Below, in pieces: positions 1-64,000 of a stretch of DNA of 64,000 bases. Below the pieces are notes generated by a model, which ran no database searches, was not told the DNA's origin, and saw only the letters and a program-made list of their open reading frames with translations. Position numbers and translations under genes: made by a program. Source of the stretch: Lysobacter sp. GTDB taxonomy: Bacteria; Pseudomonadota; Gammaproteobacteria; Xanthomonadales; Xanthomonadaceae. The stretch lies in contig WYBC01000029.1 of the NCBI GenBank assembly GCA_011526085.1, positions 1-64,000 on the forward strand. Reading direction: 5' to 3'. Numbering within the stretch: position 1 is the stretch's first letter; every line of letters starts with the position of its first letter.

Positions 1-113
1 TGCGCACCTTGCCAAGGCCACCAGCCTTGGCCGCGGCGCGCGCCTTGGCTCAGGCCCGCAGACGGCCTTCGCGGCATATGAAAAAGTACATAACACGCTC
101 TAGGAAGCCCGCC

Positions 114-1361
114 ATGCGCACCACGATTCCCGCACCGTTCGCCGGCCCGTTGTCGAGCGGGCTCATGCTCACCGTGCTCCTGTTCGCCGGTACGGCCCAT
201 GCCGCCGACAGCACGCAGGCCGCACGCAGGCTCGCGCGCGACGCGGTCATCGTCGACACCCATATCGACGCGCCGACCGAACTGCTGAAGGAATGGCGCG
301 ATCTGTCGGTCGCGCAGCCGCGCGAGTTCGATTTCCCGAAAGCGCGCGCCGGCGGCCTCGACGTGGCGTTCATGTCGATCTACACCTCACCCGGGCAGGA
401 CGACGACGGCAAGGCCTACGAGGTCGCCAACCGCATGATCGACGCGGTCGAGAAACTCGCGAACGAGAATCCCGACAAGTTCGCGCTGCTGCGCTCGCCG
501 CGCGATGTCGAGGCGCTGCGGCTGCTCGGGCTGGTGCTGCTGCCGCTGGGCATGGAGAACGGCGCGCCCATCGGCGGCGATCTGGCGAAGCTCAAGTATT
601 TCCACGGCCGCGGCGTGCGTTACATCACCCTCGCCCACAGCGCCAACAACCGCATCGCCGATTCGTCCTACGCCGCCGAAAAGAAATGGAAGGGCCTGAG
701 CCCGTTCGGCCGCGAGGTGGTCGCGGAAATGAACCGGCTGGGCATGATCGTCGACGTGTCGCACCTGTCCGACGACGCGGTCGCGCAGGCGGTCGACCTC
801 AGCCGCACGCCGGTGATGGCGACGCATTCGGCGTTCCGTCATTTCACCCCGGGCTTCGAGCGCAACCTGAGCGACGATCTGGCGAAGGCCATCGCCGCGA
901 AGGGCGGCGTGATCCAGATCCCGTTCGGCAACGCCTTCGTCGACCCGGCATCGGCCGCGAAGACCCAGGCCTATTTCGTCGCCTACGCCGAATACGAACG
1001 CGCGCGCAGCGCCGGCCGCACCACGCGGACGGTGGCCGAATTCGACGCCGAATGGGACCGCGACCATCCGCCGCTGCCGGTGAAGATCGACGCGGTGCTC
1101 GACCAGATCGACTACGGCGTGAAGCTGGTCGGGATCGATCACATCGGCATCGGCTCGGATTTCGACGGCGTGAGCGGCGCATTGCCGGAAGGGCTCAGGA
1201 CCGTGGCCGATTATCCGAACCTGATCGCCGGGCTGCAGGCCCGCGGCTACAGCGACAACGACATCCGCAAGATCCTCGGCGAGAACGCGCTGCGGGTGTG
1301 GCGCCGCGTGGAAGCGCACGCCGCGGAGCGCCGGGCCGCGCCGGCGGCGCAGGGCGACTGA
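114..1361 (+). CDS. Membrane dipeptidase (peptidase family M19), exported
   Basis: Zinc-dependent dipeptidase of the renal dipeptidase family, which cleaves dipeptides (some members take D-amino acids at the C-terminal side); here probably periplasmic. The 415-residue product starts with a signal peptide (about residues 1-30, ending AHA). Expected M19 metal ligands are visible: HxD in VDTHID near residue 50, Glu in GMENG, His in VDVSHLSD, His in ATHSAF, and the acidic GSDFDG near the C terminus. The ATG at 114 is chosen because AGGAAG lies just upstream and the signal peptide begins right after it; the frame is open further upstream but codes nothing signal-like. It stands 92 bp ahead of the five-gene operon on the same strand, so co-transcription is possible but unproven. 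Confidence 0.9.
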   Translation: MRTTIPAPFAGPLSSGLMLTVLLFAGTAHAADSTQAARRLARDAVIVDTHIDAPTELLKEWRDLSVAQPREFDFPKARAGGLDVAFMSIYTSPGQDDDGKAYEVANRMIDAVEKLANENPDKFALLRSPRDVEALRLLGLVLLPLGMENGAPIGGDLAKLKYFHGRGVRYITLAHSANNRIADSSYAAEKKWKGLSPFGREVVAEMNRLGMIVDVSHLSDDAVAQAVDLSRTPVMATHSAFRHFTPGFERNLSDDLAKAIAAKGGVIQIPFGNAFVDPASAAKTQAYFVAYAEYERARSAGRTTRTVAEFDAEWDRDHPPLPVKIDAVLDQIDYGVKLVGIDHIGIGSDFDGVSGALPEGLRTVADYPNLIAGLQARGYSDNDIRKILGENALRVWRRVEAHAAERRAAPAAQGD

Positions 1362-1380
1362 TCCCGATCCGACAAGCTGT

Positions 1381-1415
1381 CTTCATTCACCGGCATCCTT
1401 CATTCACCGGCATCC
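1381..1415. repeat. 17-bp tandem duplication ahead of the STM4015-like gene
   Basis: TTCATTCACCGGCATCC occurs twice back to back just upstream of the leucine-rich-repeat gene. It lies in the only sizeable spacer near the start of the operon, so it sits in the probable promoter or leader region. It may simply be a slipped-strand duplication. Confidence 0.7.
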
Positions 1416-1453
1416 AACGCATCGATCGCCGGATTCTTCTTTCCAGGACCCCC

Positions 1454-2377
1454 ATGACCGTCAACAACACCCAGGACCGCTATCTCGGCAAACCCGTCGT
1501 GGAATTCCGCATGGGCGACACCATCGCCGACCGCGACAGCGTGCGCACCCACGTCTACCGGTTGGCGCAGGATTACGATTCCAGCGAAAGCCAGCGCGAA
1601 CTGTTCGACGCCTTCCTCGCCCAGGTCGATGCCGCCGCCATCGAAGCGCTCATCATCGGCGCGTGGAGCGAAGCGCACGACACGTCGCCGCAGGAATACC
1701 TCGATGCGCTGATCGAGCGCCGCGCCGAACTGCCGGCGCTGCGCGCGCTGTTCGTCGGCGACATGACCTACGAGGACTGCGAGATCTCCTGGATCATCCA
1801 GACCGGCTACAACGCCCTGCTCGACGCCTTCCCGCAGTTACGTTCGCTGCGCATCCGCGGCAGCAGCGGGCTGGCGCTGGAAGCGTTCTCGCATGCCGCG
1901 CTCGAGGAACTGGCGATCGAATGCGGCGGCCTGCCAGCGGAGATCGTGGATGCGATCGCGGGCTCGACCCTGCCGGCGCTGCGTCGTCTGGAGCTGTGGC
2001 TCGGCGACGACAATTACGGTTTCGACGGCGACGTCTGGACCTACGCGCGCATGCTCGACGCCATCGACGCCTCGCGACTGGACTATCTCGGCCTGCGCGA
2101 CGCGCAGATCAGCGACGATCTCGCGAAACACCTGGCCGCGCAGCCGTGGCTGGGCAAGCTCAAGACTCTGGACCTGTCGATGGGCACGATCGGCGACGCG
2201 GGCGCGCAGGCGCTGTGCGAGTCGCCCTATCCCGGCACGCTGGAAACGCTGGACCTCAGCCATCACTACATCGGTGCCGAGTGGCAGGCGAAGCTGCGCG
2301 CGCTGCCCTGCAAGGTCGTGCTGGACGACCCGCAGGACGAGGACGACGGGGAACGCTACGTCGCCGTCGCCGAATGA
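1454..2377 (+). CDS. STM4015 family protein (leucine-rich-repeat-like)
   Basis: 307-residue protein with no signal peptide. The C-terminal two thirds show repeated leucine-rich segments (LEELAIECGG, LRRLELWLGD, LDYLGLRDAQIS, LKTLDLSMGTIG, LETLDLSHHYIG) like the ribonuclease-inhibitor/RNA1 style of LRR, which usually serves as a protein-binding surface. The N terminus (residues about 1-100) is acidic and helical. Family assignment comes from matching gene order and character of the Salmonella STM4015-like family; its biochemical role is unknown to me. The ATG at 1454 follows CCAGGA. It is the first gene of a five-gene operon in which the next start lies 21 bp after its stop. As the non-enzymatic member it could be a scaffold or the substrate of the neighbouring enzymes; that is inference. 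Confidence 0.8.
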   Translation: MTVNNTQDRYLGKPVVEFRMGDTIADRDSVRTHVYRLAQDYDSSESQRELFDAFLAQVDAAAIEALIIGAWSEAHDTSPQEYLDALIERRAELPALRALFVGDMTYEDCEISWIIQTGYNALLDAFPQLRSLRIRGSSGLALEAFSHAALEELAIECGGLPAEIVDAIAGSTLPALRRLELWLGDDNYGFDGDVWTYARMLDAIDASRLDYLGLRDAQISDDLAKHLAAQPWLGKLKTLDLSMGTIGDAGAQALCESPYPGTLETLDLSHHYIGAEWQAKLRALPCKVVLDDPQDEDDGERYVAVAE

Positions 2378-2398
2378 CGTCATGAGCGAAGTCGCCGG

Positions 2399-3580
2399 GT
2401 GAACAGGCGCGATCCGCGCATGGCGGTGTTCGGCACGTCCGGACATCGCCGGACACGACTGCTGCAGGCCGCGCTGCGTCGGCGCCGGCTCGGTCGCGCG
2501 GCCGTGTTCGACTACGGCACGGCGCTGTCGGAACGGCGTCCGATGCCGCCATTCGACGAGCGGGCTCCGTACACGGTGAAGCTCGATGCGCCGTCGCCGG
2601 ATGCGCGGCTGGATGTCGCCCTGATCCGTCGAGGCCGCGTCTGTCTCGGCCTCGATCCGGAGGCACCGCTCGACATCGAAGCCGGCGAACTCGCGCAGCG
2701 TCATGCGTGGCATGCGGGCTTCGCCGATCTGCTGCGCGGCATCGCGCGCGCTTGCGAAGCGACCGGGCCGGTGCGCTGGCTGAATCCGCCCGGCGATGTC
2801 CTGGACATGTGCGACAAATGGCGCTGTCAGCAGACGCTGGCCAACGCCGGCGTCGATATCCCGCCGCTGCTGGGCATGGTCGACGGCTACGCCCATCTGC
2901 AGCACCTGCTCGACGTCCATGGTTGCGATCAGGTGTTCGTGAAGGCGCGCTACGGGTCCGCGGCAGCCGGCGTGATCGCGTACCGGCGCCATCGCGATGG
3001 TCGGGAGATCGCACGGACCACGACCGAATGCGTCGTCGACCGCGGCGGCATCCGGCTGTTCAACCGCCTCGCGCCGCTGCGTTACGGCGAACGCGCGCGG
3101 ATCGCCGCGCTGATCGACGCGCTCGCCGCGCAAGGCTGCTACGCCGAAGCCTGGGTGCCGAAGCCGCGCGCCGCCGGGTCGCCGCGGCATCACTTCGACC
3201 TGCGGGTGATCGCGTTCGCGGGCGAACCGCGACAGCGCGTCGCGCGCATCGCCGGCACGCCGATGACCAACCTGCATCTCGGCAATCGCCGCGAAGATCC
3301 CGCGACGCTGCTCGACGCCGAAACGATGCATCGCGTCGAAACCACGGTGCGTGCCGCCGCGCGCGCGTTCTCCGGGAGCGCGTCGATCGGCTTCGACCTG
3401 ATCCCGACCCGCGACCGCTGCGTCGTGCTGGAAGCGAACGCGTTCGGCGATTTCGTGCAGCGCGCGCGCTGGCAGGGCGCGGACGCCTGCGACGATCAGG
3501 CCGCTTGGGTTGCGCGCGAACACGTCGCGGACGGGCTCGATGCCGTCGCGCAGACCGCACCGCGGCGGGCGCAGGCATGA
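2399..3580 (+). CDS. STM4014 family protein, ATP-grasp fold
   Basis: 393-residue protein whose C-terminal two thirds read as an ATP-grasp ligase: an N-P-P..D..DKWRC segment, the ATP-binding lysine in QVFVKARYGS followed by a small-residue loop, FDLRV, and the metal-binding EANAFGD near residue 355. ATP-grasp enzymes join a carboxylate to an amine or thiol via an acyl-phosphate; RimK-like members add amino acids to peptides and graspetide enzymes make cross-links. The start is GTG at 2399, touching the tail of the preceding spacer; an in-frame ATG at 2420 is equally plausible. It ends in an ATGA overlap with the next gene, so the two are translationally coupled. Substrate is unknown. Confidence 0.8.
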   Translation: MNRRDPRMAVFGTSGHRRTRLLQAALRRRRLGRAAVFDYGTALSERRPMPPFDERAPYTVKLDAPSPDARLDVALIRRGRVCLGLDPEAPLDIEAGELAQRHAWHAGFADLLRGIARACEATGPVRWLNPPGDVLDMCDKWRCQQTLANAGVDIPPLLGMVDGYAHLQHLLDVHGCDQVFVKARYGSAAAGVIAYRRHRDGREIARTTTECVVDRGGIRLFNRLAPLRYGERARIAALIDALAAQGCYAEAWVPKPRAAGSPRHHFDLRVIAFAGEPRQRVARIAGTPMTNLHLGNRREDPATLLDAETMHRVETTVRAAARAFSGSASIGFDLIPTRDRCVVLEANAFGDFVQRARWQGADACDDQAAWVAREHVADGLDAVAQTAPRRAQA

Positions 3581-4404
3581 GCGATACCGCGCCTCCCGTG
3601 CTCGACATGCACGCCATCGTCGGCAGCCACGACGTGCTGTTCATCACCCTCGACACCCTGCGTTTCGACGCCGCGCAGCGCTGCTTCGACGAAGGTCGCC
3701 TGCCCACGCTGTCCCGCCATCTGCCGGCGGGCGGCTGGGAGCGGCGGCACACGCCGGCCACGTTCACCTACGCCGCGCATCAGGCCTTCTTCGCCGGCTT
3801 CCTGCCCACGCCCGCGCGCCCGGGGCCGCATCCGCGGCTGTTCGCGCTGGCGTTCGCGGGCAGCGAAACCATCGACGCCAATACCTTCGTGTTTCCGGAT
3901 CATGCCGACATCGTCGGCGGCTTCGCGGCGCAGGGCTATCACACGCTGTGCATCGGCGGCGTCGGCTTCTTCAATCGCGCCAATCCGCTCGGCCGCGCGC
4001 TGCCGGATCTTTTCGCGGAAGCGCACTGGCGGCCCGCCTTCGGCGTGACCGCGCACGATTCGACCGACGCGCAGGTCGCGCTGGCGTGCGCGCGCCTGGT
4101 CGCGGACGATCTGCACGATCGGCGCTGCTTCACCTTCATCAACGTCTCCGCGCTGCATCAACCCAACCTGCACTACCTGCCGGGTGCGACCGAAGACGGT
4201 CTCGACAGTCATTGCGCCGCGCTGGCATACGTCGACCGCGCATTGGCGCCGCTGTTCGAAGCCGCGCGCCGACGCGCGCCGACCTTCGTCGTGATCTGCT
4301 CCGATCACGGCACCGCCTACGGCGAGGACGGCTATCGCGGCCATCGCCTCGCCCACGACGTGGTGATGCACGTGCCCTACGCCCATTTCCTGCTCGCGCC
4401 ATGA
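3577..4404 (+). CDS. STM4013/SEN3800 family hydrolase (alkaline phosphatase/sulfatase superfamily)
   Basis: 275-residue metal-dependent hydrolase, likely cytosolic (no signal peptide). Superfamily landmarks: an N-terminal metal-binding strand FITLDTLRFD, a nucleophile region TPATFTYAAHQAFFAG that aligns with the TP(S/T)..SH segment of sulfatases and phosphopentomutase-like enzymes, and the second metal site SDHGTAYGEDGYRGH near residue 245. It lacks the C/S-x-P-x-R sulfatase formylglycine motif, so a phosphatase, phosphodiesterase or phosphotransferase activity is more likely than sulfatase. Starts and ends in ATGA overlaps with its neighbours. In the operon it may hydrolyse or transfer a phospho group on the pathway product; this is inference. 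Confidence 0.8.
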   Translation: MSDTAPPVLDMHAIVGSHDVLFITLDTLRFDAAQRCFDEGRLPTLSRHLPAGGWERRHTPATFTYAAHQAFFAGFLPTPARPGPHPRLFALAFAGSETIDANTFVFPDHADIVGGFAAQGYHTLCIGGVGFFNRANPLGRALPDLFAEAHWRPAFGVTAHDSTDAQVALACARLVADDLHDRRCFTFINVSALHQPNLHYLPGATEDGLDSHCAALAYVDRALAPLFEAARRRAPTFVVICSDHGTAYGEDGYRGHRLAHDVVMHVPYAHFLLAP

Positions 4405-5771
4405 ACGCCCTCCCCGCGCAACCGTCGCTGGAATCGCTGCTGCGGATGCCGCCGTACCAGGCGTATTCGTATTCGTATCCGCACAAGACCGCCTATCGCG
4501 CGCTGCCCGGACCACGCGCGCTGCGGAATGTCTGGGCCGCGGAAGACCGCAGCGCGCTGTTCCTGTATCTGCACATCCCGTTCTGCTCGTACCGCTGCGG
4601 ATTCTGCAATCTGTTCACCCTGGCGCGGCCGTCGGCGGAAGCCGTCGAGCGCTATCTCGGCCAGCTCGACACCCAGCTCGCGGTCGCCATCGATGCGCTG
4701 GGCGAACATCGCTTCGCGCGGCTCGCGCTCGGCGGCGGCACGCCGAGCTATCTCGACACGGCGCAGTTGTCGCGGCTGTTCGACAGCCTGCGCCGCCGCG
4801 GCGTGGACGCGCGCGCGATGCCCTCCGGCATGGAGGTCTCGCCGGAGACGGTCGATGGCGACAAGATGGCGCTTTGCCGCGAGGCCGGCATCGACCGCAT
4901 CAGCATGGGCATCCAGAGTTTCAGCGACGCCGAAGTGCGCACGCTGGTGCGGCCGCAGCAGCGCGACGAGGTGGAACGCGCGATCGCGGCGATCCGCGCG
5001 CAGCGCTTCCCGACCCTCAACCTCGACCTGATCTACGGCATCCAGGGCCAGACCGTCGCAAGTTTCCTCGCGTCGATCGACAGCGCGCTCGCGTTCGCGC
5101 CGGAAGAACTCTATCTGTATCCGCTCTACGTGCGCCCGCTCACCGGGCTGGGGCGGATCGAAAGCCGCGACGGCCGGCCGCGGTTCGCGCTGCAGCCCGA
5201 GCCGCTGGACGCGCGGGCCGAGATGTACCGCGCGGGCCGCGATCGTCTGCTCGCCGCGGGCTACACGCAGGTGTCGATGCGGATGTTCCGCGCCGCGCAC
5301 GCGCCAGCGAACGATGCAGGCCCGGCCTACTGCTGCCAGGACGACGGGATGATCGGCATCGGCTGCGGCGCGCGTTCGTACACGCGGGCATTGCATTACT
5401 CCAGCGAATATGGGGTCTCGCGACGCAGCGTCGCCGCGATCCTCGACCACCACCTGTCGCTGACCGCGGAGGATTTCGCGCGGGTCGATCATGGCTTCGC
5501 GCTCGACGGCGACGAACAGCGGCGACGCTATGCGATCCAGTCGCTGCTGGTCTGGCCGGGGCTGGATCTCGCCGCATGGCGCGCGCGTTTCGGTACCGAT
5601 GCCTTCGACGATCTGCCGCAGCTCGCCGCGCTCGAACCGCTGGGTTTGGCGTCGCGAACGGATGCGCTCCTGGCGCTCACCGCATCGGGCATGGCCCGTG
5701 CGGATACCCTCGGGCCGTGGCTGATCTCGCCCGCGGTCGCCACGCGCATGGCCGCCTACGCGCCGCGCTGA
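4401..5771 (+). CDS. STM4012 family radical SAM protein (HemN-like)
   Basis: 456-residue radical S-adenosylmethionine enzyme. The [4Fe-4S] cluster motif is CSYRCGFCN (C-x3-C-x2-C) near residue 63, followed by the glycine-rich SAM motif LGGGTPSYL and the HemN-like segment RISMGIQSFSD. The C-terminal region resembles the HemW/HemN winged domain. HemW and HemN homologues handle heme or oxidise coproporphyrinogen; here the extended N terminus (MNALPAQ..YPHKTAYR) and operon context argue for a separate function. ATGA overlap with the preceding gene; the next start follows after 1 bp. The substrate is not known. Confidence 0.85.
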   Translation: MNALPAQPSLESLLRMPPYQAYSYSYPHKTAYRALPGPRALRNVWAAEDRSALFLYLHIPFCSYRCGFCNLFTLARPSAEAVERYLGQLDTQLAVAIDALGEHRFARLALGGGTPSYLDTAQLSRLFDSLRRRGVDARAMPSGMEVSPETVDGDKMALCREAGIDRISMGIQSFSDAEVRTLVRPQQRDEVERAIAAIRAQRFPTLNLDLIYGIQGQTVASFLASIDSALAFAPEELYLYPLYVRPLTGLGRIESRDGRPRFALQPEPLDARAEMYRAGRDRLLAAGYTQVSMRMFRAAHAPANDAGPAYCCQDDGMIGIGCGARSYTRALHYSSEYGVSRRSVAAILDHHLSLTAEDFARVDHGFALDGDEQRRRYAIQSLLVWPGLDLAAWRARFGTDAFDDLPQLAALEPLGLASRTDALLALTASGMARADTLGPWLISPAVATRMAAYAPR

Positions 5772-5772
5772 C

Positions 5773-6699
5773 ATGGACGCGCCCCGGGCCGCCATCGCAG
5801 CACTGGAATCCGATGCGCACACCGCGCCCGGACATCTGTCGCTGCTGTATCGCGGCCGCCTCAGCAGTTGCAACTACGACTGCGCCTACTGCCCGTTCGC
5901 GAAGACCCGCGACAGCCGCGCGACCCTGCAGCGCGACGCCGCCGATCTCGCGCGCTTCGTCGACTGGGCCGCGGCGCGGACGCAGCCGCTGTCGATCCTG
6001 TTCACGCCGTGGGGCGAAGGTCTGGTGCGCCGGCACTATCGCGAAGCGATGATCGCGCTGAGCCGCATGCCGCAGGTGCGACGGGTCGCGATCCAGACCA
6101 ATCTGTGCATCGGCACGCGCTGGCTCGATCGCGTCGACACCCGCAGTTTCGCGCTGTGGTGTACCTGGCATCCGAGCGAGGTCACGCTCGAGGTATTCGT
6201 CGCCCGCTGCCTGGAACTGCGCAGGCGCGGCATCCGCTTCAGCGTGGGCATGGTCGCGATGCGGGAATTGTTCGATCAGATCGAACGCCTGCGCGCGTCG
6301 CTGCCCGACGACGTGCCGATGTGGCTCAACGCCTACGATCAGCGGACGGCGGACTATTACGACGACGCGGACGTCGCGCGCCTGCTGCGCATCGATCCGC
6401 ATTTTGCTTACAGCCTGGCGCCGCCGCCGAGTCTGGGCGCGGCCTGCGCCACCGGCGAGTCGGTGCTGTCGGTGAATGGCGATGGCGACGTGCGCCGCTG
6501 TCATTTCGTGGACGCGCCGCTGGGGAATCTTTACGACGGCAGCTTCGCCGCGCGGCTCGGGCCGCGCCCCTGCCCGAACCGGGTCTGCGACTGTTTCATC
6601 GGCTACGTGCATCGGCGCGATCTGCCGTTCGCGCGCGATTACGCCGACGGACAACTGGAACGGGTGCCGGCGCGGCCGGGCGAATCGACGTCACGCTGA
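5773..6699 (+). CDS. STM4011 family radical SAM protein with C-terminal cysteine cluster
   Basis: 308-residue radical SAM enzyme with CNYDCAYC (C-x3-C-x2-C) near residue 33. The C terminus has additional cysteines (RRCHF, then PCPNRVCDCF, residues about 240-275) arranged like the auxiliary cluster region of SPASM/twitch radical SAM enzymes, which modify peptides or carbohydrates. The residues RFSVGMVAMRE and PMWLNAYDQ are typical core strands. Last gene of the five-gene operon, ending before a strong hairpin at 6745. Two radical SAM enzymes plus an ATP-grasp enzyme and a hydrolase in one operon suggests a biosynthetic pathway; no precursor peptide is obvious between the genes. Confidence 0.83.
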   Translation: MDAPRAAIAALESDAHTAPGHLSLLYRGRLSSCNYDCAYCPFAKTRDSRATLQRDAADLARFVDWAAARTQPLSILFTPWGEGLVRRHYREAMIALSRMPQVRRVAIQTNLCIGTRWLDRVDTRSFALWCTWHPSEVTLEVFVARCLELRRRGIRFSVGMVAMRELFDQIERLRASLPDDVPMWLNAYDQRTADYYDDADVARLLRIDPHFAYSLAPPPSLGAACATGESVLSVNGDGDVRRCHFVDAPLGNLYDGSFAARLGPRPCPNRVCDCFIGYVHRRDLPFARDYADGQLERVPARPGESTSR

Positions 6700-6744
6700 C
6701 GCCGGTAAATCCGGGACACCGCACTCGCGGATGTCCAGAAGCGC

Positions 6745-6768
6745 GAAACCCCGCCGGAGCGGGGTTTC
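6745..6768. terminator. Bidirectional terminator hairpin
   Basis: Perfect 9-bp stem GAAACCCCG/CGGGGTTTC with a 6-nt loop between the convergent STM4011-like gene and the bTHX gene. The A/T ends of the symmetric stem give a U-rich 3' side in both directions, so it can end both transcripts. Confidence 0.75.
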
Positions 6769-6791
6769 GATCAAGCGACGGACCGGTGCGG

Positions 6792-6980
6792 TCAGTCCTT
6801 GGCGGCGGTCTTCTTCGCGACAGCCTTCTTGGCGGGCGCCTTGGCGGCCGGCTTGGCAGCGGCCTTTTTCGCGGCCGGCACGGCGGCGCCGGCAACCGTC
6901 TTCACGGTGTGCGAACGGGCGTTGCCGTAGCTGGAGTTGTAGCGCTTGCCTTTGGCGGTCTTGCGGTCGCCTTTACCCAT
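6792..6980 (-). CDS. 30S ribosomal protein bTHX (THX) with Ala/Lys-rich tail
   Basis: 62-residue basic protein beginning MGKGDRKTAKGKRYNSSYG, the signature of the small ribosomal protein THX, which inserts into the head of the 30S subunit. After about residue 30 there is a low-complexity tail made of Ala, Lys and Pro (AAKPAAKAPAKK), as in histone-H1-like proteins; the classical Thermus protein is only about 26 residues. ATG at 6980 has an AGGAG site eight bases upstream; the frame is open further upstream but that extension has no coding character. Convergent with the preceding operon. Confidence 0.85.
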   Translation of the reverse strand: MGKGDRKTAKGKRYNSSYGNARSHTVKTVAGAAVPAAKKAAAKPAAKAPAKKAVAKKTAAKD

Positions 6981-7126
6981 GACGGACTCCTGAATCTGAT
7001 GGATGTGGATCTGAGGACTGGAATGCCCATGCGGGCGACCGGAGGACGCTGCACGGACCGAAAAACGGCCCCGACGCCGCCACTGGGGTGCGGGACGCGA
7101 GGCACGGGGTCGCAAAGCCTAGCAGA

Positions 7127-7552
7127 TCAGTGGGCGCAGGTCGCGTTGCAGGCGCCGGAATGGCCGAATTCGCGGTTGAGACGCAGATTGGCGAGATGCG
7201 CCAACGCCACCAGGCAACCGCCCAGCGTCATCGCCACCGCATGCGGCAATACCGAATGATGCAGCGGGGGGTACAGCACGCCGACCCAGACGATCAGCAG
7301 GCCCGGCACCAGCAACATCAGCGCATGCACGGCCCGGTGGCGGCGGTAGCCGGTGATCAGGGCGACGAGACCGAGCACGGTGGCGAAGACGGCGAAGCCT
7401 TCCTCGAAGTGCTCGTTGATCGAACCGGCCACGCCGAGCGCCGGCAGCAGCGCGATGACCACCGGCAACAGCGCGCAGTGCGCCGCGCACAGCATCGACG
7501 CGACGAATCCGACGCGATCGGCCTTGTGCAGGGTGGGAGCGGACTTGCGCAT
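7127..7552 (-). CDS. MerC domain-containing inner-membrane protein
   Basis: About 141-residue membrane protein with four predicted hydrophobic segments and MerC-type cysteines (MLCAAHCALLP in helix 1, and Cys residues at the very C terminus ACNATCAH). MerC family proteins carry mercuric ion in mer operons; chromosomal homologues next to ZnuD are thought to be linked to zinc. The start at 7552 (MRKSAP) is chosen over an ATG at 7585 because the latter lies inside a perfect TATAAT on this strand (7589-7584), which would place the transcript start downstream of it. Divergent from the TonB receptor gene, sharing a Zur-box-like sequence. Confidence 0.75.
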   Translation of the reverse strand: MRKSAPTLHKADRVGFVASMLCAAHCALLPVVIALLPALGVAGSINEHFEEGFAVFATVLGLVALITGYRRHRAVHALMLLVPGLLIVWVGVLYPPLHHSVLPHAVAMTLGGCLVALAHLANLRLNREFGHSGACNATCAH

Positions 7553-7578
7553 GACTTCCGGGGGGTGCGGATTGTTTT

Positions 7579-7596
7579 GAAACATTATAACATTTC
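7579..7596. promoter_or_regulatory. Zur-box-like operator and -10 in the MerC/ZnuD divergent promoter
   Basis: The imperfect palindrome GAAACATTATAACATTTC contains TATAACATTTC, identical to one half-site of the gammaproteobacterial Zur consensus (GAAATGTTATA-n-TATAACATTTC); the other half is degenerate. On the minus strand it holds a TATAAT -10 for the MerC-like gene, so Zn-Zur binding would block RNA polymerase there. Its position between a ZnuD-type receptor and a MerC-like gene, with zur 4 kb away, supports zinc control. Confidence 0.6.
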
Positions 7597-7626
7597 TTCG
7601 TCGTCCACCAGTGTACCCCCAAACCC

Positions 7627-9687
7627 ATGCCCGATTTCCTGCCTCCTGCTGCCGTCCGTCGCCTGCCCGCCCGCCACCGCCTGTTCACCGGCCTGACCCT
7701 GGCGCTGACCCTCGCGCTGCCCGGCCTCGTCGCCGCCCAGAACACCGACGGCAAAGATCCGCGTCACGACGAGGCGCAGGAGATCGACCGCATCGTCGTC
7801 AACGCCAGCCCGCTGCGGCAGACCGCCGAAGAACTCAGCCAGCCGGTCGAAGTGCTCAACGGCGAGCGTCTGGACCAGGCCAAGTCGGCCACCCTCGGCG
7901 AAACCCTCGACAAGGTGCCGGGCGTGCAGACCTCCAACTTCGGCGCCGGCGTCGGCCGCCCGATCATCCGCGGCCTCGATGGCCCGCGCGTCGGCGTGCT
8001 GTCCGGCGGCCTCGGCAGCCAGGACGTGTCGACCATCAGCCAGGATCACGCGACCGCGGTCGAACCCTTCCTCGCCGACCAGATCGAAGTGCTCAAGGGC
8101 CCGGCCACTCTGCTCTACGGCAGCGGCGCCATCGGCGGCGTCGTGAACGTCGTCGACGGCCGCATCGCCGAGCGTGCGCTGGACGAGACCGTCCGCGGTC
8201 GCGCGGAACTGCGCTACGACAGCGTCAACCAGGGCCGCACCGCGATGGCCCGCGTCGATGCCTCCGGCGCCGACGGCGCGCTGGTGCTGCACGCCGACGG
8301 TGTGTATCGCGACCAGGACGATTACGACACGCCAAACGGCAAGCAATCGAACAGCTTCGTCGAGACCCGCACCGGCGCGCTCGGCGCGTCGTACATCGGC
8401 GCGGACGGTTTCCTCGGCGTGTCGTTCTCGCGCTACGACAACCGCTACGGCAACCCCGGCGAGCCTGGCGATCCGGCCGCCGGCGAACCCGGCGTCTCGC
8501 TGGACATGCTGCAGAACCGCTTCGAACTGAAGGCGGGCGTGAACCGCGACTTCTGGATCTTCGACGGCCTGCGCCTCGGCTTCGCGCATACCGCGTACGA
8601 ACACACCGAGTTCGAGGGCACGGACATCGGCACGCGGTTCACCAACGACGCCGACGAAGGCCGCCTCGAACTCACCCACAAGGCCTTCGGCGCGTGGACC
8701 GGCGCGATCGGCCTGCAGTCCGCAGAGCGCGCATTCGAAGCGATCGGCGACGAGGCGTTCGTGCCGCGCACCAAGACCCGCTCGAACGGCCTGTTCTGGA
8801 TGGAGCACGGGCAGTGGGACGCCTTCCAGGTCGATCTGGGCGTGCGCGCCGACCGCGTGCGCACCGATGCCGCCGGCCTGCCGCGCCGCAGTTTCAGCCC
8901 GGTCAGCCTCTCGGCCGGCGCGCTGTGGCGTTTCAGCGATGCCTGGCGCCTCAGCCTCAACCTCGACCGCGCCGAACGCGCGCCGGCGGAAGAAGAGCTG
9001 TTCGCCGACGGCCCGCACGTCGCCACCGCGTCGTACGAAATCGGCGACTCGACCATGCGCGAGGAGCGCGCGGACCAGATCGAACTCGGCCTGCACTATC
9101 ACGGCGACCGCTTCGACGCGAAGGCTTCGGTCTATCACACCCGCTTCGACGGCTTCATCTATCTCGCCGAGACCGGCCTGTTCACGCCACCGGAACCGGG
9201 CGAGGATCCGCTGCCGATCCGGGTGTGGACGCAGGACGATGCGCGCTTCCGCGGCATCGAGGCGGAAGTGATCGCGCATCTGGTCGACAACGATCGCGGC
9301 AAGCTCGATCTGCGCGTGTTCGGCGATCACGTCCGCGGCGAACTCGACGGCCTGCCGTCCGGCACCGACCGCGACCTGCCGCGCATCGCTCCCTCGCGCT
9401 TCGGTCTGGACATGAACTGGGAAGCCGACCAGTGGCGCGCCGGCCTCGGCGCCACCCGCGTGCTGCGCCAGGACGATGTCGCCGCGGGCGAGAGCGAAAC
9501 CGCCGGCTATACCCTGGTCGACGCGCACTTCGCCTGGCATTGGGACACCGACAACTACGGTTGGGAAGTGTTCCTCGACGGCCGCAACCTCGGCGATGCC
9601 GATGCGCGCATCCACACCTCGTTCCTGAAGGACAACGTGCTGCTGCCCGGACGCAATTTCAGCGCCGGCGTCCGCCTGTTCTTCTGA
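7627..9687 (+). CDS. znuD: ZnuD-like TonB-dependent outer-membrane receptor
   Basis: 686-residue TonB-dependent receptor. Signal peptide about residues 1-38 (ending LVAAQ), then a plug domain with VLNGERLDQAKSATLGETL, VPGVQTSNFG, RPIIRGLDGPRVGVL and the EVLKGPATLLYGSGAIGGVVNV segment typical of ZnuD, followed by a 22-strand barrel ending in Phe (GVRLFF). ZnuD imports zinc across the outer membrane under Zur control. The long His-rich loop of neisserial ZnuD is not seen. No clear Shine-Dalgarno precedes ATG 7627; the transcript may be nearly leaderless. Zinc as substrate is inferred from family and from the Zur-like site upstream. Confidence 0.82.
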   Translation: MPDFLPPAAVRRLPARHRLFTGLTLALTLALPGLVAAQNTDGKDPRHDEAQEIDRIVVNASPLRQTAEELSQPVEVLNGERLDQAKSATLGETLDKVPGVQTSNFGAGVGRPIIRGLDGPRVGVLSGGLGSQDVSTISQDHATAVEPFLADQIEVLKGPATLLYGSGAIGGVVNVVDGRIAERALDETVRGRAELRYDSVNQGRTAMARVDASGADGALVLHADGVYRDQDDYDTPNGKQSNSFVETRTGALGASYIGADGFLGVSFSRYDNRYGNPGEPGDPAAGEPGVSLDMLQNRFELKAGVNRDFWIFDGLRLGFAHTAYEHTEFEGTDIGTRFTNDADEGRLELTHKAFGAWTGAIGLQSAERAFEAIGDEAFVPRTKTRSNGLFWMEHGQWDAFQVDLGVRADRVRTDAAGLPRRSFSPVSLSAGALWRFSDAWRLSLNLDRAERAPAEEELFADGPHVATASYEIGDSTMREERADQIELGLHYHGDRFDAKASVYHTRFDGFIYLAETGLFTPPEPGEDPLPIRVWTQDDARFRGIEAEVIAHLVDNDRGKLDLRVFGDHVRGELDGLPSGTDRDLPRIAPSRFGLDMNWEADQWRAGLGATRVLRQDDVAAGESETAGYTLVDAHFAWHWDTDNYGWEVFLDGRNLGDADARIHTSFLKDNVLLPGRNFSAGVRLFF

Positions 9688-9748
9688 GCATGCTTCTTTT
9701 GAGCACGTTCTTCTGAGCGTGTTCTTCTAAGCGTGTTCTTCTGATCGT
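9677..9748. repeat. Tandem degenerate 14-15-bp repeat spanning the znuD stop codon
   Basis: Five imperfect copies of TGTTCTTCTGAGCG run from the last codons of the TonB receptor (Leu-Phe-Phe-stop) into the spacer. Several copies carry an in-frame-looking TGA or TAA. The repeat looks like local expansion of the gene end. Confidence 0.75.
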
Positions 9749-9789
9749 CACATCCGGTCGCCACACTGCGCGACCGACACGGCGCCCCC

Positions 9790-9842
9790 GCACCCGCCGC
9801 ACCGCTGTCCACTCTCTCCCGGACAGCGACTGCGGCGGGTGC
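9790..9842 (+). terminator. Long GC-rich stem-loop downstream of znuD
   Basis: Arms 9790-9810 and 9821-9842 pair over about 20 bp with one small internal mismatch (GCACCCGCCGCA..CGCTGTCC), closing a 10-nt loop. It is followed only by ACTTTCAT, so it is a weak U-tract; it may terminate or protect the receptor mRNA. The whole 9688-10014 spacer otherwise holds only the tandem repeat and the leader of the MFS gene. Confidence 0.55.
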
Positions 9843-10014
9843 ACTTTCATGCGCGCCGGGCCCATGGCCCGCGATGGAACACTGCAACGGCACCGGCAAC
9901 GCTTGCAGCCGCGGCCGCGGCATGGGTTGATGACGGCCCTGCTCCCCGCGATTCCGCACGTATGCCTGGCTCCATTCAACAGTCCAGCGACCGTCGTCGG
10001 TCGCGGTTTTTCGC

Positions 10015-11253
10015 ATGAACGACACCGCGCAGCCGGCGGCGATGCCCCGTTACTGGCCGCTGGTCATCGCCGCGACCGCAACCCTGCTGGTCACGATGGG
10101 CATCCGCCAGTCGCTGGGCCTGTTCGTGCGCCCGATCGGCGCCGACACCGGGCTGGGCATCGCCGAGATCAGTCTCGCGCTCGCGGTCGGACAGTTCGTC
10201 TGGGGTGCGGTGCAACCGTTATTCGGCGCGCTCGCCGACCAGCGCGGGCCGGGCCGCGTGCTGGTCGCAGGTGGTCTGCTGCTGGTCGTCGGCACCGCGC
10301 TCACGCCGTGGCTGGCATCGTCGCCGATGGGCCTGATGTTCGGTCTCGGCGTACTCGTCGCGGCCGGCGCGGGCGCGGGCAGCTTTTCGATCCTGATCGG
10401 CGCCACCGCGCGTCATGTCCCGCTGCAGAAGCGCTCGATGGCGGCCGGCGTGATCAACGCCGGCGGCTCACTCGGGCAATTCCTGTTCGCGCCGTTCGTG
10501 CAGGCGACGATCGCGGCCTTCGGCTGGGCCGCCGCCATGTGGGCGCTGGCGGTTTCGGCGCTGGCCACGCTGCCGCTGGCCTGGCCGCTGCGTCGGCGCG
10601 AGGCGCCCGCGGTCGTGCAGGCCGCCGACAAGGACAGCGGGCTGCGCGCGCAGTTGGCCGTCGCCCTGCGCGACCGCAGCTACTGGTGCCTGCATATCGG
10701 CTTCTTCACCTGTGGCTTCCACATCGCGTTCCTGGTGACCCATCTGCCGACCGAGATCGCGCTCTGCGGCCTGCCCGACAGCGTGTCGGCGATGTCGCTG
10801 GCGCTGATCGGCCTGTTCAACGTCGCGGGCAGTCTCGCCGCGGGCTGGCTGGGCGGCCGCTATCGCATGAAATACCTGCTGGCGCTGATGTACGCCAGCC
10901 GCGCGGCGATGGTCGCGATCTATCTGGCCTCGCCGCCGACGCCGATCGTCTTCTACGCGTTCGCCGCGGGCCTGGGCCTGACCTGGCTGGCGACGGTGCC
11001 GCCCACCGCCGGTCTGGTCGGCAAACTGTTCGGCCCGCGCTATCTGGGCACGCTGTTCGGGCTCACCCTGCTGTCGCACCAGATCGGCGGATTCGCCGGC
11101 GCGTGGCTCGGCGGCCTGGCGATGGAGCGCTTCGGCGATTACACGTGGATGTGGTACGCCGACATCGTGCTGGCGCTGCTGGCGGCGGCGGCGAATCTTC
11201 CGATCCGCGAGGCGCGGGTGATGCCGGCGCCCGCGTCGGCGTCGGCGCGCTGA
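10015..11253 (+). CDS. MFS transporter
   Basis: 412-residue polytopic protein with about 12 hydrophobic segments and major facilitator features: GIRQSLGLFVRPI in the first helix region, the A-motif-like segment LADQRGPGRVLV between helices 2 and 3, and a central charged loop near residues 195-220. The family includes oxalate/formate-type and YbfB/monocarboxylate transporters; substrate cannot be read from sequence. It lies between a ZnuD receptor and zur, but no Zur-like site was found in front of it, so a zinc role is not supported. Confidence 0.85.
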   Translation: MNDTAQPAAMPRYWPLVIAATATLLVTMGIRQSLGLFVRPIGADTGLGIAEISLALAVGQFVWGAVQPLFGALADQRGPGRVLVAGGLLLVVGTALTPWLASSPMGLMFGLGVLVAAGAGAGSFSILIGATARHVPLQKRSMAAGVINAGGSLGQFLFAPFVQATIAAFGWAAAMWALAVSALATLPLAWPLRRREAPAVVQAADKDSGLRAQLAVALRDRSYWCLHIGFFTCGFHIAFLVTHLPTEIALCGLPDSVSAMSLALIGLFNVAGSLAAGWLGGRYRMKYLLALMYASRAAMVAIYLASPPTPIVFYAFAAGLGLTWLATVPPTAGLVGKLFGPRYLGTLFGLTLLSHQIGGFAGAWLGGLAMERFGDYTWMWYADIVLALLAAAANLPIREARVMPAPASASAR

Positions 11254-11271
11254 CCGACAGGTTCCGACGCC

Positions 11272-11772
11272 TCAGCCGGCCTGCACGCAGCGCGCGCAGA
11301 GCCCGTGCACTTCCAGGGTCTGCGCCTGCGGCACGAAACCGAGCGCGCGCGCTTTTTCGTCGAGCAGCGCGACGATGCGCTCGTCTTCCAGTTCCACCGC
11401 GCTGTGGCAGCGGTCGCAGATGAGGAACGGCACCGAATGCTGCGCGGTGCTCGGGTGGTGGCAGGCGACGAACGCGTTGACGGATTCGAGCTTGTGGATG
11501 AAGCCGTTGGCGAGCAGGAAATCCAGCGCGCGGTAGACGGTCGGCGGCGCGGCAGCGCCCGCGCTGTCCTCGTCCTCGAGTTTGTCGGTGCGGATACGGT
11601 CGAGCAGATCGTAGGCCTTGATCGGCCGGCCCTGCGCGGCGATCAGGGTCAGCACCTTGGTGCGGATCGGGGTGAGCCGCAGGCCGCGCTCGTGGCAGGC
11701 ATGTTCGACCGCCGCCACGAAGCTGGACGCATCGTGGACGTGGTGCGAAGGGTCGGTGCAGTCGTGGGCCAT
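11272..11772 (-). CDS. zur: Zinc uptake regulator Zur (Fur family)
   Basis: 166-residue Fur-family repressor. Winged helix with RLTPIRTKVLTLIA and PTVYRALDFLLANGFIHKL; metal and dimer region with HHPSTAQH, LICDRCHSAVELED, and the C-terminal CARC. The two CxxC pairs are the structural zinc site. Start taken at ATG 11772; the frame also offers a TTG at 11823 that would add a His-rich stretch (HRHHHPH), so the longer form is possible. Lies downstream of gltX on the same strand with a 71-bp gap. Zur with Zn represses zinc-import genes; the divergent MerC/znuD promoter 3.7 kb away is a likely target. Confidence 0.85.
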   Translation of the reverse strand: MAHDCTDPSHHVHDASSFVAAVEHACHERGLRLTPIRTKVLTLIAAQGRPIKAYDLLDRIRTDKLEDEDSAGAAAPPTVYRALDFLLANGFIHKLESVNAFVACHHPSTAQHSVPFLICDRCHSAVELEDERIVALLDEKARALGFVPQAQTLEVHGLCARCVQAG

Positions 11773-11843
11773 GTGCGGATGATGGTGCCGGTGCGGGGCG
11801 GACTCAAGCGAGCGATGCCGCAAGCGCGTTCAGGATCGCGTGC

Positions 11844-13259
11844 TCAGCCCGCGGCTTTCGCCTCGTCGATCTTCGCCAGCGCGGCGTCGATCCGCGCCAC
11901 CGCCTCGGCCTGCCCGGCCAGATAGACCGTGTGCGAGATGTCCGGGCTGACCTGGGTGCCGGTGATCGCCACCCGCATCGGTTGCGCCACCTTGCCCATG
12001 CCCAGTCCCAGCGCTTCGGCGGTTTCGTGCAGCGCGGCGCTCACGGTGTCCGCGGTCCACGACGACAACCGCGCCAGACGCGCGCGGGCATCGGCCAGCG
12101 GTGCGGCGGCCTCGGGCTTGAGGTGCTTGGCGACGGCCGCCTCTTCGTAGGTCGTCAGCGGCTGGAACCACACCGCCGCGCGCTCGGCCATGTCCTTCAG
12201 CGTCTGCACGCGATCGCGCAGCGCGACGACCACGTCGGCCGGCGCCGGGCCCTTCGACAGGTCGAGGCCGGCCTTTTCGAGATGCCAGACCAGATGCTGG
12301 CCGACCGCGACCGGATCGTCGCTCTTGAGGTACTGCTGGTTGAGCCAGCCGAGCTTGTCCATGTCCAGGCGCGACGCCTTCGGGTTCACGTCCTTCAGCT
12401 CGAACAGTTTCACCATCTCGTCGATCGAGAAGATTTCCTGGTCGCCATGCGACCAGCCCAACCGCACCAGATAGTTCAGCAGCGCATGCGGCAGATAGCC
12501 GGCATCGCGGTACTGCATCACGTCGGCGGCGCCGGTGCGCTTGGAGAGCTTGGCGCCGTCCTGATCGAGGATCATCGGCAGGTGCGCGAAGTTCGGCACC
12601 GGCGCGCCCAGCGCCTTGTAGATGTTGATCTGCCGCGGCGTGTTGTTGACGTGATCGTCGCCGCGCACCACGTCGGTGATGCCCATGTCGATGTCGTCCA
12701 CCACCACCGCGAAGTTGTAGGTGGCGTAGCCGTCGGAACGGAAGATCACCAGATCGTCCAGTTCGTCGTTCGCGATCTCGATCCGGCCCTTGACCAGATC
12801 GTCCCAGGCCACGGTGCCGCCGATCGGATTCTTGAAGCGAATCACGCGGTTCGGGTCGTCGCGCCAGCCGGCGTTCGCGTCGCGATAGGCGCCGTTGTAG
12901 CGCGGCTTTTCCTTCGCCGCCAGCGCCGCTTCGCGCATCGCCTCCAGAGCGTCCTTGGTCTCGTAGGCGTAATACGCGGTGCCGGCGGCGACCATCGCCT
13001 CGGCGACTTCACGATAACGGTCGAGACGATGGGTCTGGTAGATCGGGCCTTCGTCGTAACCGAGGCCCAGCCAGTCCATGGCATCGAGGATCGCGTCGAT
13101 CGCCGCCTGGGTGCTGCGCTCGCGATCGGTATCCTCGATCCGCAGCACGAACTTGCCGTCGGCATGGCGCGAGGCCAGCCAGCAGTACAGCGCGGTGCGC
13201 GCGCCGCCGATGTGCAGATAGCCGGTCGGGCTGGGGGCGAAGCGGGTGCGGATGGTCAT
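11844..13259 (-). CDS. gltX: Glutamate-tRNA ligase
   Basis: 471-residue class I aminoacyl-tRNA synthetase that charges tRNA(Glu). HIGH-like motif [11 protein letters not shown] at residues 10-20, [10 protein letters not shown], the glutamate/ATP site [12 protein letters not shown], and KLSKR (KMSKS equivalent) near residue 247. Length is typical. Alone or first of a unit with zur; divergent from lpxH across a 125-bp spacer. Confidence 0.97.
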
Positions 13260-13384
13260 TCGATGCGGCCGGAGAACGGGAAAGGCGCGATTTTAACCGG
13301 TCGGGCCGGCGTATTCCGACCTGGACCATGGCGGTCATCCCGAGCCGGAAGCGATCGACCGCCGCCCGCCGTTACAATTCCCGC

Positions 13385-14128
13385 ATGACCACGCTCTTCA
13401 TTTCCGACCTTCACCTCGACCCCGAACGCCCGGAGGTCACCCGCCTGTTCGGCGAGTTCATCGACGGCGAGGCCCGCGGCGCCACGGCGCTGTACATCCT
13501 CGGCGACCTGTTCGAAGCGTGGGTGGGCGACGACGATCCGTCGGAGCTCGGCGTTTTCGTCGCCGACAGGCTGCGCAGCCTGGCCGACGCCGGCGTGCCG
13601 GTGCACTTCCAGCATGGCAACCGCGATTTCCTCGTCAGCCGGGCGTTCGCGCATCGTGCGGGCATCCATCTGCTGCCTGAGCACGCGGTGATCCTGCTCG
13701 ACGGCGAGCCGGTGCTGCTGATGCACGGCGACACCCTGTGCACCGACGATCATGCCTACCAGGCCTTCCGCGCGCAGACCCGCGACCCGGCATGGCGCGC
13801 GCGCTTCCTGGCGCAGCCGCTGGCCGGCCGGCTCGCCTTCGCCGCGCAGGCGCGCGCGGCCAGCCAACAGCGTCAACAGGCGATGAAGGCCGACGACCGC
13901 GCGCAGTTCGAGACCGTCACCGACGTCTCGCCGACGGCGGTGCACGAGACCTTCGCCCGCTACGGGCTGCGCACGATGATCCACGGCCACACCCACCGGC
14001 CGGCGATCCACGAGATCGACGTCAACGGCCACGCCTGCCGGCGCATCGTGCTGGGGGATTGGTACACGCAGGGCTCGGTACTGCGCGTGGATGCGGGCGG
14101 CGTCGCACTGTCGGCGCTGCCGTTGTGA
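13385..14128 (+). CDS. lpxH: UDP-2,3-diacylglucosamine diphosphatase
   Basis: 247-residue calcineurin-like metallophosphoesterase that makes lipid X in lipid A biosynthesis, peripheral to the inner membrane. Motifs: FISDLHLD at residues 5-12, [32 protein letters not shown] and IHGHTHRP, in the order expected for LpxH. ATG 13385 is preceded by TACAAT at 13373, too close for a normal leader, so translation may start on a nearly leaderless mRNA; no Shine-Dalgarno is visible. Confidence 0.95.
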
Positions 14129-14187
14129 ATCCGCCGAATCATTCGCGGTCGGGGCTTTGAATGCCGCCGGTCTCGCGCGCGATGCGC

Positions 14188-14382
14188 TCAGGTCGTCGGA
14201 GACGCCGTGGGCGTCGTCGGCGCGGCGCGGTGCTTGCGCAGATACAACAGGGTCATGCCACCGCTGATCAGCGCACCGCCCAGATACGGAACCGCGATGA
14301 AGAGACCGAGCATCAGAAACACGACGGTGAGCGTGTTCAGCACCAACAATACGTCCCGCTTCCGGCGTTCGAGCGACTTCAT
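14188..14382 (-). CDS. Small two-helix membrane protein, hypothetical
   Basis: 64-residue protein, N terminus basic (MKSLERRKRD), two hydrophobic segments (about residues 11-31 and 33-48) and a Thr/Pro/Ala tail. ATG 14382 has AGGAG seven bases upstream. I do not recognise the family. It lies after the purF-linked genes on the same strand but with a 160-bp gap, so probably its own transcript. Confidence 0.7.
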   Translation of the reverse strand: MKSLERRKRDVLLVLNTLTVVFLMLGLFIAVPYLGGALISGGMTLLYLRKHRAAPTTPTASPTT

Positions 14383-14542
14383 GGCGTTCTCCTGAGTTGT
14401 TTGGCTTCCGGCGCATCCGCCGCGGCGCATGCGGAGGGTTCCGGCGCATTATGCGCATACTCGCGGAACACGCTCCAGCGCCGTTGATCGCCCGGCCCCT
14501 GCGATCGATGCACGCCAGGACCGCGCCCGCCGCGATGCCGGA

Positions 14543-15382
14543 TCACGCCATCTCCGCGACCGCGCTCTGCAGCGCAGCGAGTTCTTCCCCGCTGAAACCC
14601 GCCGCGCTGCGCGCATCGAGATTGAACGGGCCATAGAGCACGCCGCGACCGTACCGGATCAACAATTCGCGGAACGTCGGTTCCGGTTGAACGCCGGCGC
14701 GTTCGCAGCACCAGCGGAACCAGCGCGAGCCCGCGGCGACGTGGCCGATTTCCTCGCGCAGGATGACGTCGAGAATGTCCGCGGTGGCGTCGTCGCGAAG
14801 CTGGCGCAGCTTCACGATCATCGCCGGGGTCACGTCCAGTCCGCGCGCCTCCAGCACCCGCGGCACCAGCGCCATCCGTTCCAGCGCGCTGTGCGCGGTC
14901 TTCTCGGCCATTTCCCACAGACCGTTGTGGGCGTCGAAATCGCCGTAATCGCGGCCGAACGCATTCAACCGTTCGCGCAGCATCGCGAAATGCCGCGCCT
15001 CGTCGTGCGCGACCTGCGCCCAGTCGGCATAGAACGCGGGCGGCATGCCGCGGAAACGGTAGACCGCGTCCCAGGCCAGATCGATCGCGTTGAACTCGAT
15101 GTGCGCGATCGAATGGATGAACGCCGCGCGGCCCTCGTCGCTGCCGAAACCGCGTCGCGGCAGTTCGCGCGGATGCACCAGCATCGGACGCTCGGGACGG
15201 CCGGGCATGCAGATCGGTTCGGGCGGCGGCGCGTCGTCGATGGCGAGTTCGCCACGCGCGAAGGCTTCGGCGGTCGCGAAGGTCAACGCGAGCTTGTGCT
15301 CGGGCGTCGCGGCGCGCAGGCAGGCGTGGGCGGCGGCGAACAGGGACTCGGGCGGGGGTATGGCCATGGCAGCCGACAGCAT
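14543..15382 (-). CDS. DUF455 family ferritin-like protein
   Basis: 279-residue protein with di-iron carboxylate-like helices: AHIEFNAIDLAWD, AQVAHDEARHFAMLRERL and LREEIGHVAAGS provide the E..ExxH pairs of a ferritin-like four-helix bundle. DUF455 proteins are uncharacterised; MiaE-type tRNA hydroxylases share the fold. Start: ATG 15382 overlaps the stop of the upstream HD gene (TGATG), which favours translational coupling; ATG 15367 is an alternative. Third gene of purF-HD-DUF455. Confidence 0.8.
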   Translation of the reverse strand: MLSAAMAIPPPESLFAAAHACLRAATPEHKLALTFATAEAFARGELAIDDAPPPEPICMPGRPERPMLVHPRELPRRGFGSDEGRAAFIHSIAHIEFNAIDLAWDAVYRFRGMPPAFYADWAQVAHDEARHFAMLRERLNAFGRDYGDFDAHNGLWEMAEKTAHSALERMALVPRVLEARGLDVTPAMIVKLRQLRDDATADILDVILREEIGHVAAGSRWFRWCCERAGVQPEPTFRELLIRYGRGVLYGPFNLDARSAAGFSGEELAALQSAVAEMA

Positions 15383-15816
15383 CACGCCGCGCCCGGACCG
15401 GCGAGCAGGATGTCGCGCGCCACGGCGTACTCGCGCAGCCGCGCATGATCGCGTTCGGATGGCACGGGAATCCGTGTCAGATCCATGTTGTCGGCGATGT
15501 CCGCAAGCTTCACCGCGCGGGCGATCGGATCGCGCACGATCCGTTTCGCGGCCAGTTCGCGCGTCTCGCCCTCGAACTTGGTCAACGCCCGGATGGCGTC
15601 GACGACATCATCCGCGAAGCCTTCGGCGACGAGATCGTCGAACGTGATCGACGTGTCCTCGACGATGTCGTGCAGGACCGCGGCGATGCGCTCGGCGTCG
15701 GTCGTCACCGCCATCATCACCCGCAGGGGATGCAGGATGTAGGGCTGGCCGCCCTTGTCGCGCTGGCCGGCGTGGGCCCGCGCCGCCAGTTCGATCGCGC
15801 GTTCGATCGTCGCCAT
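15382..15816 (-). CDS. HD-domain protein, MESH1/RelA-like (p)ppGpp hydrolase-type
   Basis: 144-residue single-domain HD phosphohydrolase. AHAGQRDKGGQPYILHPLRV, LHDIVEDT and the later KLADIADNMDL match the hydrolase domain of RelA/SpoT (HD_4 type), without synthetase, TGS or ACT domains. Stand-alone forms (MESH1, small alarmone hydrolases) cleave ppGpp or NADPH. It starts 19 bp after purF and overlaps the DUF455 start, so it is part of the purine operon; degradation of a purine alarmone next to purF would make sense but is inference. Confidence 0.82.
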   Translation of the reverse strand: MATIERAIELAARAHAGQRDKGGQPYILHPLRVMMAVTTDAERIAAVLHDIVEDTSITFDDLVAEGFADDVVDAIRALTKFEGETRELAAKRIVRDPIARAVKLADIADNMDLTRIPVPSERDHARLREYAVARDILLAGPGAA

Positions 15817-15835
15817 GTCGTGCGCGCCGCCGGCC

Positions 15836-17305
15836 TCAGCCCGCCAACCGCCGCTTCTTCTTCGCCTCGTCCGAACGCAGTTGCTTGATGCGCTCGAAAT
15901 AACCGGGGTCGACGTCGGTGACGTATTCGCCGTTGAAGCAGGAGCTGTCGAACCTGCGGCCCGGGAACTTGGGCCCGGCGACGGCGGATTCAAGATCGGC
16001 GAGATCCTGGTAGATCAGCCAGTCGCAGCCCAGCAGCTCCTGCACTTCCTGCTCGGTGCGACCGTGCGCGACCAATTCCTCCGGCGACGGCATGTCGATG
16101 CCGTAGACGTTCGGGAAGCGCACCGGCGGCGCGGCGGAAGCGAGATAGACCTTCTTGGCGCCGGCGTCGCGCGCCATCTGCACGATCTGCTGCGAGGTGG
16201 TGCCGCGGACGATGGAATCGTCGACCAGCAGCACGACGCGGTTGCGGAATTCCAGCGGGATCGGATTGAGTTTGCGACGCACGGATTTCGCGCGCTCGCC
16301 CTGCCCCGGCATGATGAAGGTGCGGCCGACGTACCGGTTCTTGATGAAACCTTCGCGATATTTCACGCCGAGGACGTTCGCGATTTCCAGCGCGGCGTCG
16401 CGCGAGGTGTCCGGGATCGGGATCACCACGTCGATGTCGTGCTCGGGACGCAGACGCAAAATTTTCTCGCCGAGGGTCACGCCCATGCGCATGCGCGCCT
16501 TGTGCACCGAGATCTCGTCCATCATCGAGTCCGGACGCGCGAAGTACACGAATTCGAAGATGCACGGCCGCAGCTCGCCTTCGGCGCACTGGCGCGAATG
16601 CAGCTCGCCGCGCGGCGTGATCACCACCGCCTCACCCGGCGCGATGTCGCGCACGCGCTCGAAGCCGAGCACGTCCAGCGCCACCGATTCGGAGGCGATC
16701 GCGTATTCGGTGCCGGCATCGGAATCGCGGCGGCCCAGCACCAGCGGACGGATGCCGTTCGGATCGCGGAACGCGACCAGGCCCAGGCCCAGCACCACCG
16801 TGACCACGGCATAGCCGCCCTTGGCGCGGCGCACGACGCCCTCGACCGCGCGGAACGCGGCGTCCGGAGTCAGCACGCGCTGCATGTCGAGCTCGTGCGC
16901 GAAGACGTTGAGCAGCACTTCGGAGTCGGAGTCGGTGTTGACGTTGCGGCGATCCTGCTCGAACACCTCGCGACGGAGCGTGTCGGTATTGATCAGGTTG
17001 CCGTTGTGCGCCAGCGCGATCCCGAACGGCGAGTTCACGTAGAACGGCTGCGCTTCGTCGCTGCCTTCGCTGCCGGCGGTGGGATAACGGCAATGACCGA
17101 TGCCGACGCGTCCCTGCAACAGCGCCATGTCGGCCGGTTTGAAGGCGTCGCGCACCAGGCCGTTGCCCTTCACCACGCGCAGCGCGGTGCCGTTGGCGGT
17201 GGCGATGCCGGCAGCGTCCTGGCCGCGATGCTGGAGCACGGTCAGCCCGTCGTAGAGCGCTGCCGCGACGTCGGACGTGCCGACGATGCCGAGAATGCCG
17301 CACAT
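15836..17305 (-). CDS. purF: Amidophosphoribosyltransferase
   Basis: 489-residue enzyme of the first committed step of purine synthesis (PRPP plus glutamine to phosphoribosylamine). Class II glutamine amidotransferase domain with catalytic Cys exposed after Met removal (MCGILGIVG), HRGQDAAG and AHNGNLIN; PRTase domain with [15 protein letters not shown] near residue 365. Operon order is folC, SPOR protein, purF; the cvpA gene that usually lies immediately upstream of purF is absent, only 71 bp separate purF from the SPOR gene. Confidence 0.97.
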
Positions 17306-17376
17306 GATGTTGACTCCGGAACGCTGATGAGCGGTCGATGCGTGGTGCGTGATGCGTCTGTCGTGGTGCGTGCCGG

Positions 17377-18462
17377 TTACGGGTGCGGACGGACGATACC
17401 GTCCACGCCGGTCCTGGCCTGGATCTGCGATTTCAGCTGGTCGGCGGCCGCGCGGTCGAGCACCGGGCCGACGCGGACGCGGGTGAGCTTGCCCTTGTCG
17501 GTATTCACGGTTTCGGTGAACGCGGTGAACCCGGCGGCGCGCAGTCGCTCGCGCATCGCACCGGCTTCGGTGGCGTCGCCGAAGGCACCGACCTGGACCG
17601 CGAAACCGACCTTGGCGGTCGCGGACGGCGCGGGCGCCACGGGCTTCGGCGCGGGCGGTTTGGCGGGTGTCGGCGCGGGCTTGGGCTCCGCGGGCTTCGC
17701 GGCCACCGGCTTGGGGTCGGCCGGCTTCGGCTGCGGTTTGGTTTCGGGCCTGGGCTCCGGCTTCGGTTCGGCCGGCTTCGCGGGGGCCGGCTTCGGCGGC
17801 TCGACCGCGGCGGTGACCGTGGCGGGCGTCGGCGCCGGGGCGGGCTCGGCGTCGAGCGCCACCACCTTCACCGGCACGTCGCTGCGGACTTCCAGCGCCT
17901 TCACGCGGACGATTTCGGCCTCGGCGCGGGTGGCATAGGGACCGATGCGCACCCGCACGGCCGGTTTGCCGTTCACGGTGGTGGCTTCGCTGTAGGCCGG
18001 CAGGCCGGCGGCCTTGGCCAGCGCGACCACGGTGTCGGCGCCCTTCTGGCTCGCGTAGGCGCCGAAATGGACGGCGTAATCGCCGGCGGCGGCGCTCGGC
18101 GGAAGAGCGGTGGCGGCCGGGGCATCGCCGGTCGCGGGCGCGTCGGGATCTGCCGCCGGGTCGATCGCGGCCGGATCGGTGCCGGCCGGCGCGCCTGCGG
18201 GCGTCGCGGTCGTGGCCGGTCGATCCACCGGGGTCGCGTCCATGCCCACGGCGCCGCCCTTGGGCACTTCGCCCGGCATCACCAGCGGCAGTTCGCGGGT
18301 TTCGGTGTCGCCGCCGGGGGCGTCGGGCATCTTCAGCGGAACGTCGGAGACGCCGCTGTCGGGCGCCGGGCCCTTCACCAGCATGGGCAGGAAAATCACC
18401 GCGAGCGCGACCAGCACGGCCGCGCCGATGAGGCGCTGTTTGAGTCCAGTGTCCATCGGCAT
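17377..18462 (-). CDS. SPOR-domain membrane protein (DedD-like), two SPOR domains
   Basis: 361-residue inner-membrane protein with one N-terminal transmembrane helix ([18 protein letters not shown]), a Pro/Ala-rich periplasmic linker, a first SPOR domain (residues about 125-205, [10 protein letters not shown]), a long Lys-Pro-Ala-Glu low-complexity linker (about 210-275), and a second SPOR domain ([10 protein letters not shown] to the end). SPOR domains bind denuded septal peptidoglycan; DedD helps septation. E. coli DedD has a single SPOR domain. Start ATG 18462, with ATG 18456 also possible. Between folC and purF. Confidence 0.87.
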
Positions 18463-18536
18463 CCGGAAAAGGAGGAAGCGCGCGGATTATACGCCGCGAC
18501 CGGCCATGCCCGACCGGGCAACCGTCCGCGGATCGT

Positions 18537-19820
18537 TCAGCCGGAGGCGAACGCCGCCAGCGCGGCCGCCGCGGTGTGGAACGAGCCGAAGACCAGCACC
18601 CGGTCGCCCGGCGCGGCCTCGCCCCGGGCCGCGGCCAATGCCCCGGCGACGGTGGCGCAGCGCTCGCCGTCCGCCGCGGCGGTGCCGGCCAGCCGTTCGG
18701 CGAAGGCCGTCACGTCGAGCCCGCGCGGGCCGGTGTCGGCCAGGCCGGCCAGCCACCAGCGGTCGACCTGCCCGGCCAACGCCTCCACCACGCCGACGGC
18801 GTCCTTGTCGCCCAGCGCCGCGAAGACCGCGAACGTCCGGCCCTGCGCCGGCGCTGCCGCCAGCCAGGCCGCCAGCGCGCGCGCGGCCTGCGGGTTGTGG
18901 CCGACATCGACCAGGAATTCGACGCCGTCGCGCTCGAAACGCTGCAGCCGCGCCGCCACCTGCGCGTCGCGCACGCCGGCGGCATATGCCGCATCGGGCA
19001 GATCGATCGGCAGCGCGCGCAGTGCGGCGATGGCGACCGCGGCATTGCGCAACTGCACCGGCGCGGCGAGCCGCGGCATCGGCAGTTCGAGTTCGCAGCC
19101 GATCTCGCGCCAGCGCCAGCATTCCGCATCGATGGGCTCGAAGAAGAAATCGCAGCCGATGCGGACCGCCGACGCGCCGATGGCGTAGGCATGTCCGAGC
19201 ACGGTCGACGGTGGATCGTCGTCGCCCAGCACCAGCGGCTTCCAGGCGCGCGCGATGCCGACCTTCTCCGCGCCGATGGTTTCGATGTCGCCGCCGAGCC
19301 AATCCTGGTGGTCGAGATCGACCGTGGTGATCGCGGCGACATCCGGATCGACGATGTTCACCGCATCGAGCCGGCCGCCGAGGCCGACTTCGAGCACCGC
19401 CAGATCGAGATCGCTGCGGGCGAACAGCCACAGCGCGGCGAGCGTGCCGTATTCGAAATAGGTCAATGGAACGCCGACGCGCGCGTCCTCGACCGCTTCG
19501 AACGCCGCGACCAGCGCGGCATCGTCCGCATCCGCGCCGTCGACGCGCACGCGTTCGTTGTAGCGCAGCAGATGCGGCGAGGTGTAGGCGCCGACGCGCA
19601 GGCCCGCGGCGCGGGCGATGGCCTCGATGAAGGCGACGGTCGAGCCCTTGCCGTTGGTGCCGCCGACGATCGCCACATGTCGCGCCGGCCTGGACAGCAC
19701 GCTCCCGGGCAGCGCCATCGCGTCGGCGACGGCGCGCACGCGCTCCAGTCCCATTGCAATCGTTTTCGGGTGCTGGCGTTCGATGAAGGCCAGCCATTCG
19801 GGAAGAGTGCGTGCGGTCAT
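18537..19820 (-). CDS. folC: Bifunctional dihydrofolate synthase/folylpolyglutamate synthase
   Basis: 427-residue Mur-ligase-fold enzyme adding glutamate to dihydropteroate and folates. P-loop GGTNGKGST near residue 55, [35 protein letters not shown], and [10 protein letters not shown] in the C-terminal domain. ATG 19820 ([10 protein letters not shown]) is chosen because the family starts here; a 13-codon upstream extension in frame has no support. First gene of the operon leading to purF. Confidence 0.95.
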
Positions 19821-19910
19821 GCCGCTATTATCGCCTGTCCGTCGCGCGGCGCCGCGCACGCCATTCCAGGCGAGCCCTTGCAGGCACGCCCTTGCAGGAT
19901 TGAGACCCGC

Positions 19911-20792
19911 ATGCCGCTTTCAACCCCGATGTCCGCACCGATCCTCGGCACCATGCGCTTCGGCGAATGGGGCGCGCGCCTCTCGCCCACGGCGGTGGTC
20001 GACCTGCTCGAAGCCGCGCTCGACGCCGGCATCGACACCCTGGATCTCGCCGACATCTACGGCGGCCACAGCACCAACGCGCTGGTCGGCGCGGCCTTCG
20101 CCGCGCGCTCCGGCCTGCGCACGCGACTGAAGCTGATCGCGAAGATCGGCATCGTCATGAGCGGCAGTCCGGGCAACGCGCGTGGCGTGCAGTACTACGA
20201 TCTTTCGGTCGAACACCTGCGGCGTGCGCTGGACGATTCGCTGTCGGCGCTCGGCGTCGATCGCGTCGACATGCTGATGCTGCATCGCTTCGATCCGCTG
20301 CTGCGGCCGGACGCCATCGCCGCGTGGATCCGCGACGAACAGCGCGCGGGCCGCGTCGGCGACTTCGGCGTCTCGAACTTCGATGCGCAGGCGATCGCGC
20401 TGTTCGACGGCCACCTGCCGGTGGTCGCGAACCAGATCGAACTGTCGCTCGCCAACAGCATCGCGATCGACGACGGCACGCTCAATGCGACCCGCGCGCG
20501 CGGCGCCGAAGTGCAGGCGTGGTCGCCGCTCGGCGGTGGCGATCTGCTCGACCCGCGGTCCTCGGTCGGTGGTCGCCTGCATGCGCGCCTGCAGGCGATG
20601 GCCGGCGAATTCGGACTCGATCCGGCCTCGCTGCTGTTGCGCTGGGTGGCTTCGGTGCCCGATACGCGCGTCGTGCTCGGCAGCACGAAGATCGAACGCC
20701 TGCGCGAAGGCGTACGCGCCTGCGCCGAACCGCTGCCGCGCGATGCGTGGTATGCGCTGTGGGAAGCGGCGCGGGGACGCGCGGTGCCCTGA
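19911..20792 (+). CDS. Aldo/keto reductase
   Basis: 293-residue NADPH-dependent oxidoreductase with a TIM barrel. The catalytic tetrad is visible: Asp and Tyr in LADIYGGHS (about residues 46-51), Lys in LIAKIGI, His in MLMLHRFD; the cofactor end has VVLGSTKIERL. Resembles the YdhF group of AKRs. Start ATG 19911; ATG 19929 is in frame and possible. Divergent from folC and convergent with the phosphatase gene. Confidence 0.9.
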   Translation: MPLSTPMSAPILGTMRFGEWGARLSPTAVVDLLEAALDAGIDTLDLADIYGGHSTNALVGAAFAARSGLRTRLKLIAKIGIVMSGSPGNARGVQYYDLSVEHLRRALDDSLSALGVDRVDMLMLHRFDPLLRPDAIAAWIRDEQRAGRVGDFGVSNFDAQAIALFDGHLPVVANQIELSLANSIAIDDGTLNATRARGAEVQAWSPLGGGDLLDPRSSVGGRLHARLQAMAGEFGLDPASLLLRWVASVPDTRVVLGSTKIERLREGVRACAEPLPRDAWYALWEAARGRAVP

Positions 20793-20807
20793 GGCATCGG
20801 AAGCGCC

Positions 20808-20854
20808 CCTCACCCGGCCTTCGGCCACCCTCTCCCGGTTGCACGGGGAGAGGG
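20808..20854. repeat. REP-like intergenic hairpin CCCTCTCCC...GGGAGAGGG
   Basis: CCCCTCACCCGGCC followed by a perfect 9-bp stem CCCTCTCCC (20828-20836)/GGGAGAGGG (20846-20854). This composition recurs as a dispersed intergenic palindrome in many Xanthomonadaceae and Pseudomonas genomes. Between two convergent genes it probably also stops transcription. Confidence 0.65.
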
Positions 20855-20871
20855 CCGGTTCAGAAGCCGCC

Positions 20872-21522
20872 TTAAAGCGCCCGATGCACCGCTTCGCCGA
20901 ACAGCGCGGTGTGGTGCGCGCAGTCGTTCAGGCGCACCACTTCCATGCGATCCGCCGAGGGGCCTTCGAGCAGATTCAGGGTCGCGGGCGCCTGGCGGAA
21001 ACTCCACAGCCGGCTGAGCGGAATGCCGAGGACGCGGCACAACAGCACGCGATTGACCGCGTCGTGCGCGACCAGCAACAGCGTCTGATCGTCGCCGAGC
21101 CCTTCGAGCGCGCGCTCGAACGCGGGCCAGGCGCGATCGAGCACATCCTGCAGCGATTCGCCGCCCTGTCCCGGCATCAGCACGGTGTCCGGCGCTTCGC
21201 GCCAGGCCTGGAGACGGTCGGGGTCGCGCTCGCGGATCTCGCTGGCGAGCAGACCTTCCCATTCGCCGTGGCCGATCTCCATCAGCCCGGCATCGGTGCC
21301 GAGGAGGTCCTGGCGCGCGTCGCCGAGCGCGAACGCGGCGGTGGTCTTCGCGCGGGTCAGCGGCGAGGCCACCGCGCGATCGATGCGGACGTCGCCCAGG
21401 CGCGCACCGAGCGCGCGCGCCTGGCCTTCGCCGACCGGCGACAGAGGGATGTCGATCTGGCCCTGATAGCGGCCTTCGGCGTTCCACGGCGTTTCGCCGT
21501 GGCGTGCGAGAAGAATGCGCAT
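20872..21522 (-). CDS. Histidine phosphatase family protein (dPGM-like)
   Basis: 216-residue phosphatase of the phosphoglycerate mutase superfamily. The phosphohistidine motif LLARHGETPWN is at residues 4-14, the proton donor region MEIGHGEWEG near 82, and the second His in LLVAHDAVNR near 155. Annotated relatives include alpha-ribazole phosphatase and cofactor-independent-type phosphoserine phosphatases. It begins 8 bp after serA on the same strand, so a role as phosphoserine phosphatase in the serine pathway is plausible but not shown. Confidence 0.85.
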   Translation of the reverse strand: MRILLARHGETPWNAEGRYQGQIDIPLSPVGEGQARALGARLGDVRIDRAVASPLTRAKTTAAFALGDARQDLLGTDAGLMEIGHGEWEGLLASEIRERDPDRLQAWREAPDTVLMPGQGGESLQDVLDRAWPAFERALEGLGDDQTLLLVAHDAVNRVLLCRVLGIPLSRLWSFRQAPATLNLLEGPSADRMEVVRLNDCAHHTALFGEAVHRAL

Positions 21523-21530
21523 CGTCGGCC

Positions 21531-23108
21531 TCAGACCTGCTGCAGCGACAGGATGCCCGGCACCGACTTCAGCGTCGCGATCTGTTCGTCGCTCAGCGGT
21601 TTGTCGACCGTGATCGCCGCGCGCGCCTGGCCGTCGCCCGCCGCACCCAGCGCGAAGTTGACGATGTTCACGCCGGCGGTGCCGAGCTGCGAACCGACCT
21701 GGCCGATCATGCCGGGACGATCTTCGTTGCGCATCAGCAGCACGTGCGCGAGCGGATCGAACTCGATCTCGACGCCGTCCAGACGCACCACGCGCGGGCC
21801 GCGATGCAGGGTCGCTTCGATTTCGCGGGTACGGATGTTGCCGCTGCCGTTGTCGCCGACCACGCGCACCTTGAGCAGGCGGTCGAAACCGTCGCCGTCG
21901 CCGCCGACGGTTTCGGCGACCGTCAATCCGCGCGCGGCGGCTTCCTGCAGCGCGTTCACCGGCGTGACGCGGCCGGATGCCGTGCCCAGCAGCGCGGCGA
22001 CCAGCAGGCGCGTCAACGGACGCGTGTCGAGCGCCTCGGTGCGGCCGGCGTAGGTGATTTCCAGGCGCGTCGGCGCGCGCACCAGACGCACGGCCAGACG
22101 GCCCAGCGACGACATCAGCGGCATCCACGGCCCGACTTCGCGCGCGGCTTCGGCGGTGAGCGGCGGCAGATTGACGCAGCCCGCGACCGCGCCGGTGGCG
22201 GCGAAATCGATGATCTGCTTGGCGAGGATGGTGCTGACCGCCTGCTGCGCTTCGCTGGTCGATGCGCCGAGATGCGGGGTGAGGATGAGCTTCGGATGCG
22301 CGCGCAGCGGCGAATCGGCCTGCAGCGGTTCGGTGGCGAAGGTGTCGAGCGCGGCGCCGGCGAGGTGGCCCGCGTCGAGCTGGCGCAGCAGCGCGTCCTC
22401 GTCGATCAGTCCGCCGCGCGCGGCGTTGATCAGATACGCGCCCTTCTTCATCGCGCGCATCTGCGCTTCGCCGATGATGTTGGTGGTGTCCTTGGTGCGC
22501 GGAATATGCAGGGTGACGATGTCGGCCCAGGCCAGCAGTTCGTCGAGGGTCTTCAGCGCGACGCTGCCCTTGCCCGCGGCCGACGGCGGCAGGAACGGAT
22601 CGTACGCGGCGACGTCCATGCCGATACCCTGCGCCTTGCGCGCGACCGTGCTGCCGATGCGTCCGAGGCCGATGACGCCCAGGCGCTTGCCTTCGAGTTC
22701 GAAACCGGTGAGGCCAGCCTTGGGCCACTGCCCGGCCTTCATGCCGGCATCGGCCTTCGGGACGTGGCGTGCGAGCGAGAACAGCAGCGAGATCGCGTGT
22801 TCGGCGGCGGCGAGCGTGTTGCCGTCCGGCGCGTTCATCACCGCGATGCCGCGGGCGGTGGCGGCATCGACATCGATGGTGTCGACGCCGGCGCCGGCGC
22901 GACCGATGACCTTGAGCTGCTTCGCCGCTTCGATCGCTTCGGCGGTGACCTGGGTGGCCGAACGCACGAGCAGCGCATCGACGCCATCGAGGGCGGCGGC
23001 GAGTTTGGCGGGGTCTTTGATCGGATCGGAGATTTCGACGGTCCAACCGGCGTCGCGGAACATCGCAAGGCCGTCTTCGTGGATACCGTCGCATGCCAGG
23101 ACTTTCAT
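21531..23108 (-). CDS. serA: D-3-phosphoglycerate dehydrogenase (long form)
   Basis: 525-residue NAD-dependent enzyme of serine synthesis. Rossmann motif LGVIGLGRIGSTVA near residue 145, catalytic Arg in NAARGGLID, Glu in DTFATEP and His in TPHLGAST. After the catalytic part follow an ASB-type intervening domain (about 320-450) and a C-terminal ACT domain (LLMRNEDRPGMIGQVG), so this is the long form seen in Bacillus and Mycobacterium, not the short E. coli type; the ACT domain suggests serine feedback. ATG 23108 has GGAGCG upstream. Confidence 0.95.
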   Translation of the reverse strand: MKVLACDGIHEDGLAMFRDAGWTVEISDPIKDPAKLAAALDGVDALLVRSATQVTAEAIEAAKQLKVIGRAGAGVDTIDVDAATARGIAVMNAPDGNTLAAAEHAISLLFSLARHVPKADAGMKAGQWPKAGLTGFELEGKRLGVIGLGRIGSTVARKAQGIGMDVAAYDPFLPPSAAGKGSVALKTLDELLAWADIVTLHIPRTKDTTNIIGEAQMRAMKKGAYLINAARGGLIDEDALLRQLDAGHLAGAALDTFATEPLQADSPLRAHPKLILTPHLGASTSEAQQAVSTILAKQIIDFAATGAVAGCVNLPPLTAEAAREVGPWMPLMSSLGRLAVRLVRAPTRLEITYAGRTEALDTRPLTRLLVAALLGTASGRVTPVNALQEAAARGLTVAETVGGDGDGFDRLLKVRVVGDNGSGNIRTREIEATLHRGPRVVRLDGVEIEFDPLAHVLLMRNEDRPGMIGQVGSQLGTAGVNIVNFALGAAGDGQARAAITVDKPLSDEQIATLKSVPGILSLQQV

Positions 23109-23392
23109 TTCGAGCGCTCCATGTGGGGAAGGAATCCCGCGGAGCCCTGCAAGCCGGCACGACGAACAACATTGCGTTGGATCTGGACGGCGAAAGCACC
23201 TGAACCTGGGTTCGAAGGGGCTTTCACCTGCGGTCGAGAAACGGGGCCGGCTGGCATGGGAATCCGCGACGGGGACCAGCCTAGCAGAGGATTCCAGCGC
23301 GCGAAAGACCAGCCCCGCCCCGTTCGTCGCGGCGAACGGTTGCAATCGAAACCATCGCGCCCGCACCTCCCGGGACCGGCGTGCCGGCGGGA

Positions 23393-26362
23393 TCAATCCA
23401 CCCGGTTGCGGCCCGCGCTCTTCGCCCGGTACAGCGCCGCATCGGCGCGCGCGACGCAATCGGCCGGCGTTTCGCCCGGATGCAGCTCGCTGACGCCGAT
23501 GCTGACCGTCATGCCGTCCGCGGCCTCGGCGACGTGGGCGCGGATGCGTTCGGCCAGATGCCGCACGTCCTCCAGCCCGCATCCCGGCGCGACGATCGCG
23601 AACTCCTCGCCACCGTAGCGCGCGACCAGCGTATCGCCGCGCACGCTGTCCGAGAGACAGCGCGCGACGCGGATCAGGGCATCGTCGCCGGCCTGATGCC
23701 CGTTCGCATCGTTGTAGGTCTTGAAGTGATCGACATCGATCAGTGCGAGACCGAGACGTTCGCCGGTGGCGTGGGCGCGCGCCGCGGCCTGCTGCAGGAA
23801 CGCATCGAATTTCCTGCGGTTCGCGATGCCGGTGAGGCCATCGCGATCGGCGAGATCCTGCAGGCTGAAATTCAACAGTTCGAGATCCCTGGTGCGGGCG
23901 CGGACCAGTGCGTCCAGTTCGACATTCCTCGTCCGCAACGCAGCGAGCCTCCGGCGCTGGCGCCGGATCAGCGCGAGGCCCGCGAGCAGGCTCGCCAGCG
24001 CGACCAGCGCGGGCATGAACCAGGCGCGCTCGTACCAGCGCGGAATCACTTCGAACGGATACGGCACGCCTTCGATCGGCGCCGCATTGCCGACGCGGGC
24101 GCGCACGTGCAGCGTGTACCGGCCCGGCGGCAGCGAGAAGAAGCGGAAGCCCGGCTGCGCACCGGAATCCGACCATGCGTCGTCGAAACCCTCCAGCCGG
24201 AACTGATAGCGTTTGTCGCCGACGCCCGAAAAATCGGTCAGCCCCAGATCGAACTCGAGCGTGGCGCCGGTCATCAGGAACCTGGGCGGCTGATCGAGCG
24301 GCAGCGTCGATACCCGTTCGCCGCCGCGGTTCAACCGCACCCGCGTGATGCGCAGCGTCGCACGCTCCGCGATGGGCCGCGTCCCGTCTCCGTCATGGTC
24401 TCCGGCGCGACTCAGATAGCGCACCAGCAACCCGTTCGCCGCGATCAGCGCATCGCCGCCGGGCAGCGTCAGCAGACTCATGAACGGGCCGTCATCGGGC
24501 CGCGCGTGCAGCGCCACCGCCCATCGACCGTTGCCGCTCTTCCGATACGCGGTGTGATAGCTGTATGCCCAGCGATCGCCGTTGCCGGAGGCGACCAGGG
24601 CCACGACTTCGCCCGCGTTCAACAGTGCGCCCAAGCCGTCGAGATCGTCCGCGACGAAGCGGCCCGCGCGGTAACGGAACAATCCCGCTTCGGTGCTGAC
24701 GACCGCGCCCTCCGGCGTCGCGCTGACGACGGCCGTCTTCGCGGCGCCGAAGCGCAGGCCCTCGCGCGGACCGAAACGCACCACGCGAAAGCCGTTGGGA
24801 TCGCGCGCGTCCAGGACCGCCATCGCCAGACCGTTTTCGTCGCTGCCCAGCAGAATGCCGTCCGCGGTCGCGGCCAGCGAACTGACCAGCCAGGGCGCTT
24901 TCGTATGCCGCCCCGCTTCGATGTAACCGTCGCCGTCGCGCTTCAGCAGCACCGGCCCGAATTCCGAACCCACCCACAGAAGCCGCGGATGCGCGGGATC
25001 CAGCAGCAGCGTGCGCGGGTACAGATCGTCGCTGCCGATCACGGTGGCCCGCCCGCGGTCGATCCGGCTCAGGCTGCGCGAATCGGCGAGCAGCAGACCG
25101 GCTCCGTCGTCGAGGATGTGCCACGCCTCGCCGCGGGTCCAATCCTGTCGCGACAGCGGGCGGTCGAAGACGCCGTTCGCGATGGACCCGCGATAGACGC
25201 CGGCCCCGGTGGAAAGATACAGCGCATCGCCGATGCGATGCAGCGCGTACACCGAGCCTTCGACGCCTTCGGCCTTGCCGTAGCGCAGCCAGCGAAACGG
25301 CCATTCGACGCGGATCAAACCGCGATCGTCCACGCTCAGCAGCGCGCCGTCGTCGTCGACCAGCACTTCGGGCATGAAACTCTTGCCGACCTGGATCGAT
25401 TCGAAGCGACGACGCGGCAGATCGAGCACCCGCAGGACGCCGTCGAACGAACCGAACGCGAATTTGCCGCCGCCGAGGGCGACGCCGTTGTTGATCTGGA
25501 TCGCATTGTCGTGGATGCCGCCGCCGTGGGCACTGCCGTCATCAGCCGCGCCATCGGCCGACGCCACGTCGTCGAGCGGATCGATCTCGCCGTCCTTGAA
25601 GATCTTGAGGCCGCCGGCGGCGTCCGTGATCAGCACGCCGCCGTCGTCGAGCGCGAAGAAGTTGTAGATCAGCGCGGTCGACAATCCGCCGGTACCCGCG
25701 ATCGGCACGAAGGCATCGCCCTGCAGGCGACGCAAGCCTTCTCCCCGCCACTGCACCCAGAGTTCGTCGCCCACGCGATCGATCTCGCCGAAACGGCCTT
25801 CGTGATGCCAATAGCCCGCGCGCGCGCCATCCGCGTCGACCGCGAACAGATCGCGCAGGCCGCGAAAGTAGATGCGGCCGCGGTGTTCGGTGATCTGCCA
25901 GATGTCGGCGAAGTTGATGTCGGCGGAGTTCGCGTCCGCGACATCGGTGCCGGAGGCGTCGGCACCGGCGGGGCTGGCGCCCGACGATCCGCTGCCGGCG
26001 AGATCGCGCCGGAATCTCGGCACGAGATCGACGTATTCGAGATCGCCGTTCGACAAGGTGCGGAGATAACCGAAACAGTCGCTGCCGCCCACCCACAGGC
26101 GCCCGCGGGCGTCCGCATGCAATGCGCGGACCGCGCCGGGCCGCGGCGTTTTCAGCCATGTCCAGCGGCCGCCATCGAAACGCAGGATGCCGCCGCTGCC
26201 GCCGACGTAGATGTGGCGCAGGCGATCCTGTTCGACCGCGAAGTACTGCGGATACACGCGCAGATCCGGCGAGATGCGCGTGATCTGCGGTTCGGCGGCA
26301 CGGAGCATGCATGCCGCGAACAGAAGCGGCAGCGCGAACGCCCATCCGATGCATCCCCGCAT
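23393..26362 (-). CDS. Membrane diguanylate cyclase with two-component-like propeller sensor
   Basis: 989-residue inner-membrane protein. Signal sequence (about 1-23), then a large periplasmic beta-propeller of Reg_prop-type repeats (IYVGGSGGILRFDGG, LWVGGSDCFGYL), a Y_Y_Y domain near 660-740 (YQFRLEGFDDAWSD, LPPGRYTLHVRARV), a transmembrane helix near 755, a coiled coil, and a C-terminal GGDEF domain (DRDGLTGIANRRKFD, YGGEEF). It synthesises cyclic di-GMP in response to a periplasmic ligand. The product-inhibition I-site is degenerate: RGDT where RxxD is expected. ATG 26362 has GGGAGCG upstream; the open frame runs further but lacks a signal sequence there. Confidence 0.9.
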   Translation of the reverse strand: MRGCIGWAFALPLLFAACMLRAAEPQITRISPDLRVYPQYFAVEQDRLRHIYVGGSGGILRFDGGRWTWLKTPRPGAVRALHADARGRLWVGGSDCFGYLRTLSNGDLEYVDLVPRFRRDLAGSGSSGASPAGADASGTDVADANSADINFADIWQITEHRGRIYFRGLRDLFAVDADGARAGYWHHEGRFGEIDRVGDELWVQWRGEGLRRLQGDAFVPIAGTGGLSTALIYNFFALDDGGVLITDAAGGLKIFKDGEIDPLDDVASADGAADDGSAHGGGIHDNAIQINNGVALGGGKFAFGSFDGVLRVLDLPRRRFESIQVGKSFMPEVLVDDDGALLSVDDRGLIRVEWPFRWLRYGKAEGVEGSVYALHRIGDALYLSTGAGVYRGSIANGVFDRPLSRQDWTRGEAWHILDDGAGLLLADSRSLSRIDRGRATVIGSDDLYPRTLLLDPAHPRLLWVGSEFGPVLLKRDGDGYIEAGRHTKAPWLVSSLAATADGILLGSDENGLAMAVLDARDPNGFRVVRFGPREGLRFGAAKTAVVSATPEGAVVSTEAGLFRYRAGRFVADDLDGLGALLNAGEVVALVASGNGDRWAYSYHTAYRKSGNGRWAVALHARPDDGPFMSLLTLPGGDALIAANGLLVRYLSRAGDHDGDGTRPIAERATLRITRVRLNRGGERVSTLPLDQPPRFLMTGATLEFDLGLTDFSGVGDKRYQFRLEGFDDAWSDSGAQPGFRFFSLPPGRYTLHVRARVGNAAPIEGVPYPFEVIPRWYERAWFMPALVALASLLAGLALIRRQRRRLAALRTRNVELDALVRARTRDLELLNFSLQDLADRDGLTGIANRRKFDAFLQQAAARAHATGERLGLALIDVDHFKTYNDANGHQAGDDALIRVARCLSDSVRGDTLVARYGGEEFAIVAPGCGLEDVRHLAERIRAHVAEAADGMTVSIGVSELHPGETPADCVARADAALYRAKSAGRNRVD

Positions 26363-26675
26363 ATCGCGCTCCCATGCCCTGCCATGGCTCCGATCGCAGG
26401 GTCGGCGCGCCGCGACCGCGGATTCTTCCAGCGACGGTCCGCGACCCGGACTGCGACTGCGCGCCACGCGAAGGACGGCATTGCGCAACGGACCGCCCCC
26501 TGCCGACCGGTCCCGCGGGCAGCGTCGCAAGAGTACCGGCGCTTTGCAAGCGTTTGCGCGAAGCCGCGGCGCCCACTCGAAGAAGTGCTGCCGGGATAAC
26601 GTTTTCGCAATTCGGCTGGCGCTAGAGTCGGTGCGCCGGACTTCCCGGCAGTACTTCACAACAAAGGAACGAACG
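26363..26675. other. 313-bp divergent intergenic region
   Basis: Separates the diguanylate cyclase (minus) from the small exported peptide (plus). I see no convincing gene, only an AAAGGAAC ribosome-binding site for the peptide and an AT-richer patch at 26595-26615 (GATAACGTTTTCGCAATTC) that may hold its promoter. Confidence 0.5.
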
Positions 26676-26921
26676 ATGAAGACTTCCCTCAAGCGCCGCA
26701 GCACCAAGATCGCTCTCGCGCTGGGCGCCGCCTTCGCCATCGGTGCAGCTGTCGCCGCCGCCCCCGGGCCGACCTCGATTGGCGAGTTCTACTATTACTT
26801 CGACGCCGCCGGCAACACCATCGGCTATCGCGCGATCGACTGCTACGGCAATTACTCCGCGTGGGGCAAGACCAGCACGCGCTATTCCAACGGCTACGCG
26901 CTCTGCCTGCCCCGCGACTGA
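26676..26921 (+). CDS. Small exported protein, DUF6289-like
   Basis: 81-residue protein: basic start, hydrophobic signal segment (IALALGAAFAIGAAVAAA, about residues 11-28), then a mature part rich in Tyr, Gly and Ser with two cysteines (DCYGNY and ALCLPRD) that could form a disulfide. This layout resembles the DUF6289 family of small exported proteins common in Lysobacter-type bacteria; the assignment is from memory and tentative. ATG 26676 with AAAGGAAC upstream. Monocistronic, ending at a strong hairpin. No function is known to me. Confidence 0.65.
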   Translation: MKTSLKRRSTKIALALGAAFAIGAAVAAAPGPTSIGEFYYYFDAAGNTIGYRAIDCYGNYSAWGKTSTRYSNGYALCLPRD

Positions 26922-26950
26922 TCGAGGCGGCGGTCGAGACCACGGATGCG

Positions 26951-26976
26951 GAAACGGCGGCCGTGGCCGCCGTTTC
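26951..26976. terminator. Bidirectional terminator hairpin
   Basis: Perfect inverted repeat GAAACGGCGG/CCGCCGTTTC with a short central CCGTGG, between the small exported protein and the convergent S46 peptidase gene. It is followed on the plus strand by CTTCG. Confidence 0.75.
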
Positions 26977-26999
26977 CTTCGTACGCCGCGCCGGAGCGG

Positions 27000-29186
27000 T
27001 TACTTCTTCGCCGGCACGCCGAGTTCCTGCAACAGCTGCGGCGCCGGGAACACTTCCTGCATGATCCAGCGCATGTAGCGTTGATCCACCGAAATCATGC
27101 GGGTGACGGCGGGATCGAACACCCAGTTCGAACTCACCGATTCCCAGTTGCCGTCGAACGCCAGGCCGACCAGACGGCCATTGGCGTCGAGCACCGGCGA
27201 ACCTGAGTTGCCGCCGGTGATGTCGAGGTCGGACAGGAAATTCACCGGCACCGTGCCGAGCTTCTTGTCGACGAGGCCGCCGTAGCGCTTCGCGCGGATC
27301 GCCTCGAGCTGCGCCTGCGGTGCGTCGAAGGGCTCCTGGCCGGTCGCCTTCGCGGCGACTTCCTCCAGCAGCGTGAAGGGCTTCTGCCGCGAGCCGTCGC
27401 GCTTGGTGTAGCCCGTCACGTTGCCGAAAGTGATGCGCAGGGAACCGTTGGCGTCCGGATAGACCGCCTCGCCACGGCTTTTCTTGTATTCCGCGACCGC
27501 CTGCAGGAACAGGGGACGCGCGACCATGGCGTCGCCGGCGCGCGATTTGCGGGCCTCTTCGAGCCGCAGCAGCGTCGGCATCATCGCCACCGCGTAGCGG
27601 ATCGCCGGGTCCTTGCTGCGCTCGAACTCCTTGCGATCGGCCTTCATCCAGCGCAGGCGCTCGTCGGTATTGCCGAGCTTGGTCGCGGACAGGGTCTTCA
27701 GCGCAGCGGCGATCGCCTTGTCGTCGCTGCCCTTCAGCCAGGCATCCAGCGGTTGCAGGCGCTGTTCCTTCGGAAGACGCACGTACTGTTCCAGCCAGTA
27801 GCGCATCATCTCGCGATCCATGGTCGGGTGATATCGGCGTTCCATCTGGCGCAGGCCGCCTTCGATGCCGGCGAGGTCGCGCTGCTGGAAGCCGGACTCG
27901 CGGTCGGCATCGGCCTTCTCGCGCTCGATCGACAGGCGGTACAGCTGGGTGGCGACGCTGAGCACGCCGTTGCCGCCGAGACGCGCGAGCACCAGATCGC
28001 GCTCGCGCGTGGCCTGGGTCTGCGCATTGAGCGAACGCAGGGTGTCGTAGGCCTCCAGCGCCGGGGTGCCGGCCTTGCCGCGCTTGCGCAGCCAGCCCAG
28101 CACCGCCTGCTCCTGCTTCTCCTTGATGCCCGACGCGCCCATGCGCTCGAATCCTTCGAGCTGCCCGTCGTAGTTCTTCAGCACGTTCTCCCAGCTGCGC
28201 ACGATGCTGGCGTACTTCACCGCGATGTCGGGGACCTTGCGGCCCTCGGCGTCGACCAGCGCCACCACCGCCTTGTTGTGGCGGCTGATGGTGGGATAGG
28301 TCCAGTCGACGGTGTTGGCGAATTCCTCGGCCAGCGCGTAGCGGTTGGTGTTGCCCGGATAGCCGGCGACCATGACGAAATCGCCGGCGGCCAGCGGCTT
28401 GTCGGCGATGCGCAGGTATTGCTTCGGCCGGTACGGCACGTTGTCGGTCGAATACGCGGCGGGACGGCCGTCGCGGCCGACGTAGGCGCGGTAGAACGCG
28501 AAGTCGCCGGTGTGGCGCGGCCACATCCAGTTGTCCACTTCGCCGCCGTAGTTGCCGATGCTGCCGGGCGGCGCGTAGACCAGGCGCACGTCCTTGATCT
28601 CGAGATTGCGGAACAGGCGATAGGTGCCGCCACCGAAGAAGCTGTACAGCGTGCAGCGATAACCGGGCGTGGCTTCGCAGTCGGCGATCAGGCGCTTCTC
28701 GATGACATCGCGGGCCCGGGTGCGGCTCAGGGCGTCCGGCGCCGCGGCGATGGCCGCGCGCACCTGGGTGGTCACGTCGTCGATGCGGTCGAGCACGTAG
28801 ATGCGTGCGTTCGGGCCGGCGCTCAGCTCCTGCGCCTGCGTCGGCGCATTGAAGCCGTCCTTGATGAGGTTCTTGTCCGGCGTGGAATTCAGCTGGATCG
28901 CACCGTAGGCGCAGTGATGATTGGTCGTGACCAGACCCTGCGGCGAGACGAAGCTGGCGGTGCATCCGCCCAGCGAGACCACCGCGCCCAGCGGGTCGCC
29001 GGTGAGGTCGCTCAGCTGTTTCGGGGTGAGCTTGAGGCCGGCGGTCTTCAGCGGCCCGGCGATTTCGGGCAACTGCTGCGGCACCCACATGCCTTCGACG
29101 GCGGAGGCGGCGGGCGAAAACACGCCGGCGACGAATGCGACGGTCGCGAGGGCGAGCAGGTTCGGGGAAATACCGTGACGGGGCAT
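27000..29186 (-). CDS. S46 family dipeptidyl-peptidase (DPP7-type)
   Basis: 728-residue exported serine peptidase releasing N-terminal dipeptides in the periplasm. Signal peptide to about residue 28; catalytic His in TTNHHCAYG, Asp in [15 protein letters not shown], and Ser in TGGNSGSP near residue 660. Eighteen residues after the catalytic Ser is Gly (FDGNWE), where DPP11 enzymes carry Arg, so hydrophobic-P1 DPP7-like specificity is expected rather than Asp/Glu. These enzymes suit proteolytic, amino-acid-consuming bacteria. ATG 29186; 228 bp separate it from the divergent tdh. Confidence 0.92.
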
Positions 29187-29378
29187 GACGTTCTCGGACT
29201 GCTGGACAAAGAGCACGAGTGTATCGGTTCGCCGCGGGCGCCGACCATGTCCAATGGTCATGCCCGCCGAGGCGACCTTGCGACGGGCGTCGCAGAGCGG
29301 GCGCCGGCGGGACGTCCATACGCGACGGCATGGCGCACATGCCGTCGAGGCCTGAACGGACGGTCGCGGACCGGGGCG

Positions 29379-29384
29379 TATAAT
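29379..29384 (+). promoter_or_regulatory. -10 element of the tdh promoter
   Basis: A perfect TATAAT 31 bases before the tdh ATG. No good -35 hexamer is seen at the standard distance. Confidence 0.5.
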
Positions 29385-29414
29385 CCGCGCCCCAACCACA
29401 GCGACGGGCAATCC

Positions 29415-30452
29415 ATGGCCACGACGACGATGAAGGCGCTGGTGAAGCGCGAAGCCGGCAAAGGCATCTGGATGGAGGACGTGCCGGTGCCGTCGCCCGG
29501 CGCCAACGAGGTGCTGATCAAGTTGGAGAAGACCGCGATCTGCGGCACCGACCTGCACATCTATCTCTGGGACGAGTGGAGCCAGCGCACGATCAAGCCC
29601 GGCCTGGTGATCGGCCACGAATTCGTCGGCCGCATCGTCGAGATGGGCCCCGGGGTCACCGGCTATCGCCTCGGGCAGCGGGTCTCGGCGGAAGGGCACA
29701 TCGTCTGCGGCCACTGCCGCAATTGCCGCGCCGGCAAACCGCATCTGTGCCCGAACACGGTGGGCATCGGCGTGAACCGCGACGGCGCCTTCGCCGAATA
29801 CCTGGTGATGCCGTCCAGCAACCTGTGGCCGATCCCCGACCAGATCCCGAGCGAACTGGCCGCGTTCTTCGACCCGTACGGCAACGCCGCGCACTGCGCG
29901 CTGGAATTCGACGTGGTCGGCGAGGACGTGCTGATCACCGGCGCCGGCCCGATCGGCGTGATGGCCGCCGGCATCTGCAAGCACATCGGCGCGCGCAACG
30001 TGGTCGTCACCGACGTGAACGACTACCGCCTCAAGCTCGCCGCCGACATGGGGGCCACCCGCGTGGTCAACGTCAGCAACACCTCGCTGAAGGAAGTGAT
30101 GAAGGACCTGCACATGGAAGGCTTCGACGTCGGCCTGGAAATGAGCGGCAATCCGCGCGCGTTCAACGACATGCTCGACTGCATGTACCACGGCGGCAAG
30201 ATCGCGCTGCTGGGCATCCTGCCCAAGGGCGCGGGCGTCGACTGGGACCGGATCATCTTCAAGGGCCTGACCATCCATGGCATCTACGGGCGCCGGATGT
30301 ACGAGACCTGGTACAAGATGACCCAACTCGTGCTGTCCGGCTTCCCGCTGGGCAAGGTCCTCAGCCACCAGTTGCCGATCGACGAATTCCAGACGGGCTT
30401 CGATCTGATGGAATCGGGCAAGTCCGGGAAGGTCGTGCTGAGCTGGAACTAG
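29415..30452 (+). CDS. tdh: L-threonine 3-dehydrogenase
   Basis: 345-residue zinc-dependent medium-chain dehydrogenase oxidising threonine to 2-amino-3-ketobutyrate, the substrate of Kbl. Catalytic zinc ligands in [10 protein letters not shown] and GHEFVG, structural zinc with four cysteines in [15 protein letters not shown], cofactor loop [12 protein letters not shown]. Length equals that of E. coli Tdh. kbl is not adjacent: it lies 9.4 kb downstream on the same strand behind a porin gene and the chemosensory operon. Confidence 0.96.
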
Positions 30453-30785
30453 AGCGGCGGATCCTTGCCGCGGATGGCCGCCCTGTTGGGCGCCTCCCGG
30501 GAACGGCCATGGGTTCACCCGCACCGACAGTCGCGGCCATCTCAAGCAGCCGTCGGCAAGGATGTGACCATGCGCGGCAGCATGGGACGGGAAGCGCAAT
30601 CGATTGTCTGCCCCGACCGCCGTTACATTCCGTTACATCGCCAGTCGGGATGGAGCTGCAATCGTATTCAATAGAACCGGTCAATCGAACGCCCAGCGAC
30701 GATCCGCGGGCCGAACGCGACACGCAAAAAGAAAGGGCGCCGAGGCGCCCTTTCTCATGTCTCCGGATCGCTCCGGCGGAGGCGA
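30453..30785. other. 333-bp convergent intergenic region tdh/porin
   Basis: No gene is supported. It holds a 9-bp direct repeat CCGTTACAT (30620 and 30630) and the porin terminator at 30731-30754. Confidence 0.5.
30731..30754 (-). terminator. Rho-independent terminator of the porin gene
   Basis: Perfect stem GAAAGGGCGCC/GGCGCCCTTTC; on the minus strand it is followed by TTTTTGCG, a good U-tract. It lies 32 bp beyond the porin stop. Confidence 0.85.
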
Positions 30786-31487
30786 TCAGCCGCCGACCGA
30801 GAACGTCACCACGAACTTGTCTTCGGCATTGTCTTCGCCGAACAGATCTTCGCCGTTGTTGTCGGTGCCGATGTAGCTGACGCCGATGTTCACCGGGCCG
30901 AAGTCGCGGTTCACGCCGACCGAGTAATCCATGTAACCGTCTTCGGTGGCCAGGTCGTCGTCGACCGTGGTGTAACCCACGCCGGCGGTGATGTTGTAGC
31001 CGTCGCCGACTTCCCAGCTGCCGCCCAGCGCAGCGTAGATGCTGTCGGTGCTGCTGTTGAGGTAATCGTTGGTGTAGCCCAGCGTCGCCGAATAGTTCTC
31101 GGCGAACGAGACCTTGCCGATCAGCTCGTTGTAGGCGTAATCCACGCCGTCCGGCTCGCCGACGTAGTTGTAGCGGACCAACTGCACGTCGAGATTGACG
31201 CTGTCGGTGAGATCGCCGTTCCAGCCGACGAAGGTGTCGACTTCGGCATCGGTGCTTTCGCCGAAATCCACGTTCGACGCCCATGCGCCGACGTAGAGAC
31301 CGTTGGACCAGCTGTAGCCGGCGCCGGCCTGGATGGCGGGCTTGTCGTCGGTCTGGGAAATACCGCGGAACATGTATTCGGACGTTGCGGCGGCGTTCCA
31401 GTTGAAGCCGGAATCGTCTTCGTCCTGGGCCTGGGCCGCCAGCGGCATCAGCGCCAGCAACGCAAGGGAAATCAGCTGTTTACGCAC
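30786..31487 (-). CDS. TorF-like putative porin (Gcw_chp family)
   Basis: 233-residue outer-membrane beta-barrel. Signal peptide to about residue 21 (LAAQAQ), then NWNAAATSEYMFRGISQTDDKPAIQAG, the hallmark start of the Gcw_chp/TorF family, and alternating amphipathic strands to the C terminus. Aspartate-rich loops suggest a small porin. The start is GTG 31487, decided by a perfect AGGAGG seven bases upstream; ATGs further upstream lack a signal sequence directly after them. Function in solute passage is inferred from family. Confidence 0.85.
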   Translation of the reverse strand: MRKQLISLALLALMPLAAQAQDEDDSGFNWNAAATSEYMFRGISQTDDKPAIQAGAGYSWSNGLYVGAWASNVDFGESTDAEVDTFVGWNGDLTDSVNLDVQLVRYNYVGEPDGVDYAYNELIGKVSFAENYSATLGYTNDYLNSSTDSIYAALGGSWEVGDGYNITAGVGYTTVDDDLATEDGYMDYSVGVNRDFGPVNIGVSYIGTDNNGEDLFGEDNAEDKFVVTFSVGG

Positions 31488-31537
31488 AAGAACCTCCTCT
31501 GTCAGGGGATGTGGATCGTTTCGTAGGGGGGAGAGTG

Positions 31538-31558
31538 GATGCCGTTTTTGGCGGCATC
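31538..31558. other. Short hairpin in the porin/pilG intergenic region
   Basis: GATGCCG/CGGCATC with a TTTTTGG loop, next to an AT-rich stretch (ATTAACTCATATTTAA, 31565-31580) that probably contains the promoters of the divergent porin and chemosensory operon. Confidence 0.4.
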
Positions 31559-31723
31559 GCCCCGAGATTAACTCATATTTAACCGACGGAAACACCCCGG
31601 AAATCCTGCTGTCACGATCCGGCCGTATGCCAACCGTTCATTTTTGGCATCAATCTTGCTCGATATCGCGAACGCTCCAGCCTGTCGTTCCTGACAGGTC
31701 CCCCACGAACATGAGGTTTTGGT

Positions 31724-32578
31724 ATGGCCTACCAGGTCGCGCTGTGTGGTTTGACCGCCAGGGATTCGAGGCTGCTCGAAATCGTGATCAACCGCGCCAA
31801 CAGCGGACGCCACGCTTTCCACGCCGGCCAGGCGGAGAACATCGCGCAGCCCGGCGTGGCGATCGTCGACGCCAGTTCGGCGCTTTCGATCGAGATGTAC
31901 GAGGACCTGCATCAGCGCCACCCGCGGCTGATTCCGGTGACCATCTCCGACCATGGCATGGCCGGCGACAGCCGTTACCGGATCGAACGCAAATCGCTGT
32001 TCCTCCAGGTGATGAAAGTCCTGGACGACCTCGCCGACCACGAATTCGTGGGCAACAAGGTCACCCCCCACCCGACCGCGACGACGACCGCGCCATCGCG
32101 GAACACGACGGCCCAGGCGGCGACCGAACCGGCGTTCGTCCCGGGCAAGGCCGGCGAACCCCAGCCGCTGACCGCCCTCGTGGTGGACGACAGCCTGACC
32201 GTGCGCGAACAGATGCGGCAGGCATTGCAGCGCCTGGGCATCGCCTGCGATCCGGCCGACAGCGCCGAAGCGGCGATGCGCCTGCTGGAACACCACAGCT
32301 ACAACCTCGCGTTCCTGGACGTGGTGATGCCCGGCACCGACGGTTACGAACTGTGCCGCAAGATCAAGCACAACACCTACCTGCGCATGATGCCGGTGCT
32401 GATGCTCACCAGTCGCTCTTCTCCGTTCGACCGCGCGCGCGGCGCGCTCTCGGGCTGCGACAGTTATCTGATCAAGCCGATCACGTGGGACACCTTCAGC
32501 CAGGCGGTCGACAAGGCGCTGATGAAATCCTTCCGCAACGATCGCGCGCAGATGATCGCGCGCGGTTACCGGCTCTGA
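31724..32578 (+). CDS. PilG-like response regulator with N-terminal pseudo-receiver
   Basis: 284-residue protein. The C-terminal half (about 149-270) is a CheY-like receiver: ALVVDDSLTVREQM, phospho-acceptor Asp199 in AFLDVVMPGTDG, Lys in YLIKP. The N-terminal about 110 residues also look like a receiver fold without the acidic pocket (VALCGLTARDSRLLE..VAIVDASS), joined by a Thr/Ala/Pro linker. Classical PilG has only about 130 residues. First gene of a chemosensory operon with pilH, pilI, pilJ and a CheA hybrid, which controls type IV pilus motility or cAMP in Pseudomonas and Xanthomonas. GAGG precedes ATG 31724. Confidence 0.78.
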   Translation: MAYQVALCGLTARDSRLLEIVINRANSGRHAFHAGQAENIAQPGVAIVDASSALSIEMYEDLHQRHPRLIPVTISDHGMAGDSRYRIERKSLFLQVMKVLDDLADHEFVGNKVTPHPTATTTAPSRNTTAQAATEPAFVPGKAGEPQPLTALVVDDSLTVREQMRQALQRLGIACDPADSAEAAMRLLEHHSYNLAFLDVVMPGTDGYELCRKIKHNTYLRMMPVLMLTSRSSPFDRARGALSGCDSYLIKPITWDTFSQAVDKALMKSFRNDRAQMIARGYRL

Positions 32579-32630
32579 TCGACCGACGCACGCCGCATTT
32601 CCGCTCCCTCCTTCCCAAGGAACGTCCACC

Positions 32631-32990
32631 GTGCCGAAAGCCCTCATCTGCGACGACTCCGCCGCCGAACTCGCGAATCTGCGCAGCATCCTCACCAACG
32701 CCGGCTGGCATTCGGTGACCGCGTCCAACGGCGCGGAAGCCGTGCAGAAGGCCATCGCCGAGAAACCCGCGCTGATCTTCCTCGACATCATCATGCCGGA
32801 CATGGACGGCTACGAAGCCTGCCGGCAGTTGCAGGCCAGCGCCGATACGAAGGCCATTCCGGTGGTGTTCGTCTCCAGCAAGAACCAGAAGGCCGACCAG
32901 ATCTGGGCCAAGATGCAGGGCGGCAAGGCGCTGATCGGCAAACCCTATTCCGCCGATCAGATCGTCGACACGCTGAAGGCCTTCGGCTGA
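32631..32990 (+). CDS. pilH: Twitching-motility response regulator PilH
   Basis: 119-residue single receiver domain: LICDDSAAELANLR, phospho-acceptor Asp52 in LIFLDIIMPDMDG, Thr/Ser switch in VVFVSSKN and Lys in LIGKPYS. Size and sequence match PilH, the CheY-like protein of the Pil-Chp system. GTG start 32631 with AAGGAACG upstream. Two bases separate its stop from pilI. Confidence 0.88.
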   Translation: MPKALICDDSAAELANLRSILTNAGWHSVTASNGAEAVQKAIAEKPALIFLDIIMPDMDGYEACRQLQASADTKAIPVVFVSSKNQKADQIWAKMQGGKALIGKPYSADQIVDTLKAFG

Positions 32991-32992
32991 GC

Positions 32993-33499
32993 ATGGCCGC
33001 AACCGACGTCCCCGCGACCAACGGCGGTTTCACCGGCGCCGCCGCGACGGCGCCGGCCGCCACGCCGCGGATCGCGTTCCAGGCGCATCCGCGGTTGCCG
33101 TGGCTGCTGGTGCCGGAAGGCGTCCCGATGCAGGTGCTGATCGACGCCGTTCCGGTGCGCGTGCCGAACACCCGTGACTGGTTCAAGGGCGTGGTCAGCC
33201 AGCGCGGCAACCTGTTGCCGGTCTTCGATCTGGCCGGCTGGGCCGGGCTGCCCGCGAGCGACGCAAGGCCGCAGATCGTCTCGGCGGGCGTCGGCGCCAC
33301 CGCCTGCGCGATCGTGTGCGCCGCGACGCCGACGCTGCTGTTCGCGGAACGCGAAACGATGTCGGCGGCCACGGTCGCAACGCTCGAACCGTTTCTGGGA
33401 CGCGCCCACGCCAGCGCGCAGGGGATCGTTCGCGAGTTCGATCTGCAGCGCTGGCTCGCGGCTGCCGCACAAGACATCACCGGCGGCGCGTCGGGCTGA
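32993..33499 (+). CDS. pilI: CheW-like adaptor PilI
   Basis: 168-residue protein with a CheW fold in residues about 30-160 (VRVPNTRDWFKGVVSQRGNLLPVFDLAGW is the typical CheW core). It couples the receptor PilJ to the histidine kinase. Sits between pilH and pilJ. Confidence 0.85.
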   Translation: MAATDVPATNGGFTGAAATAPAATPRIAFQAHPRLPWLLVPEGVPMQVLIDAVPVRVPNTRDWFKGVVSQRGNLLPVFDLAGWAGLPASDARPQIVSAGVGATACAIVCAATPTLLFAERETMSAATVATLEPFLGRAHASAQGIVREFDLQRWLAAAAQDITGGASG

Positions 33500-33544
33500 T
33501 CGCCCGCGTCCCGCTTTCCGATATCCGCTCCGGGGAAAATCCGC

Positions 33545-36070
33545 ATGGCCACTTCTTCGTCCTCGTTCTTCGGCAGCATCCGCGGCCGGCTCATCGTCGG
33601 TACCGCGGCGCTGGCGCTGATCCCGCTGATCCTGCTCGCGGGCGTGCTCGGCTATTACGCCAGCCGCCAGTCGGCCGCGGCGCTGGACCAGCGCGCCTAC
33701 GACCAGATGGCGTCGATCCGCGCCGGCAAACAGGAAGAAATCAACGCCTACTTCGGCAACGTCGCCGACCTGATGCGCACCGTGGCCAACACCGCCGAAG
33801 TGCGGCAGGCGCTGCGCGAAGGCACCACGACCCAGCCGCAGATGGCGGCCGGCGTCGATCTGGACGTCGCCAAGGCCGCGCTCACGGATTACTACCAGGC
33901 CGATTTCGGCCGGCAGTATTCGATCCGCAACCCCGGCCAGCGCGCGGACATTTCCGGGTTCGTCGAAAAGCTGCCGCCGCAGACGCTGGCCGCGCAGTAC
34001 GTCTACATCGCCGACAATCCGAACCCGCTGGGCAAGAAGGGCGATCTGGACCAGGCGGACGACGGCTCGTCCTACAGCGCGGTGCACGGCCGCATCCACG
34101 GTTACGCGCGGCGCGCGGTGGAAAGCTATGGCCTGTACGACTTCTTCCTGGTCGACGCGCAGACCGGTTTCGTGGTCTACACCTACTTCAAGGAACTCGA
34201 CTTCGCCACCAGCCTGCGCGATGGCCCCTGGGCGCAGAGCGGCCTGGGCCAGGCCTACGCCAAGGCGATGGCCTCCAAACGCGCCGACGAAGTCTCGATC
34301 ACCGACTATGCGCCCTATCGCCCGTCGTACGACGATCAGGCCTCGTTCGTCAGCACGCCGATCACCGACGAAACGGGCAAGACCATCGGCGTGTTCATCG
34401 TGCAGCTGCCGATCGACCGCGTGAACCAGATCATGACCTTCGACGGACGCTGGAAGGACGTGGGTCTCGGCGAATCCGGCGAAACCTATCTCGTCGGCGC
34501 GGACAAGACCCCGCGCTCGATTTCCCGCTTCATGAAGCAGAACAGCGCGGGCTTCCTCGACATGATGCGCGGCCTGAAGACCTCGCAGGCGAAGCTGGCG
34601 GCGATGGATTCGCGGGACTCCAACATCGGCCTGATGACGGTGGACACCCGCGGCGTGAAGGACGCGCTGGCGGGCAGGAGCGGCACCGCGGTCTATCCCG
34701 ATTACCGCGGCATCGACGTCCTCGGCTCCTACGCGCCGATCGACGTGCTCGGCCTGCGCTGGGTGATCCTGTCGGAAATCGACGCCGCCGAATCCAGCGC
34801 ACCGGTGACCGCGCTGCAACGAGGCATCGCGATCACGGGTCTCGCCACCCTCGTGCTGGTGGGCCTGATCGCGCTGTTCGCCGCCCTGCGCCTCGCGCGC
34901 TCGATCAACGTGCCGCTGAGCCGGGTGCAGGACACCGTGCTGAAGGTCGGCGCCGGCGATCTCGACGCCCGCACCGGCCTGCAGAGCAACGACGAAATCG
35001 GCCAGCTGGCGAAGGCCTTCGACGGCCTGCTCGACGAAAAGGTGGCCGAGCTGGCGCGCGCGCAGCAGGAGAACGAACAGCTCAACAACTCGGTGATCGA
35101 GATCATGACCTCGGTCGCGCAGCTCGCGCAGCGCGATCTGAACGTGAAGGTGCCGGTGTCCGAAGACGTGACCGGCGCGGTCTCCGACGCGATCAACATG
35201 ATGACCACCTCGACCGCGCGCGCGCTGCGCGACGTGAACGCGATTTCGGCGCAGGTCTCGGACAGCTCGAACCGCGTGAAACAGCGCGCGGACACCGTGC
35301 TCAAGCTCGCCGACGAAGCCAGCAACCAGGCGAACGCGGCCTCGGCCGAGTTGAGCACCACCGCCAACGCGCTGCGCCAGATCGGCGAACAGGCGCAGGG
35401 TGCGGGACGCGAAGCGGAACGCGCGCTGAGCACCACCGGCGAAGCGCTGAGCGTCGTGCGCGCCACGGTCGAAGGCATCACCGCCTCGCGCGACCAGATC
35501 CGCGAAACGGAAAAGCGCGTGAAGCGGCTGGCCGAACGCTCGCAGGAAATTTCCTCGGCGGTGACCATCATCGGCCAGATCGCCGAGCGCACGTCGGTGT
35601 TGGCGCTGAACGCGTCGATGCAGGCGGTGGCGGCCGGCGAGGCGGGCCGTGGTTTCGCGGTGGTGGCGGACGAAGTGAAGCGGCTGGCGGAAAACGCCCG
35701 CGAAGCGACCCAACAGATCGCCGGACTGGTGAACGCGATCCAGTCGGACACCACCGAAACCCTGCAGGCCATGAACGGCACGATCACCCAGGTCGTGGAC
35801 ATCACCCGCCTCGCGGACAAGGCCGGCGCGCAGATGAACGACACCCGCGAAGCGACCGAAGCGCTGGTGAATTCGGTGCGTACCATTTCGCAGGCCACCC
35901 AGACCCAGGGCGAAGCCTCGCAGCGCCTGCTGGCCCGCGCCTACGAACTCATCAGCGCGTCGCAGCGCACGCTGGAGGAAATCGAACAGCAGCGCGGCGA
36001 CACCGAGCACCTCAACGCATCGGCGTCCGCGCTGGTCAGGACGGTGTCGGAATTCCGGCTGCCGGGTTGA
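33545..36070 (+). CDS. pilJ: Methyl-accepting chemotaxis protein PilJ-like
   Basis: 841-residue inner-membrane receptor. First transmembrane helix at about 16-38, periplasmic dCache-like sensor region to about 420 (YVYIADNPNPLGKKG, RWVILSEIDAAE), second helix near 425-450 (LATLVLVGLIALFAALRLA), HAMP, and a long coiled-coil signalling domain whose tip carries RTSVLALNASMQAVAAGEAGRGFAVVADEVK. It lacks a clear C-terminal CheR/CheB pentapeptide. It is larger than P. aeruginosa PilJ (about 680 residues), mainly in the periplasmic part. Ligand unknown. Confidence 0.87.
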   Translation: MATSSSSFFGSIRGRLIVGTAALALIPLILLAGVLGYYASRQSAAALDQRAYDQMASIRAGKQEEINAYFGNVADLMRTVANTAEVRQALREGTTTQPQMAAGVDLDVAKAALTDYYQADFGRQYSIRNPGQRADISGFVEKLPPQTLAAQYVYIADNPNPLGKKGDLDQADDGSSYSAVHGRIHGYARRAVESYGLYDFFLVDAQTGFVVYTYFKELDFATSLRDGPWAQSGLGQAYAKAMASKRADEVSITDYAPYRPSYDDQASFVSTPITDETGKTIGVFIVQLPIDRVNQIMTFDGRWKDVGLGESGETYLVGADKTPRSISRFMKQNSAGFLDMMRGLKTSQAKLAAMDSRDSNIGLMTVDTRGVKDALAGRSGTAVYPDYRGIDVLGSYAPIDVLGLRWVILSEIDAAESSAPVTALQRGIAITGLATLVLVGLIALFAALRLARSINVPLSRVQDTVLKVGAGDLDARTGLQSNDEIGQLAKAFDGLLDEKVAELARAQQENEQLNNSVIEIMTSVAQLAQRDLNVKVPVSEDVTGAVSDAINMMTTSTARALRDVNAISAQVSDSSNRVKQRADTVLKLADEASNQANAASAELSTTANALRQIGEQAQGAGREAERALSTTGEALSVVRATVEGITASRDQIRETEKRVKRLAERSQEISSAVTIIGQIAERTSVLALNASMQAVAAGEAGRGFAVVADEVKRLAENAREATQQIAGLVNAIQSDTTETLQAMNGTITQVVDITRLADKAGAQMNDTREATEALVNSVRTISQATQTQGEASQRLLARAYELISASQRTLEEIEQQRGDTEHLNASASALVRTVSEFRLPG

Positions 36071-36142
36071 CCCCGGCACCGATCACGATTCCGGTTCCGA
36101 TTCCGCACCACCGCACGCCACCGCGCATCGAGGTCCATCGCC

Positions 36143-39100
36143 ATGTCATCGCCATCCGAGAGCGCAGACGCACTGCCCGCCGCGGTACCGCTCGCCACGG
36201 CGGACTACCGCGCGCAGCTCGACACGCTGGTGTCGATGCTGCAGGTGGCCAACGCCATGCCCGGAATGGCCGATGCGGTCCTGCTCGGACAGATGGTGGA
36301 GACATTGCAGACCGGCGCCGCCAACGCGCCGCTGCCGGGCGTCGCCGATCTGTTGCGCAGCTGGATGGCGGCGCTGCAGGATCTGGGCCGGCGCGGCGAC
36401 GCGCTGACCCGCGACGATCTGATCCGCATGAGCCTCTGGTTCATCGGGCTGCAGGAGCATCTCGCCGGCCGCCTCGACCGCGACGGCCGGCGCATGCTCG
36501 CGCAATTGCCCGAAGACATCCGCTGGCTGCCGCGGTTGTCGCCGAGTTTCGTCCACGTGATCGCGCGCCGGCTCGATCAGGCCGCGAGCCAACCCGCGAA
36601 CGCGGCACCGCCGATCGCCATCGCCGCGACGGACGCCGCGACGGACGCCGTGGCGGCACCACGCACTCCGGATGCCTTCACGGTCGCCGCCGACACCGCG
36701 CGACTGTTCGCCGGGCCTTCGGCGCTGCATCCGACCGTACCGACGGATCCCGATCCCGTCGTCGCTTCCGCACCGTCGACGATCGGCGACACTTCCGAGG
36801 ACATCATCGCTGGTAGCAATGGGTCCGAAGCGATGCAGTCCGATGCGATCGAATCGCCGCCTGGTATCGCCGGAGCGGACGCCTTCGTCCCCGATGACGC
36901 GCCGGCCGCAGGCGCCGGTCCGATCTGGATCGGACGGGAAGAACTCGACCTCACCCGCCAGGCCATCCTCGAACAGGTGCTGCCGCTGACGCAGACCTGG
37001 TCGGATGCGGTGGACACGGCCGCCGCCGATGCGCTGATCGAGGAACTCGGCTATCAGTGCCAGCTGATCGTCAATGTGATGGAACTGATCGGCACGCTCG
37101 AACTCGCCCGCGGCATGGACGTGATCCGCGAAGGCCTGCAACGGCGCGAGGCCGCCATCGGGCCGGAAGCGCTCGCGATCTGGTGCAACGCGCTGCTCGC
37201 CGCATTCGAACAGCCGGGCCGCGAGGCCGCCGACCTGCTGGTCTCGGTCGCACCTGCCCTGCCCGCGCTGGATGAGCGCTGGGCGACCGCGCTCGGTGAC
37301 GAACTCGCGCGCGTCGCGGTCGGGTTCGACCCGGCGCTGATCGCGCAGCGCAAGACCGTCGCCGGATTCGAAGACATCGGCCTGACTCCCGCGGACGATG
37401 TGCTGCCGAGCGTGCTCGATGGCATGTACCGCGAACTGCCGGGCAACACCGCCCGCCTCGGCGGCGCCGTGCGCGCGCTCGCCGCGACCCGCTCGCCCGA
37501 GCCCATCGACGAAGCGCGCCGCGTCGCGCATACGCTGAAGGGCGACGCCAACACGGTGGGCATCCGCGGGCTGGCGAATCTCACCCATGCGCTCGAAGAC
37601 ATCCTGATCGCGCTGGCGAAACGGCCGGATCTGCTCGACGACGGCTGCGCCGAGCTGCTGACCGCCGCCAGCGATTGCGTCGAGGAAATCTCGGATCATC
37701 TGCTCGGCCGCGGCCCGGCGCCCGACGATCTGCTCGACCTCTACCAGCGCGTGCTGGATGCCGCGAATGCGCTCGCCGATGGAGCGCAGACGCCGCAGAC
37801 GTCGATCCAGCATGCGCCCGCCGACATCGCCACGGCGTCGACTTCGGCGTCGACATCGGCGCCGACGCCATCGCCGACGCCCGCATCGACGGCCATGCCC
37901 GCAGCGTCCACGCCTGCGCTGCCTGCAATCGCGGGCGGCATGGCCGCGAGCGGCATCCAGAGCCTGAACGTGCCCAGCGCACTGCTCGACGAACTGCAGC
38001 GCCTCGCCGGCGAAACCCTGGTGACCTCGCGCCAGATCGACCAGCAGCTCGAAGGCCTCGGCACGATCCATCGCGACCAGCGCCAGGGCGTGCGCTACAC
38101 CCACGAACTGATGGGTCGCCTCGACGATCTCGTCGCGCTGCGCGGCGCGGCACTGCAGTCGACCGCGCAGAAGGCCGGCGCCGATCTCGATCCGCTCGAG
38201 ATCGACCAGTACAACGAACTGCACGTGATCTCGCGGCAGTTGCTGGAAGCGCACGCCGACAGCGGCGAATTCATGCGCCGCATCGACCGCATCATGAACG
38301 CGCTGTCCGACCTGCGCAGCGAACAGGAACAGCTCAACCGCGATCTGCAGCGCACCATCCTGCGCACCCGCACGGTCCCGTTCGGCCAGATCTCGCAGCG
38401 CCTGCAACGCATCGTCCGTCAGACCGCGAAGCAGGTCTTCAAGCAGGTCGAACTCGACATCGTCGGCGAGGACATCCCGGTCGATGCCGAACTGCTGGAA
38501 CGCATCGTCGAACCGCTGGCGCATCTGCTGCGCAACGCCATCGACCACGGCATCGAAGCGCCCGAAGCGCGCATCGCCGCCGGCAAGCCCGACACCGGCC
38601 GCATCGTGCTGCGCGTGGGCCTGCAGGGCGACGCGGCGACGATCGAGCTGCAGGACGACGGCCGCGGCCTCGATCTCGATGCGATCCGCGCGCGCGGCAT
38701 CGCCGCCGGCCTCATCGACGCCGACCAGCCCGCCGACGAACGCCTGCTCACCCGACTGATCCTGCTGCCCGGCTTCTCCACCCGCGGCAGCGCCTCGGAC
38801 GTCTCCGGTCGCGGCATCGGCATGGACGTCGTCAACCAGCGCATCGCCGCGCTGCGCGGCACGCTGGCATTGTCCAGCGACGCCGGCCGCGGCACCCGCG
38901 TATCGATGCGCCTGCCGGTAACGCAGACGCTGGCCAACGTGATCGTCGCCCGCGGCCAGCGCCAGGTCAGCGCGGTGGTCGCGGCCTCCGTCGAGCGCGT
39001 GGTGAGCTTCGCCGCCGGCGAATGCCGCTACGACGACGGCCGCCTGACCGTCGCGCTGGACGGTACCGCCGTTCCGGCACTGCCGATCGAAGCGTTCTAC

Positions 39101-39778
39101 GGCGACAGCGCCGACATTTCGATGTGGCTGGGCGGCGGCCTCGGCCTCGCCGTCCGCGACCCCGACGGCCGGCCCAGCGTCGTGCTGGTCCGCAGCATCG
39201 ACGAGGTCCGCAGCGTGGTGGTGAAACCGATGGGCGCGTATCTGCCGCCGGTGCCCGCGGTGCGCGGCATCACCCAGCTCGGCGACGGCGGTCTGGCGCC
39301 GGTGATCGATCTCGACGTGCTGCTGCAGTCGTCGCACGACCGCCGCTTCGATACCGCGCGCCTCTCGGTGACCGCGGCCGCGCCCGCCACCCGCGTGGTG
39401 GTGGCCGACGACTCGCTGAGCGTGCGCCGCGCGCTGGAACAGTTGATGCAGGATGCCGGCTTCGAAGTCGCCACCGCACGCGATGGTTTCGAAGCGCTGG
39501 CCGCGATCCAGGCCAAACCGACCCACGCCCTGCTGGTCGACCTCGAAATGCCGCGGATGAACGGCCTGGAAGTCGCCCGCAACCTGCGCAATCAGGCGGC
39601 GACCCGCGACCTGCCGGTGGTGATGATCACCTCGCGCGCCACCGACAAGCACCAGGCGATGGCCGAACAGGCCGGCGTCACCCGACTGCTCGGCAAACCC
39701 TTCTCCGAAGACAGTCTGGTCGCGCTGGTGCGCAGCCTGATCGCGGAACGCGCTTCGACGGAAGCGGCCAGCGGCTGA
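36143..39778 (+). CDS. Hybrid CheA-type histidine kinase (PilL/ChpA-like, short form)
   Basis: 1211-residue cytoplasmic kinase. N-terminal degenerate domains (1-440, including an Ala/Thr/Asp-rich linker), one Hpt domain with His463 in RRVAHTLKGDANTVG, a Thr/Ser/Ala/Pro linker, a dimerisation/HATPase region (AHLLRNAIDHGIE, QDDGRGLDLD, PGFSTRG, GRGIGMDVV), a CheW-like domain, and a C-terminal receiver with Asp1133 in LLVDLEMPRMNG. PilL/ChpA proteins usually exceed 2000 residues with several Hpt domains, so this is a compact version. Last gene of the operon; no CheB/CheR homologue is next to it. A same-length open frame on the antisense strand is an artefact of codon bias. Confidence 0.88.
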   Translation: MSSPSESADALPAAVPLATADYRAQLDTLVSMLQVANAMPGMADAVLLGQMVETLQTGAANAPLPGVADLLRSWMAALQDLGRRGDALTRDDLIRMSLWFIGLQEHLAGRLDRDGRRMLAQLPEDIRWLPRLSPSFVHVIARRLDQAASQPANAAPPIAIAATDAATDAVAAPRTPDAFTVAADTARLFAGPSALHPTVPTDPDPVVASAPSTIGDTSEDIIAGSNGSEAMQSDAIESPPGIAGADAFVPDDAPAAGAGPIWIGREELDLTRQAILEQVLPLTQTWSDAVDTAAADALIEELGYQCQLIVNVMELIGTLELARGMDVIREGLQRREAAIGPEALAIWCNALLAAFEQPGREAADLLVSVAPALPALDERWATALGDELARVAVGFDPALIAQRKTVAGFEDIGLTPADDVLPSVLDGMYRELPGNTARLGGAVRALAATRSPEPIDEARRVAHTLKGDANTVGIRGLANLTHALEDILIALAKRPDLLDDGCAELLTAASDCVEEISDHLLGRGPAPDDLLDLYQRVLDAANALADGAQTPQTSIQHAPADIATASTSASTSAPTPSPTPASTAMPAASTPALPAIAGGMAASGIQSLNVPSALLDELQRLAGETLVTSRQIDQQLEGLGTIHRDQRQGVRYTHELMGRLDDLVALRGAALQSTAQKAGADLDPLEIDQYNELHVISRQLLEAHADSGEFMRRIDRIMNALSDLRSEQEQLNRDLQRTILRTRTVPFGQISQRLQRIVRQTAKQVFKQVELDIVGEDIPVDAELLERIVEPLAHLLRNAIDHGIEAPEARIAAGKPDTGRIVLRVGLQGDAATIELQDDGRGLDLDAIRARGIAAGLIDADQPADERLLTRLILLPGFSTRGSASDVSGRGIGMDVVNQRIAALRGTLALSSDAGRGTRVSMRLPVTQTLANVIVARGQRQVSAVVAASVERVVSFAAGECRYDDGRLTVALDGTAVPALPIEAFYGDSADISMWLGGGLGLAVRDPDGRPSVVLVRSIDEVRSVVVKPMGAYLPPVPAVRGITQLGDGGLAPVIDLDVLLQSSHDRRFDTARLSVTAAAPATRVVVADDSLSVRRALEQLMQDAGFEVATARDGFEALAAIQAKPTHALLVDLEMPRMNGLEVARNLRNQAATRDLPVVMITSRATDKHQAMAEQAGVTRLLGKPFSEDSLVALVRSLIAERASTEAASG

Positions 39779-39859
39779 CATCGACGACGATACGGCGGCG
39801 CAGGGCGGCGGCGCCGTGCCGCGCGTACACTATGCGGCCACGCCATTCCGTGTGCCGCC

Positions 39860-41080
39860 ATGTCCAACGATTCCGCCCTCGCCCGGACCACACTCACCCA
39901 GCGCTACGCCGAAGAACTCGACGCCATCCGCGCCCAGGGCCTGTTCAAGTCGGAACGCATCATCACCAGCCCGCAGTCCGCCGAGATCGAACTCGCCGAC
40001 GGCCGCACGGTGCTGAATTTCTGCGCCAACAACTATCTCGGGCTGGCCGACCACCCGGACATCATCGCCGCCGCGAAGGCCGCGCTCGACACCCACGGTT
40101 TCGGCATGGCCTCGGTGCGTTTCATCTGCGGCACGCAGGATCTGCATAAACAGCTCGAAGCGAAGATCGCGACGTTCTTCGGCACCGAGGACACGATCCT
40201 CTACGCCGCCTGCTTCGACGCCAACGGCGGCCTGTTCGAGCCGCTGCTGGATGAGCGCGACGCGATCATCTCAGACGCCCTGAACCATGCCTCGATCATC
40301 GACGGCGTTCGCCTGTGCAAGGCCAGACGCTATCGCTATGCGAACTGCGACATGGCCGACCTCGAGCAGCAACTGCAGCAGGCGAAAGCCGACGGCGCGC
40401 GCACGATCATGATCACCAGCGACGGCGTGTTTTCCATGGACGGCGTCATCGCCCCGCTCGACGAAATCACCGCGCTGGCCGCGAAGTACGGCGCGCTGGT
40501 GCACATCGACGAATGCCATGCCACCGGATTCCTCGGCGCCACCGGTCGCGGTTCGGCCGAGGTGAAGGGCGTGATGGACCGGATCGACATCTTCACCGGC
40601 ACCCTCGGCAAGGCCATGGGCGGCGCGCTCGGCGGTTTCACCACGGCGAAAAAGGACGTGATCGAAATGCTGCGCCAGCGCTCGCGGCCTTACCTGTTCT
40701 CGAACTCGCTGCCGCCGCACGTGGTGGCGGCGGGCATCCAGGCCTTCGACATGCTGTCGACCGCCGGCGACCTGCGCGAACGGCTCGCCGGGAACACCCG
40801 GTATTTCCGCGAGCGCATGACCGCCGCAGGTTTCGACATCAGGCCCGGCGTGCACCCGATCAGCCCGGTCATGTTGTACGACGCGCCGCTGGCGCAGCGG
40901 TTCGCGGAACGTCTGCTGGAGGAAGGCATCTACGCCATCGGTTTCTTCTTCCCTGTCGTGCCGCAGGGCAAGGCCCGCATCCGCACCCAGATGAGCGCCG
41001 CGCATACCCGCGAACATCTTGACCGCGCGATCGATGCGTTCGTGCGGATCGGCCGCGAGCTGGGCGTCATTCCGGCCTGA
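39860..41080 (+). CDS. kbl: Glycine C-acetyltransferase (2-amino-3-ketobutyrate CoA ligase)
   Basis: 406-residue PLP enzyme cleaving 2-amino-3-ketobutyrate with CoA to glycine and acetyl-CoA, the step after Tdh. [37 protein letters not shown] and the PLP lysine in [15 protein letters not shown] are visible. A TACACT -10-like hexamer lies at 39826, so it likely has its own promoter rather than reading from the chemosensory operon. Confidence 0.96.
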
Positions 41081-41081
41081 C

Positions 41082-41480
41082 GTGCGTCCCGCGCTGCGCC
41101 GTCTCTTCCTGCGCGCGCTCGCCAGCGATGCGCTGGCGGCACTGGAGGACGGCGAATGGCGGACGCGCTGCCTGCACTGCCGTCGTCGCCTGCACGTACG
41201 CGCCGACGGCGAAGCGCTCGGGCACGCGACCCTGGAACACGTCGTGCCGCAGGCCTGGTTCGGCAAACGCGCGGCCGCCCCGCTGACCGCACGGGTCGGC
41301 GACGATGCCAACGATGCGCGCAACCTGGCCGTGGCCTGCGCGGGATGCAATCACGGCAAGGGCGTGAGCCACGATGCCCGCGGCCCGCAGGACGAGCGCG
41401 CGCGCGAGGTCGTCGCACGATTGCTGGAGAGCCGGCTCGCGCGCTGGCGCGCGCCGGAGACGGCCGACGACGACGGCTGA
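41082..41480 (+). CDS. HNH endonuclease family protein
   Basis: 132-residue protein with an HNH/beta-beta-alpha-metal fold: CLHCRRRL, the His pair in TLEHVVPQAWFG, the Asn in DARNLAVACAGCNHGKG, and a second CxxC, so the fold is zinc-stabilised. Such small HNH proteins may nick DNA or act with other nucleases; the exact role is unknown. GTG start 41082 lies 1 bp after the kbl stop, suggesting coupled translation. Confidence 0.8.
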   Translation: MRPALRRLFLRALASDALAALEDGEWRTRCLHCRRRLHVRADGEALGHATLEHVVPQAWFGKRAAAPLTARVGDDANDARNLAVACAGCNHGKGVSHDARGPQDERAREVVARLLESRLARWRAPETADDDG

Positions 41481-41527
41481 ACGCGCGTCGCGACCCGAGC
41501 GGCACGATCCGCGATGTCGGAGCGATG

Positions 41528-41854
41528 TCAGCGCCGCTGGCGCTTTGCCGCCGCGGCCGCGGGCTGCGCTTCGGGTTGCGCCCGGGCCTGGGCTTTCGGC
41601 TGCGCCTTCGGGACGGGCTTCGGAGAGGAACGCACCGGCGCGCCCTTGGCGATGCGGATGCCCCTCGCCTTCATCCATGCGTCGAAATCGCTGGCGCTCA
41701 TCCTGCGCCCGTTCTGGGTCATCTCGAAACGATTCGACTTGCCGATCGCGACCGGTGGCGGAGGCGACGGCAGATCGCCGGCCGTGGGCGTGCGGCTGGC
41801 GCAGCCGGGCAGTGCGACGACGACGGCGAGCGCCGTCAGCAGGATGATGCGCAT
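41528..41854 (-). CDS. Small lipoprotein with FDAWMKARG motif
   Basis: 108-residue lipoprotein: signal sequence with lipobox LPGC (Cys at about 18), a Pro-rich segment, then RFEMTQNGRRMSASDFDAWM followed by KARGIRIAKG, and an Ala/Pro/Lys/Gln tail ending in KRQRR. The same motif recurs in the exported protein at 42743-43270. Family not recognised. GAGGA precedes ATG 41854. Confidence 0.75.
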   Translation of the reverse strand: MRIILLTALAVVVALPGCASRTPTAGDLPSPPPPVAIGKSNRFEMTQNGRRMSASDFDAWMKARGIRIAKGAPVRSSPKPVPKAQPKAQARAQPEAQPAAAAAKRQRR

Positions 41855-41984
41855 GAATCTGGATCCTCTTCGATCGCCGGATCCCCCCGGCCGCGAGTGT
41901 AGGCGGGGCTTCGATCGGGTGCCTGAACATCGACGGGCGTCGCGCACAGATCGACGCATGCAGCAGGGCCCGACGTGATCCGGG

Positions 41985-42746
41985 TCACGCATCGCGCGCA
42001 GGTGCACCGAAGCGCTGTCGTTCCGCCGCCGTCAACACCCGCCACTGCCCTTTCGGCAGTTCGCCCAACACAAGTTCACCGATGGCGACGCGGATCAACC
42101 GCAGGGTCGCGATGTCGAAGGCGGCCAGCAGGCGACGGATCTGCCGGTTGCGGCCTTCGTCGAGCACGATCTCGACCCAGGCATTCTTCCCGCCGGCACG
42201 CAGCAACGTGGCCGAAACGGCGGACAGTCGCTCACCGTCCACATCGACGCCGTCGCGCAGGGCCGCCAGCAATGCATCGTCGGGAATGCGGTCGATCTGC
42301 ACCCGATAGGTCTTGTGCGGCCCCGTCGCGGGATCGGTGATGCGCGCCGCCCACTGCGGATCGTTCGTGAACAGCAACAGCCCTTCGCTGGCCTTGTCCA
42401 GGCGCCCGACCGGTGCGATCCACGGCAAGGGATGGCCGTCGTCGAGCCGTGCACCATCGAAGCACCGATAGACCGTGTCGCGGCCGCGTTCGTCGTTCGC
42501 GGTCGTGACCAGGCCTCGCGGCTTGTTCAACATCAGACAGAGCCGCGCGACGGCAGCCGAGGTCTCGCCATCGATGACGATCTCGTCGCGGGATGGATCG
42601 GTCGGGAATTCGGGGTCGCGCACCACGCGTCCGCCCACCCGAACGCGTCCCGCGCGCACCCATTCCGCGGCCTGGGTTCGCGAGCAGATGCCGCGCTTGG
42701 ACAGGACCCGGGCGATGCCGTAGCGCGGGCCGCGCGAAGCCGTCAG
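41985..42746 (-). CDS. RsuA/RluB/RluE-family 23S rRNA pseudouridine synthase
   Basis: About 253-residue enzyme converting uridine to pseudouridine in rRNA. S4 domain (RVLSKRGICSRTQAAEW), then catalytic core with PVGRLDKASEGLLLFTND (catalytic Asp) and GRNRQIRRLLAAF. RluE-like in size but with an S4 domain as in RluB/RluF. The frame has no ATG, GTG or TTG upstream of the S4 domain; the only start that keeps it is CTG at 42746, which overlaps the TGA of the preceding gene (CTGA), analogous to ATGA coupling. Confidence 0.8.
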   Translation of the reverse strand: MTASRGPRYGIARVLSKRGICSRTQAAEWVRAGRVRVGGRVVRDPEFPTDPSRDEIVIDGETSAAVARLCLMLNKPRGLVTTANDERGRDTVYRCFDGARLDDGHPLPWIAPVGRLDKASEGLLLFTNDPQWAARITDPATGPHKTYRVQIDRIPDDALLAALRDGVDVDGERLSAVSATLLRAGGKNAWVEIVLDEGRNRQIRRLLAAFDIATLRLIRVAIGELVLGELPKGQWRVLTAAERQRFGAPARDA

Positions 42747-43270
42747 CGTCGTTTCTTCTTCGGCGGTTCCGGCGCGGGAGCCGGCGGAGGCGGCGGCGGT
42801 GCGGCCGGTTTGGCCGGCCCCTGCACGACCCGCACGCCACGCGCCTTCATCCAGGCGTCGAATTCGTCGGCGGTCATGCGCTTGCCGTCCTGGGTCATGT
42901 TGAAACGCCAGGCCTGGGCATCGCCGGGTTTCGGCTGATAGGCCCCCGCGGCGCCCGACAGCGGCTGGGCGGCTGCCGCGGTGGCGCGGCATTCGTTGTG
43001 CTTCACGCGCGCCAGCACCAGATCGACCGATGTGCCTTCCACGAACAACTGCGCGAAACCGACGCCCGAACCGATCTGTGCATTCGGCACGGCCAGTTCC
43101 TCGGCGATCGGCGTGGATTGCAGGATATTTCCCTTCGCCGGCGCCTGCGGCTTCAGCGCGGTGCAGTCGACCGAAGCCTGCGCACCAGCAGCGAACGCGA
43201 ACAGCGAGAGACCGATGAGGCAACCGGTCATGCGCACACGCGGAAGGGCGGAAACCGGATTCAGGCGCAT
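42743..43270 (-). CDS. Exported protein with FDAWMKARG motif
   Basis: 175-residue protein with a signal peptide (about 1-32, ending AQA), a cysteine (VDCTALKPQ) early in the mature part, another in KHNECRATA, then RFNMTQDGKRMTADEFDAWM with KARGVRVVQG, and a Pro-rich tail ending in KKKRR. It shares the motif and the tail style with the lipoprotein at 41528-41854, separated by the pseudouridine synthase. ATG 43270; ATG 43231 is an alternative. Confidence 0.75.
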   Translation of the reverse strand: MRLNPVSALPRVRMTGCLIGLSLFAFAAGAQASVDCTALKPQAPAKGNILQSTPIAEELAVPNAQIGSGVGFAQLFVEGTSVDLVLARVKHNECRATAAAAQPLSGAAGAYQPKPGDAQAWRFNMTQDGKRMTADEFDAWMKARGVRVVQGPAKPAAPPPPPPAPAPEPPKKKRR

Positions 43271-43413
43271 GGGCACAACTCTCGCAGGGTCGAAGCGTCG
43301 AGTGTAGGCCCGGTGCGGCACGACCGACAACCGGAGGCGACCTCCGGATTGCGGGATCGTGATCGTGCGCCGGAAACACCGGACGGCAAAACACCGACAG
43401 CGGCCCGAAAACG

Positions 43414-43442
43414 CCGAAGCCCGGCACGAGGCCGGGCTTCGG
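43414..43442 (-). terminator. Terminator of ompA
   Basis: 12-bp stem CCGAAGCCCGGC/GCCGGGCTTCGG with loop ACGAG; on the minus strand it is followed by CGTTTTCG. It lies 24 bp after the ompA stop. Confidence 0.75.
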
Positions 43443-43466
43443 GGATTGCGACGAGCGTGTCCGGAA

Positions 43467-44585
43467 TTACTGGACGTTGAGCTCGGTGCGACGGTTGGTC
43501 TCGTTCTTGCACTCCGGCAGGGTCTGCGCGGTGGCAACGAGCGGACGGCTCTCGCCGTAACCGTTCGGGCCGGCCAGACGGCCAGCGTCGATACCATTGT
43601 CGGTCAGGTACTTGTACACGGTGTCCGAACGACGCTGCGAAAGCGACTGGTTGTAGCCGTCGTTGCCGCAGAGGTCGGTGTGACCGGCGACTTCGACGCG
43701 CAGGTCGGGGTAACGCTTCAGGATTTCGACGGCCTCGTTCAGGATCGCGACGGCGTCCGGACGCAGGGTGGCCTTGTCGAAGTCGAAGTTCACGCCCTTC
43801 AGGTCGATCGAGATCTGGACTTTGCAGCCGTCCGGACCGATGGCTTCGCCCGGCTGCGAGTTCGGGCAGCGGTCGTTGCAATCGTTGACGCCATCACCGT
43901 CGCTGTCTTTGTCGGCGCAGTTCGGGGCCGGCGGCGGCGGCGGCGGAGCATCGGCGACCGGTTCCGACGGTTCCGGACCCAGCGGGACGATGAAGCCGAC
44001 CGAGGCCAGCACGTCGCCGAACCAGCTTTCGTTGGAGGCGTTCACGCTGGTGTCGTCGGCGTCGAGGCGGTAGGCGACTTCGGCGCGGAGGCCGATGCGG
44101 CCCAGGTCACCCTGGAGACCGCCACCGATCTTGCCGGCGAGGTTGCCGTCTTCACGCTGACCGGGGGAGTTCGGGTTCGGGAAGGCGTCGAATTCTTCTT
44201 CCGAACGCTGGTAGCCGAGGCCGGCCACGACGTACGGGTTCCAGTTGCGACCTTCGGCGATGAAGTGGCGACGCAGATCGATCGACACGCCGTACTGGCT
44301 CCAGTTCAGATTGCCGGCGCGCTGGAAGGGCGCACGGATCACGTCGGGGTTCTCGAAGTGCGGGTTCTGGTAGTTGAACTCGCCGTCGAGCGACCAGTTG
44401 TCGCTGATGAACTTGCCGAAGCCGATGGTGCCGAACGGAGCGTTGCGGGTACCGCGGTCGCCGTCCTGGATGTTGAAACCGGCCGAGGTGGTGAGATACC
44501 AGCGGTCATCGAAGTCCTGCGCGGAGGCGGTCTGGGCCACGGCCAGCCCGCTCAGCAGCGCGGCACAGAGGAGTTTCTTGTTCAT
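43467..44585 (-). CDS. OmpA family outer-membrane protein
   Basis: 372-residue protein with a signal peptide (to about residue 22), an eight-stranded OmpA-like barrel (about 25-205), a Pro-rich hinge (PPPPPPAPN), a calcium-binding thrombospondin-3-like stretch (DKDSDGDGVNDCNDRCP), and a C-terminal OmpA peptidoglycan-binding domain (VNFDFDKATLRPDA, VAGHTDLCGNDGYNQSLSQRRS). Structural role tying outer membrane to the wall. ATG 44585 with AAGGAG upstream. Expected to be strongly expressed; it has a long AT-rich leader. Confidence 0.93.
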   Translation of the reverse strand: MNKKLLCAALLSGLAVAQTASAQDFDDRWYLTTSAGFNIQDGDRGTRNAPFGTIGFGKFISDNWSLDGEFNYQNPHFENPDVIRAPFQRAGNLNWSQYGVSIDLRRHFIAEGRNWNPYVVAGLGYQRSEEEFDAFPNPNSPGQREDGNLAGKIGGGLQGDLGRIGLRAEVAYRLDADDTSVNASNESWFGDVLASVGFIVPLGPEPSEPVADAPPPPPPAPNCADKDSDGDGVNDCNDRCPNSQPGEAIGPDGCKVQISIDLKGVNFDFDKATLRPDAVAILNEAVEILKRYPDLRVEVAGHTDLCGNDGYNQSLSQRRSDTVYKYLTDNGIDAGRLAGPNGYGESRPLVATAQTLPECKNETNRRTELNVQ

Positions 44586-47130
<2,545 letters not shown>

Positions 47131-47599
47131 TCGTTCCGGCCGGGACGCACGACAGCGCCCGGCCTGCCCTTTCCGGCCCCGCAAGCCGCGCATTCCGTGA
47201 ACCTGTCAGCGGTGGGCCATGGCGCGCCGCAGCAACGCTGGCACGACTCAGCGGCCGGTGATACGCCTGTTCAGACAGGGGCTTACAGGGTCTTTCGAAC
47301 AAAAACTCCAGTCTAATCAGAGATTTCCGATTTTCCGTTCAGCCACCGTTATGGTTCGGTGGCTACCCTACGCCCGCTTTCCCGCCACCGGATGCGGGAC
47401 CAGCGCGAGATCGAGGCAGGCGACAACCCACCCCACGAAAGGGTGATTCGCTGCCCGGTCCACGTTTGGGCTACAAGCGGCCATAGAGCACGCAGCCCTC
47501 CCCAGTACGCCATGTCGTCCCCGACCATCGCACTGCTTTGCAGGATCCACTGCCCGCAGCGTCGATCGCCGGCCCGAAGCAACGGAGCAAGGAGTCCTC
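47131..47599. other. 469-bp intergenic region
   Basis: No protein gene is supported; the short open frames on both strands have no start signals or protein-like composition. Contains small hairpins CCTGT/ACAGG (47266-47279) and AGCCACCG/CGGTGGCT (47341-47364) and an AT-rich stretch at 47300-47340. A noncoding RNA or the leader of the SleB-like gene could sit here. Confidence 0.4.
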
Positions 47600-48073
47600 A
47601 TGAAGCTCGCATGGATCCTCTGGATCGCCTCGGTGTTGCCCCCTCAGGCCGCCGATTCACTGTGTCTCAGCACCACCCTTTACCTCGAAGCGCGCGATCA
47701 ACCCGTCCGCGGCCAGCAGGCCGTCGCCGAAGTCGCTCTCCGCCGCGAGGACAGCGGGCTGTGGGGCGACTCGATGTGCGAAGTCGTCACCGCCCGCAAA
47801 CAGTTCGCGCCGACCATCGTGTCGCCGCGGACCCAGCTCGGCAATGCGGAAGCGTGGTCGCAGGCGGTCACCATCGCCCTCGACGCGGAACGCAACTGGG
47901 CCCTGCCGCCCGGCGAGCGCCAGGAGATCGTTCCCGGTGCCAGCCACTTCGCCGCCCTGTCCATCGCCCAGCCCAGCTGGCGCAATGCCTATCAGGTCGC
48001 GACCATCGGCGATCACACCTTCCTGAAGGTGCAGTCGTTGAAACCACAGAAAGACAAACCCGTCCGCCGCTGA
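47600..48073 (+). CDS. SleB-like cell wall hydrolase
   Basis: 157-residue exported protein with a short signal peptide (to about 18) and a Hydrolase_2/SleB-type domain: LSTTLYLEARDQPVRGQQAVAEV with the catalytic Glu, MCEVVTARKQF, and PGASHFAA near residue 113. SleB enzymes are lytic transglycosylases; the typical domain alone makes up this protein. AAGGAG six bases before ATG 47600. A hairpin with a T tract follows. Confidence 0.8.
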   Translation: MKLAWILWIASVLPPQAADSLCLSTTLYLEARDQPVRGQQAVAEVALRREDSGLWGDSMCEVVTARKQFAPTIVSPRTQLGNAEAWSQAVTIALDAERNWALPPGERQEIVPGASHFAALSIAQPSWRNAYQVATIGDHTFLKVQSLKPQKDKPVRR

Positions 48074-48111
48074 GCGGCGCGACGGTTTCGATCCGGTATC
48101 GGATCTTGCAG

Positions 48112-48136
48112 GCCGCAGCGATGCGGCTTTCTTTTT
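48112..48136 (+). terminator. Rho-independent terminator of the SleB-like gene
   Basis: GCCGCA/TGCGGC with GCGA loop and TTTCTTTTT tail, 39 bp after the stop. Confidence 0.85.
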
Positions 48137-48221
48137 GCACGCCCCTCGGCGCACGACGCTGCGTTCCGGAGGCCGCGGTTGAGGTGCGTGGACGCGGACA
48201 CCATGATCGGAGTCCCTTTCG

Positions 48222-48845
48222 ATGGAATCGATCATGAAGCTCTACTACTCCCCCGGCGCCTGCTCGCTTTCCGACCACATCGTGCTGGAATGGATCGGCC
48301 AGCCCTACGAAGCGGTGAAAGTCAGCCGCGAAGAGCGCAGGAAACCCGAATTCCTCGCCATCAATCCCGCCGGCGCGGTACCAGCGCTCGAGCACGACGG
48401 CTGGGTGCTGACCCAGAACTCGGCGATCCTCAACTATCTGGCGGACCTGCACCCCGGCGCCGGCCTCGGCGGCGACGGCAGCGCCAGGAGTCGCGCCGAA
48501 GTGAACAAGTGGGTCGCGTTCTCCAATTCGGACGTGCATCCGGCATTCCATCCGCTGTTCGGCAGTACCGCCTACCTCGAAGATCCGGCGCTCATCGAGA
48601 AGAGCAAGGACGCCGCGCGTGCGAAGATCCGCACCCTTTACGAACGTGCCGATGCGCACCTCGCCGACAAGGAATGGTTGGCCGGCAGCCGTTCGGTGGC
48701 CGACCCGTACCTGTACGTGACGTATCGCTGGGCGCGCGCGAACGGCGTCGATCTCGGCGGCCTGGACAAGCTCGCTGCGTTCGCCTCGCGGATGGAAGCC
48801 GACCCCGCGGTGCAGAAGGTGCTGCAGGACGAAGGTCTGGCCTGA
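48222..48845 (+). CDS. Glutathione S-transferase
   Basis: 207-residue cytosolic enzyme. Thioredoxin-like N-terminal domain (MKLYYSPGACSLSDHI; Tyr/Ser/Cys at the glutathione site, NPAGAVPAL with cis-Pro, TQNSAIL) and an all-helical C-terminal domain with the N-capping box RSVADPYLY. Resembles beta-class GST. ATG 48222 has GGAG nine bases upstream; ATG 48234 (MKLYY) is where the family usually begins and is equally possible. Confidence 0.9.
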   Translation: MESIMKLYYSPGACSLSDHIVLEWIGQPYEAVKVSREERRKPEFLAINPAGAVPALEHDGWVLTQNSAILNYLADLHPGAGLGGDGSARSRAEVNKWVAFSNSDVHPAFHPLFGSTAYLEDPALIEKSKDAARAKIRTLYERADAHLADKEWLAGSRSVADPYLYVTYRWARANGVDLGGLDKLAAFASRMEADPAVQKVLQDEGLA

Positions 48846-48867
48846 GCGCCCGCAGCCCGATGCCTCC

Positions 48868-48896
48868 GGAAGCCGCCTGCGGGCGGCTTCCTTTTG
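48868..48896 (+). terminator. Rho-independent terminator of the GST gene
   Basis: Perfect 10-bp stem GGAAGCCGCC/GGCGGCTTCC, loop TGCG, followed by TTTTGTT. Confidence 0.85.
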
Positions 48897-48914
48897 TTGC
48901 GCGATGCGGGAGCC

Positions 48915-49391
48915 TCAGGACTCGTGGCGCCAATAGCGCGACATTTCCAGGTAAGTGAAGGACGCCGACCACGTCACCAGCAGGAAGCCGGTCAACGATT
49001 CCATGCCCGACACCAGGCGGATCGCACCGACCGGCGCGAGGTCGCCGAATCCCAGCGTGGTGTAGGTGGTCGCGGAGAGATAAATCGCATCGAACAGATT
49101 GTCGAGGCCGTGCTCGCCGTGGACGAAGCCGGCGCCGGGCACCTTCAGCAATCCCCAAAACACCAGGCCGTAGCACCAGATTTCAATGATGTGCAGGCCG
49201 AGCAGCGCGAAGATGATGCGCAGCATGACGCCGCGATCGCGCTTCGGCGCGCGCCCCGAATAGCGATGCGCGAGCCAGTGCAGGCCTTCGTAGTGGATCA
49301 CCACCACCAGCGCGGTCACGAAGGCCGCGGTGAAGGCGACGAGCACATGCTCGCCCCATTGCTCGGCGGGAATCAGCCAGGACGTATCCAT
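48915..49391 (-). CDS. Two-transmembrane potassium channel family protein
   Basis: 158-residue inner-membrane protein with four hydrophobic segments; the pore loop carries the filter TTYTTLGFGDLAP between the last two, close to the TVGYG signature of potassium channels. No regulatory RCK domain. May set membrane potential. The plus-strand GST terminator lies between its stop and the GST gene. Confidence 0.82.
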   Translation of the reverse strand: MDTSWLIPAEQWGEHVLVAFTAAFVTALVVVIHYEGLHWLAHRYSGRAPKRDRGVMLRIIFALLGLHIIEIWCYGLVFWGLLKVPGAGFVHGEHGLDNLFDAIYLSATTYTTLGFGDLAPVGAIRLVSGMESLTGFLLVTWSASFTYLEMSRYWRHES

Positions 49392-49484
49392 CGGTCGGCA
49401 GATGTCGAAAGTTGCAGCGCAGGAGTGCGCGCATAGCGTACGCGACAGGGCGCGCTTGCGACATGCCGGGCATCCGCCCCCGGC

Positions 49485-49970
49485 TCAGGTTTCGCCCAGT
49501 GCGCCGCGGACACCGCGCTCCCACTGCGTCCGGACCGCATCGCCCTTGGCGCGCGCGATCGCATCGGAGAGTTGCGGCAGCAACGCCACGAGCGCACCGG
49601 CATCGGCACAGCGCTCGATCTTCAGTTGCATGAAATAACCGCGGATGCCGAGATGCTGGTTCACCGACTCGGACATCAACCCGTACAGCAGCCGGAAACG
49701 CTCGGCATTCGCCGACGGGCTTCCGGCCATCTCCCCGGTGCCGCGCGCCGCAATCCCGGTGTCGGGCTGGATCAATCCCATGCGCAACAGCGTTTCGACG
49801 GCGTCCGCGGGCGCATGCAGGTCTGCCGCTAGGCGCGCCAGTTCCGCGTCGTCGCGCTGTCCGTCGACCAGCAACAGCACCAGACGCAAGGCGGGCGAGA
49901 GCTTCAGCGCCCGCGTATCGATTTCAGAGCGTCCTGCCCCGGTCTTGAGGTAGATCGAACCAGTCATCAT
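49485..49970 (-). CDS. Hypothetical protein with winged-helix-like N-terminal half
   Basis: 161-residue soluble protein. Residues about 15-65 (TRALKLSPALRLVLLLVDGQRDDAELARL..DAVETLLRMGLIQP) look like a small winged-helix domain of the type seen beside regulatory proteins; the rest is helical. Family not recognised. Double ATG at 49970/49967 with a GGGGGAGGG purine tract upstream. Lies alone between the channel gene and prpC. Confidence 0.6.
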   Translation of the reverse strand: MMTGSIYLKTGAGRSEIDTRALKLSPALRLVLLLVDGQRDDAELARLAADLHAPADAVETLLRMGLIQPDTGIAARGTGEMAGSPSANAERFRLLYGLMSESVNQHLGIRGYFMQLKIERCADAGALVALLPQLSDAIARAKGDAVRTQWERGVRGALGET

Positions 49971-50168
49971 GACTCGCCCTCCCCCGAGGGCATCACGCGA
50001 CGTTCTGAAGGCCCCACATTCGCACCGGGGCGTTGGGCGCACAAGCGTGCACCCGTCCGACTTTGGTCGAACGGCCGCCCGGCGGACGCTGCCAGGAATC
50101 AGGCCCGCCGTCGAGGGGAACGGCGGGTGCGATGCCGCGATCGGGCCGGACCGCTCCGGCTCGACCGG

Positions 50169-51320
50169 TCAGCGCTGTTCGATCGACACGTAGGCGCGGT
50201 CTTCGGGACCGGTGTAGTTCGCGCTGGGGCGGATGATCTTGCCATCCTCGCGCTGTTCGATCACGTGCGCGCTCCAGCCGGTGGTGCGCGCGATCACGAA
50301 CAGCGGCGTGAACATCGGGGTCGGGATGCCCATCATGTGATAGGCCGACGCGCTGTACCAGTCGAGGTTCGGGAACATCTTCTTGGTATCCATCATCAGC
50401 GTCTCGATGCGTTCGGAGACGTCGAACAGCATCCGGTTGCCGCCGCTTTCGCACAGCGTCTTCGAGATCGCCTTGATGATCGGGTTGCGCGGATCGCCGA
50501 TGGTGTAGACCGGATGACCGAAGCCGATGACGATCTCCTTGCGCTCCATGCGCGCGCGGATATCGGCTTCGGCTGCATCGGCGCTGTCGTAGCGGCTGAT
50601 GATGTCCATCGCGACTTCGTTCGCACCGCCGTGCTTCGGCCCGCGCAGGGCGCCAATGGCGCCGGTGATGCACGAATGCAGGTCGCTGCCGGTGCCGGCG
50701 ATGACGCGCGCGGTGAACGTGCTGGCGTTGAACTCGTGCTCGGCGTAGAGGATCAGCGACTTGTCGAGCGCGTCGGCATGCAGTTGGCTCGGCGGCTCGC
50801 CGTGCAGCAGATGCAGGAAGTGCGCAGCGACCGAATCATCGTCGGTTTCGAGATCGATGCGACGGCCGTTGCGGGTGAAGTGCCACCAGTACAGCAGCAT
50901 CGAGCCGAAGCTGGCGATCAACCGGTCGGCGATGTCGCGGGCTTCGCTGGCGGGATGGCCTTCGCGCTCCGGCAGCACCGTGCCCAGCACCGAGCAGCCG
51001 GTGCGCATCACGTCCATCGGATGCGCGTTGGCCGGCACCAGCTCCAGCGCTTCCTGGACGATCGCGGGCAGGCCGCGCAGGCGCTTGAGCTTGGTGCGAT
51101 ACGCCTTGAGCTGCGAAGCGGTCGGCAGCGCGCCGTGCACCAGCAGGTGCGCGACTTCCTCGAAGGTCGATTTCGTCGCGAGATCGTGGATGTCGTAGCC
51201 GCGGTAATGCAGATCGTTGCCGCTGCGGCCGACCGTGCACAGCGCGGTGTTGCCGGCGGCGGTGCCGCTCAGCGCGACGGATTTCTTGGCTTTCGGAAGC
51301 ACTTGCTGGGAATCGCTCAT
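50169..51320 (-). CDS. prpC: 2-methylcitrate synthase
   Basis: 383-residue enzyme condensing propionyl-CoA with oxaloacetate. Citrate-synthase-fold residues: His in GPKHGGANE, His in GFGHPVY, Asp in NLDWYSA. Size and pairing with prpB indicate PrpC rather than GltA. ATG 51320 with AGGACAGG upstream. Follows prpB by 31 bp on the same strand. The dehydratase step genes (prpD or acnD/prpF) are not in this window. Confidence 0.93.
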
Positions 51321-51351
51321 GGTCCTGTCCTTTCGTCTTGTGTCTTCTGCG

Positions 51352-52251
51352 TCATTTCTTCGCGGCGAACAGCGCGTCGAGCTTCTGTTCGAAGGCGTGA
51401 TAGCCGATGCGGTCGTAGAGTTCCTCGCGGGTCTGCATCGTGTCGACGACGGCCTGCTGGTGGCCGTCGCGGCGGATCGACTGATAGACATTCTCCGCGG
51501 CCTTGTTCATGGCGCGGAACGCGGACAGCGGGAACAACTGGATGGCGACGCCGGCCGAAGCCAGCTCGTCGCGGCTGAACAGCGGGGTCTTGCCGAATTC
51601 GGTGATGTTGGCCAGCACCGGCACCTTCACCGCATCGACGAAGCGTCGATAGGTCGGCAGGTCGTAGGCAGCCTCGGCGAAGATGCCGTCGGCGCCGGCC
51701 TCGACGCAGGCGATGGCGCGTTCGATCGCCGCATCGACGCCGTCGACCTGGATCGCATCGGTGCGCGCGATCAGGAAGAAGTCGGGATCGGTCTTCGCGT
51801 CCGCCGCGGCCTTCACGCGATCGACCATCTCGCCCTGCGACACGATCTCCTTGCCGGGACGATGGCCGCAACGCTTGGCGCCGACCTGGTCCTCGATGTG
51901 GCAGGCGGCGGCGCCGGCCTTGATCAGCGATTTGATCGTGCGCTCGATGTTGAAGGCGCTGGGGCCGAAGCCGGTATCGATGTCGACCAGCAGCGGCAGG
52001 TCGCAGACATCGGTGATGCGGCGGGTGTCGATCAGCACGTCCTCGAGCGTGTTGATGCCGAGGTCGGGCATGCCGAGCGAGCCGGCGGCGACGCCGCCAC
52101 CCGAGAGATAGATCGAGCGATAGCCGGCGCGTTTCGCCAGCAGCGCGTGGTTGGCGTTGATCGCGCCGATCACCTGCAACGGCGACTCTTCGGCGAGCGC
52201 GGCGCGGAACATCGCTCCGGGAGAGCGTGCGCCGGCGGAAAGCTGGGTCAT
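51352..52251 (-). CDS. prpB: 2-methylisocitrate lyase
   Basis: 299-residue enzyme splitting 2-methylisocitrate to pyruvate and succinate. PEP-mutase/isocitrate-lyase barrel with [18 protein letters not shown], and the active-site [12 protein letters not shown] (KRCGH in place of KKCGH). ATG 52251 with AGGAG upstream. First gene of the prpBC transcript, divergent from the HTH-citrate synthase fusion. Confidence 0.95.
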
Positions 52252-52344
52252 GGTCGGAACTCCTGGTCGTCCACGGGTCCGGACAGCGGCGGCGTTCGAG
52301 ATCCTGCGCCCCGCCCGGGGCCGCAAATCTGGCACCATCCCGAG

Positions 52345-52374
52345 GGTTGATCAATCTTGATCGAACCAATCAAT
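52345..52374. promoter_or_regulatory. TTGAT/ATCAA repeat cluster, candidate operator of the prp locus
   Basis: GGTTGATCAATCTTGATCGA followed by ACCAATCAATC: TTGAT occurs twice and ATCAA twice, with partial dyad symmetry (GGTTGAT/ATCGAACC). It sits in the 131-bp divergent spacer, just before the HTH-citrate synthase ATG, an apt place for an autoregulatory operator. Confidence 0.4.
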
Positions 52375-52382
52375 CTGTCGCC

Positions 52383-53600
52383 ATGGCCGACCTGCTGACC
52401 GCCCGCGAAACCTGCCGCCTGCTCGGCATCAGCCAGGCGACCCTGTATGCCTACGTCAGCCGCGGCCTGCTCGAATCCCGCCCCGGTCCCGACCACCGCA
52501 CCCGGCTGTATCCGCGTCTCGACGTGGAGCGGCTGGCGCAGCGCAAGCAGGTCGGCCGCAGCGCCGCCGCGGCCGCCGCGCACAGCCTCGACCGCGGCCT
52601 GCCGGTGCTGGAAACCCGGATCTCGCTGATCCGGCCCGACGGCCCGTATTACCGCGGCCGCTCCGCGATCGCCGCGGTGCGCGACGGCGCGACGCTGGAA
52701 GACGCCGCGCGCCTGCTCTGGGACTGCGGCGAGCACGATCCATTCGCCGCGCTGCAGGGCGGCGACTGGCCGCCGCATGTCGCGGCCATCGCCGCGGACA
52801 CATCACTGCCGCCGCTGGAACGCGCGATGGCCGCGATTCCGCTGCTCGCGCTGGGCACGCGCGGCGCGCTGAATTCCACGGCGCGCGCGCGTCACGAGAT
52901 CGCCGCCACCCTGCTCCGCCAGAACGCCGCGCTGCTGGTCGGTCGCCCGCCGCCAGCCGGGCCGACGCATGCGTTGCTGGGCGATGTCTGGAAACCCGGC
53001 GACGCCGGTTTCGCCGATCTCGTCCGCGCCGCGCTGGTGCTGTGCGCGGATCACGAACTCAACGTCTCCGCCTTCGCCGCGCGCGTGGTCGCCTCCACCG
53101 GCGCGCATCTGCACGCGACCGTGTGCGCGGGCCTCGCCGCGCTCTCCGGCCCACGCCACGGCGGCGCCACCGCGCGCGCCTACGCATTGATCGCCGATGC
53201 GCGCGACGCCGCATCGCCGCGCGATTTCATCGAAACCCGACTGCAGCGCGGCGACGACCTCCCCGGCTTCGGCCACGCGCTCTACCCGCACGGCGACCCG
53301 CGCGCCGCCGAACTGCTGGCGCGCCTGCGCGCACAGCACGCGAACGCACCCGCGATGCGCGCACTCGACGCCATCATCACCGCGACCGAAGACGTCAGCG
53401 GACAGCACCCGAACATCGACTTCATGCTTGCCGCGATCTGTCACGCCAACGCATTGCCGGCGACGCCGGCGCTGGTGATGTTCGCGGCAGGGCGCCTCGC
53501 CGGATGGCTCGCGCATGCGCTGGAACAGCAGGCGGAGGGGAAGTTGATTCGGCCGAGGGCGCGGTATACGGGGGTGGAGCCGGGGAGCGTCGGCGGCTGA
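52383..53600 (+). CDS. Helix-turn-helix/citrate synthase fusion protein
   Basis: 405-residue protein. Residues 1-60 form a MerR/excisionase-type helix-turn-helix (LTARETCRLLGISQATLYAYVSRGLLES). The rest is a citrate synthase fold keeping the catalytic residues: His in SGPRHGGA, His in GFGHALYP, Asp in NIDFMLAA. Either an active enzyme carrying a DNA-binding tag or a regulator that senses (methyl)citrate, propionyl-CoA or oxaloacetate. Divergent from prpBC, which suggests control of the methylcitrate cycle; no PrpR-type sigma-54 regulator is present nearby. Confidence 0.82.
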   Translation: MADLLTARETCRLLGISQATLYAYVSRGLLESRPGPDHRTRLYPRLDVERLAQRKQVGRSAAAAAAHSLDRGLPVLETRISLIRPDGPYYRGRSAIAAVRDGATLEDAARLLWDCGEHDPFAALQGGDWPPHVAAIAADTSLPPLERAMAAIPLLALGTRGALNSTARARHEIAATLLRQNAALLVGRPPPAGPTHALLGDVWKPGDAGFADLVRAALVLCADHELNVSAFAARVVASTGAHLHATVCAGLAALSGPRHGGATARAYALIADARDAASPRDFIETRLQRGDDLPGFGHALYPHGDPRAAELLARLRAQHANAPAMRALDAIITATEDVSGQHPNIDFMLAAICHANALPATPALVMFAAGRLAGWLAHALEQQAEGKLIRPRARYTGVEPGSVGG

Positions 53601-53606
53601 CAGAAA

Positions 53607-53626
53607 ACCTGTCGTTTCTTACAGGT
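53607..53626 (+). terminator. Weak hairpin after the HTH-citrate synthase gene
   Basis: ACCTGT/ACAGGT, 6-bp stem with an 8-nt loop, immediately beyond the stop codon and at the border to AT-richer DNA. Confidence 0.35.
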
Positions 53627-53723
53627 GGCACAGGCGCCTTGGTGGCGAGTAGAACAAGAACCTGCCCCCCAATACCGGCTAGAAAAGGGAGGCAGGCTCA
53701 TCTTCCATCAAAGGGAACATGCC

Positions 53724-53873
53724 ATGAAGCTTATGACTGCGCCACCCTCTAAAAGTGGAATCACTTTTATTGCTCCAACCATGGTTACCAGTGGAAAGTG
53801 CATAAGATGCGGAAAGCGAATAAGTTATGGAAACCTATATTGCAAAGCATGTGGTGGCACCGGGGTTTCATGA
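53724..53873 (+). CDS. 49-residue zinc-ribbon miniprotein
   Basis: Small protein whose second half is KCIRCGKRISYGNLYCKACG, two CxxC knuckles likely binding one zinc. ATG 53724 with AAAGGGA upstream. Composition is AT-richer than the flanking prp genes. Function unknown; short zinc ribbons may bind nucleic acid or partner proteins. Confidence 0.6.
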   Translation: MKLMTAPPSKSGITFIAPTMVTSGKCIRCGKRISYGNLYCKACGGTGVS

Positions 53874-53971
53874 TTTCCCTAGATGCAGAAGCTTATGGCC
53901 GAAAATTACAAATAGATGGCGCATAAGCGAATCGTCATGCATCCCTCCCAGGTATCTGCACTTGGTGACGT

Positions 53972-55171
53972 ATGACGGCTTATGCCGCCCCTGCTCATGC
54001 ATCCTACGGACTATCAAAAATTCGCATGGACATCGAAACCTTACGCCGACTGAATTTGGCACGGCATTTATATGAGCTAGCAACAATCAGCTTACGCAGC
54101 GCCAACGATATGCATCTTTTCTCGGCAGTGAACCTCATGCAAGATGCTGTAGAGGCATTCCTTATTGCGATCGCAGACCACACAGGAGCCCACATCGAAT
54201 CCAACACTAAATTCGACAAATACTTCGTTGAAATTGATACGAAGATCGCACCAAAGGAGCTTCCATTCAAAAGCAAGCTGATCCGCTTGAATAGGGTGCG
54301 TGTCGACTCGAAGCACTATGGCATCCAGCCTGCGCGCGACGAGTGCGAGCGCCTATCAATTTCAGTCCGGGAATTCTTCGACGAAGTATGCGCATCCGTC
54401 CTCGGAGCCTCTTTCTCTACTGTAAGCGTTATTGATCTCCTCAAAGACGGTGACACAAAATTAGCGCTAATGGAAGCAAAGAAAGCGCTTGAAATTGGGC
54501 AACTTGCAGAATGCGCGATCAGCTGCCGCAAAGCGTTATACCTAGAGATAGAGAGACAATACGACATATCGGATTTCAAAGGCGAAGAGCCAACGGGGAT
54601 CTTTGGAGCTTTTAGCAGAGCCCCGCTCTACGCAAAGAATAAACAGTACATCGAAAATAATGTATCGGACCCCACCGATTTTATCGTCTACGACCATAGC
54701 AGCGTAAACGAGCAACTACTCACCCAAGGCGCAGATAACACTGCATTTTGGAATGTCTGGCGCCTAACACCCGAGGTGTATCGCAGAAAAGATGGGAGCT
54801 GGATTGTCAAACATGACTTCGGAAAAATAGATCCAGTTGTATTGAGCGACAAGATCGAGTACATCTTCTCAGCCACTTTGGATGTCGTTTTATCCATTCA
54901 CAGAACATCTCAGGCTACGCAGTGGGCCCAACCACGTCGTTACTATTTAGACCTCAAGCAAGAATCTGTACCGATCTTCAAAAAAGCGGACAAACAGTCA
55001 GAGATAACCGGCCATACCCCACCTGGAATGAAGAGAATTGACACGGATTTCAGAATCGAAGGATTGAATGGAGATGGGCCATTCTGGCATGTAGCTCATA
55101 TTGAGAAGGACCAGCCCTTCCTGTGGGGCTTCATACATAATGATTTCGTGGCGGAAGCAAGCAGCAACTAG
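53972..55171 (+). CDS. Protein of unknown function in an AT-rich insert (possible HEPN-like helices)
   Basis: 399-residue protein, no signal peptide. N-terminal helical region with HLFSAVNLMQDAVEAFLIAIADH and, about 45 residues later, RVRVDSKHYG, which resembles the R-x4-6-H signature of HEPN domains; a second helical hairpin (LALMEAKKALEIGQLAECAISCRKAL) follows at about 160-195. The C-terminal half is beta-rich without recognised motifs. Codon use and base composition are clearly different from neighbours (many A/T third positions), suggesting acquisition by transfer. Alternative start at ATG 54026. HEPN is a tentative reading. Confidence 0.65.
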   Translation: MTAYAAPAHASYGLSKIRMDIETLRRLNLARHLYELATISLRSANDMHLFSAVNLMQDAVEAFLIAIADHTGAHIESNTKFDKYFVEIDTKIAPKELPFKSKLIRLNRVRVDSKHYGIQPARDECERLSISVREFFDEVCASVLGASFSTVSVIDLLKDGDTKLALMEAKKALEIGQLAECAISCRKALYLEIERQYDISDFKGEEPTGIFGAFSRAPLYAKNKQYIENNVSDPTDFIVYDHSSVNEQLLTQGADNTAFWNVWRLTPEVYRRKDGSWIVKHDFGKIDPVVLSDKIEYIFSATLDVVLSIHRTSQATQWAQPRRYYLDLKQESVPIFKKADKQSEITGHTPPGMKRIDTDFRIEGLNGDGPFWHVAHIEKDQPFLWGFIHNDFVAEASSN

Positions 55172-55175
55172 GACC

Positions 55176-55239
55176 GTAGGCTGGGCCATCGACCCAGCGA
55201 CAGAGAGAGAATCGGAGCTGGGTCGATGACCCAGCCTAC
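55176..55239. repeat. REP-like inverted repeat GTAGGCTGGG...
   Basis: Arms 55176-55198 and 55217-55239 match 22 of 23 positions as an inverted repeat, and each arm contains its own GCTGGG/CCCAGC palindrome. Typical dispersed palindromic element of Xanthomonadaceae. Directly follows the 399-residue gene. Confidence 0.8.
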
Positions 55240-55299
55240 TCGACGTGGTACGAGTGAACGCAGGCGTTGTACGGACACAACCAGTCATCGGGGGGATGG

Positions 55300-55635
55300 A
55301 TGTTCAGATTTTTGACGTTTTGCCTAAAGCTCTCCATCTATACAGGAGCGCTGCTCACAGTCATTGCCGGCGCGGCAATCGGTCCGGAGATCATGACGGA
55401 ATTGGGCTTCCCGGACGTGCCGGAGGGAGTCGCATACGGAATCGGCGCGGTGATCGGCATTTTCTCTGCGTCGATTCTCTTCGGCATTCCCATCGTGCTT
55501 CTCAACATCAACGCGAATCTTGCGCAGGCCATCGATTTGATGAAAACGATGCAGCCCGGCAAATCACCGGGAATCATCGAGGCTGTCGCCCCCGTTTTCG
55601 TTGATCATGCATTGGGCGCGTTGGAGTCCGAGTAA
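55300..55635 (+). CDS. Small membrane protein, hypothetical
   Basis: 111-residue protein with two hydrophobic segments (about 8-28 and 46-70) and a soluble tail. ATG 55300 preceded by GGGGGGA. Intermediate base composition. Not recognised. It lies between two REP-like repeat pairs. Confidence 0.6.
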   Translation: MFRFLTFCLKLSIYTGALLTVIAGAAIGPEIMTELGFPDVPEGVAYGIGAVIGIFSASILFGIPIVLLNINANLAQAIDLMKTMQPGKSPGIIEAVAPVFVDHALGALESE

Positions 55636-55651
55636 AATCCGCAAGGGGTTC

Positions 55652-55773
55652 GTAGGGCGGGCTCAAGCCCGCCGCGATGTTGACTTGCATCGTCACAAAC
55701 AGCCGACGATCACATCCCGATCATCGCCGGCAACAACGGATACGTCCCGAAGGCGGGCTTGAGCCCGCCCTAC
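55652..55773. repeat. REP-like perfect inverted repeat pair GTAGGGCGGGCTC...
   Basis: 22-bp arms at 55652-55673 and 55752-55773 are exact reverse complements, 78 bp apart; each arm also contains GGCGGGCT..AGCCCGCC. Sequences of this kind are widely dispersed in Lysobacter/Xanthomonas-type genomes. Confidence 0.85.
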
Positions 55774-55820
55774 GATTCGCGAGTCGGCCAAATCGCGTGG
55801 GCTGGATACGGTTACGCGGC

Positions 55821-57722
55821 TCACCCCCCGAACTCCGGCCCCCGCTGCAACGCCCGCTTCACGTCTTCTAGCGCATTCGGATCATCCAGCGTGGAGAGAT
55901 CGCCCGGGTCGCCGCCCTGCGCGAGGGCGAGCAGCGAGCGGCGCAGGAGTTTGCCGGAGCGGGTTTTCGGCAATGCGTTGACGATGTAGATCCGCGCCGG
56001 GCGGGCGACTGCGCCGAGGCTGTGTTCGACCTGTTTGCGCATGCTGTCGGCGGCGTCGATGCGAACCTGCGACTCGCCCGTCGCCTGGCGCAGGGTCGCG
56101 AACACCACCGGCACCTGCCCTTTCAGTTCGTCGGCGACGCCGACGACCGCGACTTCAGCGACGACCGGGCACGTCGATACCGATTCCTCGATCTCGCGCG
56201 TGCCCAGGCGGTGGCCGGCGACGTTGATCACGTCGTCGGTGCGGCCGAGGATGAAGGTATAGCCCTCCTCGTCGCGGATCGCCCAGTCCAGCGAACTGTA
56301 GAGCAGACCCTTGAAGTGGCCGAAATAGCTGCGCAGGAAGCGCGCGTCGTCGTTCCACAGCGTGGTCATGCAGCCCGGCGGCAGCGGCGGTTCGATCACC
56401 AGCACGCCCTTCTCGCCGGCGCCGACTTCCTCGCCGGTGGATTCGTGGATGATCTTCGTGCGGTAGCCGAGATTCGGAAAGCCGGGCGAGCCGAACTTCA
56501 CCGGCTTCATGTCCAGGCCCGGCAGCAGCGCCAGCACCGGCCAGCCGGTTTCGGTCTGCCAGTAGTTGTCGATGACCGGCTTCCCTAGCGCATCGGTGAT
56601 CCAGTGCGCGGTGGGTTCGTCCAGCGGTTCGCCGGCGAGAAAGAGATACTGCAGCGACGACAGATCGTGGCGTCGGATGTAATCGACATCATGCTTCTTC
56701 AGCACGCGCGCGGCGGTCGGCGACGAGAACATCGTGCGCACGCCGTACTTTTCGCACAGCGACCACCAGATGCCGGGGTCGGGATTCACCGGCAGGCCTT
56801 CGTACAGCAGCGAGGTCGCGCCGACGATCAGCGGGCCGTAGACGTTGTAGGAATGGCCGACCGCCCAGCCCACGTCGGACGTGGAGAACATCACCTGCCC
56901 GGGACCGACATCGAACACCGTGCGCATCGACAGCGCCATCGCCACCGCATGGCCCCCGACATCGCGCTGCACGCCCTTGGGCTTGCCGGTGGTGCCGGAG
57001 GTGTAGAGCAGATAGCTGGGCGCGTTCGATTCCAGCCATTCGACCGGCACCTGCGCATCGCCGACGGCGGCGCGCAGGGTCGCGTAGTCCTCGTCGCGGC
57101 CGGCGACCTTCGGTTCGGCGGCATCGAGACCGCGCGAGACGATCAGCACCTTCGCCGGCGGCGACGCGGCCTCGGCGCAGGCGGCGTCGACCAGCGGCTT
57201 GTACGGAATCACCTTGCCGCCGCGCATGCCGGCATCGGCGGCGATCAGCAGCTTCGGCGTGGCGTCGTCGATGCGCAGCGCGAGGTTGTGCGCGGCGAAT
57301 CCGCCGAACACGACCGAATGGATCGCGCCGATGCGCGCGCAGGCCAGCATCGCGAACACCGCTTCGGCCATGTTCGGCATGTAGATGACGACGCGATCGC
57401 CGCAGCCCACGTCCAGCCGCTGCAGCACCGCGGCGAAGGCGTTCACTTCGCGATGCAGTTCGCGATAGGTGATCTCGCGGGTGAGATTCGTTTCGGTGGA
57501 GATCGCGACCAGCGCGAGCTGATCGCCGCGCGCGTCCAGATGCCGATCGACGGCGTTGTAACAGAGATTGGTCAGCCCGCCGACGAACCACGACCGGAAC
57601 GGCGGGTTGTCGTAGTCGAGGATCTTCGCCGGCGGCACATGCCAGTGGATGGCCTTCGCCTGTTCCGCCCAGAACCCTTCGGGGTCTTCGATCGAGCGGC
57701 GGTATTCGTCTTCGTAGCGCAT
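55821..57722 (-). CDS. prpE: Propionyl-CoA synthetase
   Basis: 633-residue AMP-forming acyl-CoA ligase activating propionate for the methylcitrate cycle. ANL motifs: YTSGTTGKPKGVQR near residue 235, NYWQTETGWP, GYTFILGRTDDVINVAGHRLGT, and the catalytic Lys in PKTRSGKLLRR. Starts with the PrpE-like segment RYEDEYRRSIEDPEGFWAEQ. Same strand as prpBC but separated from them by the regulator-like gene and the AT-rich insert, so it has its own promoter. Confidence 0.93.
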   Translation of the reverse strand: MRYEDEYRRSIEDPEGFWAEQAKAIHWHVPPAKILDYDNPPFRSWFVGGLTNLCYNAVDRHLDARGDQLALVAISTETNLTREITYRELHREVNAFAAVLQRLDVGCGDRVVIYMPNMAEAVFAMLACARIGAIHSVVFGGFAAHNLALRIDDATPKLLIAADAGMRGGKVIPYKPLVDAACAEAASPPAKVLIVSRGLDAAEPKVAGRDEDYATLRAAVGDAQVPVEWLESNAPSYLLYTSGTTGKPKGVQRDVGGHAVAMALSMRTVFDVGPGQVMFSTSDVGWAVGHSYNVYGPLIVGATSLLYEGLPVNPDPGIWWSLCEKYGVRTMFSSPTAARVLKKHDVDYIRRHDLSSLQYLFLAGEPLDEPTAHWITDALGKPVIDNYWQTETGWPVLALLPGLDMKPVKFGSPGFPNLGYRTKIIHESTGEEVGAGEKGVLVIEPPLPPGCMTTLWNDDARFLRSYFGHFKGLLYSSLDWAIRDEEGYTFILGRTDDVINVAGHRLGTREIEESVSTCPVVAEVAVVGVADELKGQVPVVFATLRQATGESQVRIDAADSMRKQVEHSLGAVARPARIYIVNALPKTRSGKLLRRSLLALAQGGDPGDLSTLDDPNALEDVKRALQRGPEFGG

Positions 57723-57873
57723 GCGCCCTCCCGCGTATCACGCAATGCAGGGAGCTTAGTCTTCCGCGCCGGGACCGGCCTTCAGACCTTGGTCGCAGGC
57801 GGCGGCCAGGGACGGGGAAGGCACCGGGCGTTGTCCGCATCCGCCGACCACTTCGACCGAGTCGGAAGTATTC

Positions 57874-57952
57874 CCTGTAGGAGCGACGCAAGTCGCGACG
57901 GATCACGGAAAGTCCTTCCGCAGGCTGTCGCGACTTGCGTCGCTCCTGCAGG
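57874..57952. repeat. REP-like inverted repeat TAGGAGCGACGCAAGTCGCGAC
   Basis: 26-bp arms 57874-57899 and 57927-57952 match at 25 positions in inverted orientation, with 27 bp between. Each arm has its own GCGAC/GTCGC dyad. Belongs to the TAGGAGCG...TCGCGAC class of dispersed elements seen in Pseudomonas and Xanthomonadaceae. Confidence 0.85.
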
Positions 57953-57984
57953 GGCTTCGGCGATGTCTCGGAGCAGAAACGGAA

Positions 57985-58004
57985 AAGGCGGCCGAAGCCG
58001 CCTT
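57985..58004 (-). terminator. Terminator of mdh
   Basis: AAGGCGGC/GCCGCCTT stem; on the minus strand it reads with a TTCG tetraloop and is followed by TTTTCC. Confidence 0.75.
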
Positions 58005-58034
58005 CCCTTGATTCCGCGATGCCGCCTGCGGGAC

Positions 58035-59018
58035 TCAGAGCAGATGCGCCACGCCGGCGCGCTCTTCTTCCAGTTCGGCCAGGGTCTTGTCCATCGCCGC
58101 GCGGCTGAAATCGTCGACCGGCAGGCCTTCGATGCGAGTGTATTCGCCGTTGGCGCAGGTCACCGGCACGCCGTACATCACGCCTTCCGGGATGCCGTAG
58201 CTGCCGTCGGACGGCACGCCCATGGTCACCCACTTGCCGTCGGTGCCCAGCGCCCAGTCGCGCATGTGGTCGATGGCGGCGTTGGCGGCCGACGCGGCGG
58301 ACGACAGGCCGCGGGCTTCGATGATGGCGGCGCCGCGCTTGCCGACCTTCGGGATGAAGTCGTTGGCGTTCCAGTCGGCGTCGTTGATCTTGTCCTTCAG
58401 CGATTCGCCGTTGACGGTGGCGAAGCGGTAGTCCGGATACATGGTCGGGCTGTGGTTGCCCCACACGACCAGCTTCTCGATGTCGGCGACGGCCACGCCG
58501 GCCTTGCCGGCGAGCTGCGACAGCGCGCGGTTGTGATCGAGGCGCAGCATCGCGGTGAAATTCTTCGCCGGCAGGTCCGGGGCGGACTTCATGGCGATGT
58601 AGGCGTTGGTGTTGGCCGGATTGCCGACCACCAGCACCTGCACGTTGCGCGAGGCGACGTCGTTCAGCGCCTTGCCCTGCACGGTGAAGATCTCGGCGTT
58701 CTTCAGCAGCAGGTCCTTGCGCTCCATGCCCGGGCCGCGCGGCATCGCGCCGACCAGCAGGGCGTAGTCGGCGTCCTTGAACGCGACCTTCGGATCGTCG
58801 GTGCCGACCATGCCGGCGAGCAGCGGGAACGCGCAGTCTTCCAGCTCCATCATCACGCCCTTCAGCGCGGCCTGGGCCTTGTCCAGCGGCAGCTCCAGCA
58901 TCTGCAGGATCACCGGCTGGTCCTTGCCCAGCATTTCGCCCGAGGCGATGCGGAACAGCAGGGCGTAACCGATCTGGCCGGCTGCGCCGGTGACGGCGAC
59001 TCGGACGGGTTGTTTCAT
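58035..59018 (-). CDS. mdh: Malate dehydrogenase
   Basis: 327-residue NAD-dependent enzyme of the TCA cycle. [21 protein letters not shown] at the cofactor site, catalytic Arg segments ([13 protein letters not shown]), [12 protein letters not shown] and [11 protein letters not shown] with the catalytic His. Matches the beta/gammaproteobacterial type. ATG 59018 with GGAG upstream; the frame reads further but the family starts here. Confidence 0.96.
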
Positions 59019-59115
59019 GACGGAACTCCGGAGGGATGACGAGTGACGAAAGAGGGGAAGTTCGACCGGACCGGAGACGAAGGGCAATTCGACTTTCGTC
59101 TCCGGCGGTCCGGAC

Positions 59116-60321
59116 TCAGTGCAGTTCGGCGAAGAATTCCTGGATCCGCGCCAGACCCGGCGCCAGCTGCGGCGTCGGGCAGGTGTAGCTGATGCGCAGC
59201 GCGCGCGGCTCGCCGAAGGCCGAGCCCGGCACGCAGGCCACGCCCTTGGCGTCGAGCAGCGCGTTGCACAGATCGACGTCGTTGGCGATGGTCAGCCCGG
59301 TCGGGCCGTGGGTCTTGCCGAAGTAGGCGCTCACGTCGGGGAACACGTAGAACGCGCCCTGCGGTTTCGGACAGACGATGCCGGGGATCGCGGCGAACGT
59401 GGCCATCACCTGATCGCGCTTGGCCTGGAACTCGGCGTTCTTCTGCGTCGGCACGTCCTGCGGGCCGGTCAGCGCGGCGATCGCCGCGGCCGTGGTCAGT
59501 TCGGGGATGTTGGTGATGTGGTTCGAGTTCATCGTCACCACCGCGGCCGCCACCGATTCCGGGCCGGCCATGAAGCCCACGCGCCAGCCGGGCATGCCGT
59601 AGGTCTTCGACAGCGAATCGAGGAAGATCGTGCGGTCGCGCAGTTCCGGACGGAACTGGACGAAGTTGTGATAACCGATGCCGTCGAACACCATGCGGTT
59701 GTAGATGTCGTCGGTGATGATCCAGGTGTCCGGATGCTTCGCGACCACGTCGGCCAGCGCGGCGATCTCGTCCTTCGTGTACACCATGCCGGTCGGATTC
59801 GACGGATTGTTGAACAGGAAGACTTTCGGCTTCTTCGCCAGCGCGGCGTCGAGCTGCGCGGGCGTGAGCTTGTAATCCTGTTCCGGCGGGCACGGCAGCA
59901 GATCGATCTTCGCATCCACGATTTCGGCGATGTCGAGATAGCTCGTCCAGTACGGCGTCGGGAACGCGATGGTGTCGCCTTCGTCGAGCAGCACTTCGGC
60001 CAGGTTGTAGATCACGTGCTTGGCGCCGATGCCGGTGGCGATGTTCGCGCGGGTGTAGCCGGTCAGTCCGATCGCTTCCATGTGCCTGATGAACGCGTCC
60101 AGCAGGGCGTCCGCGCCGCGGTTGCTGCCGTACTGGCCCGAATCCTTGTTCAGCGCTTCGCGCACCGCGTCGTACACGTGCGGACCCGGCAGGAAATTCG
60201 GGACGCCGATCGAGAAACTGATGATGTCGCGGCCTTCGGCCTTGAGGCGCTTGGCCTTTTCGGCGACGACCATGATCGCGCTGGGCTTGGCGCGACCGAC
60301 GCGCCGGGCAAGTTGGGGCAT
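59116..60321 (-). CDS. Class I PLP-dependent aminotransferase (aspartate aminotransferase-type)
   Basis: 401-residue fold-type I aminotransferase. [37 protein letters not shown] and the PLP lysine in [16 protein letters not shown] are clear; C-terminal Arg in RISYTCP binds the substrate carboxylate. Closest to the Ib aspartate/prephenate aminotransferases. 97 bp upstream of mdh on the same strand, possibly co-transcribed with it. Confidence 0.9.
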
Positions 60322-60459
60322 GGGGGTTTGACCTGCGGAAGGTTTGGACTATTGTAGCCGCGCGGGTTCCGGACCGCAGCAGGGCCCGCATGGAAAGCGG
60401 GCCTTCGCGGCGGCCACCGCAACCATCCTCGGCACGACGACCGGAAGGGGACACGCCGC

Positions 60460-61209
60460 GTGAACACTCGTTTCTTCGCCTTCGCGACGCTGATCGCGCT
60501 CGCCCTCGGCGCCACCTCCGCCACTGCGGCCACCCGTGCCCGCGTCGCCACCGACGACAGCGGCAACCAGGTGAAGATCGACGGCAACATGGTGCTGGTC
60601 GAACCCGACATCGAACTCTACCTGTTGACCGCCGGCGGCCTGACCGAGCCGCGCAGGGAATGGTCCGACGCCGCGCGCCGGCTTTACCCGGCCGAAGTCC
60701 ACGCCCAGTTGCAGGGGAAGAGCGTGGTGCTGGTGCCGGACTACGACATCCCCGACGGTCTCGACCCCACGTCGCAGCTCGGCCAGATCATCCGCCTGAA
60801 CCAGGCGGTGGCGGTCAGCATCAGCCAGTACTCCATCCCCGGCAGCGTGCTGGCGACCAAGAAGGACGCCAAGGGCAAGCCGCGGATGGACTGGAGCCTC
60901 GGTCCGGGCGTCTCGGCCCTGCGCGAGCAGACCGGCGCCGACTACGCCCTCTTCACCTACGTCCGCGACAGCTACGCCAGCGGCGGCCGCACCGCGCTGC
61001 GGGTGTTCGGCCTGCTGATGGGCGCGGCCATGGGCACCGGCCTGGATATCGGGGGCGGCGTGCAGCTCGGCGTGGCCACCGTGGTCGACCTGCGCACCGG
61101 CCAGGTGGTCTGGTACAACCTGCTCGCCAACCAGTCGGGCGATCTGCGCGACCAGAAGGGCGCCGCCAAGACCGTGCAGCAGATGCTGCAGAAACTCCCG
61201 GTGAAGTGA
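60460..61209 (+). CDS. Exported protein, hypothetical
   Basis: 249-residue protein with a signal peptide (about 1-23, ATA/TAA). The mature part holds LRVFGLLMGAAMGTG and a repeated GxG-rich ending typical of small lipoprotein-like envelope factors (GVATVVDLRTGQVVWYN), reminiscent of the CsgG/LpoB-like nucleotide-fold secretion lipoproteins, but the match is loose. GTG start 60460 after GGAAGGGG. First gene of a three-gene operon with an M48 peptidase and a lipoprotein. Confidence 0.75.
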   Translation: MNTRFFAFATLIALALGATSATAATRARVATDDSGNQVKIDGNMVLVEPDIELYLLTAGGLTEPRREWSDAARRLYPAEVHAQLQGKSVVLVPDYDIPDGLDPTSQLGQIIRLNQAVAVSISQYSIPGSVLATKKDAKGKPRMDWSLGPGVSALREQTGADYALFTYVRDSYASGGRTALRVFGLLMGAAMGTGLDIGGGVQLGVATVVDLRTGQVVWYNLLANQSGDLRDQKGAAKTVQQMLQKLPVK

Positions 61210-61214
61210 TCGCC

Positions 61215-62405
61215 ATGCGCGGCTTCCATCGATCCTCGATCCGCAGGGCGCTCGCGACCGCAGCGCTGACGGCAATGGTCACCGGCATCGCCGGCGCGGC
61301 CTCGCTGCCGCACATCCAGCCGGGCGAACGGCCGGCTGTCGGCTCGGTCGAAGCCGAGCTGTGGTACGGCATGGACCAGGCGGAGAAAGAGATCCGCCAG
61401 TCGCCGCAGATCGTCCGCGATCCGGAACTGCAGCGTTACGTCGAACGCGTGACCTGCAAGGTCACCGGCGAGTACTGCAAGGATCTGCGCGTGTATATCG
61501 TCGATGTGCCGGTGTTCAACGCGTCGATGGCGCCGAACGGCGTGACCCTGATCTTCAGTGGCGCGCTGCTGCGGATGCGCGACGAATCCGAACTCGCCGT
61601 GGTCCTCGGCCACGAATTCGCGCACTACAAGGCACGGCATTCGCTGCAGGGCTGGCAGACCGCGAAGCGCACCACCGCGTTCCTCAACACCTTCGCCCTG
61701 GTCACTTTGGGCGTGGGCGTGCCGATCGCCGGCGACCTCGCCTATCTCGGCGGCATTTCCGGTCTCTACAAACAATCCCGCGACAACGAACGCGAAGCCG
61801 ACAGCCTCGGCTTCGCCAGCGCGGTGGCACAGGGCTACGACCCGCAGGGCGGCGTGCGCGTCTGGGAACGCCTGCGCCGCGAAGAGAAGGCCGACCGCAC
61901 GCACAAGGATCGCGCGGTGTTCGCCAGCCATCCGCAGAGCGCGGAGCGCATCGTCGACATCAGCGCCGCCGCGGCCAAGGTCAGCGTCGACAATCCGCAG
62001 ACCTACACGGCCGAATATCGCGCCGCGATCAAGCCGTTCCTGCAGCGGTGGATGGACAGCGAACTGTCGCGCCGCACCTACGACACCAGCATCCAGGTGT
62101 TCTCGGAACTGAAGCAGGACGCCGCGCCGGACACCGCCGCGCTCGCCACCTTCTATCTCGCCGAAGCGCACCGTCGACGCAACAAGAACGACGACATGAC
62201 CCGCGCCGGACAGCTCTACGCGGAAGCCTTGACGCTGCCCGAACCGCCGGCGGCGGCGTGGCGCGAACAGGGCATGCTGCTGCGCGCGCAGGGCGATGCC
62301 GCGGGCGCCGCCAACGCGCTGCGCACCTATCTGCAGACCGCGCCCGATGCGGCCGACGCCGCGCTGATCAAACACTATCTGACCAAGCTGGAGCCCACCC
62401 CATGA
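61215..62405 (+). CDS. M48 family metallopeptidase with TPR-like tail
   Basis: 396-residue exported zinc protease. Signal peptide to about residue 28; HEFAHYKARHS (HExxH) near residue 134 and the third ligand Glu in NEREADSLGFA near 195. The C-terminal about 150 residues contain helical repeats (TFYLAEAHRRRNKND, WREQGMLLRAQGD), as in BepA-like proteases that handle outer-membrane proteins. Starts 5 bp after the previous gene and overlaps the next (ATGA). Confidence 0.88.
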   Translation: MRGFHRSSIRRALATAALTAMVTGIAGAASLPHIQPGERPAVGSVEAELWYGMDQAEKEIRQSPQIVRDPELQRYVERVTCKVTGEYCKDLRVYIVDVPVFNASMAPNGVTLIFSGALLRMRDESELAVVLGHEFAHYKARHSLQGWQTAKRTTAFLNTFALVTLGVGVPIAGDLAYLGGISGLYKQSRDNEREADSLGFASAVAQGYDPQGGVRVWERLRREEKADRTHKDRAVFASHPQSAERIVDISAAAAKVSVDNPQTYTAEYRAAIKPFLQRWMDSELSRRTYDTSIQVFSELKQDAAPDTAALATFYLAEAHRRRNKNDDMTRAGQLYAEALTLPEPPAAAWREQGMLLRAQGDAAGAANALRTYLQTAPDAADAALIKHYLTKLEPTP

Positions 62406-62986
62406 CGCTGCGCCCGCTGAAGTGGCTGCTGCCCATCGCGCTCGCCCTGCTGCTCACCGCCTGCGCCTCGGCCGGCGGCAAGCTGCAGACCAGGGGCGAC
62501 GTGACCACGTTCGACATGACCATGACCACGTCGCTAGACTGGGCGCGGATCAAGTCCCGCCGCAACGAGCTGTGGACCATCGACGGCGTCGCGCTGAACC
62601 GCCTGATCATCTTCTCGAAGATCAAGCCTGGCGAACACGTGTTCCAGATGGTGCGCGAGCGCAAGTCGCGCCCGGACGGCCCGTGGTATCGCGCCGGCAT
62701 GCGTCTGGACGAGCAGCAGAAACTGGTGGCCGACGGTTTCGCCGACCAGCAGTGGGTGGGCATCCAGACCTCGAACCTGCGTCCGCACACCTTCGGCACC
62801 GTGGAAGGCATCCGCTTCGACGTGGAGATGACCAACCCCGACGGCCTGATCTACAAGGGCACCGCCGCCGTCGCCGAGCGCAACAACCTGCTCAACGTGC
62901 TGGTGTGGATCGCACCGAAAGAGTATTACCACGGCCGCGACGTGGCCGCAGTCGAGACGATGCTGGACGGCATGCGGTTCAAATGA
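62402..62986 (+). CDS. Lipoprotein, hypothetical
   Basis: 194-residue lipoprotein with lipobox LLTAC (Cys at about 21). The mature domain (about 30-194) is one alpha/beta unit with TMTTSLDWARIKSRRNELWTI at its start and EYYHGRDVAAVETMLDGM at its end. Family not recognised. Coupled by ATGA to the M48 gene, so the two probably act together in the envelope. Confidence 0.78.
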   Translation: MTLRPLKWLLPIALALLLTACASAGGKLQTRGDVTTFDMTMTTSLDWARIKSRRNELWTIDGVALNRLIIFSKIKPGEHVFQMVRERKSRPDGPWYRAGMRLDEQQKLVADGFADQQWVGIQTSNLRPHTFGTVEGIRFDVEMTNPDGLIYKGTAAVAERNNLLNVLVWIAPKEYYHGRDVAAVETMLDGMRFK

Positions 62987-63023
62987 CCCGCGATTGCTGA
63001 CCTGCGCGGTCGCACAGAAACAC

Positions 63024-63051
63024 GAAGAGAGCGCCGCAAGGCGCTCTCTTC
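63024..63051. terminator. Bidirectional terminator hairpin
   Basis: Perfect 12-bp stem GAAGAGAGCGCC/GGCGCTCTCTTC with GCAA loop, between the lipoprotein gene and the convergent effector-like gene. Confidence 0.8.
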
Positions 63052-63079
63052 GCATCCGCGACGCGCGGGCGCCACGCCA

Positions 63080-64000
63080 TCAGCGTCTCTGCGCGACCGC
63101 CAATTCCGGCGTCTCCTGGGTGTGCGGCGCGGGCGGATCCTGCGTGCGCGGCGCCTGCTCGGGCGGGGCCGGCGTGTCCTGCCGCTGACGGCCCAACTGG
63201 GCGAAGCTGTCTTCGGCCGGCGTCTGCACGGCCGCCTGCGTCGGCATCGCCGCCACGCGGTGCGCGGGATCGTCGAGCGCGCCCTGCACGATGATGACGT
63301 TCTCGCCCTGCCCCACGGTGCCGTTGCCGGTGCTCAACAGCACATGATCGATGCGCATGTCGTTCTGGCGGGCCAGCAGGGTCAGACTGGCGGCCAGCGA
63401 TTCGCTGGCGCCGTCCGGCGGGCGTCCGAGCGAGGCGTCGAGCCGCCGGACTGCGCCCGAAGCCTGCCGGTACAGGGCATGATCCGGATCGTCGGGCTGT
63501 CGCGGATCGGCGCTCGCGCGCGGCAGCGTCACCGGCGACGACAGCGGCGTCGCATCCGGGACCGCCGGCGTCGTCACGGAACGTTCGACGGGTGCAGCTT
63601 CGGTGCGGGCGGCTTCGGAACGGGCAGGATCCGTGCGGGCAGGATCCGTGGGAGCGGGATCGGCGGCCGCACGCGTGTGTTCGAACAGCGGCGTCATCGC
63701 ACGATCGCGCAGGGTCAGATCGCCCGGGAGCCGCGGATCCTGTCCGTTGGCTTGCGCACGCATCGACAGCGTCAACAACGTCTCCGACAGCGCACCGCTG
63801 GACTGTATCGGCGCGACGAAACCGGCGCGGAACACCTCCTCGGGCGTCTGCGCCGCGGCCATGCGCTGCAGGACACTGCCCGGGTCGGCAGTGCGCATGC
63901 CGAACGGCTGATCGCGGCGCGCGTCGATATAGGCCAATGCCTGCGGGTTGATGCTGCCGAGTTCGTCGCGCGCAAGATCGCGCATCCGCATCAGGTCGCG
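63080..64000 (-). CDS. Putative type IV secretion effector with C-terminal XVIPCD domain (partial)
   Basis: C-terminal 306 residues of a larger protein; the frame is open to the window edge, so the N terminus is missing. Residues about 170-275 of the visible part match the Xanthomonas VirB-interacting conserved domain: DHALYRQASGAVRRLD, GRPPDGASESLAASL, RIDHVLLSTGNG, VIIVQGALDDPAHRVA, then FAQLGRQ and a Gln/Pro-rich tail. XVIPCD directs toxins to the antibacterial T4SS of Xanthomonadaceae. The region before it has Asp-Pro-Ala-Arg repeats, a linker. The toxic domain should lie beyond 64000. The XVIPCD reading is from memory of the family, not a search. Confidence 0.75.
   Translation of the reverse strand, partial: RDLMRMRDLARDELGSINPQALAYIDARRDQPFGMRTADPGSVLQRMAAAQTPEEVFRAGFVAPIQSSGALSETLLTLSMRAQANGQDPRLPGDLTLRDRAMTPLFEHTRAAADPAPTDPARTDPARSEAARTEAAPVERSVTTPAVPDATPLSSPVTLPRASADPRQPDDPDHALYRQASGAVRRLDASLGRPPDGASESLAASLTLLARQNDMRIDHVLLSTGNGTVGQGENVIIVQGALDDPAHRVAAMPTQAAVQTPAEDSFAQLGRQRQDTPAPPEQAPRTQDPPAPHTQETPELAVAQRR

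Follow-up and report, generated by a model that had tools for sequence, protein, structure and literature searches.

A five-gene unit of Lysobacter sp. with a conserved glutamate-ending tail on its leucine-rich repeat protein, a candidate C-terminal protein-modification system

The operon and its distribution

Near the start of the window, i.e. the whole stretch of 64,000 nucleotides of Lysobacter sp. DNA analysed here, five genes lie on the forward strand. A preliminary description had read them as an operon of the STM4015 to STM4011 families, and both the coordinates and a profile search confirmed this, all five proteins scoring above the curated NCBIfam cut-offs of the STM4015, STM4014, STM4013, STM4012 and STM4011 families (Table 1). 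Between the genes there is first a gap of 21 nt, then an ATGA overlap at each of the next two junctions (3577/3580, 4401/4404) and finally a gap of 1 nt (5771/5773), so that the three 'ATGA or near-overlaps' described before are two true overlaps and one near overlap. The radical SAM motifs CSYRCGFCN and CNYDCAYC and the EANAFGD of the ATP-grasp protein, all part of that description, were likewise found in the sequence, as were the metal-ligand residues of the alkaline phosphatase (AP) superfamily. The base composition is even (GC 67-72% over positions 1-7000 of the window), and promoter and terminator scans gave no signal above chance.

Table 1. Features of the operon, with profile scores in bits given as score/cut-off.
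Feature	Position	Strand	Basis
STM4015-family LRR protein, proposed substrate, 307 aa, ATG start	1454..2377	+	NF038076 313.8/275; LRR_6
STM4015 acidic linker and conserved C-terminal tail, ...DEDDGERYVAVAE-COOH, residues 295-307	2336..2374	+	tail motif, column conservation
STM4014-family RimK/LysX-type ATP-grasp ligase, 393 aa, start GTG 2399 or ATG 2420	2399..3580	+	NF038074 291.8/175
STM4013-family alkaline-phosphatase/sulfatase superfamily metallohydrolase, 275 aa	3577..4404	+	NF038075 389.8/250; Sulfatase PF00884 32.7/25
STM4012-family HemN-like radical SAM enzyme, 456 aa, with HemN_C domain	4401..5771	+	NF006067 568.4/380; HemN_C 25.3/24
STM4011-family radical SAM enzyme, 308 aa, SPASM-like Cys-rich C-terminus	5773..6699	+	NF038073 374.2/200

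For the comparison of loci, the best 80 of 143 relatives were combined with the window to a main set of 81 loci, in which one locus titled Comamonas (L058) groups with the myxobacterial loci and was counted among those. The five-gene unit recurs in Proteobacteria, Myxococcota, Cyanobacteria, Planctomycetes, Actinobacteria, Deinococcota, Bacillota and Chloroflexi, and the Salmonella loci have the identical gene order, as the match to the Salmonella numbering had suggested. This recurrence bears out the earlier view of a conserved unit of families without assigned function. Of the proposed transfer across gammaproteobacteria, the conserved unit stands but the range does not: the unit occurs in many phyla, and only 3 of 274 genomes drawn from the class gave an STM4015 match of more than 150 bits, of which one passes the cut-off. 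In 68 of 75 loci STM4014 is immediately preceded by STM4015 on the same strand, and in the myxobacterial and two Planctomycetes loci the unit is divided into 15-14 and 13-12-11. Among 149 genomes drawn from the family of the window, STM4012 (over its cut-off) and STM4015 were found in the same 14, and in all 14 they lie about 3.5 kb or less apart; the objection that the families might be unlinked in most genomes thus found no support in this family. Distance correlations among the five families, uncorrected for the species tree, range from 0.74 to 0.92.

The flanks were compared as far as fetched, using ORFs of 80 aa or longer and the top entries of the neighbour lists, and no protease, peptidase or exporter family common to the phyla was seen. 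In 7/81 loci, the window and six of its near relatives (Lysobacterales only), the unit is immediately preceded by an M19 dipeptidase gene, ABC-ATPase-type ORFs occur in 4/81 loci, and MFS genes adjoin the unit in Salmonella and Paenibacillus. A mobile origin in Salmonella was considered and rejected: the respective 'plasmid' and 'phage' records look like chromosomal pieces, since typA, glnA and glnL are also present there. Anti-phage defence was dropped as well; when seven proteins were compared with PADLOC, only STM4012 matched, namely PDC-M51A with 30.3 bits, an entry without description. In those parts of the full-text literature reached by locus names and domain combinations, no account of the function of the STM4015-STM4011 system was found.

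A conserved C-terminal tail in STM4015

A new feature of STM4015 is its conserved C-terminal tail, which typically reads R-Y-x-A-V-x-E-COOH and follows a variable acidic linker. We collected 111 copies (at least 140 bits, at least 250 aa, distinct by their last 200 residues), including ten of 34 extra loci, these ten being named by hand, while unlinked LRR genes were kept out as controls. The final Glu is present in 108 of these copies and a loose tail motif in 104, leaving three and seven exceptions, respectively; at least one of the loose-motif passes, FNQIYE (L094), is doubtful. The tails comprise 45 distinct 7-mers, with variants such as IYMNAMYTE in Salmonella and RSIAVSE in Methylobacterium, and a final Glu is also present in each of seven additional copies, which come from Salmonella, Deinococcus (3), Methylobacterium, Paenibacillus and Embleya. 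The strict motif was detected in 90 of 107 STM4015 ORFs versus 1 of 17,756 other ORFs, the latter being a duplicated tail. Among 330 aligned columns Y302, R301 and E307 rank 3rd, 14th and 19th, and linker columns 295-300 rank 137th to 277th. In addition, 38 of 59 long STM4015 ORFs, mostly cyanobacterial and myxobacterial, were taken for separate examination; in some lineages STM4015 has an added WGR or HEAT-like N-terminal part.

As controls, 25 LRR loci with weak hits were examined, one of which gave no hit, while nine were truncated by an edge or by repeats. None of the 15 distinct complete LRR proteins left has the loose motif or a final Glu. The motif was also absent from all of eight LRR genes located outside the cluster in four genomes, although two of these eight genes end in YVRE. 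At the DNA level, the tail pattern matched once in its own genome, the STM4015 gene itself, and 25 times in 18 other genomes, with 22 matches at the ends of STM4015 ORFs and three others reflecting a short tail remnant beside an STM4015 gene (L165), a match on another contig (L181) and one ending in TGG instead of a stop (L171); the reversed control pattern gave 7 matches in those 18 genomes. In the 104 tails Glu is encoded by GAG (72) or GAA (32) and Arg by five different codons, and each of the three stops occurs, a variation of synonymous codons and stops that indicates selection on the tail protein and speaks against an overlapping-gene artefact (stop over next start). The latter is also countered by 27 of 94 tailed copies with a downstream core gene, which precede STM4015 (24) or STM4011 (3) and not STM4014. 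A tail common with DUF6745 proteins was rejected as well, because these end mostly in YxPLxET, YxPxxQT or YxPAxEA and do not keep the last-Glu pattern. A role in docking or as a degradation signal is another possibility for this tail.

Two to four STM4015 copies (>140 bits) lie beside single enzymes in 19 of 74 loci, with a median identity of 50% outside the tail. The body of the protein also has strongly conserved residues, W182, P174, P127 and H147 being in the top five columns. Body columns conserved like the tail would suit a scaffold, and short motifs at a C-terminus whose carboxylate is free often serve for docking; STM4015 could then recruit via its C-terminus enzymes that act on another protein or a small molecule. 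We regard this as quite unlikely, as several diverged copies per enzyme set are expected of substrates and not of one scaffold, and as the ligases nearest in fold to STM4014 include two that act on protein C-termini. Of the two roles considered for the LRR protein before, scaffold or substrate, the tail evidence now favours the substrate, and the tail is probably the site of enzyme action. The recommended search for a short conserved precursor ORF yielded none of at least 80 aa common to the phyla at the top of the neighbour lists, and no separate ORF of this kind would be needed, the tail of the LRR protein itself being the candidate for the precursor-like part.

The ATP-grasp ligase STM4014

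The predicted structure of STM4014 (pLDDT 92.8) was compared by Foldseek, and the nearest folds were LysX/ArgX (one solved with LysW-gamma-AAA), RimK (one with RpsF) and PsnB; LysX and RimK are also nearest by profile. Identities in the first 33 matches are 12-20%, and DcsG, PPIP5K2 and Ddl, which do not act on proteins, follow close behind. The Pfam RimK domain only just passes (23.2/21), and the RimK family TIGR00768 gave 17.7 bits, far below its cut-off of 143.4. K175, K248, R276, N284, E338 and N340 (numbering from ATG 2420) are invariant in 35/35 sequences. The GSWGR loop of LysX is not kept after K175, positions 179-184 being mostly GS-S/A-A/G-S/A-G, and is also absent from the protein of the window.

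With LysX/ArgX nearest in fold, STM4015 might be a carrier like LysW, whose terminal Glu is loaded by STM4014 with an amine metabolite that the other enzymes convert in the bound state before the small molecule is released. In LysW the acceptor Glu is the last residue of a C-terminal EDWGE (PMC10433800), an arrangement that the acidic linker and final Glu of STM4015 resemble, and the M19 dipeptidase could release a product in the Lysobacterales loci that have it. However, this gene is limited to those loci, and the flanks showed no peptidase common to the phyla; the small LysW is unlike STM4015, whose LRR type has diverged paralogues, and neither EDWGE in the tails nor GSWGR in STM4014 is present. 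A carrier pathway therefore appears unlikely.

Radical SAM enzymes and metallohydrolase

STM4012 matches residues 14-429 of HemN (1olt, E 8.8e-51) and aligns with NocN 25-306. C62, C66 and C69 are invariant in 35/35 sequences, and the protein has its own CCQDDGM region, with C312 in 35/35. The HemN match could reflect a housekeeping function of STM4012 and STM4011 in haem or cofactor synthesis with an incidental LRR linkage, and coproporphyrinogen oxidation had been named before as a role that would speak against a dedicated pathway. However, STM4012 stays below the equivalog cut-offs of the coproporphyrinogen dehydrogenase HemN (TIGR00538; 132.6 bits vs 324.95) and of HemW (TIGR00539; 143.2 bits vs 205.4), and also below that of HutW. 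Other HemN-like homologues are found elsewhere in the genome of the window, and some HemN-like match is present in 147 of the 149 family genomes, STM4012 over its cut-off only in the 14 that also have STM4015. This explanation, already disfavoured, is extremely improbable.

In STM4011, C33, C37 and C40 as well as C225, C243, C267, C272 and C274 are invariant in 29/29 aligned sequences, and the extra C-terminal cysteines of the preliminary description are thus real. Pfam SPASM (PF13186) reached 16.3 bits vs a gathering threshold of 21.5, and a weak match to SkfB was observed (E 0.085). The pair of radical SAM enzymes, of which STM4011 has the invariant auxiliary Cys, together with a fold neighbour of the ATP-grasp protein solved with a precursor peptide (PsnB), would also fit a RiPP route with the LRR part as giant leader and the tail as core peptide, cross-linked and then cut off as the product. 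Such a core would be ~7 residues long and lack a conserved Cys, Ser/Thr or Lys partner, its precursor would be a repeat protein of ~300 aa, and no protease or exporter family common to the phyla was seen in the flanks, which makes this route very improbable.

The model of STM4013 (pLDDT 90.6) led to 50 listed Foldseek matches, by their titles all of the alkaline phosphatase/sulfatase superfamily (TM by query 0.48-0.61). D26, T27, T64, D243, H244, H256 and H260 are invariant in 36/36 sequences, and sequence family, fold and the predicted metal-ligand residues D26, D243, H244, H256 and H260 place the protein in this superfamily. Dephosphorylation, as suggested before, is only one option among several.

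Proposed pathway

From gene linkage, tail conservation, the paralogue pattern, predicted folds and kept catalytic residues, we propose, with confidence somewhat above even, that the operon encodes a C-terminal protein-modification system, in which STM4014 would form an amide at the terminal Glu of STM4015 and the other enzymes would finish the modification of the tail. The substrate would consist of the LRR domain, an acidic and flexible linker and an exposed tail with Glu at its end. A carboxylate of this Glu may be activated by STM4014 with ATP and coupled to an amine, that of an amino acid or a similar compound. Radical chemistry on the tail or the attached group could follow, carried out by the HemN-like STM4012 and the SPASM-like STM4011; that both act at the tail of STM4015 is an evenly balanced expectation. 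That the terminal Glu side chain, a propionate like that of the HemN substrate, is attacked by STM4012 is an improbable variant. Removal or transfer of a phosphate- or sulfate-type group by STM4013 can be suggested tentatively. As no protease or exporter was seen kept with the set across phyla, the product is expected to stay on the intracellular LRR protein, a retention that we consider plausible at slightly less than even chances, and the LRR would decide what the modified tail is brought to. The M19 dipeptidase gene, the ABC-ATPase-type ORFs and the MFS genes near the unit in some loci speak against retention. The peptide- or small-molecule-modifying logic of the preliminary description is supported on its protein or peptide side. 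As a possible, though doubtful, extension, these proteins may form a widespread, undescribed 'address plus warhead' class, with one enzyme set arming the common tail of diversified intracellular LRR, WGR-LRR and HEAT-LRR proteins, whose repeats carry the group to different targets. Five hypothetical families from many phyla, Salmonella included, gain a testable hypothesis, with an LRR protein as substrate and its last residue as site.

Comparison with known systems

STM4012 shares with HemN, HemW and the class C radical SAM methyltransferases (NocN) its alignment to HemN and NocN and the HemN_C domain, but differs in its scores below the HemN, HemW and HutW cut-offs, its own CCQDDGM region and its genomic partners. 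With graspetides and other RiPPs the unit has in common an ATP-grasp protein, PsnB being among the nearest folds, together with a Cys-rich radical SAM enzyme, and SPASM enzymes are frequent partners in graspetide loci (PMC8939145). It differs in that, among ORFs of 80 aa or longer, neither an exporter family nor a precursor-like ORF common to the phyla was seen; for short graspetide-type precursors, neighbour clustering covered ORFs of at least 80 aa only, and the operon genes of the window abut. The terms leucine-rich, LRR, WGR, HemN and sulfatase are absent from the main text of the same paper.

RimK, an ATP-grasp ligase of the same fold group as STM4014, performs the C-terminal glutamylation of ribosomal protein S6 (RpsF) (PMC7343187, PMC11957791). 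STM4014 differs by its TIGR00768 score, the proposed non-ribosomal substrate and the additional enzymes. Closest in fold is the LysX/LysW (ArgX/ArgW) pair, in which the substrate of LysX is coupled to the Glu at the end of LysW, a partner protein with a terminal Glu behind an acidic stretch as in STM4015 (PMC10433800). LysW has Zn-binding Cys and ends in EDWGE, and its ligases have GSWGR (same source), whereas here an LRR protein usually ending in RYxAVxE is combined with a different loop and two radical SAM enzymes. If the proposal is true, the C-terminal-Glu chemistry of RimK and LysX would be extended to a repeat protein and two radical SAM enzymes.

The five-gene unit and its distribution

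The preliminary description had read an LRR protein (STM4015), an ATP-grasp enzyme (STM4014), a metallohydrolase (STM4013) and two radical SAM enzymes (STM4012 and STM4011) as one operon. The five gene positions were borne out, and all five proteins exceed the curated cut-offs of five NCBIfam families. Consecutive genes are 21 nt apart at the first junction, overlap by ATGA at the next two and are separated by 1 nt at the last. Three of the NCBIfam models are hypothetical equivalogs, one a subfamily and one an equivalog, and their names give function no further than 'family protein', 'hydrolase' or 'radical SAM protein'. In the parts available, PMC3844500 and PMC2784778 each name one STM locus once, in a table, and the model name PRK08208 occurs in PMC11964587. 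Searches for the domain combinations of the operon gave no match or loose matches only (among them PMC8939145, available in part), and no mention of DUF6745 (see below) was found; both are weak negatives, as most subscription literature was not covered.

A scan of genome contigs for STM4012, with the best 80 of 143 relatives kept, led to 81 loci including the window. Profiles made from the operon's proteins in the window detected STM4013 and STM4012 in 81, STM4011 in 78, STM4014 in 75 and STM4015 in 74 of these. For six of the seven loci without STM4015 a genome search located a strong match at another site (at E about 1e-65 or better); only the genome of L070 had none; four further genomes in the same search all matched. 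The order 15-14-13-12-11 is intact in 38 of the 81 loci, the remainder being variants, edges or splits, among which are myxobacterial loci and two Planctomycetes loci with 15-14 and 13-12-11 on opposite strands. Annotated records of Salmonella, Deinococcus, Methylobacterium and Paenibacillus hold the full set, and in Embleya the unit is unannotated, yet all five families were detected by profile. A plasmid of Streptomyces sp. SAT1 carries a lone STM4012-family gene, with none of the other four families within the 13.3 kb fetched around it; caspase and TPR genes are nearby.

Among 149 genomes of the window's family, the same 14 hold STM4012 over cut-off and STM4015 (lists compared by eye), on one contig each and separated by about 3.5 kb or less; the 14 include all six members of the window's genus in this draw. 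In a class draw of 274 genomes, a STM4015 match >150 bits was obtained in three, one of these matches being over the cut-off. From this linkage, the genome-draw counts (14/149 and 3/274) and the many groups represented, the unit combines tight linkage with a distribution that is both patchy and broad.

Two Salmonella records classed as plasmid and phage (L142, L149) look like misfiled chromosomal contigs, because typA, glnA and glnL adjoin the unit. The operon of L058, titled Comamonas sp. KCTC 72670, groups with Myxococcus loci, and this record is possibly mislabelled.

Neighbouring genes

Clustering placed a DUF6745 protein next to the operon in 11 of 81 loci (L068, L077, L079, L080, L082, L083, L090, L097, L098, L099, L105), with Pfam confirmation for three, and 3 of 8 annotated regions fetched (L143, L144, L147) have one as well. 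It is accompanied by a His-containing protein of ~100 aa (M..RxGD[VI]..GHSHR...H[DE]EH) in 9 of these loci and in each of the three regions. The DUF6745 C-terminus is itself conserved, mostly as YxPxxET or similar. Both proteins are possible sixth and seventh components, and the pair may belong to the system in Actinobacteria, Chloroflexi, Planctomycetes, Deinococcota and Methylobacterium. A search of the window's genome gave no DUF6745 match, a weak negative since the control genomes gave none either. In myxobacterial loci, one Planctomycete and Salmonella (L058-L062, L064-L066, L087, L142), HAD-family hydrolase genes lie beside the unit, the Salmonella gene overlapping STM4011.

Coordinates of neighbouring and related features
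Record	Positions	Strand	Feature
Window	9-1361	+	Peptidase M19 (membrane dipeptidase)
Window	6792-6980	-	Small basic ORF MGKGDRKTAKGKRYNSSYGNAR..., presumably resembling ribosomal protein THX
Window	7127-11823		Row of genes we take to be MerC-like, TonB-receptor, MFS and Fur-family; perhaps a zinc-uptake neighbourhood
L087	5395-6195		HAD-family hydrolase
L106	450-555		Short tail repeats
L106	640-1860		WD40-like protein (our reading)
L108	4757-4802		Short tail repeats
L142	8084-8818		HAD-family hydrolase
L143	8243-9552		DUF6745
L144	1683-3008		DUF6745
L146	5944-7326		Lone STM4012-family gene, Streptomyces sp. SAT1 plasmid
L147	8216-9537		DUF6745

The C-terminal tail of STM4015

Alignment of 111 distinct STM4015 copies revealed conserved LRR columns in the body, then a gapped low-information linker and then the tail, in which Y302, R301 and E307 (window numbering) rank 3rd, 14th and 19th among 330 columns. 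The final Glu is present in 108 of the 111 (the remaining ends being Y, S and D), and the loose motif [YFWV]-x-x-[VLI]-x-E stands at the extreme C-terminus in 104, counting the doubtful FNQIYE of L094. Of the seven misfits, three have related ends (RYVLNGE, RYESSGE, YYVSASE) and one extends beyond the motif. Codon choice in the tail is variable and stop codons are mixed; therefore, the constraint acts on the protein. The strict motif was found in 90/107 STM4015 ORFs versus 1/17,756 other ORFs, this single match being an out-of-frame duplicate of a tail. In more distant groups the final Glu is kept in 7/7 copies; distant gammaproteobacterial ends read YVSVGE, YVSASE and YTSVGE, and the tails of Salmonella (IYMNAMYTE) and Methylobacterium (RSIAVSE) are off the motif though Glu-final.

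Four genomes (three of Myxococcus and that of L058, which groups with them) provided eight distinct LRR genes located outside the cluster as controls, of which none carries the tail motif and two end in YVRE. Similarly, neither loose motif nor final Glu occurred in 15 distinct complete proteins among weak LRR hits from genomes of the class. The tail DNA pattern matched once in the window's own genome, at the STM4015 gene, and 25 times in 18 other genomes, 22 of these being STM4015 ORF ends; the reversed pattern as control gave 7 matches. In the cyanobacterial loci L106 and L108, short tail repeats (DRYYSVWE, DRYSALHE), decayed copies or tail duplications, lie just 3' of STM4015 genes.

Two to four STM4015 copies >140 bits occur in 19 of 74 STM4015-bearing loci, in which the enzymes are single-copy except for two genes that look split. 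Outside the tail, same-locus paralogues show 50% identity (median); within it, three or four of the four key positions are alike in 27 of 37 pairs. Many STM4015 per enzyme set is the pattern expected if STM4015 gets modified. Of 59 long members, 38 were scanned, with a WGR domain in 18 and a HEAT-like match in 6 (E 0.001). The REFDAVLGGE-type N-terminal module preceding the LRR domains of cyanobacterial STM4015 also starts the WD40-like protein of L106.

The enzymes and a proposed modification

STM4013 is an alkaline-phosphatase-superfamily hydrolase with ligand residues kept. STM4012 aligns to HemN from residue 14 to 429 and stays below the HemN and HemW cut-offs, and STM4011 combines a CxxxCxxC motif with five C-terminal Cys that are invariant. 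For STM4014, a PDB profile search listed LysX first and RimK next, with partial domain coverage and modest E-values (best 2.6e-4). The first 33 Foldseek hits of its AlphaFold2 model (pLDDT 92.8) were LysX/ArgX, RimK and PsnB (TM-scores 0.55-0.79 by target length, 12-20% identity), followed by DcsG, PPIP5K2 and a D-Ala-D-Ala ligase. Its catalytic positions are kept in 35/35 aligned sequences and mostly retained in Salmonella, Paenibacillus, Methylobacterium and Deinococcus as well, with Asp replacing Glu of E-x-N in Paenibacillus.

The split between 15-14 and 13-12-11 agrees with an initial reaction on the protein that is followed by those of the other three enzymes, in which the radical SAM pair and STM4013 would complete the group on the tail. 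We favour a modification that stays on STM4015 over one that is released, since the LRR parts are diversified and no peptidase or exporter common to the phyla was seen at the top of the comparison of flanking ORFs of at least 80 aa. Against retention are the M19 dipeptidase gene that immediately precedes the operon in 7/81 loci (those of the window and six near relatives), ABC-ATPase-type ORFs in 4/81 loci and MFS genes flanking the unit in Salmonella and Paenibacillus.

According to the available part of PMC10433800, LysX attaches its substrate to LysW at the gamma-carboxyl of the C-terminal Glu, and the part available of PMC7343187 gives the C-terminus of RpsF as the site of RimK action. We propose that STM4014 acts on the STM4015 tail, because where a RimK-type ligase stands beside a protein whose flexible acidic end finishes in Glu, the nearest precedent is amide formation at this Glu.
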